Below, one piece after another: positions 1 through 28,880 of a stretch of DNA of 28,880 nt. The translations under genes and the position numbers were made by a program. The stretch spans positions 1-28,880 of IMG/VR virus record IMGVR_UViG_3300043496_000225; one strand, written 5' to 3'. The notes beneath the pieces were generated by a model, which worked only from the letters and a program-made list of their open reading frames with translations, was not told where the DNA came from and did not search any database. The first letter of the stretch is position 1. The number at the start of each line of letters is the position of its first letter. The stretch comes from a virus.

Positions 1-74
<74 letters not shown>

Positions 75-192
75 GAATTCCCTAACAAATTGAACCGTTT
101 TCGGCCCGTGGCCTGTCCGCGTGTCGCTGTCCGGGCCGTTTGGATGCAAAACGGGATATTCAAAAAGACTCAATAAAACGCATAATGACGCC

Positions 193-720
193 ATGCCTCG
201 ACGCGTCGCGGGTACTCCCGGGGTACCCCCGCCTGACCCAGGATCCCCGGCGTCCCGATCCTCTGGCGGAGGCTCGGGAGTACCCCCGGGAGTACCCCCG
301 CCGGGAGTCCCCCCGGACGACGTGACGAGCGCCTCGCAGCAGCTCGCCGTCGCGGTGGCACGCTTGGTCCGGACGGTTCTCCAGGCGTTGCCCGCCCCGC
401 CCCCGACGGCGCCGGGACCGGACGTGCCCGCCGTCGAGGCGCAGTTGCTGCGGGCGGAGCAGGTGGCGGTGGTGCTCGACTGCTCGCCGTGGCAGCTGCA
501 GCAAATGCGCAAGGCGCGGCGCGGCCCCCCGTGCTTCTCGCTCACCCACGACGACAAGAACATCCGCTACGATCGGACCGCGCTGCTCACCTGGATCGCG
601 CGGGAACGGGCCAACCAGGCTACGGCTTTTGCTGCCCCGTCGTCAGACGAGCCGCCTTCCGGTCCGCCTTCGTCCAGTGCTGCGGGGACGGCGCGAAGGG
701 GTCGGCGGCCGTCCCGATGA
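193..720 (+). CDS. Excisionase-like HTH DNA-binding protein
   Basis: The C-terminal half contains a MerR/HTH_17-type winged-helix fold (LLRAEQVAVVLDCS, then a basic QMRKARRGPP turn, then RYDRTALLTWIA), as in excisionases and AlpA-type regulators. It could direct excision by the neighbouring integrase. The N-terminal part is a low-complexity Gly/Val/Pro tract encoded by tandem GTAC-centred repeats. That tract may be non-coding attP-arm DNA if translation really starts at GTG 322. ATG 193 lacks a clear Shine-Dalgarno, and GTG 121 is also in frame. Its last 101 bases overlap the 3' end of the convergent integrase gene. A role in excision is inferred from fold and position only. Confidence 0.6.
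   Translation: MPRRVAGTPGVPPPDPGSPASRSSGGGSGVPPGVPPPGVPPDDVTSASQQLAVAVARLVRTVLQALPAPPPTAPGPDVPAVEAQLLRAEQVAVVLDCSPWQLQQMRKARRGPPCFSLTHDDKNIRYDRTALLTWIARERANQATAFAAPSSDEPPSGPPSSSAAGTARRGRRPSR
211..314. repeat. Cluster of GTAC-centred palindromic sites, left attP arm
   Basis: Sites of the form GGRGTACYCC occur at 211-219, 220-230 (GGGGTACCCCC), 276-287 and 288-299 (two tandem 12-mers GGGAGTACCCCC), with a degenerate copy at 303-314. Related sites lie at the integrase ribosome-binding site (1751-1760) and at the right end (28757-28778). Repeats on both sides of attP suggest arm-type binding sites for integrase, excisionase or a repressor. They also encode the GVPP tract of the excisionase-like gene if its upstream start is used. 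Confidence 0.55.
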
Positions 721-1750
721 AGCGGCCGACGAGCAGGGTCGTCACGCCCACCGTCGGCGAGTGCCGGGCATAGAAGCGGCGCGTCGTCTCCGGACTCATG
801 TGGCCGGCGACGGCCGACACCTGGCCGAAGTCGCCGCCGGCGTTCGTCGCTTCCTGGAGCGTCGAGTGCCGCAGGTTGTAGGGCGGGATGTCCGTGGGAA
901 ACCCCGACGTGCGTAACGCCTTCCCGTACGAGCGGCGATCGTAGACGCCCCAGGCGTCGGCAGCGATGAAGAGCCGCCAGGCCTGCACCATCTCCGGATT
1001 GAGCGCCAGCCGCACCGGCTTCCCGCCCTTGGCGCGGCGCACCGACCACCAGCCAAACGCCTGCGGCTCGGCGATCGCGGGCAGCTGCACGTCGCCCGGC
1101 TGCGCGCGCATGATCTGCACGGGTCGCTGCCCGCACGTCGCCTCCACCAGGAAGCGCGCACGCGTCTTCCCATCGCGTAAGCGGCCCTTGGTCTCCTGCT
1201 CGAGCAGGTTCCCCGCGACCGTCGCAATCAGGCCGGCGCTCACCAGCTTTGGATCCTCCGGTTCGACCTTGCCGACCTTCACATAGTCGGCCGGTGTCGG
1301 CCCGCGCGGATCGGCCAGCTTGAACACGGACCGCAGTACCTGCAGCCGGTGCCGCACCTCTCGCGGTTTGACGCCATCGCGCTCCCAGAGCGCGACGGTC
1401 TTCGCGACATCGCCGTCCGGGATGGCATACCGCGAGCGGGTGCCGAACGCCGCGACCCACGGTTTGACGTGGGACCGATCCGACGCGTAACAGCTGCGGC
1501 CCTCGCGCGTGCGGAGCCATTCCTCGACATCCTGCGCGAACGATCCCGCCGCGACCGCGGTCGTCACGCCTGGCGTCGCGGACCGCTCCTGATCGTCGCG
1601 AAACGCCCGCAGGACGCCGAGGTCTGTCTCCAGGGGAAACGACTGAAAGCAGGCGCGCCCGTGGGATTTCCAACGGACGCGAACGGAGGCGGGGCCTCGA
1701 AAAATATTGCGTGCGACTTTCGTCCACCGGATGGGTGTCGTTCTCGGCAT
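620..1750 (-). CDS. int: Tyrosine site-specific integrase
   Basis: A 376-residue tyrosine recombinase expected to recombine attP with a host tRNA-Met gene. The N-terminal part looks like a SAM-like core-binding domain (about residues 70-150). The catalytic domain shows Arg209 (CGQRPVQI), a beta-hairpin lysine near 241-244 (RRAKGGKP), Arg294 in PPYNLRHSTLQ, His317 in AGHMSPETT and the nucleophile Tyr327 (RRFYAR). The usual HxxR motif is YxxR here (Tyr291). The start at 1750 is chosen because AGAGGAG lies 7-8 bases upstream; the frame stays open to 1846 but without a comparable site. The gene points toward attP, as is usual for integrases. The GTAC-centred site at 1751-1760 overlaps its ribosome-binding region, which suggests regulation. 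Confidence 0.93.
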   Translation of the reverse strand: MPRTTPIRWTKVARNIFRGPASVRVRWKSHGRACFQSFPLETDLGVLRAFRDDQERSATPGVTTAVAAGSFAQDVEEWLRTREGRSCYASDRSHVKPWVAAFGTRSRYAIPDGDVAKTVALWERDGVKPREVRHRLQVLRSVFKLADPRGPTPADYVKVGKVEPEDPKLVSAGLIATVAGNLLEQETKGRLRDGKTRARFLVEATCGQRPVQIMRAQPGDVQLPAIAEPQAFGWWSVRRAKGGKPVRLALNPEMVQAWRLFIAADAWGVYDRRSYGKALRTSGFPTDIPPYNLRHSTLQEATNAGGDFGQVSAVAGHMSPETTRRFYARHSPTVGVTTLLVGRFIGTAADPFAPSPQHWTKADRKAARLTTGQQKP

Positions 1751-1760
1751 GGGGTACTCC
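1751..1760 (-). promoter_or_regulatory. GTAC-centred site over the integrase RBS
   Basis: On the minus strand this reads GGAGTACCCC, directly before the integrase ATG and overlapping its Shine-Dalgarno AGAGGAG. It matches the sites repeated in both attP arms. The overlap may be an operator or may be partly due to the G-rich Shine-Dalgarno. Confidence 0.4.
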
Positions 1761-1837
1761 TCTGAAGTGGCGGCACTCGGGGACGCCCAGGAACCCATGT
1801 CGTTCCTCGCGACATCACCGAACACACACATAGAAGA

Positions 1838-1869
1838 GTTTAACAAATTGCCGCATTTTGACGCAATTT
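1838..1869 (-). promoter_or_regulatory. Possible integrase promoter with inverted-repeat operator
   Basis: On the minus strand, TTGCGT (1861-1866) and TTAAAC (1838-1843) are separated by 17 bases, a plausible sigma-70-type promoter about 80 bases upstream of the integrase start. A perfect inverted repeat, AAATTGC (1845-1851) and GCAATTT (1863-1869), 11 bases apart, overlies it and could be a repressor operator. Both boxes match the consensus only in part. Confidence 0.35.
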
Positions 1870-1931
1870 AGACCAATAACACTACTAGTGGTGGCGTCTG
1901 TTTGGCCTTACACGACGCTAAATTAATGAAT

Positions 1932-1960
1932 TTGACAGAAAACAATCGAGCCTATAAAAC
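1932..1960 (+). promoter_or_regulatory. Likely rightward early promoter
   Basis: A consensus -35 box TTGACA (1932-1937) is followed by TATAAA (1953-1958, 15-base spacer) or TAAAAC (1955-1960, 17-base spacer) in a locally AT-rich stretch. It faces the rightward gene train starting at 2066, which runs without strand change to 26711. It is the best promoter-like sequence seen in the window. Confidence 0.5.
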
Positions 1961-2014
1961 CTCGCAAGTCGCGCAGGTTTTCGGCCCGCCGCGATTCGAA
2001 CTCGGCAGTAAACC

Positions 2015-2035
2015 AACGCCTTTGTTGGCGTTTTG
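2015..2035 (+). terminator. Small hairpin followed by T-run in the early leader
   Basis: AACGCC (2015-2020) pairs with GGCGTT (2027-2032) around a TTTGTT loop and runs into TTTT. The stem is only 6 bp, so it is at most a weak terminator or attenuator. It lies between the putative early promoter and the first early gene, where antitermination could act. Confidence 0.25.
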
Positions 2036-2065
2036 CCTGGAGTAACCCCAGTGGGAGAAGCCACC

Positions 2066-2380
2066 GTGTCTCGATCGTTGACGGTCGGTACCGACCAGCG
2101 GGAGAACCAGCCCAACGCCGGCGAATCTCTGAGCGACGTTCTGGGCCGCGCGAAGGTCGGGGCCCCGCTGACGACCTCCGACCTCGCCGTCATCTTCAGC
2201 ATCTCCCGGCAGCACGCGACGAAGCTCGCGGCACAGGGCGCCTTCGATCAGTTCCGATTGAAAGGCCGATCGGTCGGGACGCGCCACTACAGCGGCATCC
2301 TGGTCACGCGATATCTGGAGGCCGAGCCGCTGGCGGCCCGGACGTTCGCCGCGCCTCGGCCCGATAAGCGACGGCGATAA
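2066..2380 (+). CDS. HTH DNA-binding protein, first early gene
   Basis: A 104-residue protein with a helix-turn-helix-like segment near residues 46-65 (LTTSDLAVIFSISRQHATKL), followed by an RxVGTRHY turn and a YLEA helix, resembling excisionase/MerR-type or Cro-like folds. GTG 2066 is chosen because GGGAGAAG lies just upstream; in-frame GTG 2051 and TTG 2033 are weaker. It is the first gene after the early promoter, so it is a candidate transcriptional regulator, either Cro-like or a second recombination factor. The exact role is not known. Confidence 0.7.
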   Translation: MSRSLTVGTDQRENQPNAGESLSDVLGRAKVGAPLTTSDLAVIFSISRQHATKLAAQGAFDQFRLKGRSVGTRHYSGILVTRYLEAEPLAARTFAAPRPDKRRR

Positions 2381-2466
2381 ACCGCGAACCCTGAACCCTG
2401 AAGGCTGAAGCCCTGGACCCCGAGGACTGCATGAACCGTTTGCACTACGCCGAAGGAGTGGACGCA

Positions 2467-3528
2467 ATGCCGGAACACGCGGGAATGCTGGCGCGCACGG
2501 AGCGCGTCGACTCGCCGATCTACGGCGAGATCATGCCGATCGCCGCCATTCAACAGAACATCGCGCGCGTCCAACTGCTCAAGCAGGAGGTCCTGCGCGA
2601 GGGCGTGGACTTCGGCGTGATCCCGGGCACCCCGAAGCCGAGCCTCTACAAGCCCGGCGCCGAGATCGTCAATCTGATGTTTGGCGTCTCGGTCGATCCG
2701 GACCCGTTGGCCTTCCGTGAAGAGGAGGGGGTCGACGACACGGGCCGGCCCTTCTACCGGGTGACCGTGCGCCAGGTGTTCAAGACGCGCACGGGCCTCT
2801 TCCTGGGCGCCAGCTACGGCAGCGCGAGCTCCCTCGAGGAGAAATACAAGTGGCGCCGCGCCACCGGCCCCAAGGAGTTCGCCGCGACCGTCGAGGGCTG
2901 GAAGCGATCGAAGTTCAAGCGCGGCAAGAACAACACCGAGTACGAAGAGCCGCAGGTCCGCACCGAGGTCGACGACATCCGCAACACGATCCTCCAGATG
3001 GCGATGAAGCGCTCGGAGGTCTCCGGGACCAAGCGCGTGCACGCCCTTTCCGGGATGTTCGGCCAGGACCTCGAGGACCTGCCGGCGGAGATTCGCGACT
3101 CGATCGTTGACGGGGAGGTCGTCAGCCGGGAGGCCAGCGCGCCGCCGCCGCCGGCCGCCCATCGCAAATCGCAGCAGCACGGCCAGGCGCCGGGCGACGC
3201 CCCACCGCCGCGCGAGGACACCGGGAAGCAACCGAGCGCCCCGCCGCCGCCCGCCGCGACCAGGAGCACCGTCACCGTCGTGATCGAGGACACCCAGGTC
3301 GTGCCGCGCGCCGACAGCACGTACTACGAGATCAAGGCGATGCAGGTCGGCGGGGATGAGCGGCTGCCGCCGACGACGCACGTCTTCCTCACCGGCGACG
3401 AAGACCTTTACAAGGTCGCGGCGTCGTGCGAGGGGAGCGGCGTGGTGATGGTCGCCACCTGGCACCCGGGCAAGCGGCGCGACGGCAGCGTCGGCAAGAT
3501 GCTCGACGAGCTGACCGCGGCGGACTGA
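2467..3528 (+). CDS. Phage early protein with GVIPGTPKP motif
   Basis: A 353-residue protein. The N-terminal region has EGVDFGVIPGTPKPSLYKPG (about residues 44-63), a signature I recall from conserved phage and mobile-element proteins of unknown function that often sit with recombination genes. The middle (about 220-280) is a Pro/Ala-rich linker. The C-terminal part (about 275-350: YYEIKAMQV, HVFLTGDEDLYKVA, VVMVATW) may be a small beta-rich, OB-like domain. ATG 2467 follows AAGGAG at 9 bases; ATG 2431 is also in frame but has no such site. By context it may act in DNA recombination or single-strand handling, but this is inference. Confidence 0.8.
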   Translation: MPEHAGMLARTERVDSPIYGEIMPIAAIQQNIARVQLLKQEVLREGVDFGVIPGTPKPSLYKPGAEIVNLMFGVSVDPDPLAFREEEGVDDTGRPFYRVTVRQVFKTRTGLFLGASYGSASSLEEKYKWRRATGPKEFAATVEGWKRSKFKRGKNNTEYEEPQVRTEVDDIRNTILQMAMKRSEVSGTKRVHALSGMFGQDLEDLPAEIRDSIVDGEVVSREASAPPPPAAHRKSQQHGQAPGDAPPPREDTGKQPSAPPPPAATRSTVTVVIEDTQVVPRADSTYYEIKAMQVGGDERLPPTTHVFLTGDEDLYKVAASCEGSGVVMVATWHPGKRRDGSVGKMLDELTAAD

Positions 3529-3540
3529 GGCCATGAAGGC

Positions 3541-3563
3541 AACCAACCAACCAACCAACCAAC
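3541..3563. repeat. AACC tetranucleotide repeat
   Basis: Five AACC units plus AAC lie directly after an ATG (3533) that has GAGG just upstream and follows the stop of the preceding gene by 4 bases. Reading from that ATG crosses the repeat in a frame different from the winged-helix gene at 3582. Loss of one unit would join the two frames. Confidence 0.7.
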
Positions 3564-3581
3564 GCAAGGCGTGGGCCGGCG

Positions 3582-4007
3582 ATGAGCAGCGGCATCGGTC
3601 GCGCGATCGACGAACTCCTGGCCGAGCGGCAGCACCTCGTGGCGCGCCTCGCGAAACTCGACGCCGGCATCGCGACGCTCCGCGAGCTGTTCCATCTGCC
3701 CGCGCCGACGACGCCCCTCAACGGCACGAAGACCCGGCTGTCCTCGGCGGCCGCGGCGCCGTCAGCGAACGGGAACGGTCACGGCCACCGGTCCGAATTG
3801 GACGAGACCATTCTGACGGCGCTGCGCGATGGGCCGATGCCACCCGGCGAGCTCGCAGCGGCGCTGAAGGTCGAACGGGCCGCGCTGCGGCACCACCTCA
3901 AACAGCTCGAGGCGTGCGGTCTGCTGGTGTCGACCGGCGTGACCGCGAGCCGGCGCGTGGCGCTCGCGCCGGGCGCGTCGGCGAAGGAGGCGCCCAGTCG
4001 TGACTGA
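3582..4007 (+). CDS. Winged-helix DNA-binding protein
   Basis: A 141-residue protein. The N-terminal part is a likely coiled coil (residues 1-35, AIDELLAERQHLVARLAKLD), followed by a Ser/Ala/Asn/Gly linker. The C-terminal part (about 70-130) is a winged helix: ETILTALRDGPMPPGELAAAL, then AALRHHLKQLEACGLL and a wing VTASRRVAL. This layout resembles MarR/ArsR-like regulators, so it may control phage transcription. The Shine-Dalgarno for 3582 is weak. The upstream ATG at 3533 runs through an AACC repeat out of frame with it, so expression could depend on repeat number or on coupling from 3533. Confidence 0.75.
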   Translation: MSSGIGRAIDELLAERQHLVARLAKLDAGIATLRELFHLPAPTTPLNGTKTRLSSAAAAPSANGNGHGHRSELDETILTALRDGPMPPGELAAALKVERAALRHHLKQLEACGLLVSTGVTASRRVALAPGASAKEAPSRD

Positions 4008-4149
4008 AGAAACCGAACGGCTGAGACGAATCGCGGCCGCGGCGCCCCCGGCGAGCTCGTTCGAAGGAACGATTCAGCGCTGGCGCGAGACGAACGAGCC
4101 CGACTACGAGACGGTGTGGTCGGGCGGCGCCGGCCTGACCAGCTACTAA
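4000..4149 (+). CDS. Small protein of unknown function (49 aa)
   Basis: GTG 4000 follows a strong GAAGGAGG (3983-3990) at 9 bases and overlaps the end of the winged-helix gene by 8 bases. The product has a charged N-terminus (VTEETERLRRIAAAAP) and an acidic/aromatic C-terminus (DYETVWSGGAGLTSY). No family is recognised. Its excellent ribosome-binding site and operon position are the support for it being real. Confidence 0.6.
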   Translation: MTEETERLRRIAAAAPPASSFEGTIQRWRETNEPDYETVWSGGAGLTSY

Positions 4150-4168
4150 CGACGCGGATTAACGACCC

Positions 4169-4495
4169 ATGCCGTATCAACCGACCACCGGCGATCGCGT
4201 GCGCCTCAACGGCTTCGAAGGGCCGCGCGCGATCATCCTGAAGTTCAACCGCAAGACCGACGGCGCGCCGTACTTCAAAGCCAAGCTCGAAAAGACGGGC
4301 GAGCTGGTGTGGCCGGACCACGTCGTCGCCGATTCGCTCGGCGCCTATGAGCTGACGTGCGCCGACTGCGAGATCCGCTTTCGCGCGGCGCGCGCGTGGG
4401 ATCCGCTCTGCCCGAACTGCGAACGCCGGCACGATCGCCAGGGTGGACCGGACCGCCAGAAGACGACCGGCGCGCGGGTGTGGCGGGGACGATGA
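4169..4495 (+). CDS. Small zinc-finger protein
   Basis: A 108-residue protein. The N-terminal half is a compact beta-rich region (GDRVRLNGFEGPRAIILKF, resembling a small SH3/KOW-like barrel). The C-terminal half has two CxxC pairs (CADC near residue 65 and CPNC near 83), typical of a zinc ribbon that binds nucleic acid or protein. It overlaps the next gene by ATGA, so the two are probably translated together. The function is unknown; a DNA-binding accessory of the nuclease encoded next is possible. Confidence 0.7.
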   Translation: MPYQPTTGDRVRLNGFEGPRAIILKFNRKTDGAPYFKAKLEKTGELVWPDHVVADSLGAYELTCADCEIRFRAARAWDPLCPNCERRHDRQGGPDRQKTTGARVWRGR

Positions 4496-5184
4496 GCGCC
4501 GCCGCCCTGCTCGCGCCGCCGGCCGGCTGCACCTTCGACGCGGCACGCCACGAATACCACATCGACGGCGTGCTCACGCCCTCGGTGACGCAGGTCCTGA
4601 GCGCCGAGCAGTTCGTCGACTTCTCGAGCGTGCCCGGGCCCATCCTGGCCGAGGCCCAGGCGCGCGGGACCTACGTCCACCAGGTCCTGCACTACCTGCT
4701 CGAGGACGACTACGACCTGGCCGACTGCGAGGCGCGCTTCCGCGGCTACGTCGAGTCCGCGCTGCAGTACATCGAGGCGCTCGGCAAGCGCCCGCTCCGC
4801 GATCCCGACTCCGGGGCCGCGCAGGCCGTCGAGTGGCGCTTCTGGCACCGGCGCCGGATGTTCGCCGGGACCATCGACTGGCTTGGGTGGGACCGCGACG
4901 AGGTCCTCAGCATCGACGACTGGAAAACCGGCGAACCGTCCGATGTCGCGGCGCCGCTGCAGACCGCGGCCTACGAGGCCGGCGTGCGCGATGTGCTCCT
5001 GCCGGTCCTCCTGCCCGACTACCGCGGGCCGATTCGCAGGCGCGCGGTCAAGTTGTTCCGCGACGGCCGGCGCGGACGGCCGGACCCCTACACCGATCCC
5101 CGGGACCTACCGCAGTTCTACGCGGCGCTGTCCTGCGTCCACTACCGCCGCAACGGGATGCGGCATGACCGGCCGGCCGCATGA
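4492..5184 (+). CDS. RecB-like PD-(D/E)XK nuclease
   Basis: A 230-residue protein with the motif order of RecB/Cas4-type exonucleases: His63 (GTYVHQ), Glu114, Asp129 (AGTID), Asp143-Trp-Lys145 in DDWKTG, and Gln157/Tyr161 (QTAAYEAG). Such phage nucleases usually make single-strand ends for recombination or process replicating DNA. The start ATG overlaps the previous stop (ATGA) and the end overlaps the next start. I see no helicase or iron-sulfur cysteine cluster, so it is a stand-alone nuclease. Partners may be the early protein at 2467 and the RusA resolvase at 7774. Confidence 0.85.
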   Translation: MSAAALLAPPAGCTFDAARHEYHIDGVLTPSVTQVLSAEQFVDFSSVPGPILAEAQARGTYVHQVLHYLLEDDYDLADCEARFRGYVESALQYIEALGKRPLRDPDSGAAQAVEWRFWHRRRMFAGTIDWLGWDRDEVLSIDDWKTGEPSDVAAPLQTAAYEAGVRDVLLPVLLPDYRGPIRRRAVKLFRDGRRGRPDPYTDPRDLPQFYAALSCVHYRRNGMRHDRPAA

Positions 5185-5378
5185 CCACAACACAAGACAC
5201 GGCCCATCTGTTGGCGCTGAAGAAGAGGATCGAACACTTGTCGCCAGGCGATCAGTTGCGCCTGGCGGCGGAATGCGTGGACCACGGCTACCTCGACATC
5301 GCCGAGACGCTCGCCAGCAACGTCGTGGATGAATTGCGGGCGGTGCGGTTGCTGCGGCGCGAAAGGACGACTTCATGA
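5181..5378 (+). CDS. Small helical protein of unknown function
   Basis: A 65-residue, largely helical protein (LALKKRIEHLSPGDQLRLAAE, then IAETLASNVVDELRAVRLLRRE). It overlaps both neighbours through ATGA junctions, so it is part of a tightly coupled early operon. I do not recognise a family. Codon use is like its neighbours. Confidence 0.65.
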   Translation: MTTTQDTAHLLALKKRIEHLSPGDQLRLAAECVDHGYLDIAETLASNVVDELRAVRLLRRERTTS

Positions 5379-6040
5379 CCGTCGCCGAGATTGAACGGAT
5401 TGGCGCGCCCGAGATTTCCCGGCCGGCCGCGCGGAAGGCCTACCTCGAGTACAAGCGCGCGGTGCTGTCGGCCGCCTCGCCCGAGGAGCGGAAGGAATAC
5501 GAGGGCTTGTGGCGCGGCTACAAAGCCATCGCCGCCGGTCAGCAGGTGATCGATCTGCACCAGACGATGCGAGTGGCCGGGGTGCAGGAGGACACGTTGT
5601 TTCCGCGGCTGGCGATTTGTCGGGCCACGGCGATGCACTGTCGCTGCGTGTTGGCCGAGGACGGGTCGGCAGTCTTCTTCGATGACAAGTATCGGTGGCG
5701 CCGGGCCGCGTCGCAGCGGGTGACGTTGCCGACGGGGACGCTGCCGCAGTTCGTCACGCAGTGGAACGCCGGCACGTTTACGCGCTATCGGACGGGTGGG
5801 GCGCTGGAGCGGCAGCGGTGGCAGTCGGACGCGATCGCGCTGGTGCCGATTGTCCCGCCGCGGCTGCATCCGCGCGCGGCGCTGTCGAATTACCACATTT
5901 TGTGGGACGCCGTGTGGACGCCGGCGCCGCCGGCGGATCCGCTGCTGTTGAAGCATCTTGCTGGCGCCCTGTACGCGATCGTGGCCCAGTGGGATCTGAC
6001 GCCGCTCGAACAGGCGGTGTTGGCGGGGCGGTTGTCGTGA
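5375..6040 (+). CDS. Early phage protein of unknown function
   Basis: A 221-residue protein starting at an ATGA overlap and ending at a GTGA overlap. The N-terminal third is helical (RKAYLEYKRAVLSAASPEERKEYEGLWRGYKA as two helices), and the middle has conserved-looking residues (LFPRLAICRATAMHC, FFDDKYRWRRA). The C-terminal part includes a proline-rich stretch and a helix LKHLAGALYAIVAQWDLTP. No catalytic signature is clear. Its place between the nuclease and the coiled-coil protein suggests a role in phage DNA metabolism. Confidence 0.7.
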   Translation: MTVAEIERIGAPEISRPAARKAYLEYKRAVLSAASPEERKEYEGLWRGYKAIAAGQQVIDLHQTMRVAGVQEDTLFPRLAICRATAMHCRCVLAEDGSAVFFDDKYRWRRAASQRVTLPTGTLPQFVTQWNAGTFTRYRTGGALERQRWQSDAIALVPIVPPRLHPRAALSNYHILWDAVWTPAPPADPLLLKHLAGALYAIVAQWDLTPLEQAVLAGRLS

Positions 6041-6771
6041 CGACCACCGCCGAGACCACCGTGCTCGTAAGCCTCGAACCGGCCGGCCGCGTGCACCTCG
6101 AGGCCGAGCGGCAGACGCTCCTCTCGCGGCCGCTGCCGACGGCGCTCACCAGCCCCGACGACTACGCCGCGCTCGCCGACGAGCAGGCCCGCTTGCAGGC
6201 CTTCATCAAACGCGTCGAGCCGGAGTTCGATGAAGTCTGCGATGCCGCGTACAAAACGTGGAAGCGGGCGACCGGACTCCGCTCCCTGTTCTTCGAGGGG
6301 CTGCACGCGTTCAATGAGTCCGCGCGCCGCCTGCTCGGCGCCTACAAGGCCGAACAGGATCGCATCAAGCGTGACGCCGAGCTCCGCATCCAGGAAGAGG
6401 ACCGCCGCGCTGCGGAGGAACGCCGCTTCGCCGAGGCCGCCGCGCTCGAGCAGCAGGGCCATCGCGCGCTCGCCGCCGCGGTCCTCGAGACGGAGCTGCC
6501 CGCCGGGCCGCCGGTCACGCTCCCGAGTGTCGTGCCCGAGGTCCGCGGCCTCCACTATCAGACCGCCTGGCGGTGGCGCCTCGCCGGCGCGACCGGTGCC
6601 GATGGCGGGAAGAAGGACAAGGCGCGGCGCAAGCGCGCGGCGACCATCGTGCCGCGATCGTTCCTCGATCTCGACGAGGCCGCGATCACCGCGCACGTGA
6701 CCAACATGCGCGACACCGTGAAGATCCCCGGCATTGAGATCTACTCGGAGCAGGTGCCAGTCCGGAGATGA
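6037..6771 (+). CDS. Coiled-coil phage early protein
   Basis: A 244-residue protein starting at GTG in a GTGA overlap. The central region (about residues 105-150) is strongly charged and heptad-like (IKRDAELRIQEEDRRAAEERR). The C-terminal domain carries VPEVRGLHYQTAWRWRL, then VPRSFLDLDEAAI and a terminal PGIEIYSEQ. In my recollection this C-terminal pattern is common in phage hypothetical proteins that sit beside recombination genes. It could assist recombination or protect DNA ends, but this is inferred from context only. Confidence 0.75.
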   Translation: MTTTAETTVLVSLEPAGRVHLEAERQTLLSRPLPTALTSPDDYAALADEQARLQAFIKRVEPEFDEVCDAAYKTWKRATGLRSLFFEGLHAFNESARRLLGAYKAEQDRIKRDAELRIQEEDRRAAEERRFAEAAALEQQGHRALAAAVLETELPAGPPVTLPSVVPEVRGLHYQTAWRWRLAGATGADGGKKDKARRKRAATIVPRSFLDLDEAAITAHVTNMRDTVKIPGIEIYSEQVPVRR

Positions 6772-7136
6772 CAACCATGACAGCGGTAGGTGAGGGGACG
6801 GGACGCTTGAACGCGCTGTGGTGGTGGATCGATCGCTGGCGCAAGAGCTCCGCGTACATGGACATGACGCTCGAGCAGCAGGGTGCCTATCGGAATCTGC
6901 TCGACGAGGCGCAGCTGCGCGGCGGGCCCCTGCCGAACGATGAACGCATCCTCGCGAAGGCCTGCGGAGATGCGACCGCCTGGCGGCGATTGCGCGAGCC
7001 GGTCATGGCGCGCTTCATCCTGACCGCGGACGGGTGGCGGAACAAGACGCTCGACGAGGTCCTCCAGCAGTCGCACCGACGCCGGGAAAAGCAGCGACGG
7101 TACCGACTGAGCAGCGGTAACGGCGACGGTAACTAA
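6768..7136 (+). CDS. DUF1376-type replication-associated protein
   Basis: A 122-residue protein with the DUF1376/YdaU signature: WWIDRW, then AYMDMTLEQQGAYRNLLDEA, GGPLPNDERILAKACGD, W-RRL and GWRNKTLDE. Such proteins are typically found in phage replication modules. The stop TAA (7134-7136) lies inside an array of GGTAAC repeats. The same frame continues open for 46 more codons to TAG at 7275-7277 with a Gly/Asn-rich and then SPISYLS-like sequence. The gene may therefore carry a premature stop, or the stop may be read through. It begins at an ATGA overlap. Confidence 0.8.
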   Translation: MTTMTAVGEGTGRLNALWWWIDRWRKSSAYMDMTLEQQGAYRNLLDEAQLRGGPLPNDERILAKACGDATAWRRLREPVMARFILTADGWRNKTLDEVLQQSHRRREKQRRYRLSSGNGDGN

Positions 7137-7222
7137 GGCGGTAACGCGAGCGGTAACGGAGGCGGTAACACGTGGGTCACAAACGCGGTAACAAACCCGG
7201 TTCTCCTATCTCCTATCTCCTA
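7116..7222. repeat. GGTAAC iteron array, candidate replication origin
   Basis: GGTAAC occurs at 7116, 7128, 7140, 7152 and 7164, exactly 12 bp apart, then at 7187 with a decayed copy (GGTTCT) at 7199. The array overlaps the end of the DUF1376 gene and is followed by three TCTCCTA heptamers (7202-7222), a pyrimidine-rich strand. Iterons of this type inside or after a replication gene are typical of phage and plasmid origins, as in the lambda O gene. The protein binding them is not identified. Confidence 0.6.
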
Positions 7223-7282
7223 TCTCTCTAAAGCCCGTACGGGTGATCCGAAGGTACGTGATCTTTCCGAACGCTAGAGCTA

Positions 7283-7777
7283 ATGCGAACAGTTAGAGCA
7301 CCGGCTGCGCCGGTTCGTTCGCGGATTTACGAAAAAATCATCTGGGATTCGTTGCGTGCGGCGGCCTACGCATCATTCGCGGAGCTGGTCGAGGACGTAA
7401 AGATTCGCTGCGCCCGGCTCCGCATCCCGTACCGCGACCACGAAATCGACGACGCGATCGCCGCGATGGGCGACAAGGTGACGCGCGAGCTCGCGCCCCT
7501 CGAACGAGGTGGCAAAACCGGAAGTGACTCGACCGTTCCGCCCTTGACCCACGACGAGGCCGTGGCGGTCCTGCGCCGCCTGCACGCCAGGCCGAAGGCT
7601 GTCCCGGTCGTCCTGGTCCTGCCGCCCGAGCAGGTCGACCGCGCTCGGGCGTTCGCCATGGTGGTGCAGGGCATTCGCGAGCAGAAGGCCGTCTGTGCGG
7701 CGCTCGAGCGTCAGGGCCCGGAGCGCGCCAGCACGAACGTGGACCAGCCGACTGCAAATTCCGGGGACTCGCGGTGA
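7283..7777 (+). CDS. Early protein of unknown function
   Basis: A 164-residue protein encoded directly after the iteron array. The N-terminal part (about residues 15-75) is helical, with a possible winged-helix segment (YASFAELVEDVKIRCARLRIP, then HEIDDAIAAM). After a Gly/Ser linker comes a second helical part (LTHDEAVAVLRRLHA, VDRARAFAMVVQGIREQ). It overlaps RusA by GTGA. The ribosome-binding site is weak. It could be a replication partner acting at the adjacent repeats, but no family is recognised. Confidence 0.65.
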   Translation: MRTVRAPAAPVRSRIYEKIIWDSLRAAAYASFAELVEDVKIRCARLRIPYRDHEIDDAIAAMGDKVTRELAPLERGGKTGSDSTVPPLTHDEAVAVLRRLHARPKAVPVVLVLPPEQVDRARAFAMVVQGIREQKAVCAALERQGPERASTNVDQPTANSGDSR

Positions 7778-8238
7778 TGCGCTCGGTGACGTTCACGGTT
7801 ATCGGCATCGCGCAGCCGCAGGGCTCAACGAAGGCCTTCGTGCCCAAGGGCTGGACGCGGCCGATCGTCACGAGCGACAACCCGCTGAACAAGGGCTGGC
7901 GGCAATGCGTCGCCGAGCAGGCGCAGCAGGTCGCGGCCGAGGGGCAGTTCCTCGGACCGGTCGCGATGTTCGTCCGCTTCTCGCTGCCGCGGCCGGCGTC
8001 CCTGCCGCGACGCGTCGTCGCCCACGTGAAAGCGCCGGACCTCGACAAGTTGGTCCGGTCCGTGGGTGACGCGCTCACGGGCGTGCTCTATCGCGACGAT
8101 GCCCAGGTCGTCGAGCTCCGGGCCCGGAAGGTCTACGCCGGCGTCGGCACGGCGCCCCAGGCCGAGATCACCGTGCGCGATGTGACGGTGCTCGAGCCGC
8201 GGCAACTGACCAGCGCTTGGCTGTTCGAGGAGGACTGA
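7774..8238 (+). CDS. rusA: RusA-type Holliday junction resolvase
   Basis: A 154-residue protein with RusA hallmarks: an N-terminal FTVIGIAQPQGSTKAF strand-turn, then KAPDLDKLVRSVGDAL with Asp89, Asp91 and Asp99, then YRDDAQVVELRARKVY with Asp108/Asp109 and a conserved lysine. RusA dimers bind metal through these aspartates and cut four-way DNA junctions, resolving recombination or replication branches before packaging. The start is GTG 7774 in a GTGA overlap; ATG 7777 is also possible. Length fits the family (about 120-150 residues). Confidence 0.9.
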   Translation: MMRSVTFTVIGIAQPQGSTKAFVPKGWTRPIVTSDNPLNKGWRQCVAEQAQQVAAEGQFLGPVAMFVRFSLPRPASLPRRVVAHVKAPDLDKLVRSVGDALTGVLYRDDAQVVELRARKVYAGVGTAPQAEITVRDVTVLEPRQLTSAWLFEED

Positions 8239-8272
8239 TGCACGACCCCGACGATCGAAGGAGACGAACGCG

Positions 8273-8896
8273 ATGAAGTTGTTCAACGTCGGCAAGGTGG
8301 GGTGTTTTTGCGACGGCGTCTCGCACAGCATCGAGAAGCGTCACGGCGACGAGGTGAAGATCCTCACGCTCACGCTCCGCGTCGCGCCGTTCGATGCGAA
8401 GCTGGCCAGTGCGCTGCCGGACGGCGTCCGCGCGACGCTCTTCAAGCTCAATAATCCCGACCCGAAAGAGACCCTGCGCCGGGTGGACTTCGCGCTCGGC
8501 GTCGATCGACAGGTCCTGACCGTGTTCGCCGCGCCGGATACGATGACGGCGAGCATCGCGTTCGACCAGGTCAAGATCGCCGGCACGTACGCCCGCACGC
8601 TCAAGGACCGCAACGGATACGACTTCGTGTTTCGCGCGAGCTTTGGTCCGGTCGGGCGCGAAGAGCTGGAGTTCGTGCAGCAGTGGCTCCTCTCGCAGCG
8701 GTTCGTGACCTTCGAACAAGCGGAGCCCGGGATGTTCGACGACGACAGCGAGGCGGAGGACGATGACGCGGACCCGCCACGCGCGCCCGCGGCGGACCCG
8801 ATGTTCGACGGAGCGCTCGGGGCCGCGCCGCCGGCACGCAAACATCAGACGCGGTCGACCACACGCGGCGCGCGGAAGACGAAGGGATCGCGCTGA
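8273..8896 (+). CDS. Phage early protein with acidic tail
   Basis: A 207-residue protein preceded by GAAGGAG (8257-8263) at 9 bases. The body (1-150) is a mixed alpha/beta domain (VKILTLTLRVAPFDAKLA, RRVDFALGV, IAFDQVKIAGTYARTL, FVFRASFGPV). It is followed by an acidic stretch (DDDSEAEDDDADPP) and a basic, Thr/Arg-rich C-terminus. An acidic tail after a beta-rich core resembles single-strand DNA-binding proteins in layout, but I see no SSB signature. A 12-codon frame (8238-8276) overlaps both neighbouring genes and is probably chance. Confidence 0.75.
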   Translation: MKLFNVGKVGCFCDGVSHSIEKRHGDEVKILTLTLRVAPFDAKLASALPDGVRATLFKLNNPDPKETLRRVDFALGVDRQVLTVFAAPDTMTASIAFDQVKIAGTYARTLKDRNGYDFVFRASFGPVGREELEFVQQWLLSQRFVTFEQAEPGMFDDDSEAEDDDADPPRAPAADPMFDGALGAAPPARKHQTRSTTRGARKTKGSR

Positions 8897-9105
8897 TGCC
8901 GCGGCTGCGCCGCGCGAGTCAGGCGACGTATCGCGAGGATGCGCACATCGTGCAGGCCACCGGCCGGATCCTCACCACGCTCGCGGTGCGCCATCCCGCG
9001 GTGCTGTCGCTGCAGATGGCGACGCGGATGATCGCGGACGCCGAGGCCGATCTCGAGCGCCGCGCCGCGGCCGCCATCCCGGTGCAGCCGGCGGCGCGGC
9101 GGTGA
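8896..9105 (+). CDS. Small basic helical protein
   Basis: A 69-residue Arg/Ala-rich protein whose ATG shares a base with the preceding stop (TGATG). Most of it forms one or two helices (HIVQATGRILTTLAV, LSLQMATRMIADAEADLERR). No family is recognised. Its coupling to neighbours on both sides supports expression. Confidence 0.6.
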   Translation: MPRLRRASQATYREDAHIVQATGRILTTLAVRHPAVLSLQMATRMIADAEADLERRAAAAIPVQPAARR

Positions 9106-9113
9106 GGATCGTG

Positions 9114-9305
9114 ATGCACCTGAAAGACGGCCGTCGGATCACCCTCACCGGCTTGTCCGACGAGCACCTCCTGTGGCAGTTGCGCCGCGTCGCGACGGCC
9201 GCCGAGATCGTGTCCACCACGCACACCTTCGGTCCGCGTGAGGGCGCCGCCGCAGTGGCCCAGGCGGAGCGCCTGGAACGGCTGTGGGCCGCGCGCTGGA
9301 ATTAG
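9114..9305 (+). CDS. Small protein of unknown function (63 aa)
   Basis: The sequence starts MHLKDGRRITLTGLSDEHLL and continues as a helix to the end. GAGG (9104-9107) lies 6 bases before ATG 9114; GTG 9102, overlapping the previous stop, is an alternative start. The short beta-hairpin plus helix could be a small DNA- or protein-binding module. No family is recognised. Confidence 0.6.
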   Translation: MHLKDGRRITLTGLSDEHLLWQLRRVATAAEIVSTTHTFGPREGAAAVAQAERLERLWAARWN

Positions 9306-9318
9306 GAAGGACCGACCG

Positions 9319-9549
9319 ATGGACCCCGAACAGGACGCGACGGTCACCCGGTTGGTGCGCGCGACGCTGGCGATCTTCGACGGGCAGCCGATCGACACGG
9401 TGATCCTCGCCCTCGGCGAGGTACTCGCGCGCGTCCTCGCGGAAACCACCGGGTGCCCCGAGGCGTGGCTCGCCTGTCTCCACTCGGTCGTGCGCCGCTG
9501 GCTCGCGGTGCTGCCGCCCTGGCACCGGTCGGAGCTCCCGCTACAATGA
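9319..9549 (+). CDS. Small helical protein of unknown function (76 aa)
   Basis: ATG 9319 follows GGAAGGA at about 7 bases. The protein is mostly helical (ATVTRLVRATLAIFDG, DTVILALGEVLARVLAETT, AWLACLHSVVRRWLAVL) and moderately hydrophobic but has no clear transmembrane segment. It ends the early gene train before the accessory block. The function is unknown. Confidence 0.6.
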   Translation: MDPEQDATVTRLVRATLAIFDGQPIDTVILALGEVLARVLAETTGCPEAWLACLHSVVRRWLAVLPPWHRSELPLQ

Positions 9550-9577
9550 ACGTCCACATCGGAGAAGGAGACCCGCG

Positions 9578-10024
9578 ATGAGTTCACACAAGGCCGTCAT
9601 TACGTTTCTCGACGGGGGCCTCGAGGGGAGTCGTCCCGACAATGCGCTGCCCGGGAGCAATCTGCCGCCCGGCGGCGTGACGCTGCCGGTGTTCCCGTTC
9701 GACCCGACCGATCCCGGGTACGGCCAGGGCCGGCCCGACCATCGCCCCGACCAGGGCCTGCCTGGCCACGGGCATCCCGACCAGGATCTGCCCGGTCGCC
9801 CGGCGCGTCCCGATCAGGGTCTGCCCGGCAGCGGCGCTCGTCCTGACCAGGGCTTGCCGCCGAGCGGTGCCCGTCCCGATGCCGGTCTGCCCATGCCCGG
9901 CAAGCGCTACGTCGTCAAGTGGCTGGCCTGTCACGGGCTGATCCTCGTGCCCGACCAGGGTCTGCCGTCGACCACGCCGCCGACGCCGGACAACACGCTG
10001 GCGCCGACCGCGGCACCCAAGTAG
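9578..10024 (+). CDS. PDQGLP-repeat protein
   Basis: A 148-residue protein with a strong GGAGAAGGAG ribosome-binding site. After a short N-terminus (SSHKAVITFLDGG), about residues 18-105 are a degenerate tandem repeat of 8-12 residues around RPDQGLPG (copies include RPDHRPDQGLPG, HPDQDLPG, RPDQGLPGSGA and RPDAGLP). A short non-repeat segment (KRYVVKWLACHGLILV) follows, and one more PDQGLP lies near the end. There is no signal peptide. The extended, low-hydrophobicity repeat suggests a structural or binding role. I do not recognise a characterised family. Confidence 0.75.
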   Translation: MSSHKAVITFLDGGLEGSRPDNALPGSNLPPGGVTLPVFPFDPTDPGYGQGRPDHRPDQGLPGHGHPDQDLPGRPARPDQGLPGSGARPDQGLPPSGARPDAGLPMPGKRYVVKWLACHGLILVPDQGLPSTTPPTPDNTLAPTAAPK

Positions 10025-10028
10025 GTCC

Positions 10029-10127
10029 ATGATCCTCGCGGGCACCGTCGCCGTGGTCGTCCTCGCGCTGGTCGGGATCGCCAGCGTGCTCCTCGGCGCC
10101 GATGCCCGGCGTCGTGCCCAACGCTAG
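10029..10127 (+). CDS. Small single-pass membrane peptide (32 aa)
   Basis: The 32-residue frame begins MILAGTVAVVVLALVGIASV and ends in a short basic tail (ADARRRAQR), typical of a single membrane span with a cytoplasmic C-terminus. AAGTAGG lies close upstream. It fits between the repeat protein and the PEP-CTERM gene without overlap. It could be a holin-like or regulatory membrane peptide; the size is too small to assign a family. Confidence 0.5.
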   Translation: MILAGTVAVVVLALVGIASVLLGADARRRAQR

Positions 10128-10155
10128 CGGCCCGCATTCTCCGGAGGAACGTTCC

Positions 10156-11013
10156 ATGTCCGAGCAACCATCGCCCAGCCCGTCGCCCAGCCCCAGCCCC
10201 AGTCCGTCGCCCAGTCCCAGCCCGTCACCGAGCCCCAGCCCGTCGCCCTCGCCCTCGCCCGCCCCTTCCATTCGCCGCCGTCTGGCGCGGGGCGTGGTGT
10301 GCGGCGGGCTGGCCTGGCTGGCCTCGGTGGGGTCGGCGTGGGCCGTGCCGATTACGGGGTCGGTCACGCTGTCCCAGTCCGCGCTGGTCTGTCCGAATGC
10401 GGATTGCGTGATTCCGGTCCTCGGCACGGGCGTGCAGACCACGCTTGACCTTGCCGTCGCACTCGACTTCACCAGCGCGGGCGCACCCACGCCCGGTGTT
10501 GCGGGGCCGATGAGCATCGACGGGGGGACGGGTGTGTTCGCGGGCATCCTGGGCGCGGGCACCATCAAAGACTTCTGCTTCGTCGCCGGGTCGTGCGGGA
10601 TTTATTCGTACCCGCCGATTGCGGCCTGGCAGACCTCGGCGGGTGGCGCGACCTTCGACATGCTGACGGTCGTGCGGCCGTTTGCGAGTCCGAACGGGCT
10701 GGTCCTGACCGGGACCGGGCTGTTCCATATCGCTGGCTACGACAACACGCCGGGCCTCTTCACGCTCTCGGTCACCAACACCGGCACCGCCTTCTCGTTC
10801 TCGGCCACCGATGCCGCGACCGCTGTGCCCGAGCCGGCGAGTCTGGCGCTGGTGGGGATGGGCGTGCTCGCCGCCGGGCGCCGACTCCGGCGTCGCGCGG
10901 AAGGGATCGGTCTCCAGCGTGTCTCCCTCATCCTCCCTCGAGGGCGGGCTCGTCCCCCGCATGGATACGCCGCCCCGTGTGGCCCGAGCGGGGGAGAGCG
11001 GATCGGGCACTGA
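10156..11013 (+). CDS. Exported PEP-CTERM protein with Pro-Ser repeat
   Basis: A 285-residue protein started by GGAGG upstream of ATG 10156. Residues 5-38 are 15 Pro-Ser pairs plus PAPS. A signal peptide follows (IRRRLARGVVCGGLAWLAS, predicted cut after AWA at about residue 63). The mature part is beta-rich with a Cys pair. Residues 224-248 form a PEP-CTERM sorting signal: VPEPAS, a hydrophobic span, then RRLRRRA. In the known system, exosortase recognises this signal and the protein is sorted to the cell surface or exopolysaccharide. Oddly, 37 residues follow the signal, which is normally at the very C-terminus. No exosortase is encoded here, so a host exosortase would be needed. Confidence 0.8.
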   Translation: MSEQPSPSPSPSPSPSPSPSPSPSPSPSPSPSPSPAPSIRRRLARGVVCGGLAWLASVGSAWAVPITGSVTLSQSALVCPNADCVIPVLGTGVQTTLDLAVALDFTSAGAPTPGVAGPMSIDGGTGVFAGILGAGTIKDFCFVAGSCGIYSYPPIAAWQTSAGGATFDMLTVVRPFASPNGLVLTGTGLFHIAGYDNTPGLFTLSVTNTGTAFSFSATDAATAVPEPASLALVGMGVLAAGRRLRRRAEGIGLQRVSLILPRGRARPPHGYAAPCGPSGGERIGH

Positions 11014-11134
11014 CGAGCAGGACCGGACCTGTCCCGGCTGCGGCGAGTTCCGGCTCGTCGAGTGCGATCCGGTCTTGCGGCGGTGGCACTGTGCGGTGTG
11101 CAGCGAGACCTGGCGTGTCAGGTGGGGCGCTTAG
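10961..11134 (+). CDS. Small zinc-ribbon protein (57 aa)
   Basis: The frame encodes a 57-residue protein with CPGC (residues 24-27) and CAVC (44-47), a typical zinc ribbon. It overlaps the end of the PEP-CTERM gene by 53 bases in another frame. The Shine-Dalgarno is weak (GAGGGCGGG about 14 bases upstream). The paired cysteines support it as real; the function is unknown. Confidence 0.5.
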   Translation: MDTPPRVARAGESGSGTDEQDRTCPGCGEFRLVECDPVLRRWHCAVCSETWRVRWGA

Positions 11135-11177
11135 CACATGGACGCGCCCAACGGTATCCCTCGACTCGCCCTATTTC

Positions 11178-11246
11178 GGGGGGGTCGCGGGGGGTCGCGA
11201 CCATATGGGGGGCGCTAAGGGCGACGCGCGCCGGGGGGGGGTGGGG
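11178..11246 (+). other. G-tract cluster before the packaging genes
   Basis: Runs of 7, 6, 6, 3, 9 and 4 G lie within 70 bases (11178-11246), just before the HNH start; another run of 8 lies at 11601-11608 before the terminase leader. Four or more G3 runs on one strand allow a G-quadruplex. The last runs also serve as the ribosome-binding region of HNH. Homopolymer runs of this length are also sites of sequencing or replication slippage. Confidence 0.45.
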
Positions 11247-11253
11247 TAGCCCC

Positions 11254-11580
11254 GTGGCGACCGCTCCCCCGCGTCCCTGCCCTCGCTGTGGCCGCGTCCA
11301 GGTCGGTCCCTGTCCGTCCTGTCGACGTCCCGCCTGGGACCCCTCGCATACCACCGTGCGCATGCGGGGCCGTCGGCTGCAACAGGCGCGCTACGCCCTC
11401 TTTCGGGTGCAGCCGCTCTGCGTCCTCTGCGGCCTCGAGCCCGCCACCATCCGCGACCACATCCTGTCCTTGTCCGAAGGCGGGCGCGACGAGCTCGCCA
11501 ACACGCAAGGGGTGTGTGATGGCTGTCATCAACGCAAGACGACGATCGAATCGCAACGCGGATCGATCCGTCATCGATAG
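11254..11580 (+). CDS. HNH endonuclease next to terminase
   Basis: A 108-residue protein started at GTG after a G-rich ribosome-binding region; the frame is open upstream to 11062, so a longer form cannot be excluded. The N-terminus holds a zinc ribbon (C9/C12, C20/C23). The HNH domain has CVLC (56-59), Asp68-His69, Asn83 and CDGCHQRK (88-95). HNH proteins beside terminase in HK97-like and other cos phages stimulate terminase cleavage of DNA and are needed for packaging. That role is likely here. Confidence 0.85.
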   Translation: MATAPPRPCPRCGRVQVGPCPSCRRPAWDPSHTTVRMRGRRLQQARYALFRVQPLCVLCGLEPATIRDHILSLSEGGRDELANTQGVCDGCHQRKTTIESQRGSIRHR

Positions 11581-11615
11581 ATTTTTCTCAAGCGAGACGA
11601 GGGGGGGGTGTCCAA

Positions 11616-11696
11616 ATGTTGAAACGTCGACCCCGCGGAAACCATCCCAGCCCCTTGTTCACGAAAATGCGAAAAATCATCCAGAAAACCGCCTAA
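11616..11696 (+). CDS. Possible 26-aa leader coupled to terminase
   Basis: The frame starts MLKRRPRGNHPSPLF and ends in TAA directly followed by the terminase ATG (TAAATG). GAGGGGGGGG lies just before it, while the terminase start itself has no Shine-Dalgarno. Translation coupling is therefore plausible. The peptide is basic and has no recognised family. Confidence 0.4.
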   Translation: MLKRRPRGNHPSPLFTKMRKIIQKTA

Positions 11697-13559
11697 ATGG
11701 CGGGCGTCAAAGGGCGGAGCGGCCGGCGGCGGCTCTCGTTCGAAGAACTGCGGCTGCGCGGCACGTATCAGCGGACGCGGCATGGGGTGACGGCGCCCGA
11801 GACGCCGGTCGATCCCAAAAAGCAGATCCAGGCCTGGCAGCGCTTCCTGAAACAGCTGGCGACCGCGAAGGCCAAGGGAGACGCCAGCCCGCTCGACGCC
11901 TATGCGCGGAGCGTCGTGGGCGGCACGGTGCCGGCGGGGAAGTATCACCGGCTGGCCTGTGCGCGACATCTGCGCGACCGGACCCGGGAAGGGACCGCGG
12001 CCTTTCCGTACCGCCTCGAGGGCGATCGGGTCGCGCGGCTGCTCGCGTTTGTCCGCCGCCTGAAGCATTACAAGGGGCAATGGGCCGGTCAGACGATCCG
12101 GCTGGCCCCTCACCAGGTGTTCCGGCTGGGGTCGATGGTCGGCTGGGTGCACGTCACGACCGGGTGTCGGCGGTTTCGGCGCAGCTACCACGAGGTGCCG
12201 CGGAAGAACGGGAAGAGCCTCGAAGCGGCGATCGTCGCGCTCTACATCACCTTTTTCGACGGGGAGGGCGGCGCCGAAGGGTACTGCGCCGCGACCAAAA
12301 AGGACCAGGCGCGGATCGTGTGGGGCGATGCCGCGCAGCTGGTGAGGACGTCGATCCTGCGGGTCGGGATCGAGTCGTTCGCGCGCAACCTGCACGACCC
12401 GACGACGATGTCGAAGCTCGAGGCGCTCGGGAGCGACTCGGATTCAACCGACGGGCTGAACCCGCATCTCATCATCCAGGACGAGTTCCACGCGCAGAAG
12501 GACCGGAAGATGATCGACGTCCTCGAGACGGCGACGGGCGCGCGGCGGCAACCGGTCGACATGCGGATCACGACCGCGGGGGATGATCCCGTCTCACCGG
12601 GCGGCGACGAGCACGCCTACGCCTGCCAGGTGCTCGACCAGGTGATCGCCGACGAGAGCTACTTCGCCTTCCTGGCGCACGCCGATCCCGACGACGACTG
12701 GCAGGCCGAAGCGACGTGGCGCAAGGCCAACCCCAATTACGGCGTGTCCGTCACCCCGGAAGATCTCCGGGCGCTCGCGGCGAAGGCCAAACACATGCCG
12801 GCGGCCGCCGCGGCCTTCCGGCAGAAGCGGCTGAACGAGTGGATCAACACCTCGGCGCCCTGGCTGTCGATCGAGGGCTGGCGCCGGGGGCAGACGCGCT
12901 GGACGGCCGAGACGATGGCCGGCGAGGAGTGTTGGATCGGGATCGACCTGAGCTCGAAGATCGACCTGACCGCGGTGGTCCTGGTCTTCCCCCCGACGCC
13001 GGCCCGCAAGACCTGGCGGCTGCTGCCGTGGTGCCTGACCCCGGACGACACGCTCGAGGAGCGCGCCCACCGCGACCGGGCGCCCTATCGGCAATGGGTG
13101 GTCGACGGCGAGCGTGACGAGGCCGGCCTGCGGACCAATCCCGGCAACCGCATCGACCAGGACGTCGTGCGCGACCTGGTGCGCCGGGCGTCGACGCTGT
13201 TCCACGTCGAAGCGATCGGGATCGACCCGTGGAACGCCGGCAACCTGGTGCAGGATTTGGTGACCGACGGCGGGCAGGTGATCGAGATCCCGCAAACGCT
13301 GCAGCAGATGTCGGGGCCGTCGAAGGAGTTCGAGGCCGACGTGCTCGACGGGCTGGTCGACGCCGGCGGCGACCCGCTGTTCACCTGGTGTATCGCGAAT
13401 GTCGTCGTGCAGCGGGACGGGAAAGACAACATCTATCCCGTGAAGAAACGGAGCCGCGGGCGGATCGATCCGGTGATCGCCGCGCTCCTCGGCCGCAAGG
13501 TCGCGCGCCTCCAGGCGCCCGCGCCGCTGCCGGCCTATACCATGACGATGATCGGGTAA
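11697..13559 (+). CDS. terL: Terminase large subunit
   Basis: A 620-residue terminase that translocates and cuts phage DNA at the portal. The ATPase domain shows a variant Walker A, PRKNGKS (168-174), and Walker B-like LIIQDEFH (258-265). The nuclease domain shows GIDLSSKIDLTAV (Asp417), GIDPW (Asp510) and RIDPVIAALLG (Asp591), as in other HK97-type large subunits. The family core seems to begin near DAYARSVVGGTVPAGK (67-82). The first 35 residues (GVKGRSGRRR, LRGTYQRTRHG) instead resemble the N-terminal tail of P27-type small subunits. No separate small subunit is seen. The start at 11697 has no Shine-Dalgarno and directly follows the leader stop. Confidence 0.95.
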   Translation: MAGVKGRSGRRRLSFEELRLRGTYQRTRHGVTAPETPVDPKKQIQAWQRFLKQLATAKAKGDASPLDAYARSVVGGTVPAGKYHRLACARHLRDRTREGTAAFPYRLEGDRVARLLAFVRRLKHYKGQWAGQTIRLAPHQVFRLGSMVGWVHVTTGCRRFRRSYHEVPRKNGKSLEAAIVALYITFFDGEGGAEGYCAATKKDQARIVWGDAAQLVRTSILRVGIESFARNLHDPTTMSKLEALGSDSDSTDGLNPHLIIQDEFHAQKDRKMIDVLETATGARRQPVDMRITTAGDDPVSPGGDEHAYACQVLDQVIADESYFAFLAHADPDDDWQAEATWRKANPNYGVSVTPEDLRALAAKAKHMPAAAAAFRQKRLNEWINTSAPWLSIEGWRRGQTRWTAETMAGEECWIGIDLSSKIDLTAVVLVFPPTPARKTWRLLPWCLTPDDTLEERAHRDRAPYRQWVVDGERDEAGLRTNPGNRIDQDVVRDLVRRASTLFHVEAIGIDPWNAGNLVQDLVTDGGQVIEIPQTLQQMSGPSKEFEADVLDGLVDAGGDPLFTWCIANVVVQRDGKDNIYPVKKRSRGRIDPVIAALLGRKVARLQAPAPLPAYTMTMIG

Positions 13560-13570
13560 CGGAGGCCACG

Positions 13571-13774
13571 ATGGGGAAACGACCACCCGGGCGCCCCCGG
13601 CTCGCCGACGTGCCGGCCTCGAGCTCGATCCACGTCCGCTGCACCCCGGCCCAACGCCTCGAGCTGCGTCGGGTGGCCGACGAAAACGGCCGCCGCGTCT
13701 CGGCGGTCATCCGCGAGGCGGTCGATGAGTTCGTCGGCGACTACCGCGAGCGGCGGGTGTTTCGGCGCACCTAA
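13571..13774 (+). CDS. Ribbon-helix-helix protein
   Basis: A 67-residue protein with GGAGG upstream. After a basic N-terminus (MGKRPPGRPRL) comes an RHH pattern: SSIHVRCTP strand, then QRLELRRVADENGRRVSAVIREAVDEF helices. RHH dimers bind DNA through the strand. It lies between terminase and the protease-capsid gene. It may be a regulator of late genes or, less likely, a small DNA-recognition partner for terminase, since no small subunit is found. Confidence 0.75.
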   Translation: MGKRPPGRPRLADVPASSSIHVRCTPAQRLELRRVADENGRRVSAVIREAVDEFVGDYRERRVFRRT

Positions 13775-13805
13775 CCCGCCGCGGGCCGCAGACTGGCTCG
13801 CACCC

Positions 13806-15701
13806 ATGAGTCTGTCGCGCGCGTACGCGGTCCTCCACGTCAAGGCGCTCGACGTCGAGACCCGCACGATCACCGGGATCGCCTCGACGCCCGAGCCCGA
13901 CCGGATGGGCGACGTCGTCGAGCCGCTCGGCGTCACCTTCGCGAATCCCCTGCCGCTGCTGCTGTACCACGACAGCAAGAAACCCGTGGGCTCGGTGACG
14001 TTCCAGACACCGACCGCCGCCGGCCTGGCCTTCACCGCGACGCTGCCGATCGTGACGGAGCCGGGCACTGTGCGCGACCGCATCGAAGAAGCGTGGACGT
14101 CGATCAAGGCCGGCCTGCTCGCGGGCGTCTCGATCGGGTTCCGATCGCTGCAGAACGTGGTGAACCAGAAGACCGGCGGGCTGCGCTTTCTCAAGACCGA
14201 AATTCTCGAATTGTCGCTCGTTGCGATTCCGGCGAATGCCGGCGCGACGATTCATACGATCAAATCGCTCGACCTGGCCGCGTCTGGCCCTGACCCGTCC
14301 CGCGTTCGGGATCCCCTCCCTATCGTCCGCGTCGAGAAAGGCGCGGCCTCCATGGAACAGAAAACGATCAACGAACAGGTCGCGGCCTTTGAAAATTCGC
14401 GCGCGGCGAAGCACGCGCGCATGACGGCCATCATGACGAAGTCGGCCGAGGGCGGCGCGACGCTCGATCAAACCGAGACCGAGGAATACGACGGCCTGAC
14501 CGCCGAGCTCAAGGCGATCGACGAGCACCTGGTGCGGTTGCGGGCGCTCGAGGCCTCGACGATTGCCAAGGCGACGCCGATCACCGCGGCCACGTCCGAG
14601 GACGCCAGCCGGCAACGCGCCGGCCTCCCGGTGATCACCGTCAAGGCCAACGTCCCGCCCGGCACCGGGTTTATCCGTTATTGCCAGGCGCTGGCGGTCA
14701 GCCGCGGGATGCCGATGCAGGCGCTGGAATATGCCCGGCGCTGGCACGACTCGACGCCGGAAGTGGAGCTCGTGCTGAAGGCCGCGGTCGCCGCCGGCAC
14801 GACGACCGACGCGACCTGGGCCGGGCCGCTGGCGCCGATCACGCCGCTGGCGAACGAGTTCTTGGCGCTGCTCCGGCCCGAAACGATCCTCGGCAAGATC
14901 AACACGTTCTTCAAAGTGCCGTTCAACGTGTCGGTGGCGGCACAGACCGGCGGCGGGACGTATCAGTGGGTGGGCCAGGGCGCGCCGAAGCCGGTCGGGA
15001 AGCTGGCGTTTGTGTCGGTGACGCTGGGCATTACCAAGTGCGCCGGCATCATCGTGATCACCGAGGAGCTCGCGCGCAACTCCTCACCGGACGCCGAATC
15101 GGTGATCCGGCGGGACATGATCGCCGGGATCGCCGCGTTCCTGGATATCGAATTCATTGACCCCAGCAAGGCGGCCGTCGCGGGCGTCGCGCCGGGATCG
15201 GTGACCAACGGCGTGACGCCGATCACGTCCGCCGGCCCGACGCCGGCCAATGCGCGCACCGACATCCAGGCGATGGCCAATGCGATGACGGCGCTCGGGA
15301 TCTCGACGGCGGGCGCGGTGCTCGTGCTGTCGGAAACCAACGCCGCGGCCCTGACGAACGCCTTGAACCCGCTCGGGCAGCAACTGTTCCCCGGCATGGG
15401 GCAGCAGGGCGGCACGATCATGGGCTACAAGGCCATCACGTCGCAGGCCGCCGGGACCACGGTCTCGCTGATGAAACCGGAACAGATCCTCTACGCCGAC
15501 GATGGCGGCGTGACGATCGATATCAGCCGGGAGGCGTCGCTCCAGATGGACAGCGCGCCCATGGGCGTCCCCGATGCCACGGTCGTCATGACCTCGCTCT
15601 GGCAGAACAACCTGGTCGGCCTCCGCGCCGAGCGGTTCATCAACTGGAAGAAGGCGCGCACGGGCGTCGTCCAGTACACGGTGGCGACGTACGCGGCCTG
15701 A
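13806..15701 (+). CDS. Fused HK97 prohead protease-major capsid protein
   Basis: A 631-residue protein. Residues 1-165 are an HK97-type prohead protease: YAVLHVKALD, TITGIASTPEPDRMGDVV, His55 (LLLYHDSKKPVGS), Ser109 (LLAGVSIGFR) and EILELSLVAIPAN (Glu135 region). Residues 183-240 resemble the delta/scaffold region (a coiled coil with ETEEYDGLTAELKAIDEHL). The rest is an HK97-fold capsid protein. In most phages the two are separate genes, and the protease cuts the delta domain off the capsid protein. Met183 (14352) with GAGAAAGG about 11 bases upstream could also start a free capsid protein. The Shine-Dalgarno at 13806 is weak. Confidence 0.92.
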   Translation: MSLSRAYAVLHVKALDVETRTITGIASTPEPDRMGDVVEPLGVTFANPLPLLLYHDSKKPVGSVTFQTPTAAGLAFTATLPIVTEPGTVRDRIEEAWTSIKAGLLAGVSIGFRSLQNVVNQKTGGLRFLKTEILELSLVAIPANAGATIHTIKSLDLAASGPDPSRVRDPLPIVRVEKGAASMEQKTINEQVAAFENSRAAKHARMTAIMTKSAEGGATLDQTETEEYDGLTAELKAIDEHLVRLRALEASTIAKATPITAATSEDASRQRAGLPVITVKANVPPGTGFIRYCQALAVSRGMPMQALEYARRWHDSTPEVELVLKAAVAAGTTTDATWAGPLAPITPLANEFLALLRPETILGKINTFFKVPFNVSVAAQTGGGTYQWVGQGAPKPVGKLAFVSVTLGITKCAGIIVITEELARNSSPDAESVIRRDMIAGIAAFLDIEFIDPSKAAVAGVAPGSVTNGVTPITSAGPTPANARTDIQAMANAMTALGISTAGAVLVLSETNAAALTNALNPLGQQLFPGMGQQGGTIMGYKAITSQAAGTTVSLMKPEQILYADDGGVTIDISREASLQMDSAPMGVPDATVVMTSLWQNNLVGLRAERFINWKKARTGVVQYTVATYAA

Positions 15702-15702
15702 G

Positions 15703-15924
15703 ATGGGCGTCCGGATGACCGTCCTCCGCGACGGCTATTGGAACGGCAGCTATCCGCGGGCGGGCGACTCGATTGACGTCGACGAGGCGTGGGTCGAGCC
15801 GCTCGAACTCGCGCGGTTCGCAGAACGAGGAACCCCATGGCCGGAGAGTCCGTTGACGTCGTCGCCCGGATCTATCACACCGAAAACGATACCGCGCACG
15901 CCGAAGGCGACGCGTACGCCGTAA
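15703..15924 (+). CDS. Small protein after capsid gene
   Basis: A 73-residue protein whose ATG lies 1 base after the capsid stop. The N-terminal 45 residues (MTVLRDGYWNGSYPRAGDSI, then VDEAWVEPLELARFAERGTP) are a compact beta-rich pattern like small proteins found after phage capsid genes. The C-terminal part overlaps the next gene by 88 bases and is low-complexity, so the true end may differ. The function is unknown. Confidence 0.55.
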   Translation: MGVRMTVLRDGYWNGSYPRAGDSIDVDEAWVEPLELARFAERGTPWPESPLTSSPGSITPKTIPRTPKATRTP

Positions 15925-16202
15925 CCGATCGCGCGCTCGCGGAAACGCTGCGCGCGATCGGGTTCGTGAGTATCGACGGCTGGACCGAGGCGCCGCCGCC
16001 GCCGCTCGCGACCGGCGCGACGGCGGGCACCCCCGGCAGCTTCACGCCGGCCGGCTGCGCGACCCCGACGACCCTCGGGGACCTGGCGGGCCTGGTCGCC
16101 GAGCCCACGACGGCGTGGACGACCGGCCAATCGGTCGTTCTCGGCGACGGCAGCGATGCCTCGTGGGACGGGACGGCCTGGGTCGCCGGGCTGGCGCCCT
16201 GA
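15837..16202 (+). CDS. Head-region protein of unknown function
   Basis: A 121-residue protein with GAGG just before ATG 15837. It starts AGESVDVVARIYHTENDTAH, continues with a helix (TDRALAETLRAIGFVSIDGW) and has a Gly/Thr-rich, beta-like C-terminus (WTTGQSVVLGDGSDASWDGT). The last motif resembles small surface or decoration domains with W/G repeats. Its stop overlaps the portal start (TGATG). A head decoration or connector role is possible from position. Confidence 0.65.
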   Translation: MAGESVDVVARIYHTENDTAHAEGDAYAVTDRALAETLRAIGFVSIDGWTEAPPPPLATGATAGTPGSFTPAGCATPTTLGDLAGLVAEPTTAWTTGQSVVLGDGSDASWDGTAWVAGLAP

Positions 16203-17581
16203 TGTACCCGATCGTCCAGCGGGTCGTGGACTTCGTGGCGAAGGCCTTCGCGCCGGTCCCGATGACGGGGACCGCCCGGGGCGGGTGGCAGCCGCTCGTC
16301 GTCCGCGAACCCTATACCGGCGCCTGGCAACAGAACGTCGAGACGCGCCGCGAGCTGGTGCTCGCGTACTCGGCCGTCTATGCCTGCATCACCTTGATCG
16401 CCTCCGATATCGGCAAGCTGGCGCTCCGCCTGGTCGAGCGCACCGAGGTGGGCGTCTGGACCGAAACGACGTCGCGGGCGTTTGGTCCGGTCCTCCGCAA
16501 GCCGAACCGCTACCAGACGATCAACAAATTTGTCGAGCAGTGGATCACGTCAAAACTGATGTGGGGGAATACCTACGTCCTGAAGCAGCGCGACCAGCGC
16601 GGCGTCGTGGTCGCGCTCTATGTGTTGGATCCGGCACGGGTCACGCCGCTCGTCGCGCCCGACGGTGGCATCTACTACGAGCTGCGCCGCGATGATCTCT
16701 CCGGCGAGCTCGCCGGGCTCGGCGACACCCTGATCGTCCCGGCGCGCGAAATCATCCACGACACCATGGTCTGTTTGTTCCACCCCCTGGTGGGCGTGAC
16801 ACCCATCTTCGCGTGTGGCCTGGCCGCGGCCCAGGGGCTGTCGATTCAGAACGGCTCCGCGACGTTCTTTGCGAAGGGCGCCCGGCCGAGCGGCATCATC
16901 ACCGGCCCGGCGGGCATGACGGCCGATCAGGTCGCGCAGCTCAAAACCGACTTCGAAACGTTCACGTCCGCGGAGAACGCCGGCCGGATTGCCGCCTTCA
17001 CCGCCGACGTCAAGTACACCCAGCTCGCCATGAACGCGGCCGACGCGCAACTGGTCGAACAACTGAAGTGGACGGCCGAGACCGTGTGCAGCTGCTACCA
17101 CGTCCCGCCCTACATGATCGGCGTCGGGCCGCCGCCGCCCTACGCCAACGTCGAGCCGCTCCTCCAGCAGTACTACTCGCAATGCACCCAGTCGCTGCTG
17201 ACGAATTTTGAGGCCAGTCTCGACGAAGGCCTGGGCCTGCTCGAGCCGATCGAGGGCACGCAGTACGGCACCGAGTTCAACGTCGACGATTTGATCTGGA
17301 TGGATACGGCCACCAAGACGGCGGCCGCGGCGGCGGCGATCGGGTCGGGCGCCCAGTCGCCAGACGAGGCGCGGCGGAAGTACTTCGGGCTCGGCCCGGT
17401 GACCGGGGGGCACACGCCGTATATGCAGCAGCAAATGTTCTCCCTCGAGGCGCTCGCCGCGCGCGACGCGAATGATCCGTTTGCCAAGCCGACGCCGGCC
17501 CCGATGGCCCTGCCAGCGGAGAAGGACGCCGACGGCCTGATCACGTTCGAGCGGATCGTCCGCGAGGAGTTGGCGGCGTGA
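16202..17581 (+). CDS. Portal protein, HK97 family
   Basis: A 459-residue portal, the dodecameric ring through which DNA enters the head. Family motifs include AVYACITLIASDIGKLALRL (about 59-78), LRKPNRYQT, FVEQWITSKLMWGNTYVLK, the conserved FHPLVGVTP region, GARPSGIIT, and ETVCSCYHVPPYMIG near residue 300. Its position after capsid and before connectors is unusual, since HK97-like phages usually place portal before protease and capsid. It overlaps the collagen-like gene by GTGA/TGA. Confidence 0.92.
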   Translation: MYPIVQRVVDFVAKAFAPVPMTGTARGGWQPLVVREPYTGAWQQNVETRRELVLAYSAVYACITLIASDIGKLALRLVERTEVGVWTETTSRAFGPVLRKPNRYQTINKFVEQWITSKLMWGNTYVLKQRDQRGVVVALYVLDPARVTPLVAPDGGIYYELRRDDLSGELAGLGDTLIVPAREIIHDTMVCLFHPLVGVTPIFACGLAAAQGLSIQNGSATFFAKGARPSGIITGPAGMTADQVAQLKTDFETFTSAENAGRIAAFTADVKYTQLAMNAADAQLVEQLKWTAETVCSCYHVPPYMIGVGPPPPYANVEPLLQQYYSQCTQSLLTNFEASLDEGLGLLEPIEGTQYGTEFNVDDLIWMDTATKTAAAAAAIGSGAQSPDEARRKYFGLGPVTGGHTPYMQQQMFSLEALAARDANDPFAKPTPAPMALPAEKDADGLITFERIVREELAA

Positions 17582-18150
17582 CGGCCGCGGAGGGCGAGAG
17601 CCTCGCCCGGATCGTGGTGGCGGTCGTCCGGGAGTACGTGACGCGGCACGGTGAGGCCCTGGTCCAGGAGACCCGATCCACCTGGGCGGCGCTCAAAGAC
17701 GATCTGGCCGCGGCGCGGGAGCGGCTCGCCGTGGTGGAAGTCCGCCAGCCGATCCCCGGGCCGATGGGCCCGGCCGGCCGGGACGGGGTGGACGGCGTCG
17801 GGTTTGACGATCTGCGGGTCGACCACGATGGCGAGCGGACCTTCACGATTACCGCCGTCCGCGGGGCCGTCGTCAAGTCCCTGGGCACCTTCACCGTGCC
17901 GGTGCCGCTCTATCGCGAGGTCTGGATCGACGGCCGCACCTATGAGCCGGGCGACAGCGTGACCTGGGCCGGATCGGAATGGCACTGCCGCACGACGACC
18001 ACCACCAAACCGGGCGACGGGTCGAAGGCCTGGACGTTGAAAGTGAAACGCGGGCGCGACGGCAAGGACGGCAAAGACGGGTCCTCCGGCCCGCCGGGGC
18101 CGGCCGGCCGCGACTGGCAGCAGGTCTACGACGACACGAGGAAGCGGTAA
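17578..18150 (+). CDS. Collagen-like protein with carbohydrate-binding-like module
   Basis: A 190-residue protein. Residues 1-60 are a likely helix/coiled coil (WAALKDDLAAARERLAVVEV). A Gly-X-Y stretch (PGPMGPAGRDGVDGVG, about 61-76) follows, then a beta region. Residues 122-158 (YEPGDSVTWAGSEWHCRTTT, TKPGDGSKAW) resemble CBM5/12-like chitin-binding modules. A second Gly-X-Y stretch lies at about 163-181. The layout suggests a trimeric fibre or head decoration that binds glycans. It is encoded between the portal and head-tail connector genes. The start is GTG 17578 overlapping the portal stop. Confidence 0.75.
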   Translation: MTAAEGESLARIVVAVVREYVTRHGEALVQETRSTWAALKDDLAAARERLAVVEVRQPIPGPMGPAGRDGVDGVGFDDLRVDHDGERTFTITAVRGAVVKSLGTFTVPVPLYREVWIDGRTYEPGDSVTWAGSEWHCRTTTTTKPGDGSKAWTLKVKRGRDGKDGKDGSSGPPGPAGRDWQQVYDDTRKR

Positions 18151-18156
18151 CGCCCC

Positions 18157-18486
18157 ATGTCGACGTTTGTGACGCTGGACCAGGCCAAACGGCGGTTACG
18201 GGTGACGGCGACCGCCGACGACGCCGATCTGCAGGATCTCGTCGATCAGGCCGAGGCGCATGTCCTCGACTGGTGCCGCACGACGCCGCGCGCGACCGCC
18301 ATCACCGACACCTGGACGCCGGAGACCGTCCCGCCGGCCGTCGTCGCCGCCATTCTGGTGCAGACTGCCGAGCTCGATCGCTTCCGCGGCGATGACCCCG
18401 AGGGGCCGCCCCGCCAGGACGGCGAGGAGCTGAGCGTGCATGTTCGGGAGCTGTTGCGCCGCTATCACGACCCGGTGATCGCATGA
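18157..18486 (+). CDS. Head-tail connector, gp6-like
   Basis: A 109-residue helical protein with the phage gp6-like pattern: VTLDQAKRRLRVTATADDAD, LQDLVDQAEAHVLDWC, PPAVVAAILVQTAELDRFRGD and a C-terminal LLRRYHDPVIA. Such proteins form the ring below the portal. It is encoded just upstream of the head-tail joining protein with a 4-base overlap. Confidence 0.85.
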   Translation: MSTFVTLDQAKRRLRVTATADDADLQDLVDQAEAHVLDWCRTTPRATAITDTWTPETVPPAVVAAILVQTAELDRFRGDDPEGPPRQDGEELSVHVRELLRRYHDPVIA

Positions 18487-18848
18487 GTCCGACGCCCGCG
18501 GGCGCGCGGCGGCACTGGGTCACGTTCCAGAACCCGGGCGCCGCCGTGTCGACGGCCGACGGCACCTACACGCAGACCTGGACCGACCTCGACCCACCGG
18601 CGCTGTGGATGACGATCCAGCCGGCGACGGCGCGCGCGCTCGAGCAGATTGCCGCGGGGGCGGTGCTCGGGATTGCGACGCATCTGCTGCGCGGCCCCTA
18701 TCACCCGCAGATTGCCGCCAAGACGCGCGCCGGCTACAACGGCCGCGTGTTCGAGGTGACGCACGTCCAGAATCCGGACGAGGCCAACACCGACGTGGTG
18801 GTCGTCGCGGTCGAAGTGCTCAGCGAGCCGGAGGCGCCGCCGCGATGA
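18483..18848 (+). CDS. Head-tail adaptor (joining) protein
   Basis: A 121-residue beta-rich protein of the SPP1 gp16/phage head-tail joining type: RRHWVTFQNPGAA, YTQTWTDLDPPALWMTIQP, then GPYHPQIAAKTRAGYNGRVF and VTHVQNPDEANTDVVVVAVE. It links the connector ring to the tail. It overlaps both neighbours by 4 bases. Confidence 0.85.
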   Translation: MSPTPAGARRHWVTFQNPGAAVSTADGTYTQTWTDLDPPALWMTIQPATARALEQIAAGAVLGIATHLLRGPYHPQIAAKTRAGYNGRVFEVTHVQNPDEANTDVVVVAVEVLSEPEAPPR

Positions 18849-19261
18849 GCACGTCCTTCAAGATAGAGGGGCTCGAAGAACTGCGCGCGGCGCTGCGCCG
18901 CCTCCCCGAGGAGCTGCGCGACGACGCGCGCGCGATCATCACGCGCGAGGCCACCGCGGCGAAGGACCAGATCGTCGCGGGGTATCCGGTGCATACCGGC
19001 AATCTGCGCGACCACGTCTATGTCTCGACGACCGCGGGCGGCCGGTTCGGGGCCGCGGCCACCGTCCGCAATACCGCCAAGCATGCGTGGATCTTCGAGA
19101 ACGGCACGCAGGCGCGGCACACCGCGATCGGCGCCTACCGCGGCGCGATGGCGCCGGGGCACGTCTTCATCCCGACCATGATCCGGCATCGGCGCGCGAT
19201 GTATGCGTCGCTGGCCGACCTGCTGCGCGCGAAGGGGCTCCAGGTGTCCGGCGGTGAGTGA
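18845..19261 (+). CDS. HK97 gp10-like tail completion protein
   Basis: A 138-residue protein starting FKIEGLEELRAALRRLPEEL, then REATAAKDQIVAGYPVHTGNLRD and ENGTQARHT, with HVFIPTMIRH near the end. This is the usual pattern of HK97-gp10-like proteins found between the adaptor and tail-terminator genes. It helps complete the tail or join it to the head. Confidence 0.85.
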   Translation: MSTSFKIEGLEELRAALRRLPEELRDDARAIITREATAAKDQIVAGYPVHTGNLRDHVYVSTTAGGRFGAAATVRNTAKHAWIFENGTQARHTAIGAYRGAMAPGHVFIPTMIRHRRAMYASLADLLRAKGLQVSGGE

Positions 19262-19700
19262 TTCGACCGCGATCGACGTGGCGGTCCTGGCGCACCTCGG
19301 GGGCGACGCGGCGCTGGCGGCGCTGCTGCCCGACGGCGTGTTTATGGACGTGGGACCGCCCGGCGCCAAGCGCTTCACGCTCGTCTCGCTGGTGATCGCG
19401 CAAGACCTCGGGCAGTTTGGCGGGCGCGCGATCGAGGACGTGATCTATCTCGTCAAGGCGGTCGTCTTTGGCGGCGCCAACGGCGATGTGGCCGCGGCCG
19501 CCGCCCGGATCGACGCGCTGCTCGAGGACGGCGTCTTCCCGATCGAGGGCTACGGGTTGCTGTCCTCGGTGCGCCAGGAGCGCGTCCGCGCGACCGAGGT
19601 GGACGGGTCGGATCCGGGGATTCGGTGGTATCACCGTGGGGGCCGCTATCGCGTGCAGGCGACTCCGCTTCTCACCGCACGCGCAGGAGCAGACCGATGA
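19254..19700 (+). CDS. Tail terminator/completion protein (DUF3168-like)
   Basis: A 148-residue protein from GTG 19254, which overlaps the previous stop by 8 bases. It has an N-terminal helix (IDVAVLAHLGGDAALAALLP), a strand FTLVSLVIAQ, a central VIYLVKAVVFG strand and a helix AAAAARIDALLED, as in DUF3168/gpU-like terminators that cap the tail tube. The C-terminal WYHRGGRYRVQA fits a final strand. Confidence 0.75.
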   Translation: MSDSTAIDVAVLAHLGGDAALAALLPDGVFMDVGPPGAKRFTLVSLVIAQDLGQFGGRAIEDVIYLVKAVVFGGANGDVAAAAARIDALLEDGVFPIEGYGLLSSVRQERVRATEVDGSDPGIRWYHRGGRYRVQATPLLTARAGADR

Positions 19701-20164
19701 TTAAAAGCGGCCGCGACGGCCAGGTCCTCTACGACGCGGCAGCCACCCTGCCGGTCGAGATCGTGTCGCTGAACAAGTGGAAGCTGTCACTCAAGACCGA
19801 CAAGATCAACGTGACGTGCTTCGGCGACCAGAACAAGGTGTACGTCCCTGGCATGAAGGACATTTCGGGCACCATCTCCGGCTTCTGGAACAGCGACGAG
19901 CTCACCCTGTTCGAGGCGACCGAAGCGGACACGCCTGGAAAGCTCGAGCTCGTGCCAAACTCGACCGAGCCGTTGTTCAAGTTCGCCGGCCTCGCCTACA
20001 TGGACGCGGAGATCGACACCTCGGTCGAAGGCGCGCCGGCTGTGGCGGGGACCTTCATGGCCGCGGGGTCGTGGACGCTGCCGAGCGGAGCCGTCCTCGG
20101 CGCCGAGAGTGCGGGCGGCAGCCTGCCGGGAGCACCGCGCCGCGGCCGATCGCTGCCGACGTAA
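19697..20164 (+). CDS. Major tail tube protein
   Basis: A 155-residue beta-rich protein with an ATGA overlap to the terminator gene. It shows the tail-tube pattern: KWKLSLKTDKINVTCFGDQN, YVPGMKDISGTISGFW, then LFKFAGLAYMDAEIDTSVEG and GTFMAAGSWTLP. The C-terminal 20 residues are low-complexity. It would form the hexameric rings of the tail. Confidence 0.85.
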   Translation: MIKSGRDGQVLYDAAATLPVEIVSLNKWKLSLKTDKINVTCFGDQNKVYVPGMKDISGTISGFWNSDELTLFEATEADTPGKLELVPNSTEPLFKFAGLAYMDAEIDTSVEGAPAVAGTFMAAGSWTLPSGAVLGAESAGGSLPGAPRRGRSLPT

Positions 20165-20169
20165 AACGG

Positions 20170-20457
20170 ATGGCGTTCTTCTCCACCATCACGCTCCGCG
20201 GCGTGCAGGGCCGCCTCGTCTGGGGCTACCGCACCGCCGCGGAGTTGAGCGTCTGGAGCATCCATCGACCGAACACGCCGGATGGGCAATGGACGCTCAC
20301 CGCCACGCTCGCGACGGTCGATCGCTTCTCGGTGTTGCAGCGTCCCTTGCTCTTTTTCGCGCCCCGCCGCAAGGGCAGCCATTGGTGCTGGCCGATCCGC
20401 CGGCTCGACTTCGGCGAGGGGCGCGTCATCGCCACCTTGGGACCACCGGAGCACTGA
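20170..20457 (+). CDS. Small tail-region protein
   Basis: A 95-residue protein starting at ATG 20170, 5 bases after the tail-tube stop. The sequence is beta-rich (FFSTITLRGVQGRLVWGY, TLTATLATVDRFSV, PLLFFAPRRKGSHWCWPIRR). It lies between tail tube and chaperone genes, so it may be a minor tail protein. No characterised family is recognised. Confidence 0.7.
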   Translation: MAFFSTITLRGVQGRLVWGYRTAAELSVWSIHRPNTPDGQWTLTATLATVDRFSVLQRPLLFFAPRRKGSHWCWPIRRLDFGEGRVIATLGPPEH

Positions 20458-20461
20458 CCGT

Positions 20462-20848
20462 ATGAGTCACTTCGTGAAGCCGGAGACCCGCACGCTGCGC
20501 CTCGATGACGGCGAGACGATCGTCGTCCGGCGGCGCCTCACCGCAGGCGAGCAGCGCGCGATGTATGCGCGCATGTATGTCGCCGGGATCGACGGCCGCC
20601 TCCGGGTCAACTCCCTGGAAACGGGGATGGCGGCCGTGACGGCATTCCTCCTCGATTGGTCGCTCTGCGACGACGCGGGCGAAAAGGTGCCGATCGCCGG
20701 GCTGCCGCCCGAGGAGTTGGCGCCGATCCTCGACGGGCTGGACCCGGACACGTTCGGCGAGATTCGCCGCGCCATCGACGCGCATGCGGAGGCCGAGGAG
20801 CAGGCGCGCGCCGAGGAAAAAAAAACCCGGCAGTCCGCGAGCGTATAG
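20462..20848 (+). CDS. Tail assembly chaperone (gpG-like)
   Basis: A 128-residue protein beginning SHFVKPETRTLRLDDGETIV, then helices around RAMYARMYVAGID, PEELAPILDGLDPDTFGEIRR and AEAEEQARAEEKK. The position before the tape measure gene and the A9 run near its end are the classical arrangement of gpG. In the normal frame it ends TRQSASV at 20848. A -1 shift at 20818-20824 makes the longer gpGT-like form. Confidence 0.85.
   Translation: MSHFVKPETRTLRLDDGETIVVRRRLTAGEQRAMYARMYVAGIDGRLRVNSLETGMAAVTAFLLDWSLCDDAGEKVPIAGLPPEELAPILDGLDPDTFGEIRRAIDAHAEAEEQARAEEKKTRQSASV
20817..20825 (+). promoter_or_regulatory. Predicted -1 ribosomal frameshift site (A9)
   Basis: Nine A lie here; in the gpG frame the bases 20818-20824 read A AAA AAA, a perfect slippery heptamer over two lysine codons. 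Slipping by -1 continues as KNPAVRER and stays open to 20982. Equivalent slippage makes gpGT in lambda and related phages. Confidence 0.8.
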
Positions 20849-20982
20849 AGCAGCAGTTGCAAATCTGTCGCGCGATGGGCGGCTGGCGGTATGAGTGGGT
20901 CGACGCGCTGCCGGTGACGGTCTACGAGGTGCTCGTCGCCATGCTGGTGCGCGAGCAGCGGGAGCGGGAGACAGAGGACTGA
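20824..20982 (+). CDS. Tail assembly chaperone frameshift extension (gpT-like)
   Basis: After the -1 shift, 52 residues are added to the first 121, giving a 173-residue fusion. The extension reads KNPAVRERIEQQLQICRAMG followed by a helical segment (WVDALPVTVYEVLVAMLVRE), like other gpT extensions. It ends 4 bases before the tape measure start. A separate start (ATG 20874) has no good ribosome-binding site, which favours the fusion. Confidence 0.75.
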   Translation, partial: NPAVRERIEQQLQICRAMGGWRYEWVDALPVTVYEVLVAMLVREQRERETED

Positions 20983-20986
20983 CCCT

Positions 20987-23128
20987 ATGGCGCTGACCGG
21001 ATCCTTCCTCGCCGACTTCACCTCCTTCTACGACGCCGCGCAGCAGGCCGACGTGCATCTGAAGGGGATGGAGACGAACGCCAACAAGGTCGAGTCCTCC
21101 CTGAACAAAATGGTCGATTCCTTCTCCGGCCGGAAGCTGGCGCAGGACGCGACGCTGATGGTCGAGGCGATCGAGCGCATGGGCGGCGCCACCAAACTGA
21201 CCGAGGCCGAGCAGGCCAAGGTGAACCGCACCGTCACCGAGGCGATCGCCAAATACAAGGCGCTCGGCATGGAGGCGCCCGCGGAGCTCCAGAAGGTCGC
21301 CGAGGCGACCAAGGGCGCGGAGAAGGGCACGTCCGCGTGGTCGGGCGCCCTGTCGACCATGACCGGCGCCCTCGGCGCGATGGGCGTGCAGCTGTCGGTC
21401 GGCGCCGTGGTCAATTTCATCAGCGACACCGTGGAGGCGGCCGGGGCAATCAATGACCTCGCGGATAAGACCGGCGTCTCGACGACCGCGATCCAGCAAT
21501 GGAAGTTCGCCGCCGAGCAAGGCGGCGCCACCATCGACAGCGTGAACGCGGCCGTCAGCGGCATGAACCGCGTCCTGGCGGCCGGGGACAAATCTACGAT
21601 CGAGTCGCTACGGCACGTCGGGTTGGAGTTCACCAAGCTCCGCACCGACAAGCCCGAGGACGCCTTCAACGCCATCGTGGCGGCCGCCGAGAAGATTGCG
21701 GACCCGATGGAGCGCGCGCGCTTCGTCACGGAAATGTTCACCAAGGCGGGGCAGGATTTGCTCCCCGCGATCGCGGGCGGGTTCACTGCCACCGCGCAGG
21801 GCGCCGCCACCATGTCCGAGGAAACGGTCAAGCGGCTGGCGGCGGCGGGCGATGCGTGGGACGCCTTCAAGAACCGCATCGTGATCGTGACCGGCGAGGC
21901 GCTGGCGGCGACGAAAGGATGGCTGGACAAAACGAACGACTACATGGAGCACTTCAGCAACCGCCTCGGGAATGTGTGGTCCATGGGCTGGCAGGGCGCG
22001 AAGGACTACGAGGATCAAACGGTCGCCGCCGCCGCCGCGACCGCGGCCGCCGGGAAAGTCTCCGAGGAGGAGGCCGAGAAGCGCCGCCGCCAGGGCGCCG
22101 AGGCCGCGATCGAGTATCAGAAGCAGCAGGCGGACAAGAAGAAGCTCGACGACGAGGCCGAGACGGCGCGCAAGAAGGCGGCGGCCGACGCGCAGCGCGA
22201 CGCGAAGGCACTCGCCGATCTGCACGACCACCTGTTCGGCGCGGACCTGCGGGAGAAGGCCGCGCAGTACGCGAAGGCGCTCGGCGACGTGGGGAACGTC
22301 GCCCAACTGACGAAGGCGGCGCAGGCGGAAATGAATACGGTGATGGGCGCCGCGTATGCCGCCCTGCTGAAGGCGGGCGAAGGCGCCAGCGCCGCCGCGA
22401 AGCAGTACCGCGACCTGCAGTTGGCGACGACGGACTGGGCTGCCATCAACACGTCCCTGGCGGCGAGCACGGACGCGCAGGAGGACTCCTTCTGGACGAA
22501 GCGGCAGGAGCGGACCCGGCAGCAACTCACCTCGCAACTGGATGTGATTCAGGGGTTGCGCGATACGAGCGGCGGCTACGTCGAGACGGCCGCCGAGGCC
22601 GAGGCGTCCGGCATCGCCGCGAATGAGGCGATGCTCAAGGCGGTCACCGCGATCCAGACGGTGCCGCCCGCCGCGGGCGAGGCGACCGCGGCCGTCAATA
22701 CGTACGCGGCCGCCATGATCAACGCCGGGAACTCGGCCGATACGCTGGCCGACCGCCAAGCGAAGGTGTGGGGGCGGCATGCGATGGACGCCGAGTATCG
22801 CAAGAACACGTTCGTCGGCCTCCCGAGCCTCGGGCTCAGTTGGTACAACATGGAGGAGGAGCGCCGGGCGGGGCTGACCATCGGGCCGAATCAAACCACG
22901 GAGTGGCCGCAACTCTCCGAGGGCGGGGTCGGGAACTTCGGCTCGGGCACGCCGGTCATGCTGCACGGTCAGGAGGCGGTCGTCCCGCTGGACCGCGCGG
23001 GCGGCTTCGGCGGGGTCAATGCCGCCGTCACCATCAACATCAACGGGCACATGGATCCTGCCAGGGCGGGGCGCGATGCGGGCGAGGCGCTGATCGCCTA
23101 TCTCAAATCCCGAGGGGCGAGGATCTAA
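20987..23128 (+). CDS. Tape measure protein
   Basis: A 713-residue protein that sets tail length; at about 0.15 nm per residue this suggests a tail near 100 nm. The N-terminal part has coiled-coil regions (LKGMETNANKVESSLNKMVD), a hydrophobic segment (GALGAMGVQLSVGAVVNFI, about 125-145), and a domain common to tape measures (ADKTGVSTTAIQQWKFAAEQ). A long charged helix lies at about 358-420 (EEEAEKRRRQGAEAAIEYQK). The C-terminus has the typical GTPVMLHGQEAVVPLD and ITININGHMD. No lysozyme-like domain is seen. Confidence 0.92.
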   Translation: MALTGSFLADFTSFYDAAQQADVHLKGMETNANKVESSLNKMVDSFSGRKLAQDATLMVEAIERMGGATKLTEAEQAKVNRTVTEAIAKYKALGMEAPAELQKVAEATKGAEKGTSAWSGALSTMTGALGAMGVQLSVGAVVNFISDTVEAAGAINDLADKTGVSTTAIQQWKFAAEQGGATIDSVNAAVSGMNRVLAAGDKSTIESLRHVGLEFTKLRTDKPEDAFNAIVAAAEKIADPMERARFVTEMFTKAGQDLLPAIAGGFTATAQGAATMSEETVKRLAAAGDAWDAFKNRIVIVTGEALAATKGWLDKTNDYMEHFSNRLGNVWSMGWQGAKDYEDQTVAAAAATAAAGKVSEEEAEKRRRQGAEAAIEYQKQQADKKKLDDEAETARKKAAADAQRDAKALADLHDHLFGADLREKAAQYAKALGDVGNVAQLTKAAQAEMNTVMGAAYAALLKAGEGASAAAKQYRDLQLATTDWAAINTSLAASTDAQEDSFWTKRQERTRQQLTSQLDVIQGLRDTSGGYVETAAEAEASGIAANEAMLKAVTAIQTVPPAAGEATAAVNTYAAAMINAGNSADTLADRQAKVWGRHAMDAEYRKNTFVGLPSLGLSWYNMEEERRAGLTIGPNQTTEWPQLSEGGVGNFGSGTPVMLHGQEAVVPLDRAGGFGGVNAAVTININGHMDPARAGRDAGEALIAYLKSRGARI

Positions 23129-23130
23129 CC

Positions 23131-25446
23131 GTGGCGTCCCTGGTCGCGCGCGGGAACGCGCTCCTCAACACCTTCCGGCTCAATCAACGGCGCCTCGGGG
23201 AAATGAAGCCCGAGGTGCTCGTGATCCTCGGCGGAGGCTGGCGGCATCAGGACATCCGGCTCGATTCGATGCAAATGACCGACGCGATCAACGACGAGCC
23301 GAACACCCTCAGCTTCCGCATGGAGGGCGCCGCGCCGGTGATTGGTGAACCGATCGATATGGTGGTCGGCACCTGGGGCAACGAGAACAAAGTGTTCTCC
23401 GGTCAGATCCTCTCGGCGCAAGCGGTCTATGAGGGGCGCCCGGAGAACGTCGCCTATGACGTGCAGGCAATCGACCACACGTGGCTCCTGAAGCGGCGGC
23501 TGGTGATGGCGCGATATACGGGCGCCTCGGCGACGACCATCGTGCAGGACATCGTCGCGAACTTCGCGGCCGGGTATGTCGCCAACACCGCGGAAGGCGT
23601 ACAGCCCGGCCTCCCGGCGATCGATGAAATCTCCTTCGAGAATGAGGACGTGCCGAACGCGCTCTCGCGGGTGATGGAAGCGGTCGGCGGCTACTGGTAC
23701 GTCGACCACTGGCGGCGCGTCCATGCGTTCCTCTACGAGGCCGAGCAGGCGAGCGCGATCACCGACAGCAACCCGAACAGCATGTCGAGCATCGCGCAGA
23801 CCGTCGACCTGTCGCAGGTCTCGAACCGGATCCTCGCGCGCGGAGGGGGGTCGCAGGCGACGGTCGACCGGCCCTCCTCGACGGTCTACGACACCATCCC
23901 GGTGGAAGACCTCGGCTGGTATCCGCCGGGCGGCGGCTGGTTGGAAATCGGCACGCAGCGCCTCTACTACTCGGGGGTGGAGGGCGGCGCCGGAACGGGC
24001 GCGCTGATCATCGGCGATATGACGGCGCCTGCGGGCGGCCCCGCGGCCGCGCCAGTGCCGAACGAATCCGGCAACCTCGCCGGGAAGTATCAATACAAAG
24101 TGTCGTTCGTGATGAAGGAGGGCGAGTCCCTGGCGTCGCCGCCGTCAGCGGTGGTGCTCGCCGGAACGCAACCGCCCGACGTGAGCGGCGTGACGGTGAA
24201 TTGGGCGATGACGACCCCGGTGCCGAATCCGGCGCAACCGCCATATCCGGGCATGCCGCAAGGCACCGTCGGCCGCTACATGTTCACGTTCGTCACGAAG
24301 CAAGGGGAGACGTTCCCCAGCGAACCGACCGCGCCCTCCGCGCCCGCGCCGCCGCCGCTGGTGCAATCCTCGCCCGCCTACACGTACTTTCCGTCGTATG
24401 ATCCGCGGCCCTTTCCCATCGGCCCCGCAGGCACGATCGGCCGGAATTTGTATCGCTCGGACAATGGCGGGCCGTTCGGCCTGACCTACAAGATTGCAGA
24501 CAATACGACGATCCAATTCGGCGGGCCGACCTATCCCGCGTGGGACTCCAACACGCCCGGTGTCGCGCCTCCGCTGATGCCGACGACCAGCGGCGGCAAA
24601 GTCAACGTGACGGGGATCTACAGCGGGCCGCCCGGCACGACCGCGCGGAATATCTATCGCACGCGCGGCAGCGGCGTCGGGCCGTTCATGAAGGCGGGCT
24701 CCCTGCGCGACAATACGACCCCGAGTTGGATCGACAACGTCCGCGACGACAGCCTCGGCGACGAGGAGCCCTCCGGGTCCGGCACGCTGCCGACGCTGCC
24801 GGGATCAACCGCCCTCCGCGTCTCCGCGGTGGAGGCGTTCCCGGCGACCGGATGGGCGCTGACCGGTGGGCAGGTCTTGTCCTACACCCACCGCGAGGCC
24901 GGTCCCGGCCCTGGCGCCCTCCTCGGGATTCCCGCCAGCGGCATCGGCGCGATCACCGCGCCGCTGTCGGTCGATACCGAAGTGATCACGGCGCCGCACC
25001 TCACCGGGATTCAGGGGTCAGGGCGGGCCGGGATCCTGTATCCGATCCTGACCGGCGACACGGTGGCGATCCTGGCGATCGTCGACGACGCCGCGTCTCA
25101 AGCGGCGATGGCGCAGGCGGTCGGCTTCGGCGACGGCGTCCACGAGTTGCCCGTCAGCGACTCCAAGTGGAATTACACCGAGGCGACGGCGCGCGCCCGC
25201 GCGGAGCTGAAACGGCGCAAAGACGGGCTCGTCACCATCACGTTTGACACCCGCGACGACTCGGTCTGGAGCGGGCGCGATATTTACATCAACGTGTGGC
25301 AGGTCGGGATCGCGGGCTGGTTCAAAATCCGGCGCCTCACCTTCTCGCAGTTCGGCTATGACGTGTGGCCCCTGCGGCGCGTCGAAGTATCCTCGCAGCG
25401 GTTCTCATTCGAGGACTTGCTCCGCCAGACCCGAGGGGAGAAATGA
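23131..25446 (+). CDS. Tail hub/baseplate protein with inserted modules
   Basis: A 771-residue protein from GTG 23131 (GAGG upstream); ATGs further upstream lie within the tape measure gene. Residues 1-295 resemble a gp27-like tail hub (NTLSFRMEGAAPVIGEPIDM, VFSGQILSAQAVY, VPNALSRVMEAVGGYWYVD). Residues 300-560 hold three to four beta-sandwich-like modules in tandem (GKYQYKVSFVMKEGES; GRYMFTFVTKQGETF; IGRNLYRSDNGGPFG; ARNIYRTRGSGVGPF), probably Ig/FN3-like and exposed. Residues 600-771 return to hub-like sequence (TEATARARAELKRRKDG, DIYINVWQVGIAGWFKIRRL). The inserted modules may contact the cell surface. Confidence 0.82.
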   Translation: MASLVARGNALLNTFRLNQRRLGEMKPEVLVILGGGWRHQDIRLDSMQMTDAINDEPNTLSFRMEGAAPVIGEPIDMVVGTWGNENKVFSGQILSAQAVYEGRPENVAYDVQAIDHTWLLKRRLVMARYTGASATTIVQDIVANFAAGYVANTAEGVQPGLPAIDEISFENEDVPNALSRVMEAVGGYWYVDHWRRVHAFLYEAEQASAITDSNPNSMSSIAQTVDLSQVSNRILARGGGSQATVDRPSSTVYDTIPVEDLGWYPPGGGWLEIGTQRLYYSGVEGGAGTGALIIGDMTAPAGGPAAAPVPNESGNLAGKYQYKVSFVMKEGESLASPPSAVVLAGTQPPDVSGVTVNWAMTTPVPNPAQPPYPGMPQGTVGRYMFTFVTKQGETFPSEPTAPSAPAPPPLVQSSPAYTYFPSYDPRPFPIGPAGTIGRNLYRSDNGGPFGLTYKIADNTTIQFGGPTYPAWDSNTPGVAPPLMPTTSGGKVNVTGIYSGPPGTTARNIYRTRGSGVGPFMKAGSLRDNTTPSWIDNVRDDSLGDEEPSGSGTLPTLPGSTALRVSAVEAFPATGWALTGGQVLSYTHREAGPGPGALLGIPASGIGAITAPLSVDTEVITAPHLTGIQGSGRAGILYPILTGDTVAILAIVDDAASQAAMAQAVGFGDGVHELPVSDSKWNYTEATARARAELKRRKDGLVTITFDTRDDSVWSGRDIYINVWQVGIAGWFKIRRLTFSQFGYDVWPLRRVEVSSQRFSFEDLLRQTRGEK

Positions 25447-26015
25447 ATATCCGGGTTCCGCGCACATGGTTCAACGGGCTGGTCGACGATAACGGCACGG
25501 GCAACGGGACGCTGTGGAATAGAGCGGCGATCGGCGGCGGGATCGATGCGACCGACCAAGCGTTCGCGCTGCTCGATGGCGTCGGGAAGTGGCTGGGTTA
25601 CTCACCCCTCACCAACAGCCCGGGCGGGAGCAAAACCGCCGCGTACACGTTCACGGGGCAGGCCAACGTCGGCACGCTGATGTTCTACGGCGGGCTGACC
25701 GGCGGCAATATCGGCACGGATGGCTATCTGCAGTGGTCGATCCCGACCGCCTTCATGCTGCCGTTTGCGCGTGATACCTACATCGGGCCCGCCGCCGCCT
25801 CATGGACCGTGAGCGGCGGCGGGACGACCTACGAGACGCTGTCCTGCTTCGTCAATGCGCTCAACTCGCAAGGCATCTACTTCTCGCGGGCGGGGTACGC
25901 GGGCATCCCCGCGCATACCGCCCTCACGCTGAGTTTTTCGTCGCTCGCCGTGCATGTGCAGCCAGCGAGCCTCGGCGAGGAACGTCAATCACCGGAACGC
26001 GAGGTGTCGGAATGA
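25443..26015 (+). CDS. Distal tail protein of unknown function
   Basis: A 190-residue protein whose ATG overlaps the hub stop (ATGA) and follows GAGGGGAG. It is rich in Gly, Thr and aromatic residues (YTFTGQANVGTLMFYGGLTG, LQWSIPTAFMLPFARDTYIG) and looks beta-stranded, like a tail tip or fibre protein. The C-terminus has a strand-like LTLSFSSLAVHV and a charged tail. A receptor-contact role is inferred from position. Confidence 0.7.
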   Translation: MNIRVPRTWFNGLVDDNGTGNGTLWNRAAIGGGIDATDQAFALLDGVGKWLGYSPLTNSPGGSKTAAYTFTGQANVGTLMFYGGLTGGNIGTDGYLQWSIPTAFMLPFARDTYIGPAAASWTVSGGGTTYETLSCFVNALNSQGIYFSRAGYAGIPAHTALTLSFSSLAVHVQPASLGEERQSPEREVSE

Positions 26016-26578
26016 GCCGACGTGTCCTGCTCGTCGCGCTGATCCTCCTCGGCGCTTGCCGCTGGGACGTACCGCCGACCGGCCCGACCACGGTGACGCA
26101 AACGGTCACCGTCACCACCACGACCCAGCCGACGCCGACCCCGACGCCCACGCCGACCCCGGGGACGCCGACGCCGACCGGCAACCGCACGCCCGACCCG
26201 AGCCCTGGCAGCGCGCTGCCGCTGCCGATCTACGGCGCCTCGGTGGTCGAGGCCTACGCGAACTCCGCCGCGGGCGCGGCCTGGCTCAAGGGCGCCTGCC
26301 CGAGCGGCGGCTCCGCCCCCTGGGCCTTCTTGGACGGGGTGGTCGACGCCTTGCGCCAGCACGACACCAGGTGGGGGTATCTCTGCAAGCGGGGCGATTG
26401 CTCGAACCCGTCGAGCGACAACGTCGCCTACCACAACACCGCGGGCCCCGACATCACCGGCGCCACCGGGGTCATCGCCGTCGACGTGATCGGGGACTTG
26501 TGCGGGAAGAATGCGCCGCAGTGGGCGATCGGCGCCTACGATCCGGCGGGCGTGTGGTCGAGCCGCGGCCGCTTCTGA
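26012..26578 (+). CDS. Lipoprotein with Thr/Pro linker
   Basis: A 188-residue protein starting at an ATGA overlap. The N-terminus is a lipoprotein signal (SRRVLLVALILLGAC, Cys at residue 16). A Thr/Pro-rich linker (about 24-65) with TPTP repeats follows. The C-terminal domain (about 70-188) has Cys residues in GACPSGG, YLCKRGDC and DLCGKN, likely disulfides. It is attached at the end of the tail operon. It could be surface-exposed on lysogens (exclusion or conversion), or a lysis-related lipoprotein. I do not recognise a characterised family. Confidence 0.75.
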   Translation: MSRRVLLVALILLGACRWDVPPTGPTTVTQTVTVTTTTQPTPTPTPTPTPGTPTPTGNRTPDPSPGSALPLPIYGASVVEAYANSAAGAAWLKGACPSGGSAPWAFLDGVVDALRQHDTRWGYLCKRGDCSNPSSDNVAYHNTAGPDITGATGVIAVDVIGDLCGKNAPQWAIGAYDPAGVWSSRGRF

Positions 26579-26588
26579 GGGGATGATG

Positions 26589-26711
26589 ATGAACACCGAG
26601 CGAGCCCTCGTCGTCGTCGCGTTGGTGCTGGCGGTGCTGGCGCTGGTCGTGACCGGCTATCCGCTGCTGGTCGTCGCCGTCATCCTGCTGTGCATCGGTC
26701 GGCTGACCTGA
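26589..26711 (+). CDS. Small membrane protein, holin-like in size
   Basis: A 40-residue protein: a short head (MNTER), then a long hydrophobic stretch (ALVVVALVLAVLALVVTGYP, then LLVVAVILLCIG), either one long or two short spans. Three ATGs in a row occur (26583, 26586, 26589); GAGGGG lies 6 bases before the third. It is the last rightward gene after the lipoprotein. Its size and position would fit a holin, but no endolysin is recognised nearby. Confidence 0.55.
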   Translation: MNTERALVVVALVLAVLALVVTGYPLLVVAVILLCIGRLT

Positions 26712-26717
26712 CGGCCA

Positions 26718-26748
26718 GGAGCTCGAGCTCCCGATAGCCGGTTTTGCC
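26718..26748. terminator. Possible bidirectional terminator between convergent genes
   Basis: A perfect 14-bp palindrome GGAGCTCGAGCTCC (26718-26731), a 5-bp stem with a TCGA loop, lies between the convergent ends of the tail operon and the right-end operon. TTTT (26742-26745) follows after a gap, so the terminator is imperfect. Confidence 0.4.
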
Positions 26749-26766
26749 CCTCGATTCGAGTGCGGT

Positions 26767-27648
26767 TCACTTGCGACGCACCTGGCGCTCCGCGAGGCGG
26801 GCCCGAGCATCGGTGTCGCCAATCTTCTCGTTCGATCGCGTATCCAGGAACCCCACCAGCTTCCACGTCCCCGTGTACGGCGGCGGTGCCCCGAACGGCA
26901 CGTTCGCGCGATAGACCGCGCGCACGTGCGCACTCGTGAACGTGAGCTGGCGCGTCACGATCGGCGGGCGCGGGACCTCGGTTTCACTTGAGGTGTCGCC
27001 GTCGGGCCGGCCAAACTCCTCGAGGAGCGCCATCAGCTCGTCGCCGCCGGCGGTCGGTGCGGCCAGGGTGCCGGCGCTCCGCGGCGAGCTCGGTGTGCGG
27101 GCGGGCGCCGGTCTCGCGCGCGTCACGAAGGTCACGACCCCGACCAGAGCAATGAACGCGACGGCGCCCCAGCCCCAGTAGCGCGCCCGCACCGCACGGG
27201 CACGGCCCTCGGCCTCAGTGGCGGCCGTCGCGATGGGCTGACCCGTCGCGGCGGCAATCAGGGGCGGCTGGCCGGACCCGGCGGCGACGATGCACACTAG
27301 GTGCAGCACCAGTCCCGGCAGGATGAAGAGGGCGTAGCCGACGACCACGAAGACGAACCAGGCGATGCCCTGGGCAATCTGGCCCTTGTAGATCTGGCCG
27401 GCGCCGGGAATCAGGAAACTGAGCAGGGCCGCCACGCCCGGACGCCACGCGTGCACCGCCACCACCACCACCGGGCTCGCCGGGGCGGCCGGCCCCACCA
27501 CGGGCGGCGGCGCTTCGAGGACGGCGCGGGGGGCGGGCACCCGGCGCGCCCGCTGCTCGTCGTCCACGCTGGGGAGGCGGGCATCGCAGAAGCGGCAGAC
27601 GAGGGCCGCGTCCTGGATCTCCTGCGCGCAGGAGGGGCACGTCTTCAC
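26767..27648 (-). CDS. Membrane protein with zinc ribbon and TM2-like domain
   Basis: A 293-residue protein starting at GTG in a GTGA overlap with the RHH gene. The N-terminal zinc ribbon is CPSC (4-7) and CRFC (18-21). After a Pro/Ala linker comes a TM2-like pair (PGVAALLSFLIPGAGQIYKG, IAWFVFVVVGYALFILPGLV), then another helix before residue 145 and a third span (WGWGAVAFIALVGVVTFV). The C-terminal soluble domain (about 220-293) reads RQLTFTSAHVRAVYRANVPF and WKLVGFLDTR. TM2-type proteins are widespread in bacterial membranes. Its place beside attP suggests lysogenic conversion or exclusion of other phages. The exact role is unknown. Confidence 0.75.
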   Translation of the reverse strand: MKTCPSCAQEIQDAALVCRFCDARLPSVDDEQRARRVPAPRAVLEAPPPVVGPAAPASPVVVVAVHAWRPGVAALLSFLIPGAGQIYKGQIAQGIAWFVFVVVGYALFILPGLVLHLVCIVAAGSGQPPLIAAATGQPIATAATEAEGRARAVRARYWGWGAVAFIALVGVVTFVTRARPAPARTPSSPRSAGTLAAPTAGGDELMALLEEFGRPDGDTSSETEVPRPPIVTRQLTFTSAHVRAVYRANVPFGAPPPYTGTWKLVGFLDTRSNEKIGDTDARARLAERQVRRK

Positions 27649-27827
27649 GGCGTGACGTTCTCCAGGCCGCCAGGCGGTGGGGTCGCGGGCTGGGCGCGAT
27701 CGAGCCAGAGTTGAATCCCCCGGCGGATCTGTTCGGCGACGGGGACGCCGTCGCGGCGCTCGATGGCTTTGAGGTCGGCCTGCATCGCCGGCGTGAGCCG
27801 GAAGGTGGTCATGGCGGTCTTCATCAT
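27645..27827 (-). CDS. Ribbon-helix-helix regulator
   Basis: A 60-residue RHH protein: TAMTTFRLTPAMQADLKAIE strand and helix, then VPVAEQIRRGIQLWLDRA. RHH dimers usually autoregulate small operons, including toxin-antitoxin pairs. It overlaps the upstream 34-residue frame by ATGA and the downstream membrane-protein gene by GTGA. An 11-bp palindrome ATGTATTACAT (27848-27858) just upstream could be its operator. The Met start may be 27827 or 27824. Confidence 0.75.
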   Translation of the reverse strand: MMKTAMTTFRLTPAMQADLKAIERRDGVPVAEQIRRGIQLWLDRAQPATPPPGGLENVTP

Positions 27828-27928
27828 TCCCGCCGCCTTATAGCACAATGTATTACATAGGCCAAGTGACCTGCCGCGCCAACGATCAGGAACCGACCAT
27901 CCTCCAGCTTCGCCATCGCCTTGAACAT
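27824..27928 (-). CDS. Small protein (34 aa) before the RHH gene
   Basis: The frame starts MFKAMAKLEDGRFLIVGAAG and ends AIRRRE. GAAGGGGG lies just before its ATG, and its TGA overlaps the RHH start. It fills an otherwise gene-free gap in the operon. No family is recognised. It might be a partner of the RHH protein, but it has no toxin signature that I can identify. Confidence 0.5.
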   Translation of the reverse strand: MFKAMAKLEDGRFLIVGAAGHLAYVIHCAIRRRE

Positions 27929-27939
27929 GTGGGCCCCCT

Positions 27940-28341
27940 TCAGGACGGATAGACGGTCCGGCGCGAGCCTTGCCGCAGCTCGCGGAAGTCGAGCAGTGCG
28001 CGGGCGGCGGTCTCGGCGGACATGCCGACGCGGTCGATGAGGAAGCGATGCAGCAACCCATCGGACACGGCCGCCTCGATCGCCCCGTCCAGCATGCTGC
28101 GCACCTCGCGGGCTTTCGCGAGGTCCATCTGCACCGTCTCGGTATTCACCATCATCTCGACCTTGCCCTCGCCATCGCGGCTACTCAGGATTGAGGCAAA
28201 CTCGATCTGCGTGCCCTCGGGCCTCGGCCCGAACGCCGTCTTGAACGCCGCGGCCAGCGCTTTCCGCTGCTTCGGCGGGATGTCCCGTGTGCCCTCGAGC
28301 AGTTGTTGAATCAGGCCGATTTCCGACGGTCTCAACGGCAT
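27940..28341 (-). CDS. Helical protein of unknown function (133 aa)
   Basis: ATG 28341 follows GGAGGAG, a strong ribosome-binding site. The protein is mostly helical: MPLRPSEIGLIQQLLEGTRD, PPKQRKALAAAFKTAF, then a short beta region (TQIEFASIL, KVEMMVNTE), and helices MDLAKAREVRSMLDGAIEAA and SAETAARALLDFRELRQ. There is no HTH signature or membrane span. It lies in the middle of the leftward right-end operon. Confidence 0.7.
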   Translation of the reverse strand: MPLRPSEIGLIQQLLEGTRDIPPKQRKALAAAFKTAFGPRPEGTQIEFASILSSRDGEGKVEMMVNTETVQMDLAKAREVRSMLDGAIEAAVSDGLLHRFLIDRVGMSAETAARALLDFRELRQGSRRTVYPS

Positions 28342-28372
28342 CGCTCCTCCTACTACAGCAGGCCTAGCCGAC

Positions 28373-28711
28373 TCACCACGGCCACCGCACCAACCAGCTG
28401 ACCAGCCCACAACCCACCAACCAGCCCGCGAAGCACCCCGCCGCGAACCAGAGATCCGGGAGCTGGTCGTTCATGACCTCCCCAGGTGCGAGGGCGCCGG
28501 TCTCGGGCACAGACGCGGCCTCCGCACCGACGGAGGTCAGCGGGATCGCGCACTCGTTCACGTTCACGTAGTTGGCGCGGGCCAGAATCGCGTCGGCCTC
28601 GGCCTGGTCGTAGCGGCCGGCCTCGGCGAGCTTGCAGGTGTACCCCGCCCAACCCGGCCGCCACCACGCCTCGTGCTCAATCGACCAGATGACGAAGAGT
28701 TGCGCTGGCAT
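28373..28711 (-). CDS. Small membrane-anchored protein, first gene of right-end operon
   Basis: A 112-residue protein. The N-terminal 50 residues (FVIWSIEHEAWWRPGWAGYT, CKLAEAGRYDQAEADAIL) resemble small phage and bacterial proteins of unknown function. The C-terminus has one membrane span (LWFAAGCFAGWLVGCGLVSWL). The ribosome-binding site is weak. GTAC-centred sites at 28757-28778 lie about 45 bases upstream and may control the operon. Confidence 0.65.
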   Translation of the reverse strand: MPAQLFVIWSIEHEAWWRPGWAGYTCKLAEAGRYDQAEADAILARANYVNVNECAIPLTSVGAEAASVPETGALAPGEVMNDQLPDLWFAAGCFAGWLVGCGLVSWLVRWPW

Positions 28712-28756
28712 CGGCGCGCAGTTCTTATCATGGCGCCGCGCGCGAAAAGAAATGTC

Positions 28757-28778
28757 GAGTACTCCCGCGAGTACTCCC
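28757..28778. repeat. Two GTAC-centred sites, right attP arm
   Basis: GAGTACTCCC occurs at 28757-28766 and 28769-28778, 12 bases apart; each includes the perfect palindrome GAGTACTC. They match the sites at 211-314 and 1751-1760. They lie about 48 bp from the attP core at the right end and upstream of the leftward operon, so they could be arm sites or operators. Confidence 0.55.
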
Positions 28779-28806
28779 GGCTCTAACTTACGGCAGATAT
28801 GAGGGT

Positions 28807-28880
<74 letters not shown>

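Follow-up and report, generated by a model that had tools for sequence, protein, structure and literature searches.

A phage PEP-CTERM gene as probable accessory cargo that would convert the host envelope by way of the host exosortase

The window analysed here is the entire virus record IMGVR_UViG_3300043496_000225 (IMG/VR), 28,880 bases that are classed as linear and are therefore possibly a fragment. It carries a gene for a 285-aa PEP-CTERM protein at 10156..11013 (coordinates are on the plus strand unless the minus strand is given). The best explanation, with a probability of about 0.6, is that this gene is a phage accessory (moron or cargo) gene for a secreted surface protein that converts the host envelope through the host exosortase pathway. 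A sequence-only reading had suggested lysogenic conversion of the envelope; the sorting signal, the cargo status and the conservation of the gene make this the best explanation, and the two examples offered, receptor blocking and biofilm change, are not separated.

The reading frame starts at ATG 10156, 7 nt downstream of the Shine-Dalgarno sequence GGAGGA (10143..10148), which makes the Pro-Ser run that follows part of the predicted product. This repeat covers residues 5-38 (10168..10269; tandem repeats at 10171-10254) and consists of Pro and Ser apart from one Ala. It precedes a predicted Sec signal peptide (residues 39-63, 10270..10344) that has an n/h/c pattern and a predicted cut after AWA, IRRRLARGVVCGGLAWLASVGSAWA/VPITG, with the A-x-A aligned to ASA/VPITG in the relatives. 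The mature domain (residues 64-222, 10345..10821) leads into the PEP-CTERM sorting signal VPEPASLALVGMGVLAAGRRLRRR (residues about 224-247, 10825..10896), and a tail of residues 248-285 (10897..11010) follows the basic cluster. The signal scored 25.8 bits against PF07589 (gathering cut-off 20.7, E = 1.1e-5) and 16.5 bits against TIGR02595 (cut-off 16), and the relatives scored 28.8-30.8 bits against PF07589. Both matches are above their cut-offs and bear out the assignment of the signal to the exosortase pathway. The frame, its ribosome binding site, the PF07589 score and the conserved homologs likewise confirm a phage-encoded PEP-CTERM protein with a Pro-Ser repeat before its signal peptide. 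The tail is present as described, and its length is corrected from 37 to 38 aa. A PHROGs search with the protein gave no convincing match, and the AlphaFold model of a relative's protein was poor (mean pLDDT of 36 for the mature domain).

Homologs occur on three other viral contigs (L002-L004) from different metagenomes that belong to an unrelated phage family. Their proteins are 73-75% identical to the window protein overall and are canonical, with a short n-region, the same mature domain and VPEPASLALMGMGLL..RRLRRRVAA followed by the stop. The mature domain and signal are kept at 82-84% aa identity with a dN/dS of 0.11-0.13 (82% and about 0.13 for the mature domain against L003), values that cover the whole divergence between the window gene and its relatives and cannot isolate recent decay. 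DNA homology is limited to 10335-10895. With the signal-peptidase site at one end and the basic cluster at the other, this conserved block would correspond to the part of the protein that reaches the exosortase. The homology block and the low dN/dS point to the mature domain and sorting signal as the part that selection keeps, and the retention of both in the homologs argues that the PEP-CTERM signal is beyond chance. No other gene is convincingly shared between the window phage and the L002-L004 phages. Homologs of the mature domain were not found in cultured phages, plasmids or species-representative genomes, the genome search resting on two short peptide patterns. One cellular protein (L076) has a similarity outside the sorting signal that is weak yet above 1000 shuffles.

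The odd ends of the window protein bear on the main rival explanation, that this copy is decaying or inert cargo, a former functional PEP-CTERM moron that has lost its stop and its native signal-peptide start with selection gone. It is the main rival because Haft et al. suspect that long tails mark non-functional examples (PMC1569441). They report fewer than ten residues after the signal in 87% of PEP-CTERM proteins, with exceptions (PMC1569441). The signal typically, not strictly, lies within about 10 residues of the C-terminus, as it does in the relatives; 38 residues follow it in the window protein. Across 35 distinct phage PEP-CTERM genes, the segment that begins with PEP and runs to the C-terminus measures 23-32 aa, with the window's 61 the only outlier, and the relatives' stop comes 3 residues past the basic cluster (RRRVAA-stop). 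The GC3 is 0.70 in the tail versus 0.86 in the mature part. The tail is not coding-like in its own frame and overlaps, in a different frame, a 57-aa zinc-ribbon ORF (CPGC...CAVC; 10961..11134; GC3 0.82) for which profile searches returned no family above cut-off. A frameshift as the origin of the tail was rejected, since the other frames lack an early stop. In the simplest reading, the tail is probably a lost stop running into the next ORF. The N-terminus, which cannot be aligned with those of the relatives, also fits decay.

Decay is nevertheless unlikely. The frame is intact over 285 codons behind a strong ribosome binding site, both odd segments lie outside the mature part, and the dN/dS is low over the whole divergence, a measure that does not resolve recent loss. 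Reconstructed from two ancestral units, the changes in the Pro-Ser codons are 9 synonymous and 2 non-synonymous (P about 3e-4, with 0.28 expected, in a test that rests on an assumed ancestor and GC-rich DNA), and this excess of synonymous changes gives the run the appearance of being translated and constrained. The repeat and the long tail are both private to the window copy, and both are predicted to lie where signal peptidase and exosortase would trim the protein. By comparison with L002-L004, they are not essential features of the protein. The suggestion that they affect processing was not upheld, because the relatives do without both and both lie in the parts predicted to be cut off.

The accessory status of the gene is clearest in the L002-L004 family, where the terminase of L003 and its kin is 657 aa long and shares about 53% identity with its counterpart in the cultured Stenotrophomonas phage DLP5. 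An insertion of ~820 bp directly after the terminase gene of L002-L004 holds the PEP-CTERM gene together with a small membrane ORF. The distance from the terminase stop to the next conserved gene is 882 bp, versus 60-124 bp in sister phages L090-L093 and up to 258 bp in others; the sisters have an empty site, with the next conserved gene directly 3' of the terminase. A near-consensus sigma-70 promoter (TTGACA-17-TATAGT) lies between terminase and PEP-CTERM gene. Judged by its insertion, empty site and own predicted promoter, the L002-L004 gene is a textbook moron. The window gene has no promoter match close to its start; the first one upstream, at 9 of 12, precedes the gene at 9578. No terminator was found downstream of the PEP-CTERM gene in the window or L002-L004. 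An own promoter was rejected as a general trait of phage PEP-CTERM genes, as the signal was weak (3/35 at 10/12 or better versus 14/332 control upstream regions).

The insertion and its empty site also bear on two further alternatives. Because the gene adjoins the terminase in several lineages, near packaging and structural genes, it could encode a virion or lysis protein whose likeness to PEP-CTERM proteins is only superficial. This is very improbable: the protein combines a signal peptide with a canonical sorting signal, and the absence of the gene from sister phages with the empty site means that the virion can do without it. The other alternative, that mis-assembly or poor trimming left host DNA in a viral contig, is hardly credible and already largely refuted. 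IMG/VR records can hold host flanks, as may some of the 39 pattern-matched contigs described below, but phage genes lie on both sides of the gene in the window and L003, and the insertion behind the terminase recurs in three separate records that come from different metagenomes.

The window encodes a tyrosine integrase, RusA, terminase, a protease-capsid fusion, an HK97-type portal, and neck, tail-tube and tape-measure proteins. From this gene content, the phage is temperate and siphovirus-like, the integrase (620..1846, minus strand; phrog_1, E = 1.1e-11) marking the temperate lifestyle. The PEP-CTERM gene lies between the RusA/early module and the HNH-terminase genes. The cargo region is flanked by a RusA-type resolvase (7774..8238; PF05866), and its first gene is an ORF for a PDQGLPG-repeat protein (9578..10024; 33-nt repeat by TRF). 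A 32-aa single-TM ORF read from the sequence, MILAGTVAVVVLALVGIASVLLGADARRRAQR (10029..10127), is just 5' of the PEP-CTERM gene. On the other side are a frame with an HNH endonuclease (11062..11580, start codon uncertain; HNH at residues 120-160; PF01844, 30.2 bits) and the flanking terminase large subunit (11697..13559; phrog_9, E = 1.7e-149). RNA families and tRNAs were not found in the window. Among the kin of the window phage, L132 has RusA and an SSB-like gene on one side, terminase on the other and different cargo between (methyltransferase, HNH, CRISPR array), and L131 carries a C5 methyltransferase as cargo in the RusA/SSB-to-TerL interval. The empty-site evidence thus belongs to L002-L004, and for the window it is the variable cargo in the same interval among its kin; on these two grounds, the idea that the window gene behaves as accessory cargo stands. 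Among the window's terminase relatives covered by the search, many of them fragments, none had PF07589.

Several other features of these phages were recorded. PDNxLPG/PDQGLPG-repeat proteins are encoded at window 9578-10024 and L003:3318-3530, in phages that are otherwise unrelated but both have this PEP-CTERM gene. In each of the two, the PEP-CTERM gene has a short single-TM ORF as its neighbour (window 10029-10127; L003:9127-9222), and the two ORFs show no obvious sequence similarity. A predicted phage lipoprotein (MSRRVLLVALILLGAC...) with a Thr-Pro repeat at about 26000-26578 is a second exported protein and has no Pfam match. Near the right end, 26767-27648 (minus strand) encodes a zinc-ribbon plus TM2/DUF6677-like membrane protein (weak matches), possibly a further cargo gene. 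At L132:1940-4300, the CRISPR array, in which a 36-nt repeat occurs seven times at intervals of about 71-73 nt and is degenerate in its last copy, adjoins a 427-aa ORF with weak TnpB/Cas12f-like matches. The closest terminase relatives (L006, L008, L009, L020) are contigs that all start 26-49 bp 5' of the terminase gene, which may mark the end of the genome or hypervariable sequence at which assembly breaks off.

The viral records searched, the window included, have no match to the exosortase family PF09721, and the same search found it in 4/4 cellular genomes tested that had PEP-CTERM hits. Processing of the window protein would therefore need the host's enzyme. In cellular genome G113, a PEP-CTERM gene (L082) with a layout similar to the window's adjoins an exosortase. 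A search for the host through terminase relatives in genomes returned only distant or doubtful MAG contigs. We infer the processing and location of the protein from the pathway. Host Sec would export it, and signal peptidase would remove the N-terminus together with the Pro-Ser run. The C-terminal PEP-CTERM helix would anchor it in the inner membrane until cleavage near PEP by the exosortase of the host, after which the helix would be discarded along with the tail, which pathway topology places in the cytoplasm. The mature domain of about 159 residues would reach the cell surface or the exopolysaccharide layer. There it could change the envelope of an infected cell or lysogen, for instance by keeping slime attached to the cell or by impeding other phages. 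That the phage benefits, and by what route, we only infer.

The sequence-only reading had called for a search of other phages for the VPEP motif. A strict high-GC codon pattern (VPEPA-S/T-L-x-L) matched 39 viral contigs, one of them L002; nearly all have a canonical signal, and several have the gene beside terminase/portal genes. Some of these contigs may include host flanks, and a contig was counted as phage only if phage genes adjoin the PEP-CTERM gene. In one further lineage (L044, L051, L072, L042, L034, L064, L061, L057), a PEP-CTERM gene sits close to the terminase or in the space between terminase and portal; in another (L065, L069), it is near a phrog_38 terminase. The L003 family has other, distinct PEP-CTERM genes as well: 8/26 records match PF07589, 7 over the cut-off, and four of the 8 have two matches. 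A PEP-CTERM family with TITSFGN/QIVSFGQ-like mature parts (L034, L041, L042, L044, L048, L051, L064, L072) recurs in one terminase lineage; the one member tested had no PHROGs or cultured-phage match. A literature search of incomplete coverage found no paper on phage-borne PEP-CTERM genes.

These phages carry many unrelated mature domains with only the sorting signal in common, and some carry two PEP-CTERM genes, as might be expected of a decoy. Such a substrate would flood the host exosortase and leave host PEP-CTERM proteins undisplayed, thinning the slime barrier and easing adsorption or release. The strong purifying selection on the mature domain, needless for a pure decoy, makes this quite improbable. 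At slightly less than even odds, interchangeable PEP-CTERM genes have been taken up again and again by unrelated phage lineages, often next to terminase/portal genes, as general conversion cargo that remodels surface and exopolysaccharide via the host exosortase, perhaps for superinfection exclusion. In many environmental bacteria, flocs, biofilms and the attachment of exopolysaccharide have been linked to exosortase pathways. If phages do supply exosortase substrates, they have a direct route to altering aggregation, matrix and phage sensitivity, and a protein group mostly without any function would gain testable ones.

The window protein shares with the PEP-CTERM/exosortase (EpsH) system (PF07589/PF09721; Haft et al. 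2006, PMC1569441) a signal peptide, a fast-evolving mature domain, and a VPEP motif, transmembrane helix and basic cluster near the C-terminus. It differs in being encoded on a phage without exosortase, in its 38-aa tail where most have fewer than 10 residues, and in the Pro-Ser run before the signal peptide. The best full-length NCBIfam match was PepA, the floc-associated PEP-CTERM protein (NF033554), at 32.6 bits for the window and 34-39 bits for the relatives. Membership in PepA was rejected, because 32.6 bits is far below the 80-bit cut-off and the mature part alone had no match. The likeness is that of a secreted PEP-CTERM protein, PepA being linked to exopolysaccharide retention (PMC9850573). 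Overexpression of PepA shifts exopolysaccharide from soluble to cell-bound and restores flocs (PMC9850573), so a phage supplying such a protein could alter the host coat. Like phage morons in general, the gene is an autonomous unit, which in L002-L004 lies between conserved phage genes behind a predicted promoter of its own, and its product is predicted to be an exported envelope protein; unlike them, the phage PEP-CTERM protein would depend on the host exosortase for its sorting.
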